This document shows, one piece after another, positions 1 to 64,000 of a DNA stretch of 64,000 bases. Within the stretch, counting starts at the first letter, position 1, and each line of letters starts with the position of its first letter. The stretch is from Oceanicaulis alexandrii DSM 11625 (GTDB taxonomy: Bacteria; Pseudomonadota; Alphaproteobacteria; Caulobacterales; Maricaulaceae), in contig NZ_ATUP01000001.1 of NCBI RefSeq assembly GCF_000420265.1, positions 2,418,001 to 2,482,000 of the forward strand, written 5' to 3'. The position numbers and the translations under genes are program-made. The notes below the pieces were generated by a model, which was not told where the DNA came from, ran no database searches, and worked only from the letters and a program-made list of their open reading frames with translations.

Positions 1-354
1 GCGTATTTCCGCTTCACGCTGGATGACATGTCCCATCGCGCCCGGCGGCTGGAACGCGCGGTCGCCTGGCGCTGCAAGACGTTCGGCCTGCCTTATGGCG
101 ATCAGGGCCTGCTGATCCGCGCTGATTTTTATGACCGTCTGGGCGGGTACAAGCCCTGGCCCCTGTTTGAGGACGTGGATCTGGTGCGGCGCATCGGCAA
201 GCACCGGCTCTGGCCTTTGAACGCGCGGGCGGAGACCAGCGCCGAGAAGTTCCGGGCGGAAGGCTATCGTCGCCGCTCCCTGAAAAATCTTGTTCTGCTG
301 GCGCGGTATTATCTGGGCGCCAAACCCTCTGACCTCGCGAAAGCCTACCGATGA
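1..354 (+). CDS. Glycosyltransferase, arsenosugar-type (TIGR04283-like), 5' truncated by window edge
   Basis: Only the last 117 codons are present; the frame is open from base 1, so the start lies upstream. The visible part has the C-terminal half of a family 2 glycosyltransferase: a GDQGL stretch near codon 35 followed by a GGY...LFEDVDLVRR acidic motif that resembles the ED region of GT2 enzymes. This pattern fits the TIGR04283 family, named for its co-occurrence with arsenosugar synthesis genes. The next gene starts inside its stop codon (ATGA overlap) and is the usual TIGR04282 partner, which supports the call. Probably a cytoplasmic or membrane-associated sugar transferase; the acceptor cannot be told from sequence. 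Confidence 0.8.
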   Translation, partial: AYFRFTLDDMSHRARRLERAVAWRCKTFGLPYGDQGLLIRADFYDRLGGYKPWPLFEDVDLVRRIGKHRLWPLNARAETSAEKFRAEGYRRRSLKNLVLLARYYLGAKPSDLAKAYR

Positions 355-959
355 CGCTGCGCCCTGTTCTGGTGGTTTTCGTGAAGGCGCCGGTGATCGG
401 CGGCGCCAAGACCCGCCTCGCCAAGGGCATCGGCAAGGTGCAGGCGTGGCGTCGGCATCGCGCCATGACCGCGACGGTGCTGCGCCGTCTGCAGGATCCG
501 CGCTGGGAGACCGTGATCACCCTCAGCCCGGACCGGGCGCTTGACCGCCGCTTTCCCAATGTCTGGCCGGATGATCTGCCGCGTGCATTGCAGGGCGGCG
601 GCGATCTGGGCGCGCGTCAGGCCCGCGTTTTTGCGCATCGCGCGCCGGTCTGCGTCATCGGATCGGACGCGCCGCAAATTACTCGCGACGACATCGCCGC
701 AGCCTTCTCAGGTCTGAAACGCAATGACGCCGTGATCGGCCCCGCGGAAGATGGCGGCTATTGGCTGCTGGCGCTGAACGGTCCGGCCCCGGACATGCTT
801 TTTGACGGCATGCGCTGGTCCCATGAAGAGACGCGCAGCGATCTGCTGCGGCAGCTGAGCTTGCATGGTCTGGAGCGGGTGAAGAGGCTGCGTCCCTTGC
901 GGGATGTGGACGAGGCGTCAGACTTAGAGGTCGTAAAGGGCCAGTCCTCGAAAATGTGA
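351..959 (+). CDS. TIGR04282-like (DUF2064) glycosyltransferase/nucleotidyltransferase
   Basis: A 202-residue protein translationally coupled to the gene before it (ATG shares bases with the upstream TGA). It has the DUF2064 pattern: an N-terminal FVKAPVIGGAKTRLAKGIG stretch like the nucleotide-binding loop of GT-A folds, an SDAPQIT motif near residue 105, and GPAEDGGYWLLAL near 125. It also pairs with TIGR04283 proteins in arsenosugar loci. The final dozen codons after [11 protein letters not shown] run into the convergent AT-rich gene and look like run-off sequence, so the C-terminus was probably altered when that DNA arrived. The last 36 bases overlap the 3' end of the SIR2-like gene on the other strand. 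Confidence 0.82.
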   Translation: MTLRPVLVVFVKAPVIGGAKTRLAKGIGKVQAWRRHRAMTATVLRRLQDPRWETVITLSPDRALDRRFPNVWPDDLPRALQGGGDLGARQARVFAHRAPVCVIGSDAPQITRDDIAAAFSGLKRNDAVIGPAEDGGYWLLALNGPAPDMLFDGMRWSHEETRSDLLRQLSLHGLERVKRLRPLRDVDEASDLEVVKGQSSKM

Positions 960-1949
960 AGACATCATTTCTTCGCAAGTTATTTTGGAAAGTATTGCTG
1001 TTTTTGATTTTGGAAACAATACAGAAAGAGCTGATTTTATTTGCGAAATTGAGAAATCAGACTCGCCATAAGCTGTCCCATAAATTTCTTTTACATTATT
1101 CGAAGCTGTTCTCATAAGGCGCAAATTTTGATCGTGGAAGCCAAATCCAAGTATAACTGCTACCTCAGAATTTTCGATAAATGATTGAATTTCATGTTCT
1201 GTATCGCTGTTAATCGATTCAGAATAGGTCAATATTTTATTCGATAGATCAATGGTTTCGTCAGCAGATAGAGATTGACCAAAATCTGAGCGCACATAAT
1301 GAGGTATTTCGTTGTGATCTTTACCGGCGACGCCGTATGGGTGCACTATATTCATAGTCGACATGATTCGTTTAACTGTATTTAGATCTAAACTATATGT
1401 AGACATTAGAGCTTGGGAGAAATATTCTTCAATGCATCTGTCGTAATTAAAAACAATAAAATATGAGTCTTCAAATATTTTTTCTATTGTTGTTTTGTCG
1501 TGGCCGCGTATGAGTAAAAGCCATAGGCTATAAAGCCAAGTTTCTCTCATTTTTTCTGTAAAGATCGGGTGGGTATGATTTTCTAAATATAAATCTGATT
1601 TTCTTTCTCGCTCCCTAATATGATGAATAATTGAAATTTTTCCATAAGTTGTGATGTGTTGATCTTTTCTTGTTTCTATAAAATCATCTATCGACGGCAT
1701 GCCTTTTAGACTTGTCTTAAATTCACGATAAATATTTGCTGAATCTGATGGTATCAAATTTCTAATTGCTGCCTCTTTTATTATATAGGCAAATTTGGGA
1801 TCTCTAGTTTTGCTCTCCACAACATTATTAAGCTCAAATGTTATATGGCTTGATGTCCAAATGTCATTTAGGAGTTCTTTCCCGGAGGGAAATTTTAGCG
1901 ACAAGCTCGCTCCAGCGCCAATAATGAAACAAGTCTTGTTTTTAAGCAT
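924..1949 (-). CDS. Stand-alone SIR2-like domain protein, AT-rich, probable defence gene
   Basis: 341 residues. N-terminal [15 protein letters not shown] (residues 9-23) is the nucleotide-binding glycine motif of SIR2-like proteins. Further family features are PSIDDF at 85-90, [10 protein letters not shown] at 167-176 (the NYD motif), HPYG at 203-206 in place of the catalytic-His region, and [11 protein letters not shown] at 265-275. Known members of this SIR2-like group act as NAD+-consuming effectors in phage defence, but no partner gene (Argonaute, Thoeris TIR, HerA or similar) is adjacent. A hand count over three 60-base lines (1381-1440, 1441-1500 and 1501-1560) gives about 31% GC against about 65% around it, so horizontal gain is likely. 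Its start overlaps the stop of the uracil-DNA glycosylase gene by 8 bases. Function as a defence effector is inference. Confidence 0.8.
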
Positions 1950-2736
1950 TTAATCTCGCCTTCAGGCTCAGCAAATCCTGCCAGCTTTTGGCTTTCTCCT
2001 GCGGGCGACGCAGCAGGAAGGCGGGGTGATACATCGGCAGGGCCGGAATCACCGTCCCGTCGCTGAGCGTGTAGTCATGCCAGCGTCCGCGCAGCGTCAT
2101 GATCCCGTCTTTGGACCGCAACAGGCTTTGCGCGGCGATGCCGCCGGCAAAGACAAGGGCTTTGGGTTTCACCAGCTCGATATGGCGCTCGGCGAACGGG
2201 CGGCAGGCCTCGATCTCGGCGTCGGTGGGTTTGCGGTTCCCCGGCGGACGCCAGTAGACCACGTTGGTGATCAGGGCGCGCGTGTCATCCAGGCCGATGG
2301 CGCTGAGCATCTTGTCGAGCAAATGCCCGGCGGGCCCCACGAAGGGGACGCCCTCGCGGTCTTCATCCCGGCCTGGCGCTTCGCCCACCACCATGACATC
2401 GCCCTGGGGATTGCCCCGTGCGAACACCAGCTGGGTGGCGGTGGCTTTCAGCGGGCAGCCGTCAAAAGCGTCGAGCGCTTGCTTGAGCTCGTCCACGGAC
2501 TGGGTCGCCTGCGCCAGGGCGCGACCGTCCTGAGTCGGCGCGGCGCCAAAGCCGGCCTGACGCGCCTGGGCGCCGGTGGCGCGCGCTTCAGAGGCGGCGG
2601 GCGGCGGCGCGATGCTGGAGGATGCAGCCGCTTTGGGCGCGGGCAGGGGCGGCAGCGCCTCGACGCCCGATTGATCCCACCATCCGATCAGGCTCTTCAG
2701 AGCACGGACATCTTCGGGGGAGAGGGGCGCGGTCAT
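1942..2736 (-). CDS. Uracil-DNA glycosylase, family 4-like
   Basis: Removes uracil from DNA in base-excision repair. About 264 residues: a low-complexity Ala/Pro-rich N-terminus (about 1-80), then the glycosylase domain with [20 protein letters not shown] at 118-137 (motif A), [13 protein letters not shown] at 156-168 and HPAFLLRRP at 237-245 (motif B with the His). Only two cysteines remain, C94 (GCPLK) and C178; the positions equivalent to the first and third Fe-S ligands of family 4 enzymes are F91 and W162, so the 4Fe-4S cluster is probably absent. ATG at 2736 has a GGAAAA stretch upstream; an in-frame GTG at 2775 is the alternative. The last codons are AT-rich and belong to the foreign junction. 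Confidence 0.85.
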
Positions 2737-2865
2737 GGAACGTGTTTTTCCGATATGGACTGTGTGAGGCTTCACCCTAGCTCATAACGCAAGCCTGGGT
2801 TAATACGAAAGAGAATGCGGCGCCAGCGAATGAGCGCGGCAGGGGCTGAGACTTGAGGAGACGAC

Positions 2866-4539
2866 ATGGCCGACGGGGCGATTGAGCGCGAATCCATGGA
2901 ATACGATGTGGTCATCGCAGGGGCTGGCCCAGCCGGTCTTGCGGCGGCGATTCGTCTGAAACAACGCTGCGAAGAAACCGGGCAGGATCTGACCATCGCC
3001 GTCCTTGAAAAAGGCTCCGAAGTCGGCGCGCACATCCTGTCAGGCGTCGTTTTCGATCCCAAGGCGCTGGACGAGTTGCTGCCGGACTGGCGCAATGATC
3101 CAAGCCAGCCGTTCGACACGGAAGTCACCGAAGACGTCTTCATGGCGCTGGGCGAGGCGGGCTCCGCCACGATCCCCGGCTTCGGCATGCCGCCCTTCAT
3201 GCACAATCATGGCTGCTATGTCGGCTCGCTGGCGACCATGTGCCGCTGGCTGGCTGAAAAAGCTGAAGCCATGGGCGTTGAGGTCTATCCCGGTTTCCCG
3301 GCGGACCAGTTCATCGAGGAAGACGGCGTCGTCAAAGGCGTGATCACCGGCGATATGGGCGTCGCGCGCGATGGCGGTCACAAGGACATGTACCAGCCCG
3401 GCATGGAGCTGCGCGGCAAGTACACCCTGATCGGCGAAGGCGCGCGCGGTTCGCTGTCCAAGCAACTGATCGACAAATACGGACTCAGCGAAGGCCGCGA
3501 CCCGCAGAAATTCGGCATCGGCATGAAAGAGCTCTGGCGCATCAAGCCGGAGAATTTCAAGAAGGGCCGCGTGCAGCACACCATGGGCTGGCCGCTGGAC
3601 AATTCCACGGGCGGCGGCTCCTTCCTCTATCATTTCGGTGACAATCTTGTTTCGGTCGGCTTTGTGGTGCACCTCAACTACAAGAACCCGCACCTGTTCC
3701 CGTTCGGCGAATTCCAGCGCTTCAAGACCCACCCTGACATCGCGCCGATCTTTGAAGGCGCCGAGCGTCTGTCCTATGGCGCGCGGGCGATCACCGAGGG
3801 CGGCTATCAGTCCGTGCCCAAGCTGACCTTCCCGGGCGGCGCGCTGATCGGTTGTTCGGCCGGGTTCGTGAACGTGCCGCGCATCAAGGGCAGCCATAAC
3901 GCCATGAAGACCGGCATGATGGCCGCTGAAGCTGCGTTCGACGCGCTGGCCGAAGGGCGTCAGGGCGACGAGCTGACCGCTTACGCTGAAGCCTATGACA
4001 AGTCCTGGGTGAAAAAAGAACTCAAGACCGTCCGTAACGCCAAGCCGCTCTGGACGAAGTTCGGAACGGTGCTGGGCGTCGCGCTGGGCGGTATGGACAT
4101 GTGGACCAACTATCTGTTCGGGTTCTCGATCTTCGGCACGCTCAGCCATGGCGGCAGTGACGCAGAGGCGCTCAAGCCCGCCGACAAATGCAAGCAGATC
4201 GACTATCCCAAGCCTGACGGCGTTCTGACCTTTGACCGTCTGTCCTCGGTGTTCATCTCGAACACCAATCATGAGGAAGACCAGCCGATCCACCTGAAAC
4301 TCAAGGATCCGGCGCTGCAGAAGTCGTCCGAATATGATGTCTATGGCGGCCCGTCCGCGCGGTATTGCCCGGCGGCGGTCTATGAATGGGTGACGCCGGA
4401 CGAAGGCGGAGAGCCGACCTTCGTGATCAATGCGCAGAACTGCGTCCACTGCAAAACCTGCGACATCAAGGATCCCAACCAGAACATCAACTGGACCACG
4501 CCTGAAGGCGGTGGCGGTCCCAACTATCCGAACATGTAA
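2866..4539 (+). CDS. Electron transfer flavoprotein-ubiquinone oxidoreductase
   Basis: Passes electrons from reduced ETF to ubiquinone at the inner membrane, joining acyl-CoA and amino-acid oxidation to respiration. The 557 residues begin with an FAD dinucleotide fold (VVIAGAGPAGLAAA, about 15-28) and end with the 4Fe-4S domain: a Cys near 501 (YCPAAVYEW) and the CVHCKTC cluster at 526-532, giving all four ligands. Length matches the family (about 550). ATG at 2866 is preceded by a strong GAGGAGA. Encoded 14 bases ahead of the TPR lipoprotein. It should serve acyl-CoA dehydrogenases such as the one at 51973-53757. Confidence 0.95.
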   Translation: MADGAIERESMEYDVVIAGAGPAGLAAAIRLKQRCEETGQDLTIAVLEKGSEVGAHILSGVVFDPKALDELLPDWRNDPSQPFDTEVTEDVFMALGEAGSATIPGFGMPPFMHNHGCYVGSLATMCRWLAEKAEAMGVEVYPGFPADQFIEEDGVVKGVITGDMGVARDGGHKDMYQPGMELRGKYTLIGEGARGSLSKQLIDKYGLSEGRDPQKFGIGMKELWRIKPENFKKGRVQHTMGWPLDNSTGGGSFLYHFGDNLVSVGFVVHLNYKNPHLFPFGEFQRFKTHPDIAPIFEGAERLSYGARAITEGGYQSVPKLTFPGGALIGCSAGFVNVPRIKGSHNAMKTGMMAAEAAFDALAEGRQGDELTAYAEAYDKSWVKKELKTVRNAKPLWTKFGTVLGVALGGMDMWTNYLFGFSIFGTLSHGGSDAEALKPADKCKQIDYPKPDGVLTFDRLSSVFISNTNHEEDQPIHLKLKDPALQKSSEYDVYGGPSARYCPAAVYEWVTPDEGGEPTFVINAQNCVHCKTCDIKDPNQNINWTTPEGGGGPNYPNM

Positions 4540-4552
4540 GGGCGGGGCGAAG

Positions 4553-6256
4553 ATGCGCCCCGACACCGGCTTTCGCGCCGCGCTGACCTCGATCTTGGGC
4601 CTGGGCCTTGGATTGAGCGTGAGCGCGTGCGCCAGCTTGCCTGACGCCGGGTTCGGTCATGAAGAACGTTCGGTCTACGGCTCCTATCTGGCGGCGCGCT
4701 ACGCCGGCTCGTCTCGCGATCTGGAAGCGTCGTCCGAGCTGTACGCTCAGGCGCTAGACCGGGCGCCGGACTCGACGCTGATCTCGCAGCGCGCTTTCTT
4801 CGCCGCCCTGGTGGCGGGAGATTTCGATCGCGCCGATCAGGTGGCCGAGCAGGCCGCCAATGATCCGGAGACCGCTCAGATCGCCGGCATATACTGGCGC
4901 GCCCTGAGCCTTGGACACGGCCGGGAGCCTGTTGAGCTGGAGAACAACGCCGTCGGCGTGTTTTCAAACCTCGTCACCGATATTCTTCAAGACTGGGACG
5001 CCATTGCGCGGGGGCAGGAGGTGTCCTGGGCGCAAAGCGATATCAGTCTGGCGACGCCGCAAACACCCTCAGCCGAGCACTGGCTGCATCGCGCGCTCGT
5101 TCTCGAGCATCTGGGCCAGGATGAAGCGGCGGACGCCGCCTATCAGAACGCCCGCGCCGGCATGCCTGGCCTGATCACTTTCAATACCCTGATGTATGGC
5201 GCATTTCTGGAGCGTCAGGGACGAGTGGATGCGGCGCGCTCGCTTTATGAAGAGGCGCTGGAGATCCGCTCAGTCGAGCGCCCTGATGTGGAAGCGGCGC
5301 TGGCGCGTCTGGACCATGGCGGCCGTCCGCCACGGTTTCCGCGTGCGCGGGAAGCCGCCGCGCGGGCGCTGTTTCCGCCAGCCTCCATCGTCAGCAACCG
5401 GGCGGGCGGCGAATATACGGTGCTGTTCCTGCGCGTGATCCAGCGTCTGGACCCGAATTTTCATTACAACACCCTGACCATCGCCCAGATGCTCGACAGT
5501 CTCGATCTGCAAGAGGCGGCGCTGGCTGAATACGCCAAGATCGACGACGGCCCGCTGTATGAGGGCGTCCAGGTCAATCGGATTTGGCTGCAATTCCGGA
5601 TGGAGGAGCGCGAGAGCCTGGTGGATGAGGCGCGCGCGCTGGTCGAGCAAAGTCCAACCATCCCGCATCAGCTCTTGCTGGCGGATATGCTCCGCGTGAC
5701 CGATCGCTGTAGCGACGCCATACCGATTTACGCGCATGTGGTTGAACAAGCGCGGGAAGAGCGTGGCGAAGCGGATTGGCGCTATGTGTTCTACCAGGCG
5801 GCCTGCACCGAAATCGTCGAAGGCTGGGACGTGGCGGAGCCCTTGTTCGAACGCACGCTGGAGCAGGCGCCCGACGAGCCGCTGGTGCTCAATCATCTGG
5901 GCTATAATCTGATCGTGAAGGGTGAGCAGCTCGAACGCGGGCTGCGCATGGTCCAGCGGGCCGTATCGCTGGACCCGTCCAACGGCGCCATTACGGATTC
6001 GCTGGGTTGGGGGCATTACAAGCTCGGCAATTTGCGTGATGCGATCTACTGGCTGGAGCGTGCAGTCACCTTGAGCCCGGACAGCGCCACCAATAACTGG
6101 CATCTGGGCGACGCCTACGCCGCCGCCGGCCGTCAGCTGGAGGCGGAGTTCCAATGGCGCCGGGCGCTGGAGCTGGATCTGGATGAGGGCGAGCGTGAGC
6201 TGATCGAGCGCCGGCTGGAGCTGGGACTGGACGCCGGGCCGCCCGATCTGCCATGA
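4553..6256 (+). CDS. TPR-repeat lipoprotein
   Basis: 567 residues from ATG 4553. The N-terminus is a lipoprotein signal peptide: hydrophobic stretch at about 10-24 and lipobox VSAC, with the Cys near residue 26. The body is built of tetratricopeptide-like helices; the clearest ones are near the C-terminus (LNHLGYNLIVKGEQLERGL, GAITDSLGWGHYKLG, NNWHLGDAYAAAGR). Such proteins act as periplasmic or outer-membrane-facing scaffolds. It sits in line with ispE and the MraY/WecA-like gene, a common alphaproteobacterial arrangement, but its substrate is unknown. The open frame extends back into the ETF-QO gene; the lipoprotein signal decides the start. Confidence 0.85.
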   Translation: MRPDTGFRAALTSILGLGLGLSVSACASLPDAGFGHEERSVYGSYLAARYAGSSRDLEASSELYAQALDRAPDSTLISQRAFFAALVAGDFDRADQVAEQAANDPETAQIAGIYWRALSLGHGREPVELENNAVGVFSNLVTDILQDWDAIARGQEVSWAQSDISLATPQTPSAEHWLHRALVLEHLGQDEAADAAYQNARAGMPGLITFNTLMYGAFLERQGRVDAARSLYEEALEIRSVERPDVEAALARLDHGGRPPRFPRAREAAARALFPPASIVSNRAGGEYTVLFLRVIQRLDPNFHYNTLTIAQMLDSLDLQEAALAEYAKIDDGPLYEGVQVNRIWLQFRMEERESLVDEARALVEQSPTIPHQLLLADMLRVTDRCSDAIPIYAHVVEQAREERGEADWRYVFYQAACTEIVEGWDVAEPLFERTLEQAPDEPLVLNHLGYNLIVKGEQLERGLRMVQRAVSLDPSNGAITDSLGWGHYKLGNLRDAIYWLERAVTLSPDSATNNWHLGDAYAAAGRQLEAEFQWRRALELDLDEGERELIERRLELGLDAGPPDLP

Positions 6257-6266
6257 GAGCGGCGTC

Positions 6267-7145
6267 ATGACAGACGCAGCCAGTGAATTCGCCCCCGCCA
6301 AAGTCAATCTCAGCCTGCGCGTCGGTCCGCCGCGCGCTGACGGCTACCATCCGCTCGACTCCCTTGTGGTGTTCGCGGACTGGGGCGATGCGTTGAGCGC
6401 GCAGCCCGCTGACACACTGACGCTCAGCCTTACGGGGCCGGGGGCTGATGGCCTGCAGTCGGATCCGCAAAACCTGGTGCTGAAAGCCGCCTACGCCTTG
6501 CGCGCTGCGGCGGACCAGCCCGAGCTGGGCGCCCATCTGACGCTGGACAAGCATTTGCCGGTCGCGGCGGGGCTCGGCGGTGGGTCTTCAGATGCGGCGG
6601 CGGCGCTGCGCGTGTTGAACCGGGTCTGGGATCTGGGGTTTTCCCTCAAGCAACTTGCAGAGATCGGCACGGTGGTCGGCGCGGACGTGCCGGCCTGTGT
6701 TCATGCTCGCCCCTTACGGATGCAAGGCATCGGCGAACGCGTCACCCCGTTGATCGCCTGGCCGGCCCTTCATGGGGTGATCGTGCATCCCGGGGCGCCG
6801 GTGCCCACTGGGCCCGTGTTCAAGGCCTATGATGCGACAGCGCCGCAGCCGCTATCTCCCGGAGCGCCCATGCTGGCGGGCGATCTGGAGGCGGCGCTCA
6901 ATCGTCTGGCGCTGGACGGCAATGATCTTGAGGCGCCCGCGATCGCGCATTGCCCGGTTATCGAGCCGGCGCTGGCGGCGCTGAAGCGTCAGCCTGGCGC
7001 GCGCCTTGTGCGCATGTCCGGGTCAGGGGCGAGCTGTTTTGCGATGTTCGAAACGCCGGAGTCCGCGGACAGGGCGTCCCGTATGATCGCAGGCGAGCAC
7101 CCGGACTGGACCAGCCGCGCTGTGGTGTTCGGGGGCGCAGCGTGA
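6267..7145 (+). CDS. ispE: 4-diphosphocytidyl-2-C-methyl-D-erythritol kinase
   Basis: Phosphorylates the 2-hydroxyl of CDP-methylerythritol in the MEP pathway for isoprenoid precursors. A 292-residue GHMP kinase: substrate-binding APAKVNLSLRV near residue 10, DGYHPLDS near 27, and the ATP-binding PVAAGLGGGSSDAAAAL near 95; a third GHMP motif, MSGSGASCFAMF, lies near 250. Lies 10 bases after the TPR lipoprotein stop; its own TGA overlaps the GTG start of the next gene. Together with dxs and ispA near 58-61 kb it shows that this organism makes isoprenoids by the MEP route. Confidence 0.95.
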   Translation: MTDAASEFAPAKVNLSLRVGPPRADGYHPLDSLVVFADWGDALSAQPADTLTLSLTGPGADGLQSDPQNLVLKAAYALRAAADQPELGAHLTLDKHLPVAAGLGGGSSDAAAALRVLNRVWDLGFSLKQLAEIGTVVGADVPACVHARPLRMQGIGERVTPLIAWPALHGVIVHPGAPVPTGPVFKAYDATAPQPLSPGAPMLAGDLEAALNRLALDGNDLEAPAIAHCPVIEPALAALKRQPGARLVRMSGSGASCFAMFETPESADRASRMIAGEHPDWTSRAVVFGGAA

Positions 7146-8152
7146 GCGGGGCGCTGTTCGCCATGGCGCTCACCGCCGCCTTGGTGAGCTTTGTCGTCTC
7201 TGTGTTGGTCTTGAAGGGCGGCGTGCTCGATCTGCCGAACGCTCGGTCCAGTCACAAGACCCCCACGCCGCGCGGCGGGGGGGTGGGCGTTCTGGCGGGT
7301 GTGGGCGCCGGGGCGCTGGTGGCCAGCGCCTTTCCCCTGGGCGCCTCGGCGCTGGGGGGTGTTCTGATCGTGACGGCGCTGTTAGGCCTGCTGGGGTTTC
7401 TCGATGACCTCTTTGTGCTCGATGAACGCCTCAAACTGGTCTCCTTCATCGTTTTCTGCGCGGCGATGGTGTCCGCGGCCGGACCGGTCACCCGGTTCGG
7501 GCTGACCTATGAGCTCGGCTTTGCGCTGCCGATGCTCGTCGGCTGGATCGGCTCGGCGCTGTTTGTGTTCGTGGTCGTGAATGCGGCGAACTTCATGGAT
7601 GGCTCGGACGGCATCCTTGCTGCGGTGATGATCCCCGCGGGCGTTGCGCTGTGCGTCGCCGGGCTGGCGGCAGGCGTGATGACCAGCGTCATTGCGGGGG
7701 CCTTGCTGGCCGCGAGCCTTGCCGGCTTTGTTGTGCTGAACTGGCCGCCGGCGAAACTGTTTGCGGGCGATGTGGGCGCGCTGGGCGCCGGGGCGCTCTA
7801 TGCGGGCGGTGCGCTGGCGCTGGTCAATCACGGCTTTTCCGGCACGCTCTGGCTGGCGCCCTTGTTCGTGCTGGTCTTTCTGGCGGACGTTCTGCTGACC
7901 CTGCTGCGCCGGGCGCGGCATGGCCGGTTTTCGTTGTCGGCCCATCGTGAGCACGCCTATCAGCGCCTGATTGATTCAGGTTGGAGCCATCAGGCGATCG
8001 CGCTCGTCTATGGCGGGCTGACCGCCGGGATCGGGCTCACAGGCCTGATCGCCGCCCAGATGATGGACGGCGCCGTGCCGATGGTGTTCGCGCTCTGGAC
8101 GGTGGTCCTGACCGCGCTTCACGTGTCGGTCGGGCGGGTTGTCGGGCGGTAG
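7142..8152 (+). CDS. MraY/WecA-like undecaprenyl-phosphate sugar-phosphate transferase (GT4)
   Basis: A polytopic membrane enzyme of the polyprenyl-phosphate N-acetylhexosamine-1-phosphate transferase family, which starts lipid-linked glycan synthesis. About 336 residues from GTG 7142 (GTGA overlap with ispE); ATG 7163 is an alternative. Family motifs are all present: DLPNARSSHKTPTPRGGG (about 32-49), LGFLDDLFVLDERLKL (cytoplasmic Asp pair), NAANFMDGSDGI (Mg-binding), and LFAGDVGALGAGA. About ten hydrophobic segments are visible. It could prime the surface glycan made by the sugar cassette at 12.6-20.4 kb; that link is inference. Confidence 0.88.
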   Translation: MSGALFAMALTAALVSFVVSVLVLKGGVLDLPNARSSHKTPTPRGGGVGVLAGVGAGALVASAFPLGASALGGVLIVTALLGLLGFLDDLFVLDERLKLVSFIVFCAAMVSAAGPVTRFGLTYELGFALPMLVGWIGSALFVFVVVNAANFMDGSDGILAAVMIPAGVALCVAGLAAGVMTSVIAGALLAASLAGFVVLNWPPAKLFAGDVGALGAGALYAGGALALVNHGFSGTLWLAPLFVLVFLADVLLTLLRRARHGRFSLSAHREHAYQRLIDSGWSHQAIALVYGGLTAGIGLTGLIAAQMMDGAVPMVFALWTVVLTALHVSVGRVVGR

Positions 8153-8194
8153 CGCCCGACCTGACGCAAGGTCAGGCCGGGACTTCACCTTTGA

Positions 8195-9319
8195 TCAGAG
8201 CTGATCGAGCATCGCGCGAATGGCGTCGAGTTGGCTGGCGCCGAGTTTCATCGAGCGCTCTGTCGACCAGCCATAGATGGCGTCAGGCATGTCCGCATTG
8301 TCCTTGAACGGCATTTCCAGGGTCATGGCGAGGCATTTGAAATGATGCCGCATCCAGTGCGTCGCGATCGAAAGGTCGGCGCTGCCCGGCGCATCGACGT
8401 CATAGCCGAACGCGGTCTGGAAATCGGGGTTGAAGCGTTTCAGTTCCGCCTTGTAGCCGTCGAGCTTTTTCTGATCGCTCTCCGTCCATCCCGGCACGCC
8501 TTCGGCGCCCGCGATGAAGTTATAGGGCAGGCCTTCGTCGCCATGCATGTCGAGGAAAAAGTCGACGCCGGTCTGCTCCATGGCGTCGAGCACGCATTTG
8601 ACTTCCGGAGAGTTCTCGGCGCTCGCCTTGTCCCATTCGCGGTTGAGGTTCACGCCCTTGGCGTTGGTGCGCAGATGGCCGCGAAACGACCCGTCCGGAT
8701 TCATGTTCGGCACGATGTGGAAGACGGCTTTTGACAGCAGGTCGCGCGCCACCGGATCATTGTCATCCAGAAGACGCTCCAGAAGGCCTTCGGCCGCCCA
8801 TTCCGCCATGCTCTCGCCTGGGTGCTGGCGCGCGGTGATCCATAGCGTCTTCTTGCCGTCGCCGGGTTCGCCCACGATGAGCCGGTCGATATCGCGACCG
8901 TCCAGCGTCTCGCCGATCACATCGAGCGTGACGCGGGGATCGGCCTGGCAGGCGGCGATCAGGGCGTCATGGCGGGCCATGGAATAGGGGGCGAAATAAG
9001 CGATCCACACGGCGTCCGCATCCGGGGTGAGCGTCAGGGTCAGCTGACCGTCAGCGTATGACGTCTCGATCCGCTCCCAATGCTCGCGGTCTTCAGACGC
9101 GACGGCCTGATAGCCGTCCCAGCCGTCCAGATACGCGGCGCCGCCGGCGTTCTCGATCACCATGCAGCAGGTCTGGCCCTTCGCGCCGGACAGGCGGAAA
9201 TGGAACCATTGATAGAAGTCCGAGCCCTTGTCCTTTTTGATCTCAAGGCGAATGTCCTTGGGGTCGGAAGCGGACTTCACAACGATATTGCCGGAATCAA
9301 ACTGGCTGGAGATGCGCAT
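8195..9319 (-). CDS. M14-family zinc carboxypeptidase (cytosolic, Nna1-like)
   Basis: 374 residues from ATG 9319, which has AGAGG about 8 bases upstream. The N-terminal 120 residues form the beta-sandwich domain typical of the M14D/cytosolic carboxypeptidase group, with no signal peptide. The catalytic domain shows the zinc ligands HPGESMAEW (His and Glu), the NPDG and NLNREWDKA segments, LDMHGDE (third ligand His) and a C-terminal LEMPFKD with the likely catalytic Glu. Bacterial members trim C-terminal residues from peptides or proteins; the substrate is not known. Convergent with the MraY/WecA-like gene. Confidence 0.88.
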   Translation of the reverse strand: MRISSQFDSGNIVVKSASDPKDIRLEIKKDKGSDFYQWFHFRLSGAKGQTCCMVIENAGGAAYLDGWDGYQAVASEDREHWERIETSYADGQLTLTLTPDADAVWIAYFAPYSMARHDALIAACQADPRVTLDVIGETLDGRDIDRLIVGEPGDGKKTLWITARQHPGESMAEWAAEGLLERLLDDNDPVARDLLSKAVFHIVPNMNPDGSFRGHLRTNAKGVNLNREWDKASAENSPEVKCVLDAMEQTGVDFFLDMHGDEGLPYNFIAGAEGVPGWTESDQKKLDGYKAELKRFNPDFQTAFGYDVDAPGSADLSIATHWMRHHFKCLAMTLEMPFKDNADMPDAIYGWSTERSMKLGASQLDAIRAMLDQL

Positions 9320-9346
9320 GGCGGACCTCTTTCTGGGGAAGATGTG

Positions 9347-9369
9347 AAAAGGGCGGCTCTGCGCCGCCC
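9347..9369 (-). terminator. Rho-independent terminator of the polyprenyl synthase gene
   Basis: On the minus strand GGGCGGC, a five-base loop and GCCGCCC form a perfect 7-bp stem followed by TTTT. It lies 7 bases after the stop codon of the polyprenyl synthase gene and before the M14 peptidase gene. Confidence 0.85.
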
Positions 9370-9376
9370 TCAAGGA

Positions 9377-10393
9377 TCAGTATGCGCGTTCCACAACAAA
9401 CTCGGGCAGGGCGGCCAGCGCCTCTGTCCACTCGTTGCGAGGCGCGATGTTGAGCGCATTGACCGCGTTCGCGGCATGGGCGCGGGCGGCTTCGAGCGTG
9501 GCGTCAAGCGCGCCATGCTTTGTCAGGATGGCGAGCGCTTCGTCGAAATCAGCGTCCGACTGCTCGCCATCGCTGATCACACGTTTCCAGAAAGCGCGTT
9601 CTTGATCATCTGCCGCTTCCAGCGCCAGCGCGACGGGCAGGGTGATCTTGCCTTCGCGGAAATCATCGCCGGTGTTCTTGCCGAGCTCAGCCGCCATGCC
9701 GCCATAATCAAGCGCGTCATCGACCAGCTGGAAGGCGAGGCCCAGCTCGCGACCATAGGTCTCAAGCCCGTCTTCGACCGCCTTGTCCGAGCCGTTCAGG
9801 ATCGGCGCCACCTGGGCGGCGGCCGAGAACAGCGCGGCGGTCTTGGCGTCGATGATGCTCATATATTCAGCGCGGCTGATGTCGATATTGCGCACGGCGG
9901 CCAGCTGGCGCACCTCGCCTTCGGCGATCACCGACGCGGCGCGGCTGAGCACATGAAGCGCGTCCATGGAGCCCGCATCGACCATCATCATGAAAGAGCG
10001 CGCGAACAGGAAATCGCCGACCAGCACGGAATGCGCGTTGCCCCAGACGGCGTTGGCGGGCGCCTTGCCGCGGCGCAGCTCGCTTTCGTCCACCACGTCA
10101 TCATGAAGCAGCGTCGCGGAGTGGATGTATTCCACCGCCGCCGCCAATGACACATGGCCCGCGCCTTCATAGCCCAGCATGCGCGCGGCTGTGACGGTGA
10201 TCAGCGGCCGGATGCGCTTGCCCCCCGCAGCCACCAGATAGTCGGCCGTTTGCGGGATCGAATGGGTGGCGCTGGCCATACGTTCTTCGATCACGGCCTC
10301 AACAGCGGCCATGTCATCGCTGGCGAGCGTCGCCAGCCGGATCACCGGATTCACCGGTTCTGCCGGAATATCTGCCTGAGGGAGTCCGTTCAC
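9377..10393 (-). CDS. ispB: Long-chain polyprenyl diphosphate synthase (octaprenyl/decaprenyl type)
   Basis: Makes the long isoprenoid tail of ubiquinone by successive condensation of isopentenyl diphosphate. Two aspartate-rich motifs are visible: LLHDDVVDESELRRG (first DDxxD-type) and QLVDDALDYGG (second), plus the GGKRIRP substrate motif. No bulky residue pattern typical of short-chain synthases was seen, and a separate ispA lies at 58016. I chose GTG 10393 because AAGGGG sits 7 bases upstream; an in-frame ATG at 10447 has no clear ribosome binding site. The chain length made cannot be read from sequence alone. Followed by a clear terminator. Confidence 0.88.
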   Translation of the reverse strand: MNGLPQADIPAEPVNPVIRLATLASDDMAAVEAVIEERMASATHSIPQTADYLVAAGGKRIRPLITVTAARMLGYEGAGHVSLAAAVEYIHSATLLHDDVVDESELRRGKAPANAVWGNAHSVLVGDFLFARSFMMMVDAGSMDALHVLSRAASVIAEGEVRQLAAVRNIDISRAEYMSIIDAKTAALFSAAAQVAPILNGSDKAVEDGLETYGRELGLAFQLVDDALDYGGMAAELGKNTGDDFREGKITLPVALALEAADDQERAFWKRVISDGEQSDADFDEALAILTKHGALDATLEAARAHAANAVNALNIAPRNEWTEALAALPEFVVERAY

Positions 10394-10526
10394 CCCGAGC
10401 CCCTTGATGTTCTCGTTCAGCGCGCCGCACAATAGGTGGCGCCCCATGACGCGGCAAGCACATGACGCTGTGCGAACGCATTGGATGGTTCATTATGCCT
10501 CAACACCATATAGGGCGGAGACCTAA

Positions 10527-10748
10527 ATGATCGAAGTGCTGGCGACAAACGATCCCGTGAAACTGAGTTTCGCCCAGGCGATTCTCAAGGAGGCGGGGAT
10601 CGAGGCGGTGACGCTGGACGAGCAGACCTCCTCGACCTTTGGCGGGGCGCTGCCCTGGATCAAGCGCCGGATTCTGGTCCGGGAGCAGGATGCCGATCGC
10701 GCCAAGGCCATGCTGATTGATGCGCTCAAGGACGATGCGGAACAGTGA
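10527..10748 (+). CDS. DUF2007-like small putative signal-transducing protein
   Basis: 73 residues beginning MIEVLATNDPVKLSFAQAIL, with an alpha/beta pattern and a C-terminal VREQDADRAKAMLIDAL typical of DUF2007 proteins. The biochemical role is not known; the family is small, soluble and often beside a TrmN6-type methyltransferase, as here. GGAG lies 10 bases before the ATG. Its stop overlaps the GTG start of the next gene. Divergent from the polyprenyl synthase gene across about 130 bases that should hold both promoters. Confidence 0.8.
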   Translation: MIEVLATNDPVKLSFAQAILKEAGIEAVTLDEQTSSTFGGALPWIKRRILVREQDADRAKAMLIDALKDDAEQ

Positions 10749-11476
10749 CCCGTGCGCCGGACGCCTTTCTGGGCGGCAAGATCAAACTGCACCAGCTTGA
10801 AGACGGCTATCGCGCCGGCATGGACGCGGCGGTGCTGGCGGCGGCGCTGGGGCTAAAGCCGGGCCAGCGCGCGCTCGAGTTCGGCTGCGGCGCGGGCGCG
10901 GCGCTGCTGAGCGCGGCGGCGCTGTATCCAGACGCCCACCTGACCGGGATCGAGCGGGATCCTGAAGCCGCCGCCCTGGCGCAGAGCAATATCGTGCTGA
11001 ACGGGTGTGAAGACCGGGTCTCGGTGACCGAGGGTGATGCGCTGGGCTTCAGGGCCGCGCGCGAGCTGGATGCGGTGTTCTTCAACCCACCCTTCTTTGA
11101 CGACCCGACGACCTTGCGCGCGCCCAAGAGCGGAAAAACACCCGCCTGGATGTCGGACGCCGGGCTTGAGGCGTGGATGGAAGCGGGGCTCAAACGGCTC
11201 AAATCAGGCGGGGTGCTGACGGTGATCCAGCGCGCCGACCGGCTTGATGATCTGCTTCTCGCGTTGAAAGGGCGGGCGGGCGCGGTCGTCATCCTGCCTG
11301 TTCAGGCGCGCGCCGCAGAGCCCGCAAAGCGGGTGCTGGTGCAGGCGACCAAGACCGGCAAGGGGCCGCTTCAACTCCTGCCGCCCCTGACCTTGCACGA
11401 AACCGGCGGATCAGGCATCACGCCGGAGGCTGACGCCATCTTCCGCGGCGAGCGCCGCCTTGCCTTGCGCCGCTAA
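10745..11476 (+). CDS. trmN6: tRNA1(Val) (adenine-N6)-methyltransferase-like protein
   Basis: 243 residues, GTG start inside the preceding stop codon. Rossmann methyltransferase: SAM loop LEFGCGAGAALLS near 40, acidic residue of motif II in GIERDP, and the catalytic NPPFFDDP motif near 115, as in N6-adenine methyltransferases of the TrmN6/YfiC group. Those enzymes modify A37 of tRNA1Val. The N-terminal FLGGKIKLHQLEDGYRAGMD segment is also typical. The exact target in this organism is inferred from family only. Confidence 0.85.
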   Translation: MTRAPDAFLGGKIKLHQLEDGYRAGMDAAVLAAALGLKPGQRALEFGCGAGAALLSAAALYPDAHLTGIERDPEAAALAQSNIVLNGCEDRVSVTEGDALGFRAARELDAVFFNPPFFDDPTTLRAPKSGKTPAWMSDAGLEAWMEAGLKRLKSGGVLTVIQRADRLDDLLLALKGRAGAVVILPVQARAAEPAKRVLVQATKTGKGPLQLLPPLTLHETGGSGITPEADAIFRGERRLALRR

Positions 11477-11515
11477 AACCCCCAACTGTTCCCTATCTGG
11501 TTGGAGAGACAAAGA

Positions 11516-12361
11516 ATGTCAGCAAAAGACACCCTGAGTGCGGCCTGGACGAAAGCGCAAAAGACTGTCCGTCAGCTTCTGGGACAGGACACGCCGCTGG
11601 TGCCGGTGATCCGCCTTGAAGGCATGATCATGTCGGGGGGACGCAATGCGAACGCGTTGAACCTGCAGCGGGTTGAGAAACAGATCGAGCGCGCTTTCTC
11701 GATCCAGGATGCGCCTGCCGTCGCCTTGCTGATCAATTCGCCTGGCGGCAGCCCGGTGCAGTCGCGCCTGATCCATGAACGCATCCGCGCGCTGGCGGAG
11801 GAGAAGGACAAGCCGGTTCTCGCCTTCTGCGAAGATGTGGCCGCGTCGGGCGGGTATTTCCTGGCGGTGTCGGGCGATGAGATCTTTGTCGATCCCGCCA
11901 CGATCATTGGCTCGATCGGGGTGATCAACGCCAGCTTTGGCTTCACTGAAGCCATGGACAAGCTGGGCGTCGAACGCCGGGTGAAGACCGCCGGCAAGAG
12001 CAAGCTGATCGCAGACCCGTTCTCGCCTGAAACCGATCAGCAGAAAAAGCGCATGGAGCGGCTTCTGAATTCGGTGCACAGCCAGTTCATCGACCTCGTC
12101 AAAGCGCGCCGCGGCGACATGCTCAAACCCAAAAAGGGCGAAGAGCTGTTTGACGGCTCGGTCTTCACCGGAACCGAAGCGATCGAAAACGGCATCGCTG
12201 ACGAGATCGGCGATCTGCGCACCGTGCTGAAAGCGCGCTTTGGCAAGGACACCCGCACAAAAGTCTTCACCCCCGCCAGTCAGGGGCCGCTCAGCCGCCT
12301 GTTCGGGATCGCTCTTGACGGCGTGGAGCTGCGCGCCGCCTGGGCGCGCTTCGGGCTCTAG
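11516..12361 (+). CDS. S49-family serine peptidase (SppA/SohB-like)
   Basis: 281 residues from ATG 11516 with GGAGA 8 bases upstream. The single S49 domain has INSPGGSP near residue 84, the nucleophile region EDVAASGGYFLA (Ser about 121), GSIGVI near 138 and the general-base Lys in the VKTAGKSKL segment near 160. There is no obvious N-terminal membrane segment, unlike E. coli SppA or SohB, so it may work at the membrane with help of the tiny membrane protein encoded 2 bases downstream. Such enzymes degrade signal peptides or membrane-protein fragments. Confidence 0.88.
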   Translation: MSAKDTLSAAWTKAQKTVRQLLGQDTPLVPVIRLEGMIMSGGRNANALNLQRVEKQIERAFSIQDAPAVALLINSPGGSPVQSRLIHERIRALAEEKDKPVLAFCEDVAASGGYFLAVSGDEIFVDPATIIGSIGVINASFGFTEAMDKLGVERRVKTAGKSKLIADPFSPETDQQKKRMERLLNSVHSQFIDLVKARRGDMLKPKKGEELFDGSVFTGTEAIENGIADEIGDLRTVLKARFGKDTRTKVFTPASQGPLSRLFGIALDGVELRAAWARFGL

Positions 12362-12363
12362 CC

Positions 12364-12510
12364 ATGCTGGAGCTGACGCTTCTTCTGGCGGCGGGCGCGG
12401 TGGTGGCGTTCATCTTCCTCACCAAGCCCGCCAGGACCCGCCGCGACAAGACGGCCGATGCGGCGGCTGAGGCCGTGCGTCGCAAACTGGAACGCGACGG
12501 GCGAGAATAG
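12364..12510 (+). CDS. 48-residue single-pass membrane protein
   Basis: A small frame starting 2 bases after the S49 stop. The product begins MLELTLLLAAGAVVAFIFL, one membrane helix, and continues with a charged tail (KPARTRRDK ... AVRRKLERDGRE). High GC and third-position bias match its neighbours, and I recall a similarly placed small protein between S49 peptidase and glyQ genes in other alphaproteobacteria. Probably translationally coupled to the peptidase. Function unknown; a membrane anchor or regulator of the peptidase is a guess. Confidence 0.6.
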   Translation: MLELTLLLAAGAVVAFIFLTKPARTRRDKTADAAAEAVRRKLERDGRE

Positions 12511-12664
12511 GGCCAGTTGGCTCACATCCCGAAGCCGCCGCCAAGAAACCACTCTGACAGCACATTCGTTCAGGCGCGAACACCTTGTAGAGAAAATTCT
12601 GGAAAGGCGGCGTGCCTGGCTTCTTTTCTCGAAGAAGAGCTATGCCTGCAATTGGTGTAAAGGC

Positions 12665-13426
12665 TTATTTCTTTCTTATGAGGTAGCCGTCTTTTGCGAC
12701 AGTAACTTGTAGCTTGTGGTTCAGCTCTTTGTTTATTTCGAATTCATTGTGGTTCTTTAGCCAGGATTCAACGGCTGTTTTGGGATTGTCGCCCGGCCCC
12801 CAAGGCCGGTCGAAGAGCAAGGAATCCTCAAGGTCGTCAATAATTGTATCAAAGACGATGCAATAGCTCCCGACAGAGACGAGCGGCGCATACGCTTCCA
12901 GCTCCTGCAGCACATGATCATGGCCATGATGGCTGTCGAGGCAGACCAGAACGGTCTTCGCATCTCCCACAGCACGGCGCACGGATGCGATGACGTCTGT
13001 GTCCACTGAAGACCCTTCAATCATCGTAATGCGATTTTTGAACGGATGCTTGTCGATGGCTTGCCGGGTGTGGGGTCGGATATCAATATCGACACCAATG
13101 ACGCGCCGCTGGCTTGAAACCTGTTGGCCTGTCGCTTCCATCTCGCTGAGGTCCAGCAGCGCCAGTAAAGAGGCGGACAAGCTCAGCGAGCCGCCGCGCG
13201 CGATACCGGTTTCCACAATTACATCGGGACGCACCTGCCAGACGATTTCCTGCAGCGCCATGATGTCCTGCGGGTATTGTATGATGGGTACGCCTAACCA
13301 GTTGAAGTTATAGGAGTACTGAGCTGCAATTGAGGCCTCGAGAAAGGCCTTGGCTGCAGACTCCAAGTCAGCGTCCTGCGACATCGTCTGCAGGCGCTTC
13401 CTGACTTCGGTCTCATACTGATCCAC
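12665..13426 (-). CDS. CmcI-like (cephalosporin hydroxylase family) SAM-dependent O-methyltransferase
   Basis: 253 residues. The region VIVETGIARGGSLSLSASLLA (about 70-90) is the SAM-binding start of the CmcI/rhamnosyl O-methyltransferase family, followed by GVDIDIRPHTRQAIDKHP, IEGSSVD, and LVCLDSHHGHDHVLQELE with the metal-binding acidic/His pattern. Members methylate sugar hydroxyls in surface glycans. It is the last gene of the minus-strand sugar cassette and overlaps the preceding gene by 14 bases, so it likely decorates the same glycan. Confidence 0.85.
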   Translation of the reverse strand: MDQYETEVRKRLQTMSQDADLESAAKAFLEASIAAQYSYNFNWLGVPIIQYPQDIMALQEIVWQVRPDVIVETGIARGGSLSLSASLLALLDLSEMEATGQQVSSQRRVIGVDIDIRPHTRQAIDKHPFKNRITMIEGSSVDTDVIASVRRAVGDAKTVLVCLDSHHGHDHVLQELEAYAPLVSVGSYCIVFDTIIDDLEDSLLFDRPWGPGDNPKTAVESWLKNHNEFEINKELNHKLQVTVAKDGYLIRKK

Positions 13427-14483
13427 TGAACATGCCTCTTAATGTAAAACGATCACCGACAATGCTCTGAATTTCATCTAGATAATTCGCATTCATGACG
13501 GTGATTTCAGTGCCTGCAGGCAAGTCTTTCAAGCCCGCTTCCGCACTCATGACTTCCAGCCCTGTGGACGCCAGAAAACGTCCTTGCTTGGCGGGATTGA
13601 TGTCGATGACCCGCTGTACGGCGCAGCCCGCGCGCTGGCATAGCAGAGCGTAAATAACGCCTTTTGAGGCTCCGCCCCAGATCACCGGCTGAGCTCCTTG
13701 CTGCGCGCTCACTTCTTCCTCCACGCCCTTCATGAAGTCGTCCGGAAAACGCACAGCATGATCAGGCCGATAGGTCGGGACACGCAAGGTGGAGAGGTCG
13801 CAGATGACGCGCAGATACTGGCCATCAAAACCACGATCAGCGAACAGGACCCGCCCGAACATGTTGTGGAAGTCTGACAGCCTGAAATAGTTGACGTGCT
13901 CGTAGAAGATGTCGAACCAGGCGCGCGCTTCACAAATCCAGTCAAAACACGGCACTTCGATGTAGATGAGTGTTCCCGGGTCTGCCTTGGTGGCCATGCC
14001 GGCTAAAAATCCGACTGGATCCGGTACGTGCTCCAGCACATGTCTCAGCACAATATGGCTGCCCGCCAGAGGCTCCTGTCCCGTAAAGGGCGCGCTGACA
14101 ATATCGCCGTCATCCCCAACATAGGCGGGATCATAACCGCGCACCTGTCCGCCCCGCTCCCGCAGCACCTGCAGAAAGCGCCCCATCCCGCAGCCAATCT
14201 CGACAAAGGACGGTCCGCGCATCTGCTCCAGAACAAGGTCGGCAACGTCTTTGAGATGCGCTTCAAACCGCGGGCTGAACCCTTGATCGTTCTCGTAATC
14301 CTGATCGTAGACCACGAGGTCAGGTTCAAAGGCCGCATTGTAGACCAGTCCTGTCTGAAGGCACTCGACCAGATGGATATCCCCGGTCGGGCTGTTCAAT
14401 GCGGCTTGGCGGGTGTCGAACATCTTGTTCTGTAACGCCGGATAGCCTTCAAAGCGGAGAAGGGTTTTGAGCGTCGAGGTCAT
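13413..14483 (-). CDS. C-methyltransferase-like protein (TylCIII/NovU type) with degenerate zinc finger
   Basis: 356 residues: SAM motif FVEIGCGMGRFLQVL near 95, the family signature DIFYEHVNYF near 190 (the Tyr-Glu-His group used by sugar C-methyltransferases), and the C-terminal IWGGASKGVIYALL domain. The N-terminal zinc-binding domain of the family normally carries two CxxC pairs; here only one Cys (CLQTGLVYN) is left, so zinc binding is unlikely. A second copy with an intact finger is encoded at 15329-16549. Overlaps its neighbours by 4 and 14 bases, so one transcript is likely. Confidence 0.83.
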   Translation of the reverse strand: MTSTLKTLLRFEGYPALQNKMFDTRQAALNSPTGDIHLVECLQTGLVYNAAFEPDLVVYDQDYENDQGFSPRFEAHLKDVADLVLEQMRGPSFVEIGCGMGRFLQVLRERGGQVRGYDPAYVGDDGDIVSAPFTGQEPLAGSHIVLRHVLEHVPDPVGFLAGMATKADPGTLIYIEVPCFDWICEARAWFDIFYEHVNYFRLSDFHNMFGRVLFADRGFDGQYLRVICDLSTLRVPTYRPDHAVRFPDDFMKGVEEEVSAQQGAQPVIWGGASKGVIYALLCQRAGCAVQRVIDINPAKQGRFLASTGLEVMSAEAGLKDLPAGTEITVMNANYLDEIQSIVGDRFTLRGMFSGSV

Positions 14484-15325
14484 GACCGGCTATCCCCGAT
14501 AGCTGGAGCGGCGCTCCAGGGCTCGCCCACCAGGCAAGCCGGATCGTCAGGTCGATCAGGCCGAGCCCCAAACCGCAACAAGTCATCGCGGCCGTATTCG
14601 GCCGCGATGCGTTGCGCGAAATTGGCGACAGTGACGGGGTCGCCCGAACAGATATTGGCGGCGCCGGAAGTTTCAGACAAAGCGAACCGGGACAGCTGCT
14701 CACCGACTGCATCCACATGCATGTAGTCGCGAATCTGGCGACCGGAGGTCAATTCGGCGACTTGCCCCGCCGCGAGACGGGCGCGCAAGTACGGCGTCAG
14801 CCTGCGAGGGTCTTCCTGCCCGCCATAAATGTGGAACAACCTGGCCCAGGCGAAGTCTGAGTCTGCGCGCTCGTATGCTGCGAGCAGAGTCTGGTAAACG
14901 CCTGCTTTGGCGCACGCATAAACAGATACGGGCGCGAGCGGGGTCTGAGGTGTGAGATAGCCATAGTTCGCATCATATTCCAGACAGGTTCCGACACCGA
15001 CAAACCTGCTAATACCCAGCTCAAGCGCTTCATGGGCGAGCCTGAGGGTGCCGGACACGCATACGAGATTGTCCAGAGCATGCAGATAGTCCCGGGCGTC
15101 CACATACCAGGCAAGATGGATGACGAGATCGATCCCGTTCAGGGCCGCGCGAAGCTCGCCATCGGAAGCCGTGAACAAGTCGGGCAAGACGACATGCTCA
15201 TCTGCGCTTGCAAGTGTCTGCGACGGGTCCCGGACCACACATCGGAGCACATGACCCGAACGAGACAGTGATGGCAGGAGCGCTCGGCCGATATATCCCG
15301 TGGCGCCCGTGATTAGAATGCGCAC
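14480..15325 (-). CDS. NAD(P)-dependent sugar epimerase/reductase (extended SDR)
   Basis: 281 residues. N-terminal ITGATGYIGRAL is the TGxxGxxG nucleotide motif of extended SDRs, and VYACAKAG near 135 is the catalytic YxxxK. The C-terminal part binds nucleotide-sugars in this family. In a cassette with CDP-glucose dehydratase and C-methyltransferases, it most likely reduces the 4-keto group of the sugar; the stereochemistry cannot be predicted. Its stop overlaps the start of the next methyltransferase. Confidence 0.85.
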   Translation of the reverse strand: MRILITGATGYIGRALLPSLSRSGHVLRCVVRDPSQTLASADEHVVLPDLFTASDGELRAALNGIDLVIHLAWYVDARDYLHALDNLVCVSGTLRLAHEALELGISRFVGVGTCLEYDANYGYLTPQTPLAPVSVYACAKAGVYQTLLAAYERADSDFAWARLFHIYGGQEDPRRLTPYLRARLAAGQVAELTSGRQIRDYMHVDAVGEQLSRFALSETSGAANICSGDPVTVANFAQRIAAEYGRDDLLRFGARPDRPDDPACLVGEPWSAAPAIGDSRS

Positions 15326-15328
15326 GCC

Positions 15329-16549
15329 TCAAGCCTCCGGAATGTCGGATGTGATGAATTGAGTGCCATGGCGTTTCAAGTGCGCCAACTGGCGTTCGAT
15401 TTCATCCGCAATGTTCCACGGGAAGATCACCAGATAATCAGGCGGGTCCTGCTCAAGCACTTCGGGCGAGCGGATGGGGATATGGCTTCCAGGCAAGAGC
15501 TTGCCTTGCTTGGACGGGGCCGCATCGCACACATATGGCAGCAAATCCGGTTTGATCCCGGCATAATTGAGCAAGGTGTTGCCTTTCGCCGCGGCGCCAT
15601 ACCCTGCAACGCTGCGCCCATCCCGTTGCGCACTCAGCAAGAAGCGAAGGAACGCGTTCTTGCGCGCATTCGCTTGACCCTGGAATGGCGCATACCCCTC
15701 AGCCCGATCGAGGCTTGCGGCGCGTTCCTGCGCCAGCACCGCATGGACAGCCTCAGTTTCCATATGGCCTGCGCCTTGAAGGCAGCCCCAGACCCGCAAA
15801 CTCCCGCCATGGGTCGGCAAGCGCTCTACATCAAAGACCCGGAGGCCGCATGCATTGAAGATCTGCCGCACTGAAAGCAATGAAAGGTAGGAATAATGCT
15901 CGTGATAGATCGTATCGAACTGGCAGTCCCGGATCAGATTCAGCAGGTGTGGGAATTCCAGGCTGACGACACCTTCAGGCGAAAGCAGTTGCGCTAGACC
16001 TTCAGTGAAATCAACAATGTCGGGGACGTGGGCGTAGACATTATTGGCCAAGACAAGGTCCGCGGGGCGACGTTCGGCCAGCATACGGGCCAACTCCGAA
16101 CCAAAAAACGCCTCCACCACCTCAATACCGGCTGCGCGTGCGGCTGCGGCCGTGCTGGCCGTTGGCTCCACCCCTAAACAGGGGATCTCAGCCTGCTTCA
16201 TGTATTGAAGAAGATACCCGTCATTCGAGCCGATCTCGATGACAGAGCTGTTTGCTGACAGAGCGAACCGTTCAATCGTGGTTTCACAGTATTGACGCGC
16301 ATGCCTCAGCCAGGATGTGGAAGTTGATGAGAAATAGGCGTAATCCGCCGAAAAGAGGCGCTCTCGTTCAGTGAAGTCCTCTGTCTGCACGAGCCAGCAG
16401 GCTTCACAGACTCCGACGCGCAAGGGAAATGTCAGCTCCGCAGAATTCGCCGCTTCGGGCTCAATATAGGCGTTAGACGGCGGCGCATGCCCCAGATCGA
16501 CCAGGGTGCGGGAGACAGGCGACGCGCAATGACGGCATGAAAAGGTCAT
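15329..16549 (-). CDS. Sugar C-methyltransferase (TylCIII/NovU type)
   Basis: 406 residues with all three domains of the family: an N-terminal zinc finger (CRHC near 5-8 and CEAC near 48-51), a SAM-binding core (VIEIGSNDGYLLQY near 107), the catalytic signature TIYHEHYSYLSL near 215, and a C-terminal nucleotide-like domain (VAGYGAAAKGNTLLNYAG). Enzymes of this type add a methyl carbon to C3 of 4-keto deoxysugars bound to a nucleotide. Starts within the stop of the epimerase gene before it. Confidence 0.88.
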   Translation of the reverse strand: MTFSCRHCASPVSRTLVDLGHAPPSNAYIEPEAANSAELTFPLRVGVCEACWLVQTEDFTERERLFSADYAYFSSTSTSWLRHARQYCETTIERFALSANSSVIEIGSNDGYLLQYMKQAEIPCLGVEPTASTAAAARAAGIEVVEAFFGSELARMLAERRPADLVLANNVYAHVPDIVDFTEGLAQLLSPEGVVSLEFPHLLNLIRDCQFDTIYHEHYSYLSLLSVRQIFNACGLRVFDVERLPTHGGSLRVWGCLQGAGHMETEAVHAVLAQERAASLDRAEGYAPFQGQANARKNAFLRFLLSAQRDGRSVAGYGAAAKGNTLLNYAGIKPDLLPYVCDAAPSKQGKLLPGSHIPIRSPEVLEQDPPDYLVIFPWNIADEIERQLAHLKRHGTQFITSDIPEA

Positions 16550-17094
16550 AATTCAACAGGTTGAATGCGTGAGAGAGAGGGGAGGGCGCGGTCTTTCTGC
16601 GATACCTCAACGACAGGGAGCGGCCAAGCGATATCCAGATCCGGGTCATCATGGCGGACCCCGCCCTCAGCCTGTGGCGCGTAAGTGCTGGAATGCAGGT
16701 AAATCAATCGGGCGTCATCTGTCAGCGCCTGGAATCCGTGTGCGACGCCGCGTGGGATGTAAACCGCATTGTGCCGCGATGAATCCAGCGTCACAGCCAG
16801 CCATTGTCCGAAACTTCTCGAGTGCGCCCTCAAGTCCACCAGGACGTCGAAGACTGCCCCGGACACGCACTGGACCAACTTGATCTCGGCATGAGGCGGA
16901 TACTGGAAATGCATCCCGCGAACGGCCCCTCGCACTTTTGTCAGCGAACGGTTGTGCTGCACCCATCGCGTGTTCAGCCCGTGATCTGAAAACGTGGATT
17001 CACAATAGAACCGGGAGAATTCTCCCCTGTGATCGGCATGAACCGGCGCACTGATCTCGAAGGCGCCCTCGATGGACAATGGTTCAATCTTCAC
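16546..17094 (-). CDS. dTDP-4-dehydrorhamnose 3,5-epimerase family protein
   Basis: 182 residues with the RmlC cupin pattern: HADHRGEFSRFYCESTF near 20, VRGMHFQYPPHAE near 60 with the catalytic His, VFDVLVDLR, and YIPRGVAHGFQAL near 118. In this setting, beside CDP-glucose genes and with no rmlA/B/D, its substrate is more likely a CDP- than a dTDP-linked 4-keto-6-deoxysugar. ATGA overlap with the dehydratase gene upstream. Confidence 0.87.
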   Translation of the reverse strand: MKIEPLSIEGAFEISAPVHADHRGEFSRFYCESTFSDHGLNTRWVQHNRSLTKVRGAVRGMHFQYPPHAEIKLVQCVSGAVFDVLVDLRAHSRSFGQWLAVTLDSSRHNAVYIPRGVAHGFQALTDDARLIYLHSSTYAPQAEGGVRHDDPDLDIAWPLPVVEVSQKDRALPSLSRIQPVEL

Positions 17095-18143
17095 GTCTGC
17101 GCCTCATAGGCGAGAATCTGGTTCTGCGTGAGGGTGACCGGGTCAACTCCCTCATGGACCTGATGATACCAGTCAATTGTCTCCGTCACGGCGCGCTCGA
17201 AACTCCAGCGCGGTCGCCACTCCAGAAGGTCGAGCGCCAGCTCGGCGTTCAGCCGCAGCGTTTTCGATTCCGGCAGAGAGGAACTGGAAGGGGCTGTCTC
17301 CACATCTCCGGGCCATTGCTTTAACGCGACCTCCACGAGGTCGGAGACCGAGCGCCTGTCGTCTTTCGCGGGACCGAAATTGAAAGCGCGCTGGAACTGG
17401 TTCGTCTCGGGTTTTGTCAGGGCTTCAGCCAGACGAAGATATCCCGCCAGAGGGTCAAGCACATGTTGCCAGGGCCGAATGCTGGACGGGTTGCGCAATT
17501 TCAGGGTTTTCTCCGCCGCCAGGGCTCTCACCAGGTCCGGAACAATACGATCTTCCGCATAGTCCCCGCCTCCGATCACATTTCCAGCGCGAGCGGTCGC
17601 CAGACGCGCTCCGCCGTCTGTGAAATACGATTGTCTGTAGCTATGGACCGCAAGTTCGCTGGCGGCTTTTGATGCAGAATAAGGATCGTTACCCCCTAAC
17701 CGGTCCGACTCTTCGAATGATTCACCTGTCTCTGCATTGGCGTAAACCTTGTCGGTCGTCACCATGACGACCGCACACATGGCGCCCGTCTCACGAAGAG
17801 CCTCCATCAAATTGACGGAGCCGAGCAGATTGGTCCGCCAGGTTTCAAGCGGGTCGCGATAGGACCTGCGCACCAGGGAGCAGGCGGCCATGTGTATGAT
17901 GACGTCAGGCTGAGCCTCATCCAGGCGCGCCCGTAAAGCAGCGTAGTCGCGGATGTCGACGATACGATGGTCCAGTCGGTTTTCATGATCCAGGCGCACG
18001 AACAAGTCGCTAGGACCTTCAGGCGGCAAGGCCGCACCGAAGACGTTCGCCCCCTTCATCAAGAGTTGTTCTGACAACCATGCGCCCTTGAATCCGGTGT
18101 GACCGGTGATCAGGACACGTTGACGGGACCAGAAATCCGTCAT
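17091..18143 (-). CDS. rfbG: CDP-glucose 4,6-dehydratase
   Basis: Converts CDP-glucose to CDP-4-keto-6-deoxyglucose, the branch point for 3,6-dideoxy and branched sugars. 350 residues, extended SDR: VLITGHTGFKGAWLSEQL near 10-27 (the GHTGFKG motif is typical of RfbG), TTDKVYAN near 128, and YSASKAASE near 152 with the catalytic YxxxK. Two bases downstream of rfbF, its metabolic partner. Confidence 0.92.
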   Translation of the reverse strand: MTDFWSRQRVLITGHTGFKGAWLSEQLLMKGANVFGAALPPEGPSDLFVRLDHENRLDHRIVDIRDYAALRARLDEAQPDVIIHMAACSLVRRSYRDPLETWRTNLLGSVNLMEALRETGAMCAVVMVTTDKVYANAETGESFEESDRLGGNDPYSASKAASELAVHSYRQSYFTDGGARLATARAGNVIGGGDYAEDRIVPDLVRALAAEKTLKLRNPSSIRPWQHVLDPLAGYLRLAEALTKPETNQFQRAFNFGPAKDDRRSVSDLVEVALKQWPGDVETAPSSSSLPESKTLRLNAELALDLLEWRPRWSFERAVTETIDWYHQVHEGVDPVTLTQNQILAYEAQT

Positions 18144-18145
18144 GG

Positions 18146-18913
18146 CTACGCCCAGCTCCGCCAGGGCGCCGCCCCGCTTTCCCAGAGCTCTTCAAGCTGG
18201 TGCTTGTCGCGCAACGTATCCATGGCGGCCCAGAAGCCGTCATGCTTGTACACGCTCAACTTTCGGTCTTGCGCCAGTCTGATCAAGGGCGCCCGCTCCC
18301 ATGAAACATCATCGCCGTCGATGAGGTCGAGCACGCTGGGTTCACAGACGAAAAAGCCGCCATTGATCCACTGCCCATCGCCGGGAAGTTTTTCGTGGAA
18401 GCCCACAACATTGTCGCCATCAAGTTCGAGAGAGCCAAAGCGGCCCTTGGGCTGGATTCCCGTGACTGTGGCTGCGCACCCCGAGGCTTCATGGTGCTTG
18501 AGCAACTGACCGATATCGACATCGGACACACCGTCGCCATAGGTCAGGAAAAACCGATCGTCGAGGAACGGCGCCACGCGTTTCAAGCGGCCGCCTGTCA
18601 TGGAGTGCTCGCCGGTGTCGATCAGGGTAATTCGCCAGGACTCGCTGCGACGATGATGAACATCGATTCTGTCGTTTTGAAGATCAATGGTGACATCAGA
18701 GACGTGAAGCAGGTAATTCGCGAAGTACTCTTTGATCATATACCCTTTGTAGCCGCAGCAGATGACAAAGTCGTCAAATCCAAACTGGCTATAATGCTTC
18801 ATGATGTGCCAGATGATCGGCCGGCCGCCGATCTCGATCATCGGTTTGGGTTTCAAATGGGATTCCTCGCTAATGCGTGTTCCCAATCCGCCAGCGAGAA
18901 TTACGACTTTCAT
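18146..18913 (-). CDS. rfbF: Glucose-1-phosphate cytidylyltransferase
   Basis: Makes CDP-glucose from glucose-1-phosphate and CTP. The nucleotide-binding motif VVILAGGLGTRISEES opens the protein, followed by KPKPMIEIGGRPIIWHIMKHY; YGDGVSDVD near 125 carries metal-binding aspartates. I chose ATG 18913 (255 residues) because AAGGTGG lies 8 bases upstream; GTG 18925 is in frame and possible. First enzyme of the CDP-sugar route in this cassette. Confidence 0.93.
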   Translation of the reverse strand: MKVVILAGGLGTRISEESHLKPKPMIEIGGRPIIWHIMKHYSQFGFDDFVICCGYKGYMIKEYFANYLLHVSDVTIDLQNDRIDVHHRRSESWRITLIDTGEHSMTGGRLKRVAPFLDDRFFLTYGDGVSDVDIGQLLKHHEASGCAATVTGIQPKGRFGSLELDGDNVVGFHEKLPGDGQWINGGFFVCEPSVLDLIDGDDVSWERAPLIRLAQDRKLSVYKHDGFWAAMDTLRDKHQLEELWESGAAPWRSWA

Positions 18914-18927
18914 AGCATTAGCCACCT

Positions 18928-20352
18928 TCAGGATTCCGTATTGTGTTCTGAAGCAGGTTCAGTATCGGCCTGGTCACAATGATCATCGGCTTTCATTTCA
19001 GTGCGGACTTTCTCGAGTAAAGCGCTGGCCGCTACGTCCTCGGGCTGCAACTTCAGCAGCGATTTCAGCGTCTTTTCGGCGTCCGCAAACTGCCCTTTGG
19101 AAAACTGGGCGTCCGCCCGTTTCTTTCGTGCATGTGCAATGGTTTGATGGATCAGCTCCAGTTTCTTGGGGGCTGCCCGCGCCATGACGGACTCGATGCC
19201 CGGCAGGACTGAATGGACAAGCTGCGAGGCGTCATGAACCGTGTTTGCTCCGACGCCGTCGCAGTCCATGACAAAGACCAGGCCGTCCGCACTGGTCTTG
19301 CTTTTGGTCACGCCAAATTTGACGGGGTCATTCTTAATGGCCTTGATATCCACCCCCGTCATGCTCACCGACCATTTTTCCGCGAGCTCGCCGATCAGCT
19401 CCAGCTCTGTTTGAAGGTGTGAGCTGTCGTGTCGATCAACCGCTCCGTCCAGAAGGTACTGGATTGCACCTTCATTATTGAAGTTGAGTTCGCGCCCGAT
19501 CACTTTTTCTATTTCAGGCTTCATTCGCAATTGCGCTGAAATAATCGTGGCCGCGTTAGATGTAATAGAGACTCCATCTATGCCGCTAACATCTTTCGCC
19601 TGGATTTTCGCGTCGCCAGCAAATGATTTATACATTTCTGACTGACTCTGGGGCAGCCTGATATGACCAGATTGACTTTTTCCTCCGGCGCCGGAGACGA
19701 AAAGGGTCCGCTCGATTTCAAGCAGGTCCTTACCAAAAGCCAGATTCATATATCCTGAATCAAAATCAGGAATTATGTCCAGAATATAGGCGCCGCGGGC
19801 GGACTTGATTTTCTCTAATAATTGTCTCGAGACAAAGTTTCGGTAAACTCCCGGACCTGTGCCTATTCGCAGTTTATATGAGTAGGCGTTTTCGATAACA
19901 GAAATAGTGTTATCGACATATTTTGCATCTGTTCCGGTTGTAAACCGGATTGTATTCTGCATGGGTAAATATGGGTAGTCTGGCCACTTGTATCGTGCTG
20001 AGGGGCAGCGCAAAACATCTGCACTAGACAGCCCAAGATAAAAATCAGCCCATAAGAGTGCATCTGGCAAAATGGCGTCATCATCGCCAATAACACAGAC
20101 ATATTGACCGGAGGTTTGATTGAGTGCTGCTTCCCAATTTTCCGTCATTGAGGAAATATCTGGTCTGTGAAAATATTTTACTTTCTTGAGGCAATCAATT
20201 TTTTCAATTTTATCTGAAAGCGCATCAACCGGGCTGCAATCGTGCACGATGATTTCGAAATCATCGTAATCGAGACTTAATGCAGAGCGTGTGGCTTCAA
20301 TAGCATAAAAGCCACGGTTCTTAGTGGGTATTACAATTGAATACTTAGTCAT
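18928..20352 (-). CDS. Family 2 glycosyltransferase with helical C-terminal extension
   Basis: 474 residues. The N-terminus has the GT-A pattern YSIVIPTKNRGFYAIEATRS and GDDDAILPDALLW near 95 as the DxD-type metal site. After about residue 260 there is no second catalytic motif; the C-terminal 70 residues resemble a TPR-like helical pair (FADAEKTLKSLLKLQPED). The first half of the gene is clearly richer in A+T than the neighbours, which suggests the gene came with the surface-sugar cassette by transfer. First gene of the minus-strand run, so the cassette promoter should lie just beyond 20352. Confidence 0.82.
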   Translation of the reverse strand: MTKYSIVIPTKNRGFYAIEATRSALSLDYDDFEIIVHDCSPVDALSDKIEKIDCLKKVKYFHRPDISSMTENWEAALNQTSGQYVCVIGDDDAILPDALLWADFYLGLSSADVLRCPSARYKWPDYPYLPMQNTIRFTTGTDAKYVDNTISVIENAYSYKLRIGTGPGVYRNFVSRQLLEKIKSARGAYILDIIPDFDSGYMNLAFGKDLLEIERTLFVSGAGGKSQSGHIRLPQSQSEMYKSFAGDAKIQAKDVSGIDGVSITSNAATIISAQLRMKPEIEKVIGRELNFNNEGAIQYLLDGAVDRHDSSHLQTELELIGELAEKWSVSMTGVDIKAIKNDPVKFGVTKSKTSADGLVFVMDCDGVGANTVHDASQLVHSVLPGIESVMARAAPKKLELIHQTIAHARKKRADAQFSKGQFADAEKTLKSLLKLQPEDVAASALLEKVRTEMKADDHCDQADTEPASEHNTES

Positions 20353-20783
20353 TAGTCTTTGATCCGATGGTCGTACAATTCCACAGCGTGGCGGCGATTC
20401 AGCGATTGTTTTATACGCGCAAGGGCGTCCGTGTCCTGCGCCCTCTCAGTGTGATGCAGTGTGTGGGATTCCTAGTTCATCTATGGGAATTGATCGAGTG
20501 CGCTTCAGGGCGTTCGGCTCACTGATCGATACTCCCTGCTGCGAAAGGGCGTGAGGAGGGCGGGGCGGTTTCTCCCACTTTATGTCTCATGGATTGAAAC
20601 GCGCCCTCTCACTCGCCTGCTTCCCCTTGTTCGAGCGGGAGAGGGGAGGCGTTGCGGCGTCTCATCGCGAACCGCCCCTCTTGCTTGATCGGGGGCGCTG
20701 GCGGGCCTAGTGTCGCGCGCGATTTCAAGTCTGGGGGCTTGCGCCCCTGTCCCTGACCTTTTGACGACCGGACCCGCCGCGCG
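20353..20783. other. 431-bp intergenic region between sugar cassette and glyQ
   Basis: Divergent spacer that should hold the promoters of the cassette (minus) and of glyQ (plus). No convincing coding frame: the short frames here lack ribosome binding sites and family motifs. It contains a GC-rich interrupted inverted repeat at about 20602-20650 (CCCTCTC and GAGAGGG arms). I could not assign -35/-10 boxes with confidence. Confidence 0.6.
20602..20650. repeat. Interrupted GC-rich inverted repeat upstream of glyQ
   Basis: Arms CGCCCTCTCACTCG and CGAGCGGGAGAGGGG are imperfect reverse complements separated by about 16 bases, with an extra CGCCT/AGGCG pair inside. The shape resembles dispersed REP-like elements, but no second copy was found in the window. 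Confidence 0.4.
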
Positions 20784-21674
20784 ATGACCGCTTCCAAAGC
20801 CCCCAGTTTTCAGGACCTGATCCTGACCCTTCAACGCTATTGGGCGGACCAGGGCTGCGCCATTCTGCAGCCCTATGACACCGAAGTGGGCGCGGGCACG
20901 CTGCACCCGGCGACGACGCTGCGCTCGCTGGGCTCAAAGCCCTGGCGCGCGGCCTATGTGCAGCCCTCGCGCCGTCCTGCGGATGGCCGCTATGGCGAGA
21001 ACCCCAACCGGCTGCAGCACTATTACCAGTTTCAGGTGCTTCTGAAGCCGAGCCCGGCCAATCTGCAAGAGCTGTATCTGGGCTCGCTCGACGCCATCGG
21101 CATCGACCGCAAGCTGCATGATGTGCGCTTTGTGGAAGATGACTGGGAGAACCCCACCGTGGGCGCCTGGGGGCTGGGCTGGGAAGTCTGGTGCGACGGC
21201 ATGGAAGTGAGCCAGTTCACCTATTTCCAGCAGGTCGGCGGCATGGATGTGGAGCTCGTCTCCGGCGAGCTGACCTACGGCCTCGAACGCCTCGCCATGT
21301 ATGTGCAGGGCGTGGAGAATGTTTACGACCTCGATTTCAACGGCGCCGGCATGAGCTATGGCGACGTGTTCCTGGAGAACGAGCGCCAGCAATCGGCGTT
21401 CAATTTCGAGCATGCCGATGTGGACATGCTGATCAAATGGTTCGCCGACGCGGAAACCCAGTGTCAGGCCCTGCTGGCGCTGGAGACCCCGCTGCCGCTG
21501 CCCGCCTATGACTGGTGCCTGAAAGCGTCCCATTTGTTTAACCTGGTGGATGCGCGCGGGGCGATTTCGGTGGCCGAGCGCGCCAGCTGGATCGCGCGGG
21601 TGCGCGAGCTGGCCAAGGGCTGCGCCAGCGCCTGGGTCCAGCTCGAGAAACAACGTGAGGAGGCCGCGGCATGA
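20784..21674 (+). CDS. glyQ: Glycyl-tRNA synthetase alpha subunit
   Basis: Catalytic subunit of the alpha2beta2 glycyl-tRNA synthetase, which charges tRNA-Gly. 296 residues, standard length. Class II features: [24 protein letters not shown] at the start (listed here in parts: [15 protein letters not shown]), [27 protein letters not shown] and [12 protein letters not shown] (motif 3). Its TGA overlaps the ATG of the glutathione S-transferase gene, which separates it from glyS. Confidence 0.96.
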
Positions 21675-22273
21675 CCGTGCATCTGTATTACAACCCGCAA
21701 TCGCGGGCGGTGATGACGCTGTGGCTGCTGGAAGAGCTGGGCGTGTCCTACGACCTCAAGCCGGTCGACTATGAAGACGGCTCGATGCGGTCTGAAAGCT
21801 TCCTGGCGCTCAACCCGATGGGCAAGATCCCGGTGATCGTCGACGGCGAAACCGTGGTCACCGAGACCGTCGCCATCGCGCTGTATCTGGCGGACAAGTA
21901 CAAGGACAACGCCGATCTGGCGCCGGGGATTGATGACCCGCGCCGCGGCGAATACCTGCGCTGGATCGTCTTTCAGGCGGCCTCCATCGAGCCGGCCATG
22001 CTGCAGGCGGGCATGAAGTTTGAAACCAATCAGCGCTCGGCGGGCTGGGGCAATGTCCAGCTGGTGGCGAAGGTGCTGGAAAACCGCCTGTCGCTGGCGA
22101 ACCCGTACCTGTTCGGCGACTGGTTCACCGCGGCGGATCTGATTATGGGCGGGGCGGTGAACTGGGCGATCCAGTTCGACATGTTCCCCAAGACCCCGGC
22201 GCTTAGCGCCTACGCCCAGCGGATCACCGAACGGCCCGCCTTCCAGCGCGCGTTCGCCACCCAGAATTCCTGA
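21671..22273 (+). CDS. Glutathione S-transferase family protein
   Basis: 200 residues with a thioredoxin-fold N-domain ([18 protein letters not shown]; the Ser or Tyr near the N-terminus would be the catalytic residue), the GSH-binding cis-Pro segment MGKIPVI and the [16 protein letters not shown] motif with its ETxAI pattern, then an all-helical C-domain with [13 protein letters not shown]. Wedged between glyQ and glyS with a 4-base overlap to glyQ, so it is co-transcribed with them; substrate unknown. Confidence 0.9.
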
Positions 22274-22302
22274 TTTAGACCTTTCGAGTAACGCATCTCC
22301 CC

Positions 22303-24696
22303 ATGGCCCAGTTTCTGTTTGAAATCTTCTGCGAGGAAATCCCCGCGCGCATGCAGGCGCGCGCTGAGGACGACCTCAAACGCCTGATGTCTGAGCGCCT
22401 GAAAGAGGCGGGCCTGAATTGGGACAGCCTTGAAGCCTTTTCCGGCCCGCGTCGTCTGGGCCTTGTGATCGAAGGCCTGCCGCACAAGACCGCCGACGTG
22501 CGCGAAGAGCGCAAGGGGCCGCGCACCGACGCGCCGGAAAAAGCGCTGGAAGGCTTCATGCGCGGCGCCGGGATCGACAGCCTGGATCAATGCAAGATCG
22601 AAGAGGGCAAAAAGGGCAGCTTCTATATCGCCGTCATCGAAAAGCCGGGGCGCGAAACCGCCCAGGTGATCTCAGAGGCCGTGCCGGAGATCATCAAGAG
22701 CTTCCCCTGGCCCAAATCCATGAAGTTCGGCGAGGGCGAGCGCGCCCAACGCTGGGTGCGCCCGCTGCGCTCGCTGATCTGTCTGCTGGACGGTCAGGTG
22801 ATCGACACGGAAGTGTTTGGCATCACATCGGGCAAGACCACCGATGGTCACCGCGTGCACGGCGCCGGCCCGTTCGAGGTGTCTGACTTTGCCGATTACG
22901 AGGCCAAGCTGCGCGCAAACGGCGTGATCTTGCGCCGGGATGAGCGCAAACAGCTGGTGCTCGAGGGCGCCCGCCGCGTCTGTGAAGAGGCGGGGCTGGA
23001 GCTGATCGAGGATCAGGGGCTTCTGGAAGAGGTGACGGGGCTCGTTGAGCATCCGGCGCCGATCCTGGGCGATATGGACCCGGACTTTCTCGATCTGCCG
23101 CCTGAAGTCATCGCGCTGACTATGAAGACGCACCAGAAATACTTCGCGGTGCGTGACCCGAAATCCGGCAAGCTGACCAGCAAGTTCGTCGTCCTCGCCA
23201 ATCAGGACGCGCCCGATGGCGGCAAGGCGATCGCGGCGGGTAATGCCCGCGTGCTGTCCGCCCGCCTGTCAGACGCCCGCCATTTCTGGGATCTTGATCG
23301 CAAGACCGGGCTGGAGGCGATGGCGTCCGAGCTCTCCAAGGTCACCTTCCACGAAAAGCTGGGCACGGTGGCCGACAAGGTCGAACGCGTCGCCAAGCTG
23401 GCGCGCGAGTTGGCCCCGGTCGTGGGCGCCGATGCGGACATGGCCGAAAAGGCCGCGCGCTTGGCGAAGGCCGATCTGGTCAGCCAGATGGTCTATGAAT
23501 TCCCCGAGCTTCAGGGCGCCATGGGCCGCTATTATGCGCTGGATAAAATCTCTGAATCCCCGGCCGAGCGAAGCGAGAGCCGGGGCCTCGGAGATCGGTC
23601 TGCACAAGGTCCCGGCTCGGCTTCGCCGTCCGGGAATTCAGGTGTGTTTGAGGGTCTGTCAAAAGACCAGATCGAACAGATCGCCGACGCCATCAAGGAC
23701 CATTACAAGCCCCAAGGCCCGTCAGACGCCGTGCCGACCGCGCCGGTCAGCGCCGCGGTCGCTTTGGCGGACAAGCTGGATACGCTGGTGGGCTTCTGGG
23801 CCATTGATGAAAAACCGACCGGTTCGAAAGACCCGTTCGCCCTGCGCCGCGCTGCGCTGGGGGTGATCCGGATTTTGTTAGTAGAAGAAATTCGTATACG
23901 TCTCCATTCGGTAAGTGCGACACACTGGTTGGATTTTGCGTCAGCAATCAATACGAGTTGGGTACGCGATATTCGGTCAAGTTTGCACTTGCCAGAGGGT
24001 GTTGAGCTACAGCTCTCTTTCGATGCTACTATGCTACCTTTTGCCGCTGAAAGTACAGGATCAGTTTCTGGTGCTGCGGAAGATGTTGTTCGTGCGGTGA
24101 ACGAAACTCTTTTGTGCAAGACCAAAGACCTCCTCGCCTTCTTCGCCGACCGCCTGAAAGTCCACCTCAAGGACGAAGGCGTGAAATACGACGTCATCGA
24201 CGCCGTGTTCGCGCTGGGCGATGACGATCTGGTGCGCGTCACCAAGAAGGCCCGCGCGCTGCAAGCCTTCATGAACACAGATGACGGTCAGGCGCTGCTG
24301 CAGGGCTATCGCCGCGCGGCGAACATTCTGGCGGCGGAAGAGAAGAAGGGCTTTGATCTGGCCTCGGCCCGCGTCGAAGCCGTTGAGGGCTCGGACGTGG
24401 ACACCGACGCCGCCCTGATGATCGCCATCGCCAAGACCGCGGAGGCCGCTGAAGAGCGCGCCTTGATCGCGGCCATCGAGGGCGCGGACGAAGTGGCCTC
24501 GGTTGCTCTGTCCAAGGAAGACTTTGAAGGCGCCATGTCGGCGCTGTCGCAGCTGCGCGAACCGGTCGACGCCTTCTTCGAGGCGGTTGTCGTGAATGAC
24601 AAAGACGATATGGTGCGTCGCAATAGATTGTTGCTGTTGTCGCGGATTCGCGCGGCGGCCGATCAAGTGGCGGATTTCTCACGGTTGGAAGGGTAG
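22303..24696 (+). CDS. glyS: Glycyl-tRNA synthetase beta subunit with two unusual inserts
   Basis: tRNA-binding subunit of glycyl-tRNA synthetase. 797 residues, longer than the usual roughly 690. The standard landmarks are present: FEIFCEEIPARMQ at the start, FSGPRRLGL near 46, MKTHQKYFAVRD near 275, an HD-like region, KLDTLVGFWAIDEKPTGSKDPFALRRAALGVIR near 485-517 (quoted here only as a span) and DLLAFFADRLKV. Two extras explain the length. About 30 residues (417-446) are encoded by a palindromic element at 23552-23641. Some 80 residues (about 525-605) come from DNA of about 47% GC. Both are in frame, so the gene is probably still functional. Confidence 0.95.
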   Translation: MAQFLFEIFCEEIPARMQARAEDDLKRLMSERLKEAGLNWDSLEAFSGPRRLGLVIEGLPHKTADVREERKGPRTDAPEKALEGFMRGAGIDSLDQCKIEEGKKGSFYIAVIEKPGRETAQVISEAVPEIIKSFPWPKSMKFGEGERAQRWVRPLRSLICLLDGQVIDTEVFGITSGKTTDGHRVHGAGPFEVSDFADYEAKLRANGVILRRDERKQLVLEGARRVCEEAGLELIEDQGLLEEVTGLVEHPAPILGDMDPDFLDLPPEVIALTMKTHQKYFAVRDPKSGKLTSKFVVLANQDAPDGGKAIAAGNARVLSARLSDARHFWDLDRKTGLEAMASELSKVTFHEKLGTVADKVERVAKLARELAPVVGADADMAEKAARLAKADLVSQMVYEFPELQGAMGRYYALDKISESPAERSESRGLGDRSAQGPGSASPSGNSGVFEGLSKDQIEQIADAIKDHYKPQGPSDAVPTAPVSAAVALADKLDTLVGFWAIDEKPTGSKDPFALRRAALGVIRILLVEEIRIRLHSVSATHWLDFASAINTSWVRDIRSSLHLPEGVELQLSFDATMLPFAAESTGSVSGAAEDVVRAVNETLLCKTKDLLAFFADRLKVHLKDEGVKYDVIDAVFALGDDDLVRVTKKARALQAFMNTDDGQALLQGYRRAANILAAEEKKGFDLASARVEAVEGSDVDTDAALMIAIAKTAEAAEERALIAAIEGADEVASVALSKEDFEGAMSALSQLREPVDAFFEAVVVNDKDDMVRRNRLLLLSRIRAAADQVADFSRLEG
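23552..23641. repeat. 90-bp palindromic element inserted in frame in glyS
   Basis: The ends CTGAATCCCCGG (23552-23563) and CCGGGAATTCAG (23630-23641) are inverted with one mismatch. Inside are two further hairpins: CCCCGGC/GCCGGGG (23558-23564 with 23579-23585) and TCCCGG/CCGGGA (23610-23615 with 23630-23635). The length is exactly 30 codons without a stop. It falls in the loop where ordinary GlyS reads directly from the YYAL segment into the ADAIKDHYKP segment. The layout is like mobile palindromic repeats that settle in genes in Rickettsia; identity with a known family is not claimed. Confidence 0.75.
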
Positions 24697-24749
24697 GCGC
24701 GGGGGCGTCTGCTCTTTTCTCCGTTTTGACGATCAGGAAGGTGAGCCCC

Positions 24750-27416
<2,667 letters not shown>

Positions 27417-27447
27417 ACCGACGCGTAAGTCATTGCGGAATAAAGCC

Positions 27448-27486
27448 GGGCCCGCCCTTTCACTTGAAGGAGCGGGCCCTTGCCTT
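27448..27486 (+). terminator. Probable terminator after ppdK
   Basis: GGGCCCGC (27448-27455) pairs with GCGGGCCC (27472-27479), giving an 8-bp stem, followed by a weak T-rich tract (TTGCCTTATTT). It lies about 30 bases after the ppdK stop. Confidence 0.65.
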
Positions 27487-27606
27487 ATTTCAGACATGGC
27501 GGATCTGTATTGACCCCGGCTTCATCCAGGCTCACCACTATTCGCGTGTGAGCAACCAAGTCCGATGATATGGTCTTGTTCTTGCGGGTTGAGACGCGCC
27601 TGATAA

Positions 27607-28386
27607 ATGGCGGCCGCCCTGGAGTTTGACAGTTTGACGGTTTCGACACTTCTCCTTCGCGCGAAAAGCGCTCTGGCCGGGATCGGCGTGATTGCGGCCT
27701 TCGCCGTGATCGGCGCCGGCATCAGCCTGGCGCCCGAGCGCGCACAGCAGCAGGATGAAGCGGGCGAACTGCGCGAGCTGGCGCTTGAATTCCTGGAATT
27801 TGAGCAATCCCGCACGCCGCAACTGGACGATGTCCCGTTCACCTTCGCCTCCTTCGAGATTGATTCTGACGCCGAGCAGGGCGCCGTGCTTGTTCAGCGC
27901 GCGATTGCAAGCGTCAGCGCGTTCGATCTCAACGATCTGGACGCCGCTCGCAACGCCGCGCGTGAGCGTCGCTGCCTGGCGGAAGCGATCTATTACGAAG
28001 CGCGCAGTGAAACCCTGGCCGGGCAGATGGCCGTGGCCGAAGTGGTGATCAATCGCAGCCGCCACCGCGCCTATCCCAATTCGATCTGCGGCGTGGTGTA
28101 TCAAGGCTCAGAGCGCCGCACCGGTTGCCAGTTCACCTTCACCTGTGACGGCTCGATGATTTCCGCGCCCTATGGCCGGGGCTGGGATCGCGCCCAGAAT
28201 GTCGCCGATCACGCGCTGATGGGCTTCGCCCGCCCGGTCACCAATCGCGCCACGCACTATCACACCACCGCTGTGGACCCGCACTGGAACGATTCCCTGG
28301 TGCGCACGCGCCGGATCGGCTCGCACATCTTCTATCGCTTCCCCAACCGGTCAGAGCGCCGTTTGCTGGCGGAACGCGAAGCCTGA
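27607..28386 (+). CDS. SleB-type cell wall hydrolase
   Basis: 259 residues, one N-terminal membrane segment at about 23-45 (ALAGIGVIAAFAVIGAGISL) and then a C-terminal hydrolase_2 domain from about 115: CLAEAIYYEARSETLAGQMA with the catalytic Glu, VAEVVINR, SICGVVYQG, CQFTFTCDG and ATHYHTTAVDPHW. This fold cleaves the glycan strands of peptidoglycan in the SleB family; here it is probably periplasmic and membrane-anchored. The ATG at 27607 lies 190 bases downstream of ppdK and is flanked by terminators on both sides, so it is probably its own transcription unit. Confidence 0.88.
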   Translation: MAAALEFDSLTVSTLLLRAKSALAGIGVIAAFAVIGAGISLAPERAQQQDEAGELRELALEFLEFEQSRTPQLDDVPFTFASFEIDSDAEQGAVLVQRAIASVSAFDLNDLDAARNAARERRCLAEAIYYEARSETLAGQMAVAEVVINRSRHRAYPNSICGVVYQGSERRTGCQFTFTCDGSMISAPYGRGWDRAQNVADHALMGFARPVTNRATHYHTTAVDPHWNDSLVRTRRIGSHIFYRFPNRSERRLLAEREA

Positions 28387-28407
28387 CCCCGGCAAATCCT
28401 GAACCAG

Positions 28408-28435
28408 AAAGGCCGCCCCAAGGGCGGCCTTTCTC
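28408..28435 (+). terminator. Bidirectional terminator between SleB-type gene and zinc-ribbon gene
   Basis: AAAGGCCGCCC (28408-28418), loop CAA, GGGCGGCCTTT (28422-28432): an 11-bp perfect stem with A- and T-runs at its feet, so it can stop transcripts from either side. The two flanking genes are convergent. Confidence 0.85.
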
Positions 28436-28457
28436 ATATGCGTGAGTTGACCCTGGA

Positions 28458-28922
28458 TCAGGTTGTCGGGGGAGCGTCTATCCGGAAGCCCTTGATGGGT
28501 TTGAGCACCGGCTCCAGCACCAGATAGGGCACGCCGATCATCGCCATCAGCGTCCAGAACCCCACAAACAACAGCGCGCCCCAGGCGAACAGACCGCTAT
28601 CCTGAGCCATGTCGAGAATGCCGACGCAGATCAATATGCCAATGCCGATCCCGACGCCGCCCAGAACCAGAGTCAGCATGGATTTGGTGATCGCTTTGCG
28701 CCACATGGCTGGGGTCATTTTCTGACAACCCGGACATTTCACCGGATCGTTGGAAAAATCGCGCACCATTTCGTTACGCATTTTCTCGCGAAGCTTCATC
28801 TCCGCTTCATAGGAGTTTTCAGAAGATTCCGCCTTTATTTCGGCGTTGAAGCGATAGCGGGTATCGCACATCGAACAGGTCTGCTCGCGCGTGAGCATGT
28901 TCTTGGCTTCCCAAGTCGCCAT
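28458..28922 (-). CDS. Zinc-ribbon membrane protein, uncharacterised
   Basis: 154 residues from ATG 28922, which follows a near-perfect AAGGGGGA ribosome binding site; an upstream in-frame start at 28958 is less likely. The N-terminus has two CxxC pairs (CSMC at about 17-20 and CPGC at about 63-66) that could bind one zinc ion. A charged, Glu/Lys/Met-rich helix lies between them. Two membrane helices follow (TLVLGGVGIGIGILICVGIL and FAWGALLFVGFWTLMAMIGV). I do not recognise the family. The layout suggests a sensor or scaffold with its zinc finger in the cytoplasm. Confidence 0.7.
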   Translation of the reverse strand: MATWEAKNMLTREQTCSMCDTRYRFNAEIKAESSENSYEAEMKLREKMRNEMVRDFSNDPVKCPGCQKMTPAMWRKAITKSMLTLVLGGVGIGIGILICVGILDMAQDSGLFAWGALLFVGFWTLMAMIGVPYLVLEPVLKPIKGFRIDAPPTT

Positions 28923-29123
28923 GGTGTCCCCCTTCGACGAAAGTCGACCTGCACTCAAAATGTCGGGTCTGGACTCATAGTTTGTCAGCTAGAGATCGAA
29001 GTCCAGTTGGAAATGACGGGTGCGGACTTTCGCTGCGCGCTTAATCGATCCTCCGGGCTGGCTTCCTCACAGAGCACATTCTAAGATTGCCGTTGATACG
29101 CATCGAAGGGGGGCTTGGGGCCT

Positions 29124-29687
29124 GTGATTCATCCGGATGCGCTGGCGCCCATCGAGCAGTTTCTCACCGCAATTGGCTTGCCGGTCACACGCGCCCAGCT
29201 TCCCTCAGACAGCTTCATTCCCGGCGTGGCGGTGCGTCACGGCGCGCTGAAGGTTGATCCTGACCAGCTGGGCTCTCCCGGCGATATCCTGCATGAAGCG
29301 GGGCATCTGGCGGTGACGCCGGCCCGGCTGCGCGGTCGGTTGGACGCAGACATCGACGCCTGCGCTGCAGCGTTGATCGATGACCCCCACCTCAAGGTGA
29401 CCGAGACAGAAGCCAGCATTCTCAACCGCACGGAACCCTTGGCCATAGCCTGGTCCTATGCCGCGGCTCTTGAAGCGGGCGTGTCGCCGGAGTGCGTATT
29501 CTGGGAGCAAGGCTATGGCGGCCAGCACGGCGGCTCGCCGCAGCTGGTCATGATGCAGGTGGCGCAGGGCCTGTTTCCGGGCGTTCTGGGATTGGCGCAG
29601 TCGGGTTTCTGCGCCGCGCCGCCGCCCTTTGGCGATCCGGCTGATCCCGCGCCGTTTCCAAAGATGCGGCGTTGGCTTGCGGCCTAG
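29124..29687 (+). CDS. Conserved HEAGH-motif protein, putative zinc metallohydrolase
   Basis: 187 residues from GTG 29124, which has AGGGGGG 10 bases upstream; TTG 29115 is too close to that site. The motif ILHEAGHLAV near 58-67 is a zinc-protease HExxH signature. A Glu-rich stretch follows (KVTETEASILNRTEPLAIAWSYAAALE, in parts), with a possible third ligand. Later features are FWEQGYGGQHGG and a proline-rich tail. It has no signal peptide. I recall related uncharacterised proteins with the GDILHEAGHLA block in proteobacteria but no assigned function. Convergent with nadC, 4-base overlap. Confidence 0.7.
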   Translation: MIHPDALAPIEQFLTAIGLPVTRAQLPSDSFIPGVAVRHGALKVDPDQLGSPGDILHEAGHLAVTPARLRGRLDADIDACAAALIDDPHLKVTETEASILNRTEPLAIAWSYAAALEAGVSPECVFWEQGYGGQHGGSPQLVMMQVAQGLFPGVLGLAQSGFCAAPPPFGDPADPAPFPKMRRWLAA

Positions 29688-30529
29688 CCCTCGTCCAGCC
29701 CCAGATCGAAATTCGGGGCGGAATGGGTGAGGGCGCCCACGCTGACCACATCCACGCCCGTGTCGGCGATGGCGTGTACCGTCTCAAGATTGACGCCGCC
29801 GGACGCTTCCAGAATGGCGCGGCCATCGGTCAAAAGGACCGCAGCGCGCAAATCTTCAAGGCTGAAATTGTCCAGCAGCACGCTTTCGGCGCCCGCTGAC
29901 AGCGCGTCTTCGAGCTGATCGAGGCGATCCACTTCCACCGCGACGCGCGTCATGTGCCCGGCGAAGGCGCGGGCGCGTTTGACCGCTTCCTCGACGCCGC
30001 CGCACACGGCCACATGATTGTCCTTGATCAGAATGGCGTCATCCAGGCCATAGCGATGATAGGCGCCGCCGCCCGCGCGCACCGCCTGCAGCTCGACCGC
30101 CCGCAGGCCCGGCGTCGTCTTGCGGGTATGGGCGATCACCGCGCCGGTCTCGGCGACAGCGGCGACATATTGGCGGGTCAGGCTGGCGATGCCGCTCATC
30201 CGGCCCAGGAAATTCAGCGCCGGGCGCTCCGCGGTGAGGATGCCAAGCGCAGGGCCGTCCACAATGGCGACCACATCGCCGGGCTCCAGCGCATCGCCAT
30301 CATGTTTGCGCCAGGTGACGGAAATCTCGGGGTCCACCAGATCAAAACAGGCGTCGGCGGGTTGCTGGCCGGCCAGCACCCCGGGCGCGCGGCTCTTGAT
30401 CACGAAATTGGCGTTCTTGTCCGCGGGGATGGTCGCCAGCGAAGTGACGTCGCCGCGCCCGCCCAGATCTTCGTCGAGCGCGCGGGTGACAAGCGCGTGG
30501 ATCAAATGGCGCGGCAGACGAGGGATCAT
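29684..30529 (-). CDS. nadC: Nicotinate-nucleotide pyrophosphorylase (carboxylating)
   Basis: Third step of de novo NAD synthesis: quinolinate plus PRPP to nicotinate mononucleotide. 281 residues, standard length. Motifs: DEDLGGRGDVTS near 19-30, ERPALNFLGRMSGIAS near 100, HTRKTTPGLRAVEL near 133 (quinolinate-binding), ILIKDNHV near 165, VAVEVDRLDQ near 192 and ASGGVNLETV near 245. Last gene of the nadA-nadB-nadC run, 3 bases after nadB. Confidence 0.95.
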   Translation of the reverse strand: MIPRLPRHLIHALVTRALDEDLGGRGDVTSLATIPADKNANFVIKSRAPGVLAGQQPADACFDLVDPEISVTWRKHDGDALEPGDVVAIVDGPALGILTAERPALNFLGRMSGIASLTRQYVAAVAETGAVIAHTRKTTPGLRAVELQAVRAGGGAYHRYGLDDAILIKDNHVAVCGGVEEAVKRARAFAGHMTRVAVEVDRLDQLEDALSAGAESVLLDNFSLEDLRAAVLLTDGRAILEASGGVNLETVHAIADTGVDVVSVGALTHSAPNFDLGLDEG

Positions 30530-30532
30530 GGC

Positions 30533-32074
30533 TCAGGCGGCTCCGGCTTGGCGGGGGTTCAGGCTCGCATTGGATAGATCATCCAGGCGCAGGCGCGTCG
30601 GTTGGGCGAGAACGCTGCGCGCGGGGAAGTCCGTGCGGCAATGCCCGCCGCGGCTTTCTTCGCGCTGGAGCGCGCCGACGGCCAGAAAACGGGCGGCGAT
30701 CAGGGCGGGCGCGGGCCCGTGTAAGGCCTGCAGCGCGTCAATCAGGCTGAGGAGCTGGCTCAGTCCTGCGCCGTCGCGGATCACTCCCGCTTGCGCGCTG
30801 ATGGCGGCGCGCAGGCTTTGCAAGGCGTCGTCAGGCAGGGCGGGCGGCGCTTCAGCCTGCTCCGATGACACCGCTCGCACGGGTGCGCGCTTGATGGCGT
30901 CCGCGGCGCGATGGCCGAAGACCAGCCCGTCCAGCAGCGAGTTGGACGCCAGACGGTTCGCGCCATGAACGCCCGTGCAGGCGCATTCGCCCACCGCCCA
31001 CAGGCCGGCGACGCCGGTAGAGCCATCAAGATCGGTTTCGATCCCGCCCATATGATAGTGCGCAGCGGGGGCGACCGGGATCAGGTCGATGCGCGGATCA
31101 ATGCCGCCGCTCATGCAGGCCTTGAAGACGGCCGGGAAATGATCGGGGAAGGCGGCGCCGATCGCCTCGCGGGCGTCAAGAAACGCGCCCTTTCCTGACA
31201 GGTTTTGGGCATGAACGGCGCGGGCGACCACATCGCGCGGCGCCAGCTCGGCCAGCTCATGCACGTCCGGCATGAAGCGGCGCCCCTTGCGGTCCACCAG
31301 AATGGCGCCGTCGCCGCGCAAGGCTTCGGTGGCGAGCGGGGCGGGATCGCGGCCAATATCGATGGCGGTGGGGTGGAACTGGACAAATTCCGGATCGCGG
31401 ATCACCGCGCCCAGCTCCGCCGCCATCACCATCGCCTGACCCTGGCTGGTCCAGGGCGTGGTGGTGACCGCATAGAGCCCGCCGATTGAGCCGGTGGCGA
31501 GGACGGTGTGCTGGGCTTCAAGCCGGTGAAGTTCACCGTCCGGATCGCGCGCAAGCACGCCGGCGCAGCCGTCCTTGAGGTCAGGCAGCAGGGCTTCAGC
31601 GCGCCAGCCCTCCTTGATCTCGATATGATCGGCGGCGCGCACGGCGTCGATAAGGGTTTTGAGGATGCCTGCCCCCGCCTGATCGCCTTTCATCCGGGCG
31701 ACCCGCGCTACGCTGTGCGCGGCTTCACGCGACAGCGCCCAGCCGCCCTCCGGCGTGCGTTCAAACCCGGCGCCCAGATCATACAGCGCCCGCACCTCGT
31801 CGGCCCCGGCCTCAGCCAGAACCTGAGCGGCGGCGTCATCCACCAGCCCGGCGCCCGCCATCACGGTGTCCTGGGCGTGCAGCGCCGCGCTGTCGTCAGG
31901 CCCGAGCGCAGCCGCCACCCCGCCCTGCGCCCAGCCGGTCGAAGACCCGTGCCCGAGCGGCGCGCCGGTCAGCAGCACCACGGGGTTTGGCGCGGCCTTG
32001 AGGGCCGTCCACAACCCGGCGATCCCGGCGCCGACAATGAGGAGGGGTTGGGTCAAAGCATCACCACAGATCAA
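30533..32074 (-). CDS. nadB: L-aspartate oxidase
   Basis: FAD enzyme that turns L-aspartate into iminoaspartate for quinolinate synthesis by NadA. 513 residues: LLIVGAGIAGLWTALKA at the start, HGSSTGWAQGGVAAAL near 40, QFHPTA near 227, AHYHMGGIETD near 335 and GVHGANRLASNSLLDGLVFG near 365-384. No in-frame ATG or GTG occurs before the FAD motif; the start must be a TTG at 32074 or 32056. TTG 32074 overlaps the T-run of a hairpin between nadA and nadB, so translation may be weak or coupled. Confidence 0.94.
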   Translation of the reverse strand: MICGDALTQPLLIVGAGIAGLWTALKAAPNPVVLLTGAPLGHGSSTGWAQGGVAAALGPDDSAALHAQDTVMAGAGLVDDAAAQVLAEAGADEVRALYDLGAGFERTPEGGWALSREAAHSVARVARMKGDQAGAGILKTLIDAVRAADHIEIKEGWRAEALLPDLKDGCAGVLARDPDGELHRLEAQHTVLATGSIGGLYAVTTTPWTSQGQAMVMAAELGAVIRDPEFVQFHPTAIDIGRDPAPLATEALRGDGAILVDRKGRRFMPDVHELAELAPRDVVARAVHAQNLSGKGAFLDAREAIGAAFPDHFPAVFKACMSGGIDPRIDLIPVAPAAHYHMGGIETDLDGSTGVAGLWAVGECACTGVHGANRLASNSLLDGLVFGHRAADAIKRAPVRAVSSEQAEAPPALPDDALQSLRAAISAQAGVIRDGAGLSQLLSLIDALQALHGPAPALIAARFLAVGALQREESRGGHCRTDFPARSVLAQPTRLRLDDLSNASLNPRQAGAA

Positions 32075-32094
32075 AACGCCCGCCGAAGCGGGCG
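32072..32094 (-). terminator. Hairpin with TTCG loop and T-run between nadA and nadB
   Basis: On the minus strand CGCCCGC-TTCG-GCGGGCG then TTTT, a terminator-like structure with the very stable UUCG tetraloop. It lies 10 bases after the nadA stop, and its T-run overlaps the nadB TTG start. It may attenuate nadBC relative to nadA. Confidence 0.7.
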
Positions 32095-32104
32095 CTGAGC
32101 AGGA

Positions 32105-33238
32105 TCAGATCGCCACATAGGGCACGGCGACCGCGGCTTTTCCGGTGTCAAAGCTCGGCGGATTGTCGGCCTTGGGCAGGTCCAGCATGGCTTGCAGGCT
32201 GGCCTTGGCTTTCTCCGCGATCAGCGGGTCGACCTCGACCTCATGCTTCATGTCGCGCAGGGCTTCATAGATGTTTTTCAGGCTGATGCGCTTCATGTGC
32301 GGGCACAGATTGCACGGCTTGATGAACTGAACGCCGGGGTTTTCGACGGCGACATTGTCGCTCATCGAGCACTCGGTGATCAGGATCGCCTTTTTCGGCG
32401 ATTTCTCTTTCACATAATTGGCCATCGCCCCGGTGGAGCCGGCGAAGTCGGCGGCGGCCATGACTTCCGGCGGGCATTCAGGGTGGGTGATGATCACCGC
32501 GTCCGGGTGCGCGTCGCGCAGATCCTGAATGTCCTCGGGCGTGAATTGCTCGTGCACTTCGCACTCGCCCTGCCAGGTCAGGATCTTGATGCCGGTCTGG
32601 GCGGCGACGTTTTTGGCCAGATACTGGTCGGGGATCATGATGACCGTATCGGTGTTCCATTGCTGGGCGACCGCTTCGACCACCTGCACCGCGTTCGAGC
32701 TGGTGCAGCAAATGTCTGAATACGCTTTCACTTCGGCGGACGTGTTCACATAGGTGACGATCGGATAGTCGGGGTACGCCGCCTTGATCGCCTGCACGTC
32801 TGCGCCGGTGATGGAGCTGGCGAGCGAGCAGCCCGCCTCCATGTCGGGGATCAGCACGGTCTTGTTCGGCGACAGGATCTTGGCGGTTTCGGCCATGAAG
32901 TGCACGCCCGCCTGCAAGATCACGTCTTCTTCCGCTTCGGCGGCGACCTGGGCGAGCTTCAGGGAATCACCAGTGATGTCGCCGACGCAATTGAAGATTT
33001 CCGGCGTCATGTAGTTGTGCGCCAGGATGGTCGCGCCGCGCAGCGCTTTCAGCTGGTTGATGGCGTCGATCAGCGGCGCGAAGGCCGGCCATTCCATCGG
33101 GGTGACCACGTCTTTCACGCGGGCGTAAAGATGATCGGTGCGCGCCTTGACGGCGTCGTCATAGACCAGCGCGCTCGCCTCGGGCCAAATGCGCTCGGAT
33201 GCGTCAGTCCCGGTCTCGGTCCAGCTCATTCCGTCCAT
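32105..33238 (-). CDS. nadA: Quinolinate synthase A
   Basis: 4Fe-4S enzyme that condenses iminoaspartate with dihydroxyacetone phosphate to quinolinate. About 377 residues. Motifs: ILAHNYMTPEI near 70, GDSLKLAQ near 90, GVHFMAETAKIL near 115, DMEAGCSLASS (Cys ligand), CCTSSNAVQVV (Cys), HPECPPEV and KPCNLCPHMK (CxxC ligand). ATG 33238 is chosen because AAGGGAG ends 6 bases upstream; ATG 33244 touches that site directly and is less likely. First gene of nadABC, below a likely operator array. Confidence 0.95.
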   Translation of the reverse strand: MDGMSWTETGTDASERIWPEASALVYDDAVKARTDHLYARVKDVVTPMEWPAFAPLIDAINQLKALRGATILAHNYMTPEIFNCVGDITGDSLKLAQVAAEAEEDVILQAGVHFMAETAKILSPNKTVLIPDMEAGCSLASSITGADVQAIKAAYPDYPIVTYVNTSAEVKAYSDICCTSSNAVQVVEAVAQQWNTDTVIMIPDQYLAKNVAAQTGIKILTWQGECEVHEQFTPEDIQDLRDAHPDAVIITHPECPPEVMAAADFAGSTGAMANYVKEKSPKKAILITECSMSDNVAVENPGVQFIKPCNLCPHMKRISLKNIYEALRDMKHEVEVDPLIAEKAKASLQAMLDLPKADNPPSFDTGKAAVAVPYVAI

Positions 33239-33274
33239 GGTCATCTCCCTTGAGCCCCGGTTATGTGCAGACTT

Positions 33275-33291
33275 ATGCTCGATATGAGCAT
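33275..33291. promoter_or_regulatory. Inverted repeat 1, probable NadQ operator
   Basis: ATGCTC-GATAT-GAGCAT, a perfect 6-5-6 inverted repeat 37 bases upstream of the nadA start. It shares GCTC-N5-GAGC with a second site at 33341-33355. nadQ lies directly upstream, and NadQ proteins are known to repress nadABC in alphaproteobacteria, so this is a likely binding site. Confidence 0.65.
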
Positions 33292-33310
33292 TTCAGGGGC
33301 CTTAAACGAC

Positions 33311-33333
33311 GGCGATCCCATATGGGTGTCGCC
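33311..33333. promoter_or_regulatory. Palindrome between the two nadA operator candidates
   Basis: An outer pair GGCGA/TCGCC encloses the perfect 10-base palindrome CCCATATGGG. It sits midway between the two GCTC-N5-GAGC sites. It may be a separate regulator site or a leader hairpin. Confidence 0.45.
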
Positions 33334-33340
33334 GACCTTT

Positions 33341-33355
33341 TGCTCTCTATGAGCC
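33341..33355. promoter_or_regulatory. Inverted repeat 2, probable NadQ operator
   Basis: TGCTC-TCTAT-GAGCC, the second copy of the GCTC-N5-GAGC pattern, centred 65 bases from copy 1. It lies 13 bases downstream of the likely -10 box, where a bound repressor would block the transcription start. Confidence 0.6.
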
Positions 33356-33367
33356 TAAGTGGGGACT

Positions 33368-33395
33368 TATATACGCCGATGAAAGGGGGGAGCAA
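33368..33395 (-). promoter_or_regulatory. Candidate nadABC promoter
   Basis: On the minus strand TTGCTC (33390-33395) and TATATA (33368-33373) are 16 bases apart, reasonable for a sigma-70 promoter. Direction and position fit nadA. Confidence 0.5.
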
Positions 33396-33452
33396 GTTGA
33401 AACTTCTCTGACAGGGCCGCTGATCACCGTATGGTGAACGCCCGGATAAGGC

Positions 33453-34436
33453 TCAGCTCTCTTTCGCCCGCGGAATGCTCAGGCCCAGAGCCGTGCCCGC
33501 AGTCATGTTTTCACGGGCATAGCGGTACAGTTCTGCAGGACGCCCCCCGGTCTGACTTTCCACCCGGCCCGTGCCGGCGACAAACCCCGCACGATCCAGC
33601 GCGCGGCGAAAATTCTGTTTGTGCAAGGGAAATCCAGAGATGGATTCCACCACGCGCTGCAGATCGGACAGGGTGAAGCTGTCGCCCATCAGCTCGAACA
33701 CCACGGGGCGATATTTGATCTTGCCGCGCAGGCGGCTCAGCGCGGTGGCGAGGATGCGGCGATGGTCGGACGCCATGGCGACGCCCATGCCGTCAGGCGC
33801 GGTGTTCGCTTCCCCGCGGTCGCGCCCGGCCTCGGCGACCAGCCCCGCCTCATACAAGAGCTCGTAGCGATCGAGCGCGCGTTCCTCGTTCCACAGTGCG
33901 CCATCAAGGCCGAAGGTGACCCGCACCCGGTCAAACCGCGCGGCGCGGCGGCCCGGCGCGGCGGCTTCGTCACACCAGGATCGCAGCGCGGGCTCGATCA
34001 CTTTCGTCAGGATGGGCGGGCGACCACAGCGATGGTCTTCCCAGGGGAAAAACCGCGTCCAGCTGTCCCAATGCGCATCGGTGTTGTTTAGCGGGCGGGC
34101 GTCCGGCGTCAGCCCCAGATAGCCCACGGACAGCACGCGCGCGTCCTGCGCCCCGGCCAGCGCCGCCAGCGGCGCCTCGCGGCCGCGATCTCCGAACGTA
34201 TAGAGCTGTTCCACATAGCCGAGCTCAAACCCGGTCTGGCCGCGCACCCATTCGCGCAGACCAATCTCGAAGGTGCGGTGGGCGCTGGGATCAAACGGGC
34301 CGAAAGGCAAAGCGGGCTCGCCGCCTTCCAGGCTTTCTGTGACCAGCACTTTCAGCTCGCCTTCGGAGGCGGCGAAAATCACCGCGTTCAGGCCCACCAC
34401 CAGCGGCTGGATCACGGTGTTGAGGTCGGGTTTCAT
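33453..34436 (-). CDS. nadQ: NadQ-type transcriptional regulator of NAD synthesis (NUDIX plus winged helix)
   Basis: 327 residues. The N-terminal 200 residues have the fold pattern of a NUDIX domain (NAVIFAASEGELKVLVTES, ALPFGPFDPSAHRTFEIGL) but lack the catalytic GX5EX7REUXEEXGU box, so it should bind rather than hydrolyse a nucleotide. The C-terminal 100 residues carry a winged-helix part (FTLSDLQRVVESISGFPLHK, NFRRALDRAGFV). NadQ proteins of this build are known as alphaproteobacterial repressors of nadABC; the adjacent operon and two matching inverted repeats support the call. Its ATG overlaps the stop of the HD hydrolase gene, so the two are co-expressed. Confidence 0.85.
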   Translation of the reverse strand: MKPDLNTVIQPLVVGLNAVIFAASEGELKVLVTESLEGGEPALPFGPFDPSAHRTFEIGLREWVRGQTGFELGYVEQLYTFGDRGREAPLAALAGAQDARVLSVGYLGLTPDARPLNNTDAHWDSWTRFFPWEDHRCGRPPILTKVIEPALRSWCDEAAAPGRRAARFDRVRVTFGLDGALWNEERALDRYELLYEAGLVAEAGRDRGEANTAPDGMGVAMASDHRRILATALSRLRGKIKYRPVVFELMGDSFTLSDLQRVVESISGFPLHKQNFRRALDRAGFVAGTGRVESQTGGRPAELYRYARENMTAGTALGLSIPRAKES

Positions 34437-35089
34437 CGCCCCAGCTCCTGCTCGGTTGCGGCGTGCAACTCGCTAAAGCGCTCAAGGAACAGGATTTGCG
34501 CCTGTTTCACCGGCAGCGGATCAATCTCGATTTTGGAGCCTGCGGGCGGGCGGCCAAACAGCTTGCGGCCTTCTTCCACGGAGAAGCCGGCGATCTGGAC
34601 CGCCTCGTGATAGGCGCAGATCCGGTCCGCGCGCTTGATCGTGGTCTTGATGGGTTTGGGCAGTTCAGGGGGCAGGCCGTAACGCATGTGGATCGCCCCT
34701 TCCAGCCTGGCTTCAAACGCTTTGTAGTCATAGCCCAAAGCGGCCTTGAAGGGCGAGATCATATCTCCGATCACGTATTCCGCCGCGTCATGCAGCAGGG
34801 CGGCGAGGCGCCATTTCGCCGGCCAACCCGGCTCCAGCACGCCGCACAAATGCTCCACGACGACCGAGTGCTCAGCGACCGAGAACGCATGATCGCCCAT
34901 GGTCTGACCGTTCCAGCGCGCCACACGAGCGAGGCCCTGGGCGATGTCGTCGATCTCCACATCAAAGGGCGAGGGGTCAAGCAAGTCCAAGCGACGCCCT
35001 GACAACATGCGCTGCCAGGCCCTGACGGGTTTGTCGGCTGCGGGTTTGCCGCTCGAGTGTCCTGACCGCGCCACTTTGTCCCGCTCCAT
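34433..35089 (-). CDS. HD-domain hydrolase (YfbR-like)
   Basis: About 218 residues from ATG 35089; the longer open frame up to 35773 lies opposite the universal stress gene and is not used. The metal-binding HD motif LLHDAAEYVIGDM near 105-117 is preceded by HAFSVAEHSVVVEHL (first His), and later RADRICAYHEAVQ supplies the last acidic residue. This resembles 5'-nucleotidases of the YfbR group and related HD phosphohydrolases. Co-transcribed with nadQ (ATGA overlap), so a role in nucleotide or NAD turnover is plausible but inferred. Confidence 0.8.
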   Translation of the reverse strand: MERDKVARSGHSSGKPAADKPVRAWQRMLSGRRLDLLDPSPFDVEIDDIAQGLARVARWNGQTMGDHAFSVAEHSVVVEHLCGVLEPGWPAKWRLAALLHDAAEYVIGDMISPFKAALGYDYKAFEARLEGAIHMRYGLPPELPKPIKTTIKRADRICAYHEAVQIAGFSVEEGRKLFGRPPAGSKIEIDPLPVKQAQILFLERFSELHAATEQELGR

Positions 35090-35185
35090 ACCGCTTGCAA
35101 CTGGTTTCCGTCCTAGCGTGAAACAGCGTAAGTTCAAGCTAAGCTGCTGAACACGGGCGGCGTCATGACGATGTGGGAGGATTTT

Positions 35186-36019
35186 ATGAAGCCCGAACGT
35201 ATTCTGGTCGCCCTTCAAGGCTCGGACAGCGACGCGACTTCGCTGAAGGCCGCTTGCGAGCTTGCGCCTTTGTTCGACGCCGATATTCGCGGCCTGTTCG
35301 TCGAGCCTGATCCCGCCGCTTACATGCTGTGGACCGGGCCGGGCGCTGCGGGCGCGTCTGTGGTGTCCTCCGCAATCGACACCGTGCGCGAGGAGGCCGC
35401 CAAGGCGTCTGTGGAAGCGCAACGCCAGTTTGATGAAGCGATCAGCGCCCACGAACTGAAGGACGCCAGCTACAAGCGCATTATCGACAGCCCGTCCGAA
35501 GCGGCCGAACAGGCGCGTCTGGTGCGATTGCTGGTGACCTGTCCGCGCGCTGCAGCGGGAAAGGGCTCGTTGGCGGACTTCACCGCTGCGTGCCTGGTCG
35601 AGGAAGGCTGCCCGATCTACGTGCCGCGCGGCGGGGCGATCCCGCCCAAATCCATTTGCATCGCCTGGGACGGTTCCAAGGAAGCGGCGCGCGCTGCCTT
35701 CGCGGCGGCGCCCCTGTTCAAAGAGGGGATGGAGGTGACCATCCTGCATAGCGCGCGGAATCTCGATTATCATGACCGCGCCGCATCCGCGCCCAATCGT
35801 CTGTCACACTGGCTCACGGCGCGCGGCGTAGAAGCTGAGTCGCGAGAGATTGACGGCAAGAGCGGTCTGGGCGACGGCTTGCTGGACGCGGCGGCCAATG
35901 CCGACCTGCTGGTGGCGGGCGCCTATGGGCATTCGCGGATCGCGCAATTCATGTTTGGCGGCGTCACCCGGCAATTGCTGACGGCGGAGGACGGTCCGTC
36001 CCTGCTGATGGCGCACTGA
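35186..36019 (+). CDS. Universal stress protein with two Usp domains
   Basis: 277 residues from ATG 35186, with GGGAGG 5 bases upstream; two other in-frame ATGs at 35165 and 35171 precede that site. Domain 1 (RILVALQGSDSD ... ARLVRLLVTC) is degenerate; domain 2 begins CIAWDGSKEAARAAF near 153 and ends GAYGHSRIAQFMFGGVTRQLL near 250, which fits the ATP-binding GX2GX9G(S/T) motif. Tandem-Usp proteins respond to starvation and oxygen stress. Divergent from the HD gene; the 96-base gap should carry both promoters. Confidence 0.88.
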   Translation: MKPERILVALQGSDSDATSLKAACELAPLFDADIRGLFVEPDPAAYMLWTGPGAAGASVVSSAIDTVREEAAKASVEAQRQFDEAISAHELKDASYKRIIDSPSEAAEQARLVRLLVTCPRAAAGKGSLADFTAACLVEEGCPIYVPRGGAIPPKSICIAWDGSKEAARAAFAAAPLFKEGMEVTILHSARNLDYHDRAASAPNRLSHWLTARGVEAESREIDGKSGLGDGLLDAAANADLLVAGAYGHSRIAQFMFGGVTRQLLTAEDGPSLLMAH

Positions 36020-36052
36020 CCTTCTCAGAAAAAGACGAAACTGGAGACTTTG

Positions 36053-36433
36053 ATGGCTTTAACCCGTCTGACCCTGCGGCTGAGCCGCAACCCGGAAGCC
36101 GGATTTCCCGAAGGCGATGATTCACAAGGCTATGTGATCACTGCGCCGCTGGATAAGGACGGCAAGCTCGACGCCGATCTGTGGCGCGCTCATAAGAAAG
36201 CCTGCACCGTGATCCGCTTTTCTCCCGACGAGTCGGAGAAAGCGGACGGCTGGCTGACTCATCGTGGCGCGAACTGGTTTTTCCATTATGATGAGGATCA
36301 TGAAGGCCCGGATGAGCCCGTCTACAAGCTCGGCGACCACACGCTGCGGCTGGGAGATTATGTCACCATCCACGAAGCGGACGGCGACGATCTGGTGCAC
36401 AAAATCACCGAAGCGACTCAAGTGAACGGCTAG
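36053..36433 (+). CDS. Conserved hypothetical protein, alphaproteobacterial
   Basis: 126 residues from ATG 36053 with GGAGA 6 bases before it. Soluble, acidic, with motifs such as LTLRLSRNPEAGFPEGDDSQGY near the N-terminus (two parts), LWRAHKKACTVIRF, GANWFFHYDEDHEGPDE and LGDYVTIHEADG. I recall related uncharacterised proteins in many alphaproteobacteria, but no function has been assigned to my knowledge. Located 33 bases after the stress protein and followed by a strong terminator, so it probably shares that transcript. Confidence 0.75.
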   Translation: MALTRLTLRLSRNPEAGFPEGDDSQGYVITAPLDKDGKLDADLWRAHKKACTVIRFSPDESEKADGWLTHRGANWFFHYDEDHEGPDEPVYKLGDHTLRLGDYVTIHEADGDDLVHKITEATQVNG

Positions 36434-36460
36434 TCCGATCACCACCCGCTGAGATGAAAA

Positions 36461-36491
36461 CCCCGGCGCTGCAGACGCCGGGGTTTTTTTT
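36461..36491 (+). terminator. Strong rho-independent terminator
   Basis: CCCCGGCG, seven-base loop, CGCCGGGG, then eight T. It ends the stress-protein/hypothetical unit. AAAA precedes the stem, so it could also work in reverse. Confidence 0.92.
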
Positions 36492-36544
36492 ATGGCGCTT
36501 GGCGCAAAGTGCGCTGCTCGATATTGGGGCAAGGGCGCTCACGA

Positions 36545-36569
36545 ATGCAGCGCTTGCATTCTGCTGCAT
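36545..36569. promoter_or_regulatory. Inverted repeat upstream of the ammonium transporter
   Basis: ATGCAGC (36545-36551) and GCTGCAT (36563-36569), a perfect 7-base inverted repeat with 11 bases between, about 85 bases before the start codon. It could be a regulator site, for example for nitrogen control, but no consensus was matched. Confidence 0.4.
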
Positions 36570-36653
36570 CGCAAAATCACGCTCAGGCGCTGACAGTGGC
36601 GCGAGCTCCGGCGCAGGCTTTGTCCGTGCAATCGGGCGAAGAGGAGCGCGGGT

Positions 36654-37865
36654 ATGGACCAGGTTGAGTTTTCAGGCGGCGATGTGGCGTGGATTCTCAC
36701 CGCGTGCGCGCTGGTGCTGATGATGACCTTGCCAGGGCTGGCGCTGTTTTATGGCGGCATGGTGCGTCGTCAGAACGTGCTCTCCACCTTGATGCAGTCC
36801 TTGGGCGCAGCGATGGTGGTCTCCCTGGTCTGGGTGATCGCAGGGTATTCCTTCGCGTTTTCGGGTGACGGCGCGCTGTTTGGCGGATTCGGCAAGGTTT
36901 TCCTGAACGGGCTGACGCTCGACAGCGAGGCGGCGGGCCTGCCTGAAGCGGTGTTCATCCTGTTTCAGATGACGTTCGCGATCATCACCGTGGCGATCAT
37001 CGCCGGCGGCGCGGCGGAGCGTCTCAGCTTCAAGGCCTGGATGGTGTTCGCGCCGATCTGGCTGCTGGTGGTCTATGCGCCGATCGCGCATTGGGTCTGG
37101 GGCGAGGGATTTTTGTATGACGCAGGCGTGCTGGATTTCGCGGGAGGGGCCGTGGTCCACATCAACGCCGGTGTAGCGGGTCTGGTGCTGGCGCTTAAGC
37201 TGGGCCCGCGGCGCGGCTGGCCCAAAGAGGGCCAGCCGCCCCACAATCTGGTGCTGACGGTGATCGGCGCCGGTCTTCTCTGGGTGGGCTGGTTCGGCTT
37301 TAACGGCGGCTCCGCGCTGGGCGCCAACGCCCTGGCCGCCCATGCGGCTCTGGTGACGCAAATCGCCGCCGCGGCCGCCGCGCTGACCTGGGCGCTGATG
37401 GAATGGATCCTGCGCGGCAAACCGTCGGTTCTGGGCGCGGCTTCGGGCGCCATCGCGGGCCTGGTGGGCATCACGCCCGCGGCGGGCTTTGTCGAACCCT
37501 ATGCGGCTTTCCTGATCGGGGTGCTGACGGCGGGCGTAGCCTATTGGGGCGTGACCGGCCTGAAAAAGCTGGGCAAGTATGACGACAGCCTGGACGCCTT
37601 CGGCCTTCATGGCGTGGGCGGCCTGGCGGGCGCGATCCTGACCGGCGTCTTCGCCTCATCCGCGATCGGGGGCACGCCCGGCGCGGTGGAAGGCAATGTC
37701 ATGCTGGTCTTCACCCAGACCTGGGGCGCGCTGGCCGCAGCCGCCTGGTGCGGCGTCGCCACCTTCGCCATCCTGTGGCTGATGGAACGGGTGATGAAGC
37801 TGCGCGTTGAGGAAGAAGACGAGGTCACCGGCCTCGATGTGGCGCTGCACGGGGAGAGCGCCTGA
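36654..37865 (+). CDS. amtB: Ammonium transporter (Amt/MEP/Rh family)
   Basis: 403 residues with about eleven membrane helices. Amt features: LALFYGGMVRRQNVLSTLMQ near 28-47, FQMTFAIITVAIIAGGAAERLSF near 105 (Phe gate), HWVWGEGFLYDAGVLDFAGG near 147, and the pore-His segments VVHINAGVAGL near 168 and FGLHGVGGLAGAILTG near 319. The GGAG ribosome binding site is at -14. There is no glnK next to it, unlike most amt loci; its terminator follows directly. Confidence 0.94.
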   Translation: MDQVEFSGGDVAWILTACALVLMMTLPGLALFYGGMVRRQNVLSTLMQSLGAAMVVSLVWVIAGYSFAFSGDGALFGGFGKVFLNGLTLDSEAAGLPEAVFILFQMTFAIITVAIIAGGAAERLSFKAWMVFAPIWLLVVYAPIAHWVWGEGFLYDAGVLDFAGGAVVHINAGVAGLVLALKLGPRRGWPKEGQPPHNLVLTVIGAGLLWVGWFGFNGGSALGANALAAHAALVTQIAAAAAALTWALMEWILRGKPSVLGAASGAIAGLVGITPAAGFVEPYAAFLIGVLTAGVAYWGVTGLKKLGKYDDSLDAFGLHGVGGLAGAILTGVFASSAIGGTPGAVEGNVMLVFTQTWGALAAAAWCGVATFAILWLMERVMKLRVEEEDEVTGLDVALHGESA

Positions 37866-37928
37866 CACGAATTTCAGTCTCTGGATGCGTCAACGCTTCG
37901 GGACTGATCCGACTATCCTCCCTGACTG

Positions 37929-37966
37929 GTCCCGCTTCGGCCTTGCGCCAAAGCGGGACTTTTTTT
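37929..37966 (+). terminator. Terminator after the ammonium transporter gene
   Basis: GTCCCGCTT (37929-37937) pairs with AAGCGGGAC (37951-37959), followed by seven T. It stops transcription 64 bases after amtB and 2 bases before the convergent peptidase gene ends. Confidence 0.9.
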
Positions 37967-37967
37967 G

Positions 37968-39029
37968 TCAGATCATCAGAAGCGTGCGGACAAAGGCGGT
38001 CAGCGCCTTCACCGAGGTCGTCTCTTCATTGGAATGATAGTTATAGGTGGGCAGCTGCAAGGTGGCGCCGGCATAGACGCCCTGGCTGTTCGCCGTGATC
38101 TTGCCGAGCTCGGTCAGCCCCATGGATTTTAGCGGCAGCTCGCGTCGGGCGCGGGCGTCGTTTTCCCGCGTGATGAAACTGTCCTTGAAGATCATCGGCG
38201 CGCCGGCGCGGCTGGCGGCGTTTTCAAGCCGTGAGATCGTTGCGTCATGAAAGCTGGCGGTCGCGTCGCGTCGGCGCAGAATGATCGCCCCCGCCATGGC
38301 CGCGGCGCCGTCGTCAAACGGCGAGGTGTCGCACACGATCAGCTCTTTGGTCGGCGGCAGTCCGCCAGCGCTGGCCCAATCGAGGAAATGGGTGGCGGAG
38401 CGTCCGATTTCTTCCTCGGCGGTGACGATGATCGTGCCGTTCAGCCCGAATTCGGCGGCGATGCGCAGGGCGGCGAGGGAGACCGGATTATCAAGCTGTC
38501 CGGCGACGCAGCCTGACTTGTTCGGCGTCACGTCTCGCGCCAGCGCCACGGGCGTGCCGCCAGGCAGGGGCGGCAGGCCGATGATGTCCATCACCAGGCG
38601 CTCTTGCGCGTCCAGGTGCGCGCCCGTGATCACGCCATAGGCCAGGCGTCCGCCGGTCTTGCGGTCATAGGCGAAGACGTCCTCGCCCGCATAGCGTTTG
38701 GAGACGATGTCCGTGAAGGTCTCACTGGCCTTGGCGCCATCGGCGTATTTGGTGTTTTTCACGGCGTGGGCGGCGTAGATCGCCGCGCCGTCCTCGGCGA
38801 TCACAGCGCCGTGGCGGTCCGCATGCGCCAGATAGACCGGTCCGGGCTCGCCCAGCTTGATCACACACAGGTTTTGCGACCGTTCCACGGTGCAGCCCAG
38901 GGCGGTGAAATCACGCGCCAGATGGTCGAGAAACGGCGTTTCGTGCCCGACCACCGAAGGGAAGTCGAGATATTCATGGGTTTTCGCCAGGACGCGGGCG
39001 AACAGCGTGGTGTCGGCGGGAAGGTTCAC
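37968..39029 (-). CDS. M42-like zinc aminopeptidase/deacylase
   Basis: About 353 residues from GTG 39029, one base after the stop of the upstream KAS III gene. Metal-binding features of the M28/M42 clan: YLAHADRHGAVI near 65 (first His and Asp), a long middle insertion domain, GQLDNPVSLAALR near 180 (bridging Asp), IVTAEEEIGRSATHFL near 205 (Glu-Glu pair), IVCDTSPFDD near 233 (Asp) and YNYHSNEETTSVKAL near the C-terminus (last His). Substrate unknown; coupled translation with a fatty-acid enzyme is unusual. Confidence 0.8.
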   Translation of the reverse strand: MNLPADTTLFARVLAKTHEYLDFPSVVGHETPFLDHLARDFTALGCTVERSQNLCVIKLGEPGPVYLAHADRHGAVIAEDGAAIYAAHAVKNTKYADGAKASETFTDIVSKRYAGEDVFAYDRKTGGRLAYGVITGAHLDAQERLVMDIIGLPPLPGGTPVALARDVTPNKSGCVAGQLDNPVSLAALRIAAEFGLNGTIIVTAEEEIGRSATHFLDWASAGGLPPTKELIVCDTSPFDDGAAAMAGAIILRRRDATASFHDATISRLENAASRAGAPMIFKDSFITRENDARARRELPLKSMGLTELGKITANSQGVYAGATLQLPTYNYHSNEETTSVKALTAFVRTLLMI

Positions 39030-39030
39030 T

Positions 39031-40176
39031 TCAAAGCCGCTCCACAAAGACCGTGCCGGCGGAATACCCGGCGCCGAACGAACAGATCACGCCTTTCTGG
39101 CCCGTCTCGAAATCGTCAGAATGCTTGTGGAAGGCGATGATGGAGCCCGCCGAGGAGGTGTTGGCGTATTCGTCCAGAATGGTTGGCGCGTCTTCGCCGC
39201 CCGCTTCGCGGCCAAACACCTTCTTGGCGATCATCAGGTTCATGTTGATGTTGGCCTGATGCAGCCAGACCCGGCGCATATCGTCCGCTTCAAGGCCCAG
39301 CTCGCCCATATGAGTGCGGATCATGTCCGATACCATCGGCACGACTTCCTTGAAGACCTTGCGCCCTTCCTGAATGAACAGCTTGTCGTCCTTGGGCGCC
39401 AGCAGGTCTTCCTTCGCCGCGTCGCCCGTGGCGCGCTCGGTGCGGTTCAGGAAGCCGAAATTATTGCGGATATTGTTGGAGAATTTGGTCTTCAGCTTGG
39501 TGCCCAGAATGCGCCAGCCGCCATCGCCCAGATCTTCGCGCTCCAACAGAATCGCGGTCGCCACATCGCCGAAAATGAAATGGCTGTCGCGGTCGCACCA
39601 GTTCAGGTGCGCCGAGCAGATTTCAGGATTCACCACCAGAATGGCGCGCGCATGGCCCGCTGCGATCTGGTCGGCGGCGGTCTGGATGCCGAAGGTCGCG
39701 GACGAACAGGCGACATTCATATCAAAGCCGAAGCCGTCTTCAATGCCCAGCGCGTCCTGGATCTCCACAGCGACGGCGGGATAGCCGCGCTGCAGGTTGG
39801 AGGCGGCGACGATCACACCATCCACATCAGCGGCGGACTTGCCGGCGCGCTCCAGCGCATTCTGGCACGCCTTGACGCCGATCTCGGCCAGGATGGAAAT
39901 TTCGGTGTTGGCGCGGGCAGGGATGAAAGGCTTCATCCGGCGCGTATCCAGCACGCCCTCCTTGTCGATGACAAAGCGCGACTTGATGCCGGAGGCTTTT
40001 TCCACGAACCCGGCCGAAGACGGCGAGAGCGGTTCGGTCAGACCCGCCTCGATATCGGACGCATGCTCTTCATTGTATTGCGCGACGTAGGCGTTGAAGC
40101 TCTTCACCAGCTCCTCATTGGAGATGGAGTTGTCTGGCGTCCACAAGCCAGTGGAACGAATTACGGCCGCGGTCAT
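39031..40176 (-). CDS. 3-oxoacyl-ACP synthase III-like (PA3286-type KAS III)
   Basis: 381 residues. Thiolase fold with the Cys-His-Asn triad: FDMNVACSSATFGIQ near 165 (Cys), VWLHQANINMNLM near 296 (His) and DEYANTSSAGSI near 335 (Asn). Longer than E. coli FabH (317), with the N-terminal extension SNEELVKSFNAYVAQYNEE. From memory it resembles Pseudomonas PA3286, which uses octanoyl-CoA to start fatty-acid synthesis and so recycles beta-oxidation products; this is a recollection, not a search. Fits a genome rich in acyl-CoA dehydrogenase functions. Confidence 0.85.
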   Translation of the reverse strand: MTAAVIRSTGLWTPDNSISNEELVKSFNAYVAQYNEEHASDIEAGLTEPLSPSSAGFVEKASGIKSRFVIDKEGVLDTRRMKPFIPARANTEISILAEIGVKACQNALERAGKSAADVDGVIVAASNLQRGYPAVAVEIQDALGIEDGFGFDMNVACSSATFGIQTAADQIAAGHARAILVVNPEICSAHLNWCDRDSHFIFGDVATAILLEREDLGDGGWRILGTKLKTKFSNNIRNNFGFLNRTERATGDAAKEDLLAPKDDKLFIQEGRKVFKEVVPMVSDMIRTHMGELGLEADDMRRVWLHQANINMNLMIAKKVFGREAGGEDAPTILDEYANTSSAGSIIAFHKHSDDFETGQKGVICSFGAGYSAGTVFVERL

Positions 40177-40268
40177 GAAGTGCTCCGACGCAAGATTCTT
40201 AAATCAGAAGGTGCGCAACTTAGCCGCACGAAGCGCTGAGCGCCAACCGCTTCCACGCAGCCGTTACG

Positions 40269-40835
40269 CTATTTTGTAACTGGCGCGTGACGGTGACAGG
40301 TCACGAGATGGTCATTGACCATGCCGACGGCTTCCATGAAGGCGTAGACGATCACCGGGCCGCAAAACTTAAAGCCCCGCTTTTTCAGGTCTTTCGAGAT
40401 TGTCTGACTCAGTTCTGTCTGGGTCGGAACCTCGGTCTGGGTTCTGAACCGGTTGATGTGCGGGGTCCCATCCATATAGCCCCACAGATAATCAGAAAAA
40501 TCTTCACCCCGCTCCGCCATCTCCAGATAGGCCTGAGCATTGCCGATAGCGGCGTTGATTTTCGAGCGTGAACGGATGATGCCGGGATTGCCGAGCAGGC
40601 GTTCCATATCGGCGTCGTCATAGCGGGCGATCCGTTCGGGATCGAAGCTATGAAACGCCGCGCGCAAGGTGTCGCGCTTGCGCAGGATGGTGATCCAGGC
40701 GAGGCCGGCCTGAAAGCCGTCCAGGATGAGTTTTTCCCACAGCGCGCGCGAGTCCCACTCCGGCACGCCCCATTCGGTGTCGTGATAGTGCGTGTATAGC
40801 GGGTCGGTTCCGCACCATGGACAGCGTTCGGTCAT
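40269..40835 (-). CDS. tag: DNA-3-methyladenine glycosylase I
   Basis: Excises 3-methyladenine from alkylated DNA. 188 residues from ATG 40835 with GAAGGA 6 bases upstream. Motifs of Tag: CPWCGTDPLYTHYHDTEWGVP at the N-terminus (in parts: Cys and His zinc ligands), WEKLILDGFQAGLAWITILRKR near 33, and the C-terminal CHRH zinc ligands (HLVTCHRHAPV). Length agrees with E. coli Tag (187). Downstream of the folate-binding YgfZ-like gene. Confidence 0.94.
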   Translation of the reverse strand: MTERCPWCGTDPLYTHYHDTEWGVPEWDSRALWEKLILDGFQAGLAWITILRKRDTLRAAFHSFDPERIARYDDADMERLLGNPGIIRSRSKINAAIGNAQAYLEMAERGEDFSDYLWGYMDGTPHINRFRTQTEVPTQTELSQTISKDLKKRGFKFCGPVIVYAFMEAVGMVNDHLVTCHRHAPVTK

Positions 40836-40870
40836 GGATCGTCCTTCAGTCTCAGGGCCAGGGCGGTCTG

Positions 40871-41701
40871 TCAGAGCGTGTCGAGATCGTCGATCACGCG
40901 CGCCGGGGCGCCGCGCAGCGTAAGCGAGGCGCCTTCTGACAGGGCGTCCTTCAAGCGGTCCACCCGAACGCGGGCCAGCGCGCACGTCGGCGCCGCCGAG
41001 CTGACAGCGCCGAGCGAGACATCACCCGCCATGACCGGATCGCCGGGCTGGGCCGGGGTTTGCGTGGACAGGCGTAGACTGCGTTTGCGCACGCCGCCCT
41101 TGCGATGCATGCGGCTGGCGACTTCCTGGCCGACAAAGCAGCCTTTCTTGTAATCAATACCGCCCAGCAGATCATGGTTCACATCGGTGGAGAAGACTTC
41201 GGCGGAGCCGAAATCCATGCCCATTTCAGGCGCGCCAGCTTTGATGCGTGCGGCGTGATAGGCGTCCAGATCTCTGGCGGGGCCGCCCGCTGGCGCGATG
41301 GCGCGCCACCCGATCGCGGGGTTTCTAGGGTCGAGGCTGGCGGTGAGCGCCACAGTGCGCAGCTCCGCTTCGCCCTCACCAGAGGCGGCGATCACAGACA
41401 AATCCTCGCGCCGTTCAATCGCAGCGTCCGAGCGCAGACGGTAGAGCGTGAAGCGCTTGAGCAAGGTTTCCGCTTCACTGGCGGGCAGGTCAAAGAGCAA
41501 TCCCCCCTCGCCATCGTCAAAAATAATCAGGTCGGCCAACACCTTGCCTTGCGGGGTCAGGAGCGCCGACAGCATCGCCTGATCGGGCGTCACGCCTTCG
41601 GGGCCATGGGTAAGCACACGCTGGAGAAAGCTGCGCGCGTCCTGTCCGGTGATGGACAGGACGGCGCGATGGGGCAGGGCGGTGAGATAGTCTTGGGTCA
41701 T
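40871..41701 (-). CDS. ygfZ: YgfZ/GcvT-like folate-binding protein
   Basis: 276 residues from ATG 41701. The hallmark KGCFVGQEVASRMHRKGG near 198-215 carries the KGCxxGQE signature of YgfZ, which helps assembly or repair of Fe-S clusters through tetrahydrofolate. The N-terminal half (FLQRVLTHGPEGV, ALLTPQGKVLADLIIF) resembles the GcvT domain. Divergent from a GT9 gene; the preceding 80 bases hold both promoters. Confidence 0.87.
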   Translation of the reverse strand: MTQDYLTALPHRAVLSITGQDARSFLQRVLTHGPEGVTPDQAMLSALLTPQGKVLADLIIFDDGEGGLLFDLPASEAETLLKRFTLYRLRSDAAIERREDLSVIAASGEGEAELRTVALTASLDPRNPAIGWRAIAPAGGPARDLDAYHAARIKAGAPEMGMDFGSAEVFSTDVNHDLLGGIDYKKGCFVGQEVASRMHRKGGVRKRSLRLSTQTPAQPGDPVMAGDVSLGAVSSAAPTCALARVRVDRLKDALSEGASLTLRGAPARVIDDLDTL

Positions 41702-41790
41702 AAGCGCTAGATGGGGCTGAAGCGGGCCTGTAATCAAGAGGGCGCCAGAGACTGGCGCGAGCGGCCGTGTCGGGCTAAGTGCCAAGCGTC

Positions 41791-42753
41791 ATGACGCGCA
41801 TTCTTTTCATAACCTCCACCCGTATCGGCGACGCCATTCTCAATTCGGGCGTGCTGCAGCATCTGATCGACAAGCATGCCGATGCGCGCATCACGGTGGC
41901 TTGCGGACCACTGGCTGCGCCGCTGTTTCGTGCGACGCCTAAGGTGGAGCGGGTCATCGTGATGAAAAAGCAGAAGGGTGGCGGCCACTGGCTGTCGCTC
42001 TGGCGGCAAAGCGTCAGCCAGCGCTGGGATATGGTCGTGGACATGCGCGGCTCGCTGACCAGCTGGTTCCTGTGGGCGCGCAAGCGTTATGTCAAACGCC
42101 CCAACCCGAAAGCCGGCGTCCGTCACCGGGTTGAGGAAGCCGCTGACGTTCTGAGGCTGGACGCGGCGCCGGGCACACGGATATGGCTGGATGCGGCGGC
42201 TGAGGCCCGCGCCGATAGAGAACTTCCCGCAGATCGCGCCGTACTGGCGCTCTCGCCCGCCGCCTCAGCGGTCTTCAAGGAATGGCCGACCGAACGGTTC
42301 GCGCAACTGGCGCTGCGCCTGACCGCGCCGGACGGCGTGTTGCCGGGCGCGGCCATCGCGCTGTTTGGCGGTCCCGGCGATGAAGCGCGCGCGCAGGCGG
42401 TGGCCGAGGGCCTGGGCGAGCGGACCGTCATTGACCTGACGGGAAAGCTTGATCTGGTTGAGGCTGCGGCGTGCCTGAAACGTGCGGCGCTGTTTGTGGG
42501 CAATGACAGCGGGCTGATGCACATGGCGGCGGCGGCGGGAACGCCGACCCTGGGTCTGTTTGGCCCCACTGATGAGCGGCTTTATTCGCCATGGGGGGCG
42601 CGCGCCTGCATCGTGCGGGCGGGGGACCGTTTTGACGAAGCTGATCGGCGGAGCCTGGCGGACACCAGCACGCAATCGCTGATGGGCGCCTTGTCGGTGG
42701 AGGCGGCGGAACGCGCCGCGCTGGCGCTGTTGGCGGAAACCGCAGGCGCCTGA
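41791..42753 (+). CDS. Heptosyltransferase-like protein (GT9)
   Basis: 320 residues from ATG 41791 (GTG 41779 is possible). GT-B fold features: ILFITSTRIGDAILNSGVLQ at the start (acceptor domain) and in the C-terminal half GPGDEARAQAVAEGL, LTGKLDLVEAAACLKRA and FVGNDSGLMHMAAAAGTPTLGLFGPT near 235-260 (donor binding; shown in part). GT9 enzymes add heptose or related sugars to lipopolysaccharide core. Convergent with the TIGR02301 gene. Confidence 0.87.
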   Translation: MTRILFITSTRIGDAILNSGVLQHLIDKHADARITVACGPLAAPLFRATPKVERVIVMKKQKGGGHWLSLWRQSVSQRWDMVVDMRGSLTSWFLWARKRYVKRPNPKAGVRHRVEEAADVLRLDAAPGTRIWLDAAAEARADRELPADRAVLALSPAASAVFKEWPTERFAQLALRLTAPDGVLPGAAIALFGGPGDEARAQAVAEGLGERTVIDLTGKLDLVEAAACLKRAALFVGNDSGLMHMAAAAGTPTLGLFGPTDERLYSPWGARACIVRAGDRFDEADRRSLADTSTQSLMGALSVEAAERAALALLAETAGA

Positions 42754-42759
42754 CAGGCC

Positions 42760-43152
42760 TTATTGCAGATAGGTGCGCCGCAATTGCTCAGCGAGCGTCT
42801 CGCCTTCGGCGGCCAGCGCCTGACGCACCATCTCTTCTTCCGCGCCGCAGCGGGGCGTGCGGCGTTCCTGGATGCGGAAGCCTTCATTGAAGCGATCCAC
42901 AAGGCGTTGCCGGTAAGAGCCGCGCGTGGGCGCTTCATGCTCTAAAAGCTCGAGCATGGCTTCGCGCCAGCCTTGGGAGTCGCGTCCTTTGCAGGCGAAA
43001 TCGAGATAGTGCATTTCACCCATTACGCGGGCGAGGGACTCCACCGGATAAGGGTCCACATAGCTCGGCGGCCTGCGAATCGTCTGGGCGTCCGCCACAG
43101 ACGCCAGCAAGGCGCACACGCCAAGCACCAGGATAAGAGCTCTAATCACCAT
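42760..43152 (-). CDS. TIGR02301-type secreted protein
   Basis: 130 residues from ATG 43152. A Sec signal peptide (ALILVLGVCALLASVADAQ, cleavage likely after ADA) leads to a short domain with SLARVMGEMHYLDFACKG, WREAMLELLEHEAP, RLVDRFNEGFRI and a final Cys. This pattern is that of TIGR02301, a small conserved alphaproteobacterial family of unknown role; two Cys may form a disulfide. Follows the NUDIX gene by 31 bases. Confidence 0.82.
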   Translation of the reverse strand: MVIRALILVLGVCALLASVADAQTIRRPPSYVDPYPVESLARVMGEMHYLDFACKGRDSQGWREAMLELLEHEAPTRGSYRQRLVDRFNEGFRIQERRTPRCGAEEEMVRQALAAEGETLAEQLRRTYLQ

Positions 43153-43183
43153 GCCCTTTTCCTGAACGCGGAACAGGGCGAAT

Positions 43184-43591
43184 TCAAGGCTTTTGCCCGC
43201 GGTTGCGGGCGCTTTGCTGGATCGCGGTGCGCGTGATGTCCCATGAGACGTTCGCGCTGGCGCGTGCAAACGGGAAGAACGCCGCCTCCAGCGCGTCATC
43301 GCCGGCTCGGGGTTCGCCGGCGCGCCAGCGCGCGCTGTAATCCGCCATCACGTAATGGCCATGCTCGGTGATGGATTCAAAGATGTCGATCAGGCCTTCA
43401 ATCTCGGCATGGATCCCGGTCTCTTCCTTCAGCTCGCGCAGGGCGGCTTCGTGCAGGGTTTCACCGAACTCCACCTTGCCGCCGGGAATGGACCAGCAGC
43501 CCTGATAGGGCGGATTGGCGCGCCGGATGAGCAGCACCTCGTTTTCGCGCCAGACCACAAGGCCGACGCTGATACGGGGCAGATCCTTCAT
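43184..43591 (-). CDS. NUDIX hydrolase
   Basis: 135 residues from ATG 43591. The NUDIX box is intact: GGKVEFGETLHEAALRELKE followed by ETGI, which matches GX5EX7REUXEEXGU. The N-terminus PRISVGLVVWRENEVLLIRR and IPGGKVE pattern match ADP-ribose or nucleoside-triphosphate pyrophosphatases; the substrate cannot be fixed. Promoter shared with the divergent HMCES/YedK gene, 36 bases away. Confidence 0.9.
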   Translation of the reverse strand: MKDLPRISVGLVVWRENEVLLIRRANPPYQGCWSIPGGKVEFGETLHEAALRELKEETGIHAEIEGLIDIFESITEHGHYVMADYSARWRAGEPRAGDDALEAAFFPFARASANVSWDITRTAIQQSARNRGQKP

Positions 43592-43627
43592 GCTTGACCT
43601 CGCTGCATGCAGACGGGAGGAAAGGGT

Positions 43628-44290
43628 ATGTGTGGTCGTTATGTCATGAGTTTGAACCTGGTCCAGCTCGAAGCCCTGTTCGGAAAGCTGGATCGTTTGA
43701 ATTATCCGCCCAGCTGGAATGCGGCGCCGACCCAGGCTTTGCCGATTATTCGGCTCGGACGGCAGGCTGATTTTCGTCTGACGGCTGTGCGCTGGGGGCT
43801 GGTGCCGCACTGGTCCAGAACCGGCCCTGACGGATCAAAACCGCTGATCAACGCCCGGTCTGAAACCGCCGCCGACAAGCCCAGCTTCCGCCAGGCCTTG
43901 CAACGTCGTCGGGCGCTGATCCCCGCGGACGGGTTTTATGAATGGTCGACAGAGGAGTCGGGGCGCAAACAGCCCTGGTACATCACCCGCACTGACGGCC
44001 AGCCCATGGTGATGGCGGGGGTGTGGGAGCGCTGGGGCGAGGGCGCTGACCGCGTGGACAGCTTCGCCATTCTCACCACGGCGGCCAGCGCGGACATCGC
44101 CCATATCCACCATCGCAGCCCGGTCTTCATCCCCGAGGGGCGGTTTGCCGACTGGCTGAACCCGGAGACGGACCCGCAGCCCTATCTCAAGGCGCCGCCA
44201 GAGGGTGCGCTGACCCTGCGCAAAGCCTCGGACCGGGTGAACGCCGTGCGTGAAAACGATTCAAGGCTGATCGTGTCCGACGAAGCCTAA
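43628..44290 (+). CDS. SRAP-domain protein (HMCES/YedK), abasic-site DNA crosslinker
   Basis: Shields abasic sites in single-stranded DNA by a thiazolidine link through its Cys2. 220 residues from ATG 43628, so the required MCGRYV start is produced; GGGAGG is just upstream. Other conserved residues: SWNAAPTQ near 35 (Asn), INARSETAADKPSFR near 75, GFYEW near 105 (Glu) and HIHHRSPVFI near 160 (His). Often SOS-linked; no LexA box was recognised here. Tail-to-tail overlap of 4 bases with the patatin gene. Confidence 0.92.
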   Translation: MCGRYVMSLNLVQLEALFGKLDRLNYPPSWNAAPTQALPIIRLGRQADFRLTAVRWGLVPHWSRTGPDGSKPLINARSETAADKPSFRQALQRRRALIPADGFYEWSTEESGRKQPWYITRTDGQPMVMAGVWERWGEGADRVDSFAILTTAASADIAHIHHRSPVFIPEGRFADWLNPETDPQPYLKAPPEGALTLRKASDRVNAVRENDSRLIVSDEA

Positions 44291-45321
44291 TCGCCCAGAA
44301 ATTCCTTGCGGACGTCGACGCTTGAGTCATGGCCGACCTTATCAAAGCAGGTCTCCAGCCAGGTGTTCGCCGCCTCGCGGCCCCGGTCGCGCAGATCGGT
44401 GAGAAAGCCCCAGCTGGCGTCGTACTTGCTGGAGGCGGGAAACTGCGACAGCGCGTCATCTGCCCGGATCGAATGCAGGCGGATATCGCTCAGCCGGGCC
44501 TTGCGCGGATCCTTGAGCAAATCGTCCTTGATCAGGCGCTTGACGAAGGCGATCGCGCGTAGTTCCGCCAGCAGGCTGGCGTTGAAGGTGATCTCGTTGA
44601 CCCGGTTGAGGATGTCTTCGGCTGTTTTCGGCGTGCCGGCGCGCTCCATGGGATTGATGTGCACGATCAGCACATCATGAGGCGCCTCGGCGTAAAACAG
44701 CGGCCAGAGCGCCGGGTTGCCGGTGAATCCGCCATCCCAGAACGGTTCGCCCTCAATCTCGACCGCCTGATGGATGAAGGGCAGGGTCGCCGAGGCGCGC
44801 ACCGCGTCGCGCGTCACCGCTTCGCCGCTGAAGACCCGGCTGCGTCCGGACGTCACGCAAGTCGCGGCGATGAACAGCTGGATGTCCTGGCAGGCGTGCA
44901 CGGCGTCAAAATCGATTTGCCGGTCCAGGATATGGCTCAGCGGATCATATCCGAACGGGTTGGTGTCATAGGGGCTGGTCAGCCGGGTCAGGGCGTCCAG
45001 CCAGGGCGCGAACTTGAACAGGCCCGGCGCGCGCATGAAGCCGCCGCCCGCCCGGGACACCGCTCGCCAGAAGTCATCCAGCGCTTCACGCGCGCCCTCC
45101 GGCCCGCCGCGCATCTGACCCATGGCCAAGGCGCAGGCGTTCATGGCGCCGGCGCTGGTGGCGCTGATGGCTTTGGTGGACAGGCGCCCGTCTTCGAGCA
45201 GGGCGTCCAGAACGCCCCAGGTGAAAGCGCCGTGCGCGCCGCCGCCCTGTAGAGCCAGCGAGACCGGCCGGGGCGAAGCTGACCGCTTGCGGGTCGACGG
45301 AGAGGAAGCCGACCCTGTCAT
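44287..45321 (-). CDS. Patatin-like phospholipase
   Basis: 344 residues from ATG 45321 (ATG 45339 is possible and would overlap the gene before it). Motifs: LQGGGAHGAF near 23 (oxyanion hole), ISATSAGAMNA near 53 (nucleophile Ser; the GxSxG motif reads ATSAG, so the first Gly is Ala) and WDGGFTGN near 213 (catalytic Asp in the DGG motif). Lies directly behind a 3-hydroxybutyrate dehydrogenase gene on one transcript, a pair I have seen in other alphaproteobacteria, which hints at a part in polyhydroxybutyrate breakdown; that is inference. Confidence 0.87.
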   Translation of the reverse strand: MTGSASSPSTRKRSASPRPVSLALQGGGAHGAFTWGVLDALLEDGRLSTKAISATSAGAMNACALAMGQMRGGPEGAREALDDFWRAVSRAGGGFMRAPGLFKFAPWLDALTRLTSPYDTNPFGYDPLSHILDRQIDFDAVHACQDIQLFIAATCVTSGRSRVFSGEAVTRDAVRASATLPFIHQAVEIEGEPFWDGGFTGNPALWPLFYAEAPHDVLIVHINPMERAGTPKTAEDILNRVNEITFNASLLAELRAIAFVKRLIKDDLLKDPRKARLSDIRLHSIRADDALSQFPASSKYDASWGFLTDLRDRGREAANTWLETCFDKVGHDSSVDVRKEFLGD

Positions 45322-45323
45322 CG

Positions 45324-46124
45324 CTATTTCGCCGTCCATCCGCCATCAATCGTGATGGCGTTGCCGTTCACATTCGCCCCGTCATCACTGACCAGGTAGA
45401 GAAGCGCGCCCACCAGCTCTGAATAGGTGACGAATTTCTTGGTGGGTTGGGCGGACAGCATGACATCGCGCACCACCTCTTCTTCGGAAATGCCGCGCGC
45501 CTTGGCGGTGTCCGCGATCTGGTTCTCAACGAGCGGCGTTTTCACATAGCCCGGATTGATGCAGTTCACCGTGACGCCGTCTTCAGCGGTTTCCAGCGCC
45601 ACGGTCTTGGTCAGTCCCATCAGACCGTGCTTGGCCGACACATAGGCCGCCTTGAACGGGCTGGCGCGCAAGGCGTGGGCGGAGGCGATGTTGACGATCC
45701 GGCCCCGTCCCTGTTCGCGCATGATCGGCACGGCGTGCTTCATCGTGTGAAAGGCGCTGGTCAGGTTGATGCCGATGATGGCGTCCCACTTGTCGGCGGG
45801 GAAGTCCTCGATCGGCGCCACGTGCTGGATGCCCGCGCAATTGACCAGAATGTCCAGACGGCCCAGTTCGCGGGCGGTGAAGGCGATCAGGTCTGCGATC
45901 TCATCGGCCTTGAGCATGTTGGCGCCATGATAGCGCACTTTGACGCCATGGGTTTCGGCGATGCGTTGGCGCTCTTTCTCAATGACGTCCGGATCGCCCA
46001 GACCATTGAGCACGATGTCGGCGCCGTTCGCGGCCAACCCTTCGGCCATGTGCAGGCCAATGCCGGATGTGGAGCCGGTGATGACGGCGACATGACCGGA
46101 CAGGTCCACGCGGATCGAGCTCAT
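45324..46124 (-). CDS. bdhA: 3-hydroxybutyrate dehydrogenase
   Basis: Oxidises 3-hydroxybutyrate to acetoacetate with NAD+. 266 residues, classical SDR: AVITGSTSGIGLHMAEGLA near 11-29 (cofactor), LVNCAGIQHVAPIE near 92, NIASAHALRASPFKAAYVSAKHG near 142-164 (Ser, Tyr and Lys of the active site, in parts). The QHVAPIEDFP and SAHALRASPFKAAY segments are typical of BdhA rather than other SDRs. Forms a two-gene unit with the patatin gene behind it. Confidence 0.88.
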   Translation of the reverse strand: MSSIRVDLSGHVAVITGSTSGIGLHMAEGLAANGADIVLNGLGDPDVIEKERQRIAETHGVKVRYHGANMLKADEIADLIAFTARELGRLDILVNCAGIQHVAPIEDFPADKWDAIIGINLTSAFHTMKHAVPIMREQGRGRIVNIASAHALRASPFKAAYVSAKHGLMGLTKTVALETAEDGVTVNCINPGYVKTPLVENQIADTAKARGISEEEVVRDVMLSAQPTKKFVTYSELVGALLYLVSDDGANVNGNAITIDGGWTAK

Positions 46125-46230
46125 GCAGGGTCTCCGAACAGGCAATTCTCCAGAGCTTCAACAGGTGATGAATTTCGCACCCGCGTCAAGTCCGCAAAGC
46201 TCCTGATATCAGGCTCGCACGCGCTTTGCG

Positions 46231-47010
46231 CTAGCTTTTCTTCGGCGGCTGGGGACGGGTGAACAACAAGGTGGATTCCGTCGAGCCGTCTGCATCGAAG
46301 CGATAGCCGTCCACATTGAACTCAGGCAGCTTTTGGGGGTCTTCGATCCGGTTCTCGATGATCCAGCGCGCCATCAGGCCGCGGGCCTTCTTGGCGTAGA
46401 CCATCAGGGCGCGCAGCTGGCCGTCTTTTTCTTCCTTGAAGTCGACGCTGATCACCGGGACGCCCAGTGATTTCAGCTTCGCCGCCTTGGAATATTCGTT
46501 GGACGCCAGGTTGATCACGGTTTTTGACGGATGACCTTCAAGATCGGACTTCAGCAGATCGGCGATATCCTCGCCCCAGAAATCATAGAGATTGCCGCCT
46601 TTGGGCGTTTTCAGCCGCGTGCCCATTTCCAGACGATAGGGCTGGATCGTATCGAGCGGCCGCAAGGCGCCGTAAAGGCCCGACAGGATGCGAAGGCGCT
46701 GCTGCGCCCATTGCAGGTCTTCCGGGCTGAGGGACGGTGCGTCGAGACCTGAATACACCTCGCCGTTAAACGCCATGGCGGCAGGGCGGCCTTCGGTGCT
46801 GTCTGGATCAAACGCCTTGAACCGCTCCCGGTTCAAATCCGCCAGATCATCGCTGAGATGCATCAGGGATTTGATTTCGCTCGCCGACAGTTTCGCAGTG
46901 GTTTTCGACAGCTCTTTCGTCCGATCCATCAGGGCCGGACGCGTCGCGGTCGGGGCGTGACCGCGCTTTGTAAAATCGAGCTTCTTGGCGGGCGAAAGCA
47001 GAATCAGCAT
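46231..47010 (-). CDS. yaaA: Peroxide stress protein YaaA
   Basis: 259 residues from ATG 47010 (GGAGA 5 bases upstream). Family motifs: ILLSPAKKLDF near 4, AFNGEVYSGLDA near 82, ILSGLYGALRPLDTIQPYRLEMG near 107-129 (in parts) and INLASNEYSKA near 165. YaaA lowers free iron under hydrogen peroxide stress in E. coli, where it is under OxyR control. An ATAG-N7-CTAT palindrome lies at 47086-47102, 76-92 bases upstream of this start. Confidence 0.93.
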   Translation of the reverse strand: MLILLSPAKKLDFTKRGHAPTATRPALMDRTKELSKTTAKLSASEIKSLMHLSDDLADLNRERFKAFDPDSTEGRPAAMAFNGEVYSGLDAPSLSPEDLQWAQQRLRILSGLYGALRPLDTIQPYRLEMGTRLKTPKGGNLYDFWGEDIADLLKSDLEGHPSKTVINLASNEYSKAAKLKSLGVPVISVDFKEEKDGQLRALMVYAKKARGLMARWIIENRIEDPQKLPEFNVDGYRFDADGSTESTLLFTRPQPPKKS

Positions 47011-47085
47011 GGGCGTCTCCGTCATCTATGAGGCAGAGATAGGGGGCGGGTCGCGACGGCGCCAATAAATTTCACCAGCCGGAGC

Positions 47086-47102
47086 TATAGGCTCAGCCTA
47101 TA
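47086..47102. promoter_or_regulatory. 17-bp perfect palindrome with ATAG-N7-CTAT core upstream of yaaA
   Basis: TATAGGCT-C-AGCCTATA is fully symmetric. ATAG-N7-CTAT is the half-site pattern bound by OxyR-type (LysR family) regulators. The outer half-sites are weak (CAGC and ATCA at the proper 7-base steps). It covers the stop codon of the upstream FAD enzyme gene. Confidence 0.5.
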
Positions 47103-48493
47103 TCCAGCATCACCCGCGGGTTCATGATGGCGTTGGGATCGAGGGTTTGCTTGATCGCGCGCATCACCGCGACTTCAACAGGTTTGCGTTTCGCCAGCTC
47201 AGCGCGTTTCAGCACGCCGACGCCATGCTCGGCGCTGATAGACCCGCCATGCTTGTCCACCAGGTCATAGATCGCTTCTGTGACCGGGGCGCAGGCGGCG
47301 ACGAAATCATCGCCTGAGCCGGGCGTCTTGCGCGCGACGTTAAAGTGAACATTGCCGTCGCCCACATGGCCGAAGGCGATGACCAGGGCTTCGGGCATCA
47401 TGGCTTCGGCCTTGGCGGTGGCTTCTTCCATAAAGGCGGCCATGCGCGAGACGGGCACCGAGACATCGTGCTTGGCGGCTTTGCCATGGGCTTTCTCCGC
47501 CTCGGGAATGCCTTCGCGCAGGGCCCAGAACTCAGCCATTTGCGCTTCGGTCTGCGCCAGCGCCGCGTCAGAAACGAGGCCCTTTTCAAAGGCGGTTTCG
47601 AGCGCGCTTTCCATCAGCGACTGGGCGCGATCGGTTTCCGGGCTCACAAGCTCGACCAGCACCGTCCAGGCAGGGTCTGAGTCCAGCGGATGGCGCGCGC
47701 CGGGCAAATGATGGACGGCGAGGTCCAGCCCGATTTTCGGCATCAGTTCGAACGCGGCGACCGATCCGGTGGCGTCTTTCATATGGCCCAGCAACTCGAC
47801 CGCCTGAGCCGGGCTCTCGACAGCCGCAATGGCGACAGCGGTGGAGGCGGGGCGGGCGAACAGCTTCAGCGTGGCGGCGGTGACCACGCCCAGCGTGCCT
47901 TCCGCGCCGATGAAGAGCTGTTTGAGGTCATAGCCGGTATTGTCCTTGCGCAGGCCCGACAGGTCAGACAGGACTCGGCCATCAGGCAGGACGGCTTCCA
48001 GGCCCAGCACCAGCTCGCGCATCATGCCATAGCGCAGCACGTGCACGCCGCCTGCGTTTGTGGAGATCAGCCCGCCGATCATCGCCGAGCCTTGCGCGCC
48101 CAGAGACAAGGGAAACAGCTTGCCGGCGTCTTTCGCGGCGCCTTGCACGCTTTCAAGGATCGCGCCCGCTTCGCAGGTGAGTGAGTCGTTATCGGCGTCG
48201 ATGGCGCGGATGGCGTTCATGCGCTTTAACGACAGCACGACTTCACCCTGGGGCGTCGAGCCGCCGACCAGGCCGGTATTGCCGCTTTGCGGGATCACCG
48301 CCACGCCGGCTTCATTGCACATGGAGAGGATGCGGCTCACCTCCTGGGTGGTGGAGGGTTTGAGCAGCAGAGGTGACGCGCCCTGATACCGCCCGCGCCA
48401 ATCGCGCACATGGGGGGCGAGTTCATCAGGATCCTCGCTCCACGCTTTGGGGTCGAGGGCGGCTTTCAGGGCGGTCAGGGTTTCGGTGCTCAT
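47093..48493 (-). CDS. FAD-binding D-2-hydroxyacid dehydrogenase (D-lactate/D-2-hydroxyglutarate type)
   Basis: 466 residues from ATG 48493. FAD_binding_4 domain: VIPQSGNTGLVGGSTPQG near 80-97, SLGAQGSAMIGGLISTNAGG near 145, GAEGTLGVVTAATLKL near 210. FAD-oxidase C-domain: FGHVGDGNVHFN near 375 and GGSISAEHGVGVLKR near 415, which carries the metal-binding His pair of the D-2-hydroxyglutarate / D-lactate dehydrogenases. It has neither a signal peptide nor Fe-S clusters. Substrate is probably a D-2-hydroxyacid; which one is open. Confidence 0.88.
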   Translation of the reverse strand: MSTETLTALKAALDPKAWSEDPDELAPHVRDWRGRYQGASPLLLKPSTTQEVSRILSMCNEAGVAVIPQSGNTGLVGGSTPQGEVVLSLKRMNAIRAIDADNDSLTCEAGAILESVQGAAKDAGKLFPLSLGAQGSAMIGGLISTNAGGVHVLRYGMMRELVLGLEAVLPDGRVLSDLSGLRKDNTGYDLKQLFIGAEGTLGVVTAATLKLFARPASTAVAIAAVESPAQAVELLGHMKDATGSVAAFELMPKIGLDLAVHHLPGARHPLDSDPAWTVLVELVSPETDRAQSLMESALETAFEKGLVSDAALAQTEAQMAEFWALREGIPEAEKAHGKAAKHDVSVPVSRMAAFMEEATAKAEAMMPEALVIAFGHVGDGNVHFNVARKTPGSGDDFVAACAPVTEAIYDLVDKHGGSISAEHGVGVLKRAELAKRKPVEVAVMRAIKQTLDPNAIMNPRVMLDIG

Positions 48494-48552
48494 ACGGGCA
48501 GTGTGCAACCGCCGCATTGGGTAGAACAAGAGCCCAAAGACGTCCGCCGCGG

Positions 48553-48876
48553 TTAATCTGCGGCTTTTTCCAGAACAGCTTCGAAGCGCATGGAGGGAGC
48601 GGCGTCCGCCCGGCCCTGGAAGACATAGGCGTCGCCTTCGCGCTTTCCGGTCAGGGTGAGGGCGAATTTGTCGAACTCACCAAAGACCGACAGGCGGGAG
48701 GGGTCGTGATTGGTGACCACCATCTTCACCTGCAGCTCGTTTTCGGGACCCGAAACGCTGCCGACATAATACATACCCGAATCTCCACCCAGTACGCGGC
48801 TGTCCTGGATGATGATCACGCCCTTGGCGTCATCAAGCGGGGTGCGGAAGGAGGCGATGTAGAGACCGTTTTGCAT
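48553..48876 (-). CDS. GrlR-like small regulatory domain protein
   Basis: 107 residues from ATG 48876. Sequence MQNGLYIASFRTPLDDAKGV, then GGDSGMYYVGSVSG, VVTNHDPSRLSVFGEFDKF and LTLTGKREGDAYVFQG fits the GrlR fold (an eight-stranded barrel first seen in the LEE-encoded negative regulator). Outside enteropathogens such proteins are small and uncharacterised. No partner regulator lies beside it. The assignment rests on pattern, so moderate confidence; the coding frame itself is good. Confidence 0.65.
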   Translation of the reverse strand: MQNGLYIASFRTPLDDAKGVIIIQDSRVLGGDSGMYYVGSVSGPENELQVKMVVTNHDPSRLSVFGEFDKFALTLTGKREGDAYVFQGRADAAPSMRFEAVLEKAAD

Positions 48877-48925
48877 AGCTTGCGTCTTATCATCCAGAGT
48901 CTGAACACAACCTTGAGCAGTTGTT

Positions 48926-49909
48926 CTAACGCTCTGCAGCTGCACGTCTGAGGCGGTCGTTTATCGCCTCGCCCAATCCGGTTTCCGGTATCGGCGCGAC
49001 AGCGATGCGATCGCTGACTCTGTCCAGCCAGCGCAGGCCAGTAAACAGGTTCGCGGCCGCTTCGACTAGGTCACCGCTTGGGGAAAGATCAAAAAATACA
49101 ACGCCTTCTCTTTTGGGTTGCGCGCCAAACCCCAAAAAGGACTCGTTGTTGTGGGGTTGGGTTGCATTCAGGCGCACACTCGCGTTCGGCGCGTAGTGGG
49201 AGGTGAGCTGACCGGGCGCTGTCGGCGCACTGTGATTCGTTGGCGTCGGGCGCTGCATCACCCCGATCACCGCCTCCAGCGCATCCCTGGCGATCCCGCC
49301 CGGGCGTAAAATCACCGGATGAGCCGGATCCAGCACAGAGACGATGGTGCTCTCCACGCCCACAGGGCAGGGGCCGCCGTCCAGGATCAGGTGAATGCGC
49401 CCGTTCAGGCTGTCTTTCACATGTTCGGCGGTGGTGGGGCTGATCGTGCCGGATGCGTTGGCGCTGGGCGCGGCCAAAGGCGCGTCCAGACGCTGGACCA
49501 GCGTGCGCAAGGTGTCTGAGTACGGCAAACGCACAGCCAGACTGTCCAGACCCGCCGCCGCCAGTTCGCTGACGGGAGAGGGGGTGCGTTTGGGGGCCAC
49601 CAGCGTCAGCGGTCCGGGCCAGAAGCGTTCGGCCAGCGCCAGGCCTTGATCATCCAGTTGAACAAGGCTTCTGGCGCGCTCCAGCGTATCCACATGACAG
49701 ATCAACGGGTTGAAGCTGGGACGTCCCTTGGCCTCATACACGCCCGCTACCGCCTGCGCGTTCGTGGCGTCGCACGCCAGCCCGTACACGGTTTCGGTCG
49801 GAACGGCCACGCAGCCCCCCGCCTTCAGGATCCGGGCGGCCTGGTCCAGAGCATCTGGATCGTCCGCCGGCAGGATCGGCGTGTCAGGGGGCGGGCTGGG
49901 GCGTGTCAT
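48926..49909 (-). CDS. Threonylcarbamoyl-AMP synthase (Sua5 type)
   Basis: Makes the intermediate for the t6A37 modification of tRNAs decoding ANN codons. 327 residues from ATG 49909. YrdC domain: GGCVAVPTETVYGLACDA near 32 (KR/STxGLG-type pocket), KGRPSFNPLICHV near 62, RFWPGPLTLV near 90, PLAAPSANASGTISPT near 141 and STIVSVLD. The C-terminal Sua5 domain follows (PGQLTSHYAPNASVRL near 232, ending NDRLRRAA), which marks the Sua5 rather than the shorter TsaC form. No ribosome binding site oddities. Confidence 0.92.
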   Translation of the reverse strand: MTRPSPPPDTPILPADDPDALDQAARILKAGGCVAVPTETVYGLACDATNAQAVAGVYEAKGRPSFNPLICHVDTLERARSLVQLDDQGLALAERFWPGPLTLVAPKRTPSPVSELAAAGLDSLAVRLPYSDTLRTLVQRLDAPLAAPSANASGTISPTTAEHVKDSLNGRIHLILDGGPCPVGVESTIVSVLDPAHPVILRPGGIARDALEAVIGVMQRPTPTNHSAPTAPGQLTSHYAPNASVRLNATQPHNNESFLGFGAQPKREGVVFFDLSPSGDLVEAAANLFTGLRWLDRVSDRIAVAPIPETGLGEAINDRLRRAAAER

Positions 49910-49949
49910 GCCGGTTAGGTAGCGCTCGTCAGCGGGCGGTGCAATCAGG

Positions 49950-50501
49950 CTAGTCTTCGCGCTCGGCCTCGATATGCACCCGCACATCAATCTGGGCGGC
50001 GGCGGCGCCCCAATCGCCAGCCCCGACGCCAAAATCACGGCGCGCGAGGGTGAAACCGCCATCCGCAACGCCGCGACCGTCCGTGATGTCGAGGGTGAAG
50101 GTCAGCGCTTGCTCTTGCGAAACGCCCTTGATGGTCAGGGTTCCAAGGGCTGTGTAGACGTCGCCTTCGCGCGTGATTGTCTCAGACACAAAGCGCATCT
50201 CGGGGTGCTCAGACGGATTCAGACCGGCTTCGCCCTCCATGTCGGACTGGCGTTCGGTCGGGTCAAGCTGGCCAGATCCCGCCTGCACGACCGCTTCAAT
50301 GCGGGCGTCGGACAGGTCCTCGGGATCGAGGCGAATATCAGCGGAGAATTGCGGGAAATCGCCCTGGATCGTGGTTCCGAAGACCTCGGTCTGAAGGCCC
50401 ACCGAGCTGGCGTCGTAATCCACGATCCAGGCGTCAGACTGGGCGAGGGCGGGGGTGGTCACCAGCAGGGCGAGCGGGGCGAGGGCGAACAAGGGACGCA
50501 T
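49950..50501 (-). CDS. YceI-family secreted protein
   Basis: 183 residues with a Sec signal peptide (LFALAPLALLVTTPALAQ). The lipocalin-like YceI domain follows: WIVDYDASSVGLQTEVFGTTIQG, SDMEGEAGLNPSEHPEMRFVS, GTLTIKGVSQEQAL and RRDFGVGAGDW. YceI proteins bind isoprenoid-like lipids in a barrel. Co-encoded with a cytochrome b561 and a second YceI protein, a combination known from many proteobacteria. Confidence 0.88.
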   Translation of the reverse strand: MRPLFALAPLALLVTTPALAQSDAWIVDYDASSVGLQTEVFGTTIQGDFPQFSADIRLDPEDLSDARIEAVVQAGSGQLDPTERQSDMEGEAGLNPSEHPEMRFVSETITREGDVYTALGTLTIKGVSQEQALTFTLDITDGRGVADGGFTLARRDFGVGAGDWGAAAAQIDVRVHIEAERED

Positions 50502-50606
50502 GGCTATGCTCCTGAGCGGGGAAACGTCATGCCCGTACAGATACGTCGATCTGAGAGCGCCACAAGACGTCGCCCGCGCACAGCTCCGCTTCCGAACTGG
50601 AAAGGG

Positions 50607-51212
50607 TCAGTCGCGACCCGTCTGCGGCGGAATGTTCAGCCCCGGAATCATGCGGGTCAGGACGCCGTCCCGGTCCAGGATGTGGTGCTTCAGCGCGGCG
50701 CCCGCGTGCAGCGCCAGCAGGATCAGGATCGCCCAGCCAGAGGCGCCATGGACCGACCCGGCCAGCGAGGCGAAGCTTTCGGTTTGCGGCACCGGCAAAT
50801 GGGGCAGCAGCAAACCGTCCAGATTGAAAAGCTTGGAGGGGAAGCTTGAGGCCGACGCCGTGATCCAGCCCATGATCGGCGCGCCGAGCATGACGCCGTA
50901 AAAGGCGATATGAGTGAACTGCGCGGCGAAACGCTCCCAGGGTTTCATGCCTTCGGGCAGGGGCGGCGCTTTATGGGTCAAGCGCCAGGCCAGCCGCGCC
51001 AGCGACAGAACGAGAATGATCAGACCCGCCGTCTTGTGCCAGTTATAGACGGCCTGGGTCAGCGTCAGCGAGCCCGTACCGTCGAGCAAGGCGTGGCGGA
51101 GATCTTCCATCCACCAGCCCACAAACACCATGGACACCAGCATGGCCGCGATCACCCAGTGCAGGATGATGGCGACAGTCGTATAGCGATGCGATGTGGT
51201 GGTGGCGGACAT
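50607..51212 (-). CDS. Cytochrome b561 family protein
   Basis: 201 residues, four membrane helices. Heme-ligand His residues are seen in AIILHWVIAAML near 18, YNWHKTAGLIILVLS near 58, FTHIAFYGVMLGAPIMGW near 99 and VHGASGWAILILLALHAGAALKHH near 154-177. It likely takes electrons from quinol. Placed between two YceI genes; together they may form a periplasmic electron or isoprenoid-handling unit. Confidence 0.9.
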   Translation of the reverse strand: MSATTTSHRYTTVAIILHWVIAAMLVSMVFVGWWMEDLRHALLDGTGSLTLTQAVYNWHKTAGLIILVLSLARLAWRLTHKAPPLPEGMKPWERFAAQFTHIAFYGVMLGAPIMGWITASASSFPSKLFNLDGLLLPHLPVPQTESFASLAGSVHGASGWAILILLALHAGAALKHHILDRDGVLTRMIPGLNIPPQTGRD

Positions 51213-51215
51213 GGC

Positions 51216-51830
51216 TTAGTCTCCTCGGTCGCGAAGGAATTCCGCTTCGATACGGATGACCACTGTATCGCCGATCAGGTTTCCGGGAAGCCGTCCGACC
51301 CCGAATTCAGTGCGGTTAATTGTCATATCCGCGCCAAACCCCAAGGCCTGACGGGCTTCGAGGGGGTTGAAGACGCCGCCGTAAAACTGTGTTTCCAGAA
51401 CGGCTGGCTGTGTGACCCCTTTCAGGGTCAGCTGACCGTGGATCAGGCCGGTGTCCGGGCCGGTCACCTCTATCCGCTCAGACCGAAAGACGATCTGCGG
51501 ATGGGCGTCGCAGTCAAACCAGCTGGCGCCGCACAGGGTCTGGTCAAAGTCAGGATCGCCCGTGGAGAGGGAGGCCGTCTCGATAATGGCGGTCAGTCGG
51601 GCGTCTTCCGGGCTGTCGGCGTCAAAGCTGAGCTGCGCCTCGATGGCGTCGAACCGCCCCGTATACCAGGACAGGCCCATATGCCGGATGCGCCAGAGCG
51701 TGCTGGCGTGGGCTGGATCCAGCCGCCACTCGCCGGGCGGCAAACGCGCCGGCTCCAGCGTGGGCGCCGAGACGCAGGCGCTGAGTAGAGTTGCGATCAG
51801 CGTGAGGGTGAGCGTGCGCAGCACTGTCAT
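51216..51830 (-). CDS. YceI-family lipoprotein
   Basis: 204 residues. Signal peptide ends in a lipobox (TLLSACVSAP; Cys about residue 19), so it should be anchored in the membrane, unlike the soluble YceI at 49950. The YceI domain starts WRLDPAHASTLWRIRHMGLSWY and continues with RFDAIEAQLSFDADSPEDA and GQLTLKGVTQPAVLE. Three bases upstream of the cytochrome b561 gene, so the two are translationally close. Confidence 0.88.
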   Translation of the reverse strand: MTVLRTLTLTLIATLLSACVSAPTLEPARLPPGEWRLDPAHASTLWRIRHMGLSWYTGRFDAIEAQLSFDADSPEDARLTAIIETASLSTGDPDFDQTLCGASWFDCDAHPQIVFRSERIEVTGPDTGLIHGQLTLKGVTQPAVLETQFYGGVFNPLEARQALGFGADMTINRTEFGVGRLPGNLIGDTVVIRIEAEFLRDRGD

Positions 51831-51972
51831 AAGCCGGTCTCCTCTGCCTGTGAGACTAGGTTGGAAAGAGCTGTGATGCGAGCGCTCTGATCAAATCCCA
51901 TCCGGGCGACTCCCGCTTTGCAGCAAACGCGCTATGTTCGGACCAAATGATCCTGCTGGAAGGGAAGTCACC

Positions 51973-53757
51973 ATGAGCTACCGCGCCCCGGTTCGCGATA
52001 TCCGCTTCGCCCTGGAAGAAATCGCTGCGCTGGACAGCGTAAAGGCGACGGGAGTGTTTCCCGAATTCTCCTCCGACCTGACGCCCGCCATCCTTGATGA
52101 GGCGGCCAAGCTCGCCAATGACGTGCTGGCGCCGCTCAACTGGACCGGCGACCAGCAGGGCTGCACCCTGAAAGACGGCGCCGTGACCACGCCGGACGGG
52201 TTCAAGAACGCTTATGCGCAATATGTTGAGGGCGGCTGGCAAGGCCTGCAGTTTTCAACCGATATGGGCGGCATGGGCCTGCCCAAGGCGCTGGGCTGCG
52301 CGCTGATGGAGATGCTGCAATCGTCCAACATGGCGTTCGGCCTGGGGCCGATGCTGTCGTTCGGCGCCATTGAATCCCTGATCGCCGTGGGCACCGATGA
52401 ACAGCGCGAACTCTATCTGGGCAAGATCATGTCTGGCGAATGGACCGCCACCATGAACCTGACCGAGCCGGGCGCCGGGTCGGATGTGGGCGCGCTGCGC
52501 ACCAAGGCCGAGCCGAATGGCGACGGCTCCTGGGCGATTTCGGGCCAGAAGATCTATATCACCTGGGGCGAACACGATTGCGCTGACAACATCATCCATC
52601 TGGTGCTGGCGCGCACGCCGGACGGGGCGGCAGGAACCAAGGGCATTTCCTTGTTCATCGTGCCGAAATTCATTCCCGATGCGAACGGCGAACCGGGCGA
52701 GCGCAACACGCTTCAGGCCATCGGGCTTGAGCACAAGATGGGCATTCACGGCTCGCCTACCTGCACCATGGAATATGACGGCGCCAAAGGCTGGCTCTTG
52801 GGTGACGAGTTCAAGGGCATGGCCGCGATGTTCATCATGATGAACTCGGCGCGTCTGAATGTGGGCGTGCAGGGCGTCGGCATCGCCGAGCGCGCCTATC
52901 AGCAAGCGCTCGCCTACGCGCAGGACCGCAAGCAGGGCCGCGCCATCAATATGGACGATCATGGCCCGCACGAGATCATTCATCATCCCGATGTGCGCCG
53001 CACGCTGGCGGTGATGAAGGCTAAAATCGAGGCGGGCCGCGCCATTTGCTATCACGCTGCGGTCGAAGCCGATCTGGGCGAGCATATGGATGACGCGGAT
53101 GAGAAGGCCTGGTCCAAGCGCCGCGAAGACCTGATGATCCCGATCGCCAAGGCCTGGTGCACCGATATGGGCGTGGACGTGGCGTCCATGGGCGTTCAGG
53201 TGCATGGCGGCATGGGCTTCATTGAAGAAACCGGCGCCGCCCAGCATTTGCGCGATGCGCGCATCGCGCCGATCTATGAAGGCACCAACGGCATTCAGGC
53301 GATCGACCTTGTGGGCCGCAAGCTGGCGCGCGATGGCGGGACAGCCATGGCCGAACTGATCGAGGATGTGCGCCAGACCGTCGAGGATTGCATCACCAGT
53401 TCGAACCCGGACTTGCCGGTCTTGGCCGAAGCCCTGAAACCGGCCTGCGACGCACTGGAAGACGCCACCAAATGGATGCTGGACGCCAGCGACGCTGACC
53501 GCCTCGCCGGCGCCACGGCCTATCTCAAACTGGCGGGCGACGTGACCGGCGGCTGGCTGCTCTGCGTGGGCGCCGTCGCGGCGCAGCGCAAACTCAAGGA
53601 AGCCGATGGCGAGGAGAGCTACGCTCAGGCGCGCATCGCCATCGCCAACATCTTCGCCCAGACCGCGCTGGCCGGCGCGGCGGGCCTCTTGGGTGAGATC
53701 AAGCTGGGCTATGATCCGGTGTTCGGTCCGGGCGAAGCGGTGCTGGCCAGCGCCTAG
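51973..53757 (+). CDS. Acyl-CoA dehydrogenase, DmdC-like long form
   Basis: 594 residues from ATG 51973 (GGAAGGGAAG upstream). Order: N-terminal extension MSYRAPVRDIRFALEE, acyl-CoA dehydrogenase core with MNLTEPGAGSDVGALRTKAE near 155 and GISLFIVPKF near 220, catalytic Glu in IYEGTNGIQAIDLVGRKL near 437-454, then an extra C-terminal domain of about 130 residues. This long form matches 3-methylmercaptopropionyl-CoA dehydrogenase (DmdC) and related enzymes; the true acyl group is not known from sequence. Works with ETF and the ETF-QO encoded at 2866. Confidence 0.87.
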   Translation: MSYRAPVRDIRFALEEIAALDSVKATGVFPEFSSDLTPAILDEAAKLANDVLAPLNWTGDQQGCTLKDGAVTTPDGFKNAYAQYVEGGWQGLQFSTDMGGMGLPKALGCALMEMLQSSNMAFGLGPMLSFGAIESLIAVGTDEQRELYLGKIMSGEWTATMNLTEPGAGSDVGALRTKAEPNGDGSWAISGQKIYITWGEHDCADNIIHLVLARTPDGAAGTKGISLFIVPKFIPDANGEPGERNTLQAIGLEHKMGIHGSPTCTMEYDGAKGWLLGDEFKGMAAMFIMMNSARLNVGVQGVGIAERAYQQALAYAQDRKQGRAINMDDHGPHEIIHHPDVRRTLAVMKAKIEAGRAICYHAAVEADLGEHMDDADEKAWSKRREDLMIPIAKAWCTDMGVDVASMGVQVHGGMGFIEETGAAQHLRDARIAPIYEGTNGIQAIDLVGRKLARDGGTAMAELIEDVRQTVEDCITSSNPDLPVLAEALKPACDALEDATKWMLDASDADRLAGATAYLKLAGDVTGGWLLCVGAVAAQRKLKEADGEESYAQARIAIANIFAQTALAGAAGLLGEIKLGYDPVFGPGEAVLASA

Positions 53758-53760
53758 GCG

Positions 53761-54138
53761 CTAGACCCAGAACCCGGTCGGGTCAGAGTGCGGACGTCCG
53801 TCCACAAGACGGATCATCCCCACCACCGACCGGATCACCAGCCAGATATTGGCGATCAGCAGGATCAGCATGCCGATCAGGAAGACCCAGGTCAGCAAGC
53901 CGACCACCACCATGGCCAGCCAGTACCAGAAGGTCCGGATCTGAAACTGGAAATGGTTTTTCACCAGCGGGTCGGCGTTATCCTTGCGCACATAGGCGAG
54001 AATGGCGGCGATCAGCACGGTCAGACCGTTGCCGATCCCCACAAGCAGCAAGGCGTAGTTGATCACCGCCAGGATGCGGTCCCCGTTCTGATCGCGCGCG
54101 CTGGTCGGGGCGTCACCCTGGGTGTCGGTGGGGGCCAT
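53761..54138 (-). CDS. DUF4870-like membrane protein
   Basis: 125 residues from ATG 54138 (GGAGT 7 bases upstream). Three membrane helices: VINYALLLVGIGNGLTVLIAAILAYVRK, then FWYWLAMVVVGLLTWVFLIG and MLILLIANIWLVIRSVVGMI (in parts). A charged loop HFQFQIR sits between helices one and two, which is characteristic of small DUF4870/Tic20-like proteins. No function known. Convergent with the acyl-CoA dehydrogenase gene (3-base gap). Confidence 0.75.
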   Translation of the reverse strand: MAPTDTQGDAPTSARDQNGDRILAVINYALLLVGIGNGLTVLIAAILAYVRKDNADPLVKNHFQFQIRTFWYWLAMVVVGLLTWVFLIGMLILLIANIWLVIRSVVGMIRLVDGRPHSDPTGFWV

Positions 54139-54355
54139 GTCTTTACTCCGCAAACTGTCTGCTGCTCATTCTGTGACCTTTATAACTCAGCTCAGTCACT
54201 CCTGCTGCGTCAAGTGAAGAGCCTGTCACTCGCTGCCTTGTCAGGCGCCAATAAGCATTGTGAACTGACCGGTGCGAGTTAATCTTTAACTTTCTCTGTG
54301 TGATTGTGGCGCGAGCAATTTGCTGGGTTAACAGGTTTGTTTTGAAGGGCTTTCC

Positions 54356-54709
54356 ATGAGCAACACCCCTGAACATCCCGCGACGCGCGCCCCCGTGCTT
54401 GTGACCATGGCCGACGATATTCCCGGCCATGAAGTCGAAGCCGTCATCGGGATTGCGCGCGGCAGCGTGGTTCGCGCACGTTTTTTTGGACGTGATTTTG
54501 TGGCCGGATTGCGCAATCTGGTCGGGGGCGAAGTCAGCGAGTACACCAAGCTGATGGCCGAGGCGCGGGAACAAGCGCTGGGCCGGTTGGTCAGCCATGC
54601 CGAAGAAATGGGAGCGGATGCGGTCGTCACCTTCCGTTTTTCCACTGCTGCGGTCATGGAAGGCACAGCGGAAGTGCTCGCCTATGGAACGGCGGTAAAG
54701 CTGAAATGA
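54356..54709 (+). CDS. YbjQ-like (UPF0145/DUF74) protein
   Basis: 117 residues of the heavy-metal-binding-like YbjQ fold: VTMADDIPGHEVEAVIGIARGSVVRAR near 17-42 (in parts), SEYTKLMAEAREQALGRLVSHAEEMGADAVV near 60-90 and a final YGTAVKL strand. The family forms pentamers and has no confirmed function. GAAGGGC lies 7 bases before the ATG. Its TGA overlaps the start of lepB, so co-translation is likely. Confidence 0.85.
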   Translation: MSNTPEHPATRAPVLVTMADDIPGHEVEAVIGIARGSVVRARFFGRDFVAGLRNLVGGEVSEYTKLMAEAREQALGRLVSHAEEMGADAVVTFRFSTAAVMEGTAEVLAYGTAVKLK

Positions 54710-55461
54710 ATGAAAAAGTACGCCGTTTCGGCGGCAAGGCGGTTGCGGAAGTGGGTGAGACAATCCGCTTCCTTGGGGGCGTTGTGGCGGTCTGGTTCGT
54801 GCTGGTCACGTTCGTGTTCGCCGCCTTCCACATTCCGTCAGAAAGTATGCAGCCCGCCATTCAGGTGGGAGACCGCGTTCTGGTGTCGAAATTCGCGTAC
54901 GGGTATTCGCGTCATTCCTTGCCGCTGGGGCTTGGCTATGTGCTGCCGGGCAACTGGTCGGGGCGCCTGTTCGGCTCCACCCCCAAACGTGGCGATGTGG
55001 TCGTGGTCCGTGATCCCGCTCAGGGCATCAATCTGATCAAACGCGTCATCGGCCTGCCCGGTGATCGGATCGAGATGCGCGCAGGTCGCCTTTACATCAA
55101 TGACGAGCTGGTGCCGCGCGATCCTGAAGGCGTGGTTCAATATCGCGACCGGGCGGGCGCGGCCGTTGAGGCCGCCGTCTATCTGGAGACCCTGCCAGGC
55201 GGCAATGTGCATGAGATTTACGAGCGCGCCGACAATGCGGCGCTCGACAATGTCGGGCCGTTCAACGTGCCGGAGAACCATCTGTTCTTGATGGGCGACA
55301 ACCGCGACGCCTCGCTGGACAGCCGCGCCTCGCGCGGGATCGGTTATGTGCATCGCGATCTTGTGGTGGGCAAGGCCTGGACGGTGCTGTTCACCTTCGC
55401 CTCCTGCCGCCGCGAGGAAGGCATGACCTGTCCGGGCTGGCGCGTCTGGCGGCCGATCTAG
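54706..55461 (+). CDS. lepB: Signal peptidase I
   Basis: Removes Sec signal peptides at the periplasmic face. 251 residues with one membrane helix (VVAVWFVLVTFVFAAFH, about 26-42), the nucleophile in HIPSESMQPAIQVGD (Ser about 47), general base Lys in LIKRVIGLPGD near 115 and box E GDNRDASLDSR near 195. It is short at the N-terminus compared with E. coli LepB (two helices). A probable terminator lies at 55518-55552. Another lepB may exist outside the window. Confidence 0.92.
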   Translation: MNEKVRRFGGKAVAEVGETIRFLGGVVAVWFVLVTFVFAAFHIPSESMQPAIQVGDRVLVSKFAYGYSRHSLPLGLGYVLPGNWSGRLFGSTPKRGDVVVVRDPAQGINLIKRVIGLPGDRIEMRAGRLYINDELVPRDPEGVVQYRDRAGAAVEAAVYLETLPGGNVHEIYERADNAALDNVGPFNVPENHLFLMGDNRDASLDSRASRGIGYVHRDLVVGKAWTVLFTFASCRREEGMTCPGWRVWRPI

Positions 55462-55517
55462 ACTCTTGGTCTCAGACACTGTCTCAAAGGCCCTGTCCTT
55501 TCGAGCATAACGCTGTT

Positions 55518-55552
55518 ATTCTCCCGCTCCATCCAGGAGCGGGAGAATTTTT
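55518..55552 (+). terminator. 13-bp-stem terminator touching the next start codon
   Basis: ATTCTCCCGCTCC (55518-55530), loop ATCCA, GGAGCGGGAGAAT (55536-55548), then TTTTT up to the ATG at 55553. It ends lepB and also hides GGGAGA, the only ribosome binding site of the SDR gene, in its second arm. Confidence 0.88.
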
Positions 55553-56425
55553 ATGAGCTTGAAGGGAAAGACCCTTTTCATCACAGGCGCCAGCCGCGGC
55601 ATTGGTCAGGCGATTGCTGAGCGTTGCGCACGCGACGGCGCGAATATCGTCATCGCCGCCAAGACCGACCAACCCCATCCCAAGCTGGCGGGCACGATCT
55701 ACACCGCCGCTGAAGCGGTTGAGAAAGCGGGCGGCAAGGCGCTGCCGCTGGTGTGCGACATCCGCGACGAGGCGAGCGTGGACGCCGCCGTCGCCAAGGC
55801 GGTCGAGACGTTTGGCGGCATCGACATCGTGGTCAACAACGCCTCCGCCATTTTCCCGATGCCCACCAAGGACACGCCGATCAAGCGCTGGGATCTGATG
55901 CATCAGGTGAATGCGCGCGGCACCTTTCTGGTGACCCAGAAATGCTTGCCCTACCTCGAAAAGTCCGAAAACCCGCACATTCTGGCGCTGTCCCCGCCGC
56001 TCGACATGCGCGAGCAATGGTTCGCCCCGCACGTGGCCTACACCTCGGCCAAATACGGCATGAGCCTGTGCATTCTGGGCTGGGCGGGCGAGTTCAAGGG
56101 CAAGATCGCCGCGAACGCCATCTGGCCGCGCACCGCCGTCGCCACCGCCGCTATCGCCAATGTGCTGGCGGGTGAAGAGGCGTTCAAGAATTGCCGCAAG
56201 CCCGACATCCTGGCCGAGACCGCCTATCGCGTGCTCACCAAGCCGGCGTCCGAGTTCACCGGCAATTTCCTGATCGATGACAGCTTCCTGGTCAGCGAAG
56301 GCGTCACCGATCTTGATCAGTTCGCCGTCGACCCGTCACAGGAGCTGCTGCCGGACTTCTTCGTGCCCGAGGAGCCCAAAGCCCCTGAAGGCGTCAAGAT
56401 CATGAGCATTGATCCCAGCCATTAG
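55553..56425 (+). CDS. HSDL2-like short-chain dehydrogenase
   Basis: 290 residues. Cofactor motif LFITGASRGIGQAIAERCA near 8-26; catalytic residues in the family region ILALSPPLDMREQW near 142 and YTSAKYGMSLC near 163 (YxxxK). The Ser of the classical triad falls in an SPP rather than SS/SA context, as in hydroxysteroid dehydrogenase-like 2 proteins. The C-terminal tail (about 230-290, DDSFLVSEGVTDLDQFA) is also characteristic. Substrate is unknown. The start codon follows immediately after a terminator hairpin. Confidence 0.87.
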   Translation: MSLKGKTLFITGASRGIGQAIAERCARDGANIVIAAKTDQPHPKLAGTIYTAAEAVEKAGGKALPLVCDIRDEASVDAAVAKAVETFGGIDIVVNNASAIFPMPTKDTPIKRWDLMHQVNARGTFLVTQKCLPYLEKSENPHILALSPPLDMREQWFAPHVAYTSAKYGMSLCILGWAGEFKGKIAANAIWPRTAVATAAIANVLAGEEAFKNCRKPDILAETAYRVLTKPASEFTGNFLIDDSFLVSEGVTDLDQFAVDPSQELLPDFFVPEEPKAPEGVKIMSIDPSH

Positions 56426-56746
56426 GCCAAACAAGCCCCGGCGATGAGCATCGCCGGGGCGGCGCCTGTCCTCGCCCGAATCATTTATGGCAGCATGTCT
56501 GAAGCGCTGCGCCACGGCCGGGCCTTCAATTGATCGCAGGCGCAGTCCTGCAACGCCGCATCGGCCTGTTAGCACACGCGCGCGTCTTCCCGGCTTGTCT
56601 CTGTGGGGGAGGGCGGGTACCACTCCCCTCACGCTTGACTCATGGGAGCTGACGCTCGCACGACGGGGGGCGTGGAGCTGGCGTCATCGGGCCTGGGCGA
56701 GGCAGGGATGGCGGCGCGTATTCATCAAGATCGCTCAAGACCGTTC
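56426..56746. other. 321-bp region between SDR and phosphatase genes
   Basis: Contains a 10-bp hairpin (GCCCCGGCGA / TCGCCGGGGC, 56435-56460) just after the SDR stop, without a T-run. The only frame (from 56487) has no ribosome binding site, no family motif and an Arg/Trp-rich translation, so I do not call a gene. No RNA gene was recognised. Confidence 0.6.
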
Positions 56747-57334
56747 ATGACCAAAGCCGACAGCCCGGCCCAGCCGGGTCCCATCATTATCGCACGCCAT
56801 GGCGAGCCTGACGCTGACCGTCGGGCGCGTATGGACTGGCGCGGCTATGTGGACTGGTGGGCGGCTTATGATCGCGCCGGATTGAAACCCGGCCAGAGCG
56901 CGCCGGACAGTCTTGTTGAACAGGCCGCGATGGCCAAAACGCTCTATTCCTCCACGCTGCCGCGCGCCATCGAAACAGCCCGCGCGGCTGTGGGCGACCG
57001 GCCAATCGAGCATGACGCCCTGTTTGTGGAAGCGCCCTTGCCGCCGCCGCCTTTGCCTTTGAAACTGCAGGCGCGGACCTGGGGTGTTTATGCACGGTGT
57101 TCATGGTGGCTGGGCTTTTCACGCGACGGTGAGAGCCGGGCCCAGGCCGAAGTGCGCGCGGCGGCCGCCGCGGAAAAGCTGGTTGAAGCCTCTCAGGACG
57201 GCGCCGTGGCGCTATTCGCGCATGGCTGGTTCAATCGCATGCTGCGCCCCCAACTCAAGGCTCAGGGCTGGACCTGCGTGCGCGATGGCGGTGACGGATA
57301 CTGGTCCTGGCGCCGCTATGAGCTGAAACGCTAG
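56747..57334 (+). CDS. Histidine phosphatase superfamily protein
   Basis: 195 residues from ATG 56747. The catalytic RHG motif is IIIARHGEPDADR near 14-26; ARARxxR-type residues follow in SSTLPRAIETARAA near 66, and the second His in VALFAHGWFNRMLRPQL near 155. The middle part (PPPPLPLKLQARTWGVYARCSWWLGF) is Pro/Trp-rich and unusual for the family. The open frame extends upstream to 56642, but ATG 56747 gives the usual family start. Substrate unknown. Confidence 0.82.
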   Translation: MTKADSPAQPGPIIIARHGEPDADRRARMDWRGYVDWWAAYDRAGLKPGQSAPDSLVEQAAMAKTLYSSTLPRAIETARAAVGDRPIEHDALFVEAPLPPPPLPLKLQARTWGVYARCSWWLGFSRDGESRAQAEVRAAAAAEKLVEASQDGAVALFAHGWFNRMLRPQLKAQGWTCVRDGGDGYWSWRRYELKR

Positions 57335-57409
57335 CGCATTGGCGGCTTGATCCGGCGCGATCTTTCGCGATTGTGGGAGCGTGACCTCCCCGATGAGAAG
57401 GCAGTAGCG

Positions 57410-57658
57410 ATGACTGACGCCCCCACCGCCGAAATCGCCCAGATGAGCTTTGAGACCGCGCTCAGAGAGCTCGAGACCATTGTGGCGCAGCTTGAGCGCG
57501 GCGAGGTGGAGCTGGAAAAATCCATCGCCATGTACGAGCGCGGCGCCGCGCTGAAGGCGCATTGCGAAGCGCGCCTGAAAGAAGCCCAGCTCAAGGTCGA
57601 AAAGATCGTGGTGGACGCTGACGGCGCGATCTCCGCCGAGCCGGCGGGTCTGGACTGA
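57410..57658 (+). CDS. xseB: Exodeoxyribonuclease VII small subunit
   Basis: 82 residues, helical hairpin: SFETALRELETIVAQLERGEVELEKSIAMYERGAALKAHCEARLKEA spans about 12-58 and holds the LExIVxxLExGEVxLExSIxxYExG signature (in parts). Binds the XseA large subunit to degrade single-stranded DNA to oligonucleotides. Leads the xseB-csaA-ispA-dxs run, as xseB precedes ispA and dxs in many proteobacteria. Confidence 0.94.
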   Translation: MTDAPTAEIAQMSFETALRELETIVAQLERGEVELEKSIAMYERGAALKAHCEARLKEAQLKVEKIVVDADGAISAEPAGLD

Positions 57659-57662
57659 TCCC

Positions 57663-58019
57663 ATGAGCGCAGGCCCCGCACAGCCCGACATCGCGCCCGA
57701 GGACTTTTTCAGGACGGATATCCGACTGGGCACGATCGTGCGCGCCGAGCCGTTTCCTGAAGCGCGCAAGCCCGCGATCAAGCTGTGGGTCGATTTTGGT
57801 CCGGAGATCGGCGAGCGCAAAAGCTCCGCCCAGATCACCGACCATTACACGCCCGAGACGCTGGTGGGCCGCCGTGTGCTGGGGGTGGTGAATTTCCCGC
57901 CGCGCCAGATCGGCCCTGTTCGCTCTGAAGTGCTGGTGCTGGGCGTACCCGATGCCGACGGCTCGATCCTGCTTCTGAACGCAGACGGCGACGCGCCGAA
58001 CGGAGCGCGGGTGTCATGA
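57663..58019 (+). CDS. csaA: tRNA-binding domain protein, CsaA family
   Basis: 118 residues, an OB fold like the tRNA-binding region of methionyl- and phenylalanyl-tRNA synthetases: DIRLGTIVRAEPFPEARKPAIKLWVDFG near 19-46 (in parts), KSSAQITDHYTPETLVGRRVLGVVNFPPRQIG near 53-84, and SEVLVLGVPD. The family has been described as an export-linked chaperone in Bacillus. Between xseB and ispA, with a 4-base overlap to ispA, it is an extra gene in this conserved run. Confidence 0.92.
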   Translation: MSAGPAQPDIAPEDFFRTDIRLGTIVRAEPFPEARKPAIKLWVDFGPEIGERKSSAQITDHYTPETLVGRRVLGVVNFPPRQIGPVRSEVLVLGVPDADGSILLLNADGDAPNGARVS

Positions 58020-58906
58020 GCGCATTCTCTGACCATCTGACCGAGACCGCGGACCGGGTGACGGTGGCGCTCGACGCGCTGCTTGAGCGTCCGGACGGGC
58101 CGGAGCAACGCGTCATTTCCGCCATGCGCTATGCGGCCCTGGGACCGGGCAAGCGCTTGCGCCCCTTCTTGCTGATCGAGACGGGCAATCTGGTGGGCGG
58201 CGATGAGCGGGCCTTGCTGCGTGCCGCCTGCGCGGTGGAATGCGTGCACGCCTATTCGCTGATCCATGATGATCTGCCGTGCATGGATGATGATGACCTG
58301 CGTCGCGGACGGCCGACTGTGCATCGCGAATATGACGAGGCGACCGCCGTTCTGGCGGGCGACGCCTTGCAAAGCCAGGCCTATGAACTGCTGGCGGACC
58401 CTGAAACCCATGAGCATGCCGCCGTGCGCGCCGAGCTGGTGATGCGGCTGGCGAAAGCCGCCGGGCCGCGCGGCATGGTGGGCGGTCAGATGATCGACAT
58501 GGCGGTCGAGGCGGGCGAGGAAACCGATATCGGGATCATCACCCGGTGCCAGCGGATGAAGACCGGCGCCCTGATCAGTTTCTGCGCCGAGGCGGGCGCC
58601 CTGATCGGTCATGCGGATCGAGCGCACCGGCTTGCGCTAGAAGGCTTCGCGCATGACCTGGGATTATGTTACCAGATCGTCGATGACCTTCTGGACGCCG
58701 AAGGGGATGAAAGCCTGACGGGCAAACGCACCGGCAAGGACGCCGGTCAAGGAAAAGCCAATTTCGTCTCCATACTGGGCGTCGCGGACGCCCGGGACCG
58801 GGCGGCGCGGCTGGCCGATCAGGCCAAGGCCCATCTCGATCCGTTCGGCAAGGATGCTGATATGCTGCGTGAGCTGATGGATTATGTGTTGGCCCGGCAG
58901 TCCTGA
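58016..58906 (+). CDS. ispA: Farnesyl diphosphate synthase (short-chain polyprenyl synthase)
   Basis: 296 residues. First aspartate motif SLIHDDLPCMDDDDLRRGRPT near 80-100 (DDxxxxD, bacterial FPP type), GKRLRPF near 44, and second motif CYQIVDDLLDAEGDESLTGK near 216. Condenses IPP with DMAPP and GPP, giving C15 for quinones and undecaprenyl phosphate. ATG lies inside the csaA stop; dxs follows 36 bases on. Confidence 0.94.
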   Translation: MSAFSDHLTETADRVTVALDALLERPDGPEQRVISAMRYAALGPGKRLRPFLLIETGNLVGGDERALLRAACAVECVHAYSLIHDDLPCMDDDDLRRGRPTVHREYDEATAVLAGDALQSQAYELLADPETHEHAAVRAELVMRLAKAAGPRGMVGGQMIDMAVEAGEETDIGIITRCQRMKTGALISFCAEAGALIGHADRAHRLALEGFAHDLGLCYQIVDDLLDAEGDESLTGKRTGKDAGQGKANFVSILGVADARDRAARLADQAKAHLDPFGKDADMLRELMDYVLARQS

Positions 58907-58942
58907 CGCCTAGCTTAGAAGAAGACAATAAGGACACGGCGC

Positions 58943-60850
58943 ATGCCTGACACTCCGCATCTCGACCAGATCGAGTCTCCCGATGATCTTAAAAACCGCA
59001 ACCTCGACTTTCTCAAGGCCGTGGCGGACGAATTGCGGGCTGAGACGATTGATGCGGTATCTGTGACCGGCGGGCATCTGGGCGCGGGGCTCGGCGTGGT
59101 CGAAATGACGGTCGCCTTGCACCATGTGTTTGATACGCCCAGCGACATTCTGATCTGGGATGTGGGCCATCAATGCTATCCGCACAAAATCCTGACCGGA
59201 CGCCGCGACCGCATCCGCACCCTGCGTCAGGGCGGCGGCCTGTCAGGCTTCACCAAGCGGTCTGAAAGCGAATACGACCCGTTCGGCGCCGCGCACGCCT
59301 CGACCTCGATCTCGGCGGGCTTGGGCTTCGCCGTGGGGCGCGACCTCAAGCATGAAGAAGGCCGCAAGGTCATCGCGGTGATCGGCGACGGCTCCATGTC
59401 CGCAGGGATGGCCTATGAGGCCATGAACAATGCCGGGGACATGAACAAGGACCTCATCGTCATCCTCAATGACAATGACATGTCCATCGCCCCGCCCGTA
59501 GGCGCGATGAGCCATTATTTCGCGCGCCAGGTCAGCTCGAAAAGCTACAACTCCATCCGCAAGCTGGGCAAAGGCGTCGCTGAAGCGCTGGGCGTGAAGG
59601 AGCATGCGCGCCGGGCTGAAGAGTATCTGCGCGGCATGGCCATGGGCGGCACCCTGTTTGAGGAAATGGGCTTTCGCTATGTGGGTCCGATCGATGGCCA
59701 TGACATGGACCAGCTGGTCGCCGTGCTGCGCAACGTGCGCGATGCGGGCGAAGGCCCCATCCTGATCCATGCGGTGACCCAGAAAGGCAAGGGCTACGCC
59801 CCTGCCGAGGCCGCCGACGACAAGTATCACGGCGTCGCCAAGTTCAATGTGATCACCGGCGAGCAGCAGAAATCCAAGCCCGCCGCTCCGAGCTATACGG
59901 GCGTTTTCGCCAATGCGCTGATCCAGCTGGCCGAATCCGACGACAAGATTTGCGCCGTCACCGGCGCGATGCCCGGCGGGACGGGCGTGGACAAATTCGC
60001 CGCGCGCTTCCCCGATCGGGCGTTTGACGTCGGAATCGCCGAGCAGCACGCTGTCACGTTTGCAGCCGGCCTCGCCGCTGAAGGGCTCAAGCCGTACGCC
60101 GCGATTTATTCGACCTTCCTGCAACGCGGCTATGATCAGGTCGTCCACGATGTGGCGATCCAGTCGCTGCCGGTGCGCTTCGCCATCGACCGGGCCGGGC
60201 TTGTGGGCGCGGACGGCGCCACCCATGCCGGCTCCTTTGATGTGGGGTATATGGGCGCCTTGCCGGGCATGGTGGTGATGGCCGCCGCCGACGAAGCTGA
60301 ACTGGCGCGCATGGTCGCCACCGCCAATGAAATCGACGACCGCCCGAGCGCCTTCCGCTATCCGCGCGGCGAGGGTCTGGGCGTTGAAATTCCCAAGGAA
60401 CTGATCCCGCTGGAGATCGGCAAGGGCCGCATCGTGCGCGAAGGCTCCGGCGTCGCCATCCTGTCCTTCGGCGCGCGTCTGGGCGAAGTGCTCAAAAGCG
60501 CGGAAGAGCTGGCGGCCTATGGCCTTCATCCGACCGTAGCGGACGCCCGCTTCGCCAAGCCGCTCGATCATGATCTGATCCGTGAGCTGGCGCGCGAGCA
60601 CGAAGTGCTGATCACCATTGAAGAGGGCGCTGTGGGCGGTTTCGGCGCGTTTGTGCTGCACTTCCTGGCCGAAGACGGCGCGCTCGACGCCGGGCTGAAA
60701 ATCCGCACCATGACCTTGCCCGACGTGTTCCAGGATCAGGACAGCCCCTACGCCATGTACGAGACGGCAGGGCTGAACGCCAAGCACATCACCGCGAAAG
60801 TGCTGGACGCGCTGGGCCGCCAGGCTGACGCCGCGGCGGCTTTGGCCTGA
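58943..60850 (+). CDS. dxs: 1-deoxy-D-xylulose-5-phosphate synthase
   Basis: First and rate-setting MEP-pathway enzyme: pyruvate and glyceraldehyde-3-phosphate to DXP with thiamine diphosphate. 635 residues. Motifs: [20 protein letters not shown] near 34, [17 protein letters not shown] near 72 (His), [21 protein letters not shown] near 149 (ThDP site), [10 protein letters not shown] near 249, [21 protein letters not shown] near 365 and a C-terminal transketolase domain. AAGGA before the ATG. Third isoprenoid gene of the window. Confidence 0.96.
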
Positions 60851-60953
60851 GGTCTTTCCGGCCGGGCCATAGCGTCGCAGCGCCTGGCTTTTGCGTTGAC
60901 GCGACCTGCCATGATGATCGACCCTTTGCCTGTGAAGACGGGAGGGTGGTTGC

Positions 60954-62078
60954 ATGCGGACCGGTCTTTCAGGCTCAACTCGCACGATCACGCGTCGGCA
61001 GAGCTTTGCAGCGGGCGCATTGGTGCTGGGCGGCGCAGCGACGGCCTGTTCGTCCGGCGATGAGGGCTATGACGCGCTTGCTGAAGCCCTGAGCGCCCCG
61101 GCGGAGCCCGTCACGGCGCCTTTTCCTCGCTCGCACCAGCAGCTGGTGCGATACGCCAGTCTGGCGGCGAGCGGGCACAACACCCAGCCTTGGCGCTTTA
61201 CGGTGTCTGATCCTGTGATCGAGCTGTCGCCGGATTTTTCACGCCGTACGCCGGTCGTGGACCCCGATGATCATCACCTGTTCGCCTCGCTGGGCTGCGC
61301 GGCGGAAAATCTCAGCCTTGCTGCGCGCGCATCGGGTCTGGGAGGCGAAGTCGACATGGAGGGCGAGAGGCTGTCTGTGGCGCTGGCCTCCGGCGCCGCT
61401 GAAGCCTCGCCCCGGTTTGACGTCATCCCGCAGCGCCAGTGCACGCGGTTGGAGTATGCCGGCTCGGCGCTGAGCGCTGAGGAGCGCGCCCGGCTGATCG
61501 CAGCGGTCGAGCAAGGCGGTCAGGTGTCCGCGACCGTTTTTGACGGCGCCGCGGACAAGACGCGGCTGACGGAGCTGATCATCCAAGGCAATAGCGCCCA
61601 GATCGCAGACCCTGCCTTTGTGAGGGAGTTGCGCGACTGGATCCGCTTTAACGAGGCGGAGGCGGCGCGTTTGCGCGATGGCTTGTTCGCGGCGTCCTCT
61701 GGCAATCCGCAATTGCCCGGCTGGCTGGGGCGGCGCCTGTTTGGTCTGGTGTTCACCGCAGACGCCGAGAACGCCAAGATCGCCCGCCAGATCGAGAGCA
61801 GCGGCGGTTTGATCGCCCTGATGGCGGAGGAGAACTCGCCGCGCGGCTGGATGGAGGCCGGGCGCGCCGCTCAACGCCTGCAGTTGGAAGCCACAGTGCT
61901 GGGTCTCAAGACCGCCTATCTCAACCAGCCCGTGGAAGTGGCGTCCTTGCGCCCTGAACTGGCCGCCCTGATGGGCGCGCCGGGGCGGCGCCCCAACCTG
62001 CTGCTGCGCGTCGGCAGAGGCCCCGCGGCGCCGCGCTCGCTGCGGCGTTCGGTCGAGGCGGTGATCGAGCCGGCTTAA
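60954..62078 (+). CDS. Tat-exported lipoprotein of the nitroreductase-like Acg family
   Basis: 374 residues. Leader TRRQSFAAGALVLGGAATAC has a twin-arginine motif and then a possible lipobox (ATAC, Cys near 32). The body has the nitroreductase pattern: RYASLAASGHNTQPWRF near 65 (FMN-binding), LGCAAENLSLAARASGLG near 105, RQCTRLEYAGSALS near 164, WMEAGRAAQRLQLEATVLGLKTAYLNQPVE near 300-330 (in parts). This fits Acg-like FMN proteins, usually cytoplasmic; periplasmic export with lipid anchoring would be unusual. Ends with a 4-base overlap to the S41 peptidase on the other strand. Confidence 0.8.
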   Translation: MRTGLSGSTRTITRRQSFAAGALVLGGAATACSSGDEGYDALAEALSAPAEPVTAPFPRSHQQLVRYASLAASGHNTQPWRFTVSDPVIELSPDFSRRTPVVDPDDHHLFASLGCAAENLSLAARASGLGGEVDMEGERLSVALASGAAEASPRFDVIPQRQCTRLEYAGSALSAEERARLIAAVEQGGQVSATVFDGAADKTRLTELIIQGNSAQIADPAFVRELRDWIRFNEAEAARLRDGLFAASSGNPQLPGWLGRRLFGLVFTADAENAKIARQIESSGGLIALMAEENSPRGWMEAGRAAQRLQLEATVLGLKTAYLNQPVEVASLRPELAALMGAPGRRPNLLLRVGRGPAAPRSLRRSVEAVIEPA

Positions 62079-63463
62079 CCGCCCTCGATCATCCCGACCA
62101 CGCGCTCGATCGCAGCTCTATGGCCGGCGACGGGGGCGGCCTCGGGATAGATGTCGACCATGATGGCGGGCGGAAGGCCGCGGCCTTCAAATACGGCGCC
62201 TGACCCGTCTTCAAACACTTCGTTGGACAGTTCCAGATACCAGCCATTGGGCAAGGGTTTGGCGAGCGGCGTGCTGAACGCGCCGCGCGTAACGCCGCCC
62301 ACCTGAATCACATTGGGCAGCTGACGTAGCATCATCGTGGTGATCTCCCCGCCCGACACCGTCACATCGCTGGTCATCACATAGACCGGGCCCGTAAAGC
62401 GCACGCCGTCATGGGGCGTGATCTCATAGTCTTCCGTCGCCTCGGGCGCGCCGGGCACGCTGACGCGATAGCCGAGAAACGCCTCATCAGTGAAGCGGGC
62501 CGCAATGGCGCGGGTGACGGCGTCATAGCCGCCGCGATTGTTGGACAGGTCCAGAATGATCGCCTGATGGTCCGCAAACCGGGTGAGGGCGTCATCAAGA
62601 ATGTCAGAGAGCGCGGCAAGCTCGGCCTGTGACCATTCAAGGCTTCCCGGCGTGTGCTCAGTGGTGAAGCCGCCCATGGTGAAGATCTGGATGTAGCCGA
62701 TCGGCGCGCCGCTTTCGGGCGTGATCTCGCCCACGATCACCCGGTCGGCGATCAGCTCGGCGCCGGGGTCGAGCACGTCGTTGAAGAGCTGATCGACAAG
62801 ACCATTGAGCCAAGCGCCTTCGCCCATGCCGTTCCGGATCATCGGCAAGGTGGCTCCAAGGCCTGCCTGGGCGCGGCGCGGTTCACCGTCCACCATCCCG
62901 ATCAGCTTGGTGTGGGAATCGCCCAGCGGGTCCAGAAGGCCTGCCAGCACAGCCAACAGCGCCGCTTCGCCCATGCCGTCCTGCACATGAGGATGAGCCG
63001 CCGCGATTTGTGCATCCCAGTCCACGCCGCGCGCATCAAAGAAGCTGTAATGCCGGGCCATCACGCTGGCGAAAACATCAAAGATTGCGGTTTCCGTGGT
63101 CAGGTCTTCTGCGCCGCAAGACGGAGGCAGGGCGTCCAGCCGCTCAAAAGAAGCCGAGGCGTCGCCCGGCAGGTAATTGAGGCGGATGGACTGGCCGTCG
63201 CGCGACGGACGGAACAGCTGGTATTCCACCTGGCCCATCATCGGCGTGCTCTCATCGGGCGCCGGGCTGGCGTAACAGCCTGCTGGGGTGTCCTGCCAGC
63301 GGGTGATCCCGGTCGCGTTGATGTCGAGGATCCAGCCCTTTTCCCGACTGTACCAGACGCCCTCCGCGCGGCCATCGAGCGCTCCGTCTTCCGCAAAGAT
63401 GGGGTGGGCGCCCTGGGCGCTGCTCAGAAGCGCGACAGCAAGACTGATCAAAAGAAACATCAT
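62075..63463 (-). CDS. S41-family (C-terminal processing) peptidase, secreted
   Basis: 462 residues from ATG 63463 (ATGATG start). Signal peptide FLLISLAVALLSSAQG. The S41 catalytic part is in the second half: GYIQIFTMGG near 268, IILDLSNNRGGYDAVTRAIA near 317, VYVMTSDVTVSGGEITTMML near 380 with the Ser, and NEVFEDGSGAVFEGRGLPP near 425. No PDZ domain is apparent; the N-terminal 150 residues carry paired Cys. Peptidase target unknown. A 32-bp inverted repeat covers its ribosome binding site. Confidence 0.83.
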   Translation of the reverse strand: MMFLLISLAVALLSSAQGAHPIFAEDGALDGRAEGVWYSREKGWILDINATGITRWQDTPAGCYASPAPDESTPMMGQVEYQLFRPSRDGQSIRLNYLPGDASASFERLDALPPSCGAEDLTTETAIFDVFASVMARHYSFFDARGVDWDAQIAAAHPHVQDGMGEAALLAVLAGLLDPLGDSHTKLIGMVDGEPRRAQAGLGATLPMIRNGMGEGAWLNGLVDQLFNDVLDPGAELIADRVIVGEITPESGAPIGYIQIFTMGGFTTEHTPGSLEWSQAELAALSDILDDALTRFADHQAIILDLSNNRGGYDAVTRAIAARFTDEAFLGYRVSVPGAPEATEDYEITPHDGVRFTGPVYVMTSDVTVSGGEITTMMLRQLPNVIQVGGVTRGAFSTPLAKPLPNGWYLELSNEVFEDGSGAVFEGRGLPPAIMVDIYPEAAPVAGHRAAIERVVGMIEGG

Positions 63464-63468
63464 GGGAG

Positions 63469-63500
63469 CCTCAAAAAATGACCGCGGTCAGCTTTTGAGG
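63469..63500. repeat. 32-bp nested inverted repeat covering the S41 gene leader
   Basis: CCTCAAAA (63469-63476) and TTTTGAGG (63493-63500) flank the perfect 12-base palindrome TGACCGCGGTCA (63479-63490). It starts 6 bases upstream of the S41 start, and one arm contains its GAGG ribosome binding site. It lies between tetR (stop at 63525) and the S41 gene. Confidence 0.75.
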
Positions 63501-63524
63501 CGGTCGTCGTCCTTTGTCAAGCGA

Positions 63525-64000
63525 TCAGGCGGCCGCCAGCGACAGAAGGGTGCTGATACGCTCGTCCAGCGCGGCCCCAAGGTCAAAGCTCTCACCAGTG
63601 TTCAACCATTGGCGGATCACGCCTGTCAGGGCAGAGACATAGAGGGCGGACAGGGCTTCGGCATCAATCCCGGAGCGGATCTCGCCCCGCGCTTGGGCGG
63701 CTTTGATCAGGGTGCTGGCCTGGGTCTGGACCCGAAGGTCGATCTCACGCTCACTGCGCTGGATGTCGTCTGACTGCGGCGCGTAGGCATGCTTGGCGCG
63801 CCAGAGCACGGGTTCGGACCGGGCGAAGGTCACAGCGTTTTGCGCCATGATCAGAAAGGACTGAAGCAGCGGCTGGTCCTGGCGGGACCCCGATTTGAGG
63901 TCGGCGTTCTGCATCGCGTCTTCATACCAGGCGGCCAGCACATGCGCCTTGGTGGGAAAGTGATTGAAGAACGTGCCCTTGGCGACGCCCGCCGCCTTGC
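63525..64000 (-). CDS. TetR-family regulator, 5' truncated by window edge
   Basis: The frame is open to the window end (about 158 codons seen). The visible N-terminal part KAAGVAKGTFFNHFPTKAHV is the recognition helix region of TetR proteins, continuing YEDAMQNADLKSG. The rest is the helical ligand-binding domain with AFLIMAQNAVTFARSE-like segments and ARGEIRSGIDAEALSALYVSALTGVIRQWL. The true start is upstream of the window. Next gene in the same direction is the S41 peptidase, 61 bases on, which it may regulate. Confidence 0.85.
   Translation of the reverse strand, partial: KAAGVAKGTFFNHFPTKAHVLAAWYEDAMQNADLKSGSRQDQPLLQSFLIMAQNAVTFARSEPVLWRAKHAYAPQSDDIQRSEREIDLRVQTQASTLIKAAQARGEIRSGIDAEALSALYVSALTGVIRQWLNTGESFDLGAALDERISTLLSLAAA

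Follow-up and report, generated by a model that had tools for sequence, protein, structure and literature searches.

The closest described systems include the Rickettsia palindromic elements (RPEs) and the REPs, palindromic repeats that can lie inside genes. In one report, RPEs are dispersed palindromes of about 100–150 bp, some of which lie in frame in metabolic genes with a conserved peptide (PMC10969869), and in another, orthologous genes carry different families (RPE-4, RPE-6, and RPE-7) at sites that coincide or lie close together (PMC3767692). A third report describes intragenic REPs in a number of species, with tRNA synthetase genes among those affected in X. oryzae, E. lithoralis, and S. 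alaskensis; in-gene copies of the REPs that carry a GTAG/CGTC tag span 20–82 codons, and different REPs are found at approximately the same site of Xanthomonas recB (PMC3733652). Searches confined to open-access PMC articles listed none that describes palindromes within glyS or within the group studied here.

We analyzed a palindromic element inside the glyS gene of the genome designated G000 (other G numbers denote relatives, and L numbers denote loci), whose host is Maricaulaceae-like according to its nearest named GlyS records, in a window of 64,000 nucleotides that comprises the whole stretch of DNA under study. The gene is an open reading frame on the plus strand (22303..24696) that encodes a glycyl-tRNA synthetase beta subunit of 797 amino acids with an in-frame insert, and the protein matches Pfam PF02092 (E=2e-182) and PF05746 as well as NCBIfam TIGR00211 (E=3e-215). 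The element itself (23552..23641, plus strand) is 90 nt long, compared with about 105 nt for the family consensus, and reads CTGAATCCCCGGC...GTCCGGGAATTCAG. As the first-pass annotation had proposed, it consists of two hairpins with outer inverted ends, all on the plus strand: inner hairpin 1, CCCCGGC...GCCGGGG (23558..23585), and inner hairpin 2, TCCCGG...CCGGGA (23610..23635), the core of each having a single match in the window, are enclosed by a left end CTGAAT (23552..23557; family counterpart TGAAAC) and a right end ATTCAG (23636..23641; family counterpart ATTCA). The minimum-energy RNA fold of the 90 nt is one long hairpin in which both arms pair together, with a fold energy of -61.7 kcal/mol versus a shuffled mean of -36.2 (z -7.96), and none of 200 shuffles reached this stability. 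The glyS frame stays open through the palindrome with no stop codon. The earlier description of exactly 30 codons without a stop was right about the length and the open frame but not about the start, since the first base of the palindrome is the second base of a codon. In an alignment with 29 relatives, the whole long loop (site 1, residues 413–460; 23539..23682, plus strand) replaces a loop of 9–10 residues in the nearest insert-free GlyS. The nearest relatives, G014 and G007, which are 93% identical over GlyS residues 1–414/415, both lack the insert, as the first-pass annotation had expected of an alignment; the difference from them is 39 residues rather than the 30 it implied, made up of the 90-nt palindrome and about 27 nt of surrounding sequence.

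We found that the element belongs to a dispersed family, as had been predicted from the sequence. Besides glyS itself, a BLAST search of the genome with the 90 nt gave full or partial matches at nine places, of which one was weak (E 0.13), and some copies lie within genes (glyS and an HTH-containing ORF). Copies from G000, G014, and G007, 25 in all, were aligned with a mean column identity of 84%. Their consensus, TGAAACCCCGGCCAAGCGCAGCGCAGAGCCGGGGCCTCC...GAGGTCCCGGG...CCCGGGAATTCA, is about 105 nt long and has terminal inverted repeats, TGAAACCCCGG / CCGGGAATTCA (TGAAaCCCCGG/CCGGGaaTTCA), that match imperfectly. With a covariance model built from this alignment and 150 candidates scored per genome, we counted at least 30 strand-wise matches at no fewer than 14 distinct places in G000, glyS included. 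Across six order-level relatives, the same model gave at least 12 matches in G041 and at least 25 in G039, and no match among the 150 candidates each in G037, G038, G040, and G042. When nine other G000 copies were read against ORF lists, eight lay within 20 bp of a gene 3' end, four of these between convergent genes; the position of the ninth, at L006, is ambiguous. Both-side changes were seen in 2 of 26 base pairs, the number of covarying pairs being small because the copies are so alike, and we therefore dropped covariation as proof of RNA function, as it carries no weight either way. The glyS copy is more diverged than most other copies of the family and 15 nt shorter, 12 of these forming a single mid-element gap. 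Its identity to other copies is up to 92% on one arm in BLAST but only 72–75% over the full length, which argues for an old or adapted copy rather than a fresh insertion.

To identify in-gene copies beyond glyS, we filtered 63 contexts from five genomes (13 in G000, 25 in G009, 10 in G002, 6 in G014, and 9 in G007; glyS copies excluded) for an ORF that spans the element, with at least 40 codons on each side and a GC3 above 0.7. Two contexts passed, an HTH-containing ORF in G000 and an MmeI-like methyltransferase in G009. Together with the glyS copies at site 1 (G000 and G009) and site 3 (G026), this gives five in-gene copies, all of which have the same orientation and frame and the peptide pattern E-x-P-[AD]...SR-[DG]-L. 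Among 54 other copies, between 10 and 38 have an open frame, depending on which of the six frames is read; computed from these frame-open frequencies, five out of five copies would agree by chance with a probability of about 0.001, or of 0.007 when the two site-1 copies of glyS are treated as one. The HTH-containing ORF, which holds the second in-gene copy of G000, lies on the minus strand (L268 1153-2049; G000:C1:2277803-2278699). Related ORFs are present in G014 and G007; the one in G007 also holds a model match, and the G014 pieces that match it are several partial stretches side by side. The MmeI-like DNA methyltransferase gene of G009 (L274 956-3106, minus strand) carries its in-frame element copy in a linker.

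An AlphaFold2 model of GlyS (38 aligned sequences; mean pLDDT 87) predicts residues 424–453 as a low-confidence coil between a helix that ends at 423 and one that starts at 454, with block pLDDT values of 46–64 across residues 421–450. By sequence, the insert site maps between residues 417 and 422 of chain 7yse_C, which we take to be the E. coli protein. The claim of a surface loop of an essential enzyme is thus supported as far as a predicted disordered loop goes, and the insert-bearing loop would be surface-exposed. That a hairpin with paired outer ends sits in a coding gene also brings to mind inserts that are removed after transcription or skipped by the ribosome, such as an intein, an intron, or the byp elements of mitochondria, which are ribosome-skipped inserts. 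We give almost no credence to this explanation here: the frame is open and in register through the parsed long loops, even if detection based on ORFs under-counts broken ones, and no RNA family match came near its gathering score. A structured RNA or riboswitch was likewise rejected, as the best Rfam matches in window positions 22000–25000 were far below their gathering scores. Separately, we observed a second variable in-frame segment at window positions 23884–24129 (GlyS residues 528–609), with a G+C content of 0.46 versus 0.64 in the rest of the gene. The G+C content of this segment is below that of the rest of the gene in all 41 GlyS parsed for it; its length ranges from 16 to 154 aa, with little visible similarity even among congeners.

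To see how common the long loop is, we compared 110 GlyS proteins from the alphaproteobacteria, the class to which E. lithoralis and S. alaskensis also belong. The sample combined the 30 loci that scored best among 61 genomes (from G000 and 29 relatives) with 80 named loci (the best 80 of 572), and its frequencies are therefore not unbiased. One locus (L072), in which the contig ends inside the insert, was left out, giving 109 parsed loops, two of which (L070 and L097) are identical at the loop; a stricter pattern missed 40 of the 110, and a looser one regained 39 of these. The site-1 loop measures 8–13 aa in 83 of 109 GlyS and 32–82 aa in the remaining 26, long loops being detected through ORFs so that broken frames would be under-counted. 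We thus rejected the insert as an ordinary GlyS feature, in keeping with the statement that ordinary GlyS lacks these residues; the element is neither single-copy nor present in most GlyS of the order. Strongly stable folds (z < -3) were found for 21 out of 26 long loops versus 5 out of 104 controls, which were same-length windows of the same genes drawn from a non-reproducible seed; the mean z was -4.95 over all 26 long loops and -0.59 in the controls. The other five long loops have no clear palindrome (z -0.8 to -2.9). Named records with a long loop include Brevundimonas (L095, L096, L097, and L101), Hyphomonadaceae (L156), and Frigidibacter (L164, z -2.9). On a 35-row GlyS tree, insert presence and absence changed at least 10 times, the tree being a quick one, built with the variable columns removed, that left 11 of its 32 inner branches open and joined two long branches. 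In a class-wide sample, 73 of 86 genomes had a GlyS match, 41 of which aligned in one piece; the alignments of 40 of these 41 span at most 716 codons and that of the other (G103) spans 734, suggesting that the insert is uncommon outside the group.

Palindromes are also found elsewhere in GlyS. At site 3 (near residue 695), they occur in G001, G008, G009, G010, and G026 (z -4.0 to -8.2), and the GlyS of G070 has two palindromic inserts, one close to residue 375 (z -8.3) and one at site 3 or close to it (z -5.7). The latter protein (L264), from another family of the class, has an 874-aa frame, and its residue-375 site was not seen to be used in the group studied here. The stability of the RNA fold and the repeated occurrence of strong hairpins at the same codon position of relatives would fit a hairpin that acts in the glyS mRNA, slowing the ribosome or being cut by RNase III and thereby regulating GlyS synthesis or folding, and the location of other copies near gene 3' ends is as expected of transcribed elements. 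However, with short loops in most of the parsed GlyS and nearly all one-piece alignments of the class, with no insert in the sister species G014 and G007, and with no Rfam family near its gathering score, we consider such a role very unlikely.

The first-pass annotation had stated that one such palindrome in this lineage would be a new case. The insert is not a lone case: palindromes of other families fill the same GlyS loop in relatives. Family A, defined by the G010-type insert (HPTPALPSRGG...SPSGEGRGG peptide type), has at least 24 matches in G001, 34 in G006, 62 in G010, and 59 in G009, and none in G000. Family B, defined by the G011-type insert, has at least 38 in G011, 32 in G013, 69 in G003, 31 in G008, and 34 in G026, and again none in G000 (all strand-wise, partial matches included). 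The insert of G038 has at least nine strand-wise matches in its own genome, two of which are the insert itself on either strand, the rest being partial. G008, with its many family B matches, one of them at glyS site 3, has a short site-1 loop. All seven insert-bearing congeners parsed share, after the insert, a tail that is constant in length and similar in sequence (type xLSxxDRQQVADAI; in G000, GLSKDQIEQIADAI); insert-free congeners have 10 residues there. We dropped the idea that the LSxxD tail is part of the insert, as an alignment of this tail with AGLDP of the insert-free alleles is possible; from the sequences, the common tail may point to a single old insertion or to the loop being under selection. 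Within a supported trio (G011, G013, and G006), near-identical tails follow family B, family B inverted, and family A, respectively, which looks like replacement in place.

These observations bear on an alternative history in which glyS acquired a long loop at an early stage of this group, in one or a few events, after which palindromes were swapped in place and insert-free alleles spread by recombination. Such an ancient insertion would account for the same-length tail in insert-bearing species of several genera, for the trio with different palindromes, and for a recombination tract in G012, a genome with a short loop within a clade of long ones. At residues 381–527, the DNA of G012 is 87–94% identical to G000/G014/G007 and 74–84% identical to G011/G013/G006/G001. 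In other windows the values are 69–84% and 81–96%, respectively, except at residues 351–380, which are far from both sets (72–74% and 64–72%); in finer windows, identity to G001 also falls to 65% at residues 705–750. Judging from this switch in identity, the short loop of G012 probably arose by recombination with an insert-free type of allele. On the other hand, the insert of G000 lies on the haplotype of its insert-free neighbours (AMGRYYAL..KDHY; flanks 89–96% identical to G014), an arrangement that speaks for a separate gain in G000. Convergence may also explain the tail, since a helix cap may be needed when the loop is longer, and parsimony counts do not distinguish gain from loss. We consider an ancient insertion possible and lean mildly against it; since it concerns history, it is compatible with the element being a passenger.

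A further point cited for swapping in place comes from an intergenic locus, where three sister species have three different palindromes. At L004, between convergent ORFs that are presumably ribF and rsmD-like, G000 carries this family, and G014 and G007 each carry another palindrome of similar size (single folds of -85 and -91 kcal/mol, unshuffled). The three palindromes lie at L004 1486-1613, L316 ~1980-2143, and L317 ~1341-1501. At L002, extra repeats are present in G000 where both sisters have a short terminator-like hairpin alone, and at L005, L008, and L012 G007 has the same family, as does G014 at L008. Because of L004 and the GlyS loop of the trio, we also considered that the sites rather than the sequences are conserved, with palindromes of different families being swapped at fixed docking sites both in genes and between them; this seems improbable to us.

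Overall, our findings make it probable that the element in glyS is a dispersed palindrome that persists in frame as a selfish or neutral passenger in a tolerant, recurrently used loop. We propose that a member of the ~105-bp repeat family came in frame into glyS at a loop between two helices and would be translated there into a disordered, Ser-, Pro-, Gly-, and Arg-rich peptide. The copy may persist because the loop tolerates a disordered peptide, and family copies often have open frames. The same loop would be a recurrent landing place, occupied in relatives by palindromes of other families; in the two cases tested, the occupying family is abundant in the genome concerned. One congener has its short loop in a tract of homologous recombination with the insert-free type of allele. 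We infer that the cell makes this peptide and is not harmed by it, that the glyS copy is a functionless passenger, and that it came by insertion and not by taking the place of an earlier occupant. A simple passenger fits less well with the shared tail, the swapped palindromes of the trio, the five long loops with no clear palindrome, the short loop of G008 despite its family B copies, and the diverged state of the glyS copy.

Repeated colonisation of a single loop of an essential gene by unrelated palindromes provides a natural series in which the path from selfish DNA to protein can be followed. The same series lends itself to tracing the spread of insert-free alleles by recombination and to asking whether one short palindrome replaces another in place. 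It also calls for caution in annotation, because peptides of the family A type in conserved enzymes can be translated repeats rather than domains.

In comparison with known systems, the family resembles the RPEs in being a dispersed palindrome of similar size with in-frame in-gene copies, and in the one preferred orientation and frame of those copies. It differs from them in its lineage and in that few of the filtered contexts (2 out of 63 in five genomes, glyS excluded) are in genes. The proposal of a Rickettsia-type in-gene palindrome new to this lineage was borne out as to dispersal and presence in genes, but in-gene palindromes reach beyond Rickettsia according to PMC3733652. With the GTAG/CGTC REPs of that report, the family shares palindromes that are often paired, lie near gene 3' ends, and occasionally occur in genes. 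We nevertheless rejected a RAYT-driven REP: the family ends, TGAAAC and AATTCA in the 25-copy alignment, lack the GTAG/CGTC tag, and G000 has no match to PF01797 (Y1 transposase, RAYT), to which the search for a parent IS was confined and which was found in 5 out of 14 control genomes by the same search. Bacterial MITEs are similar in size (~105 bp) and in their imperfect terminal inverted repeats, and at one locus the element is present in G000 and missing from both sisters, as for a MITE. A MITE with target duplication was rejected, as none of 59 copies has a target-site duplication of 4–9 bp and shorter lengths are near chance. In summary, RPEs and REPs already provide examples of palindromes that lie in frame within genes, and of different families that use one site. 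What is distinct here is the family itself, which has neither a RAYT nor a tag, the breadth of recurrence at one loop of an essential enzyme, and the tracing of one short GlyS loop to a recombination tract.
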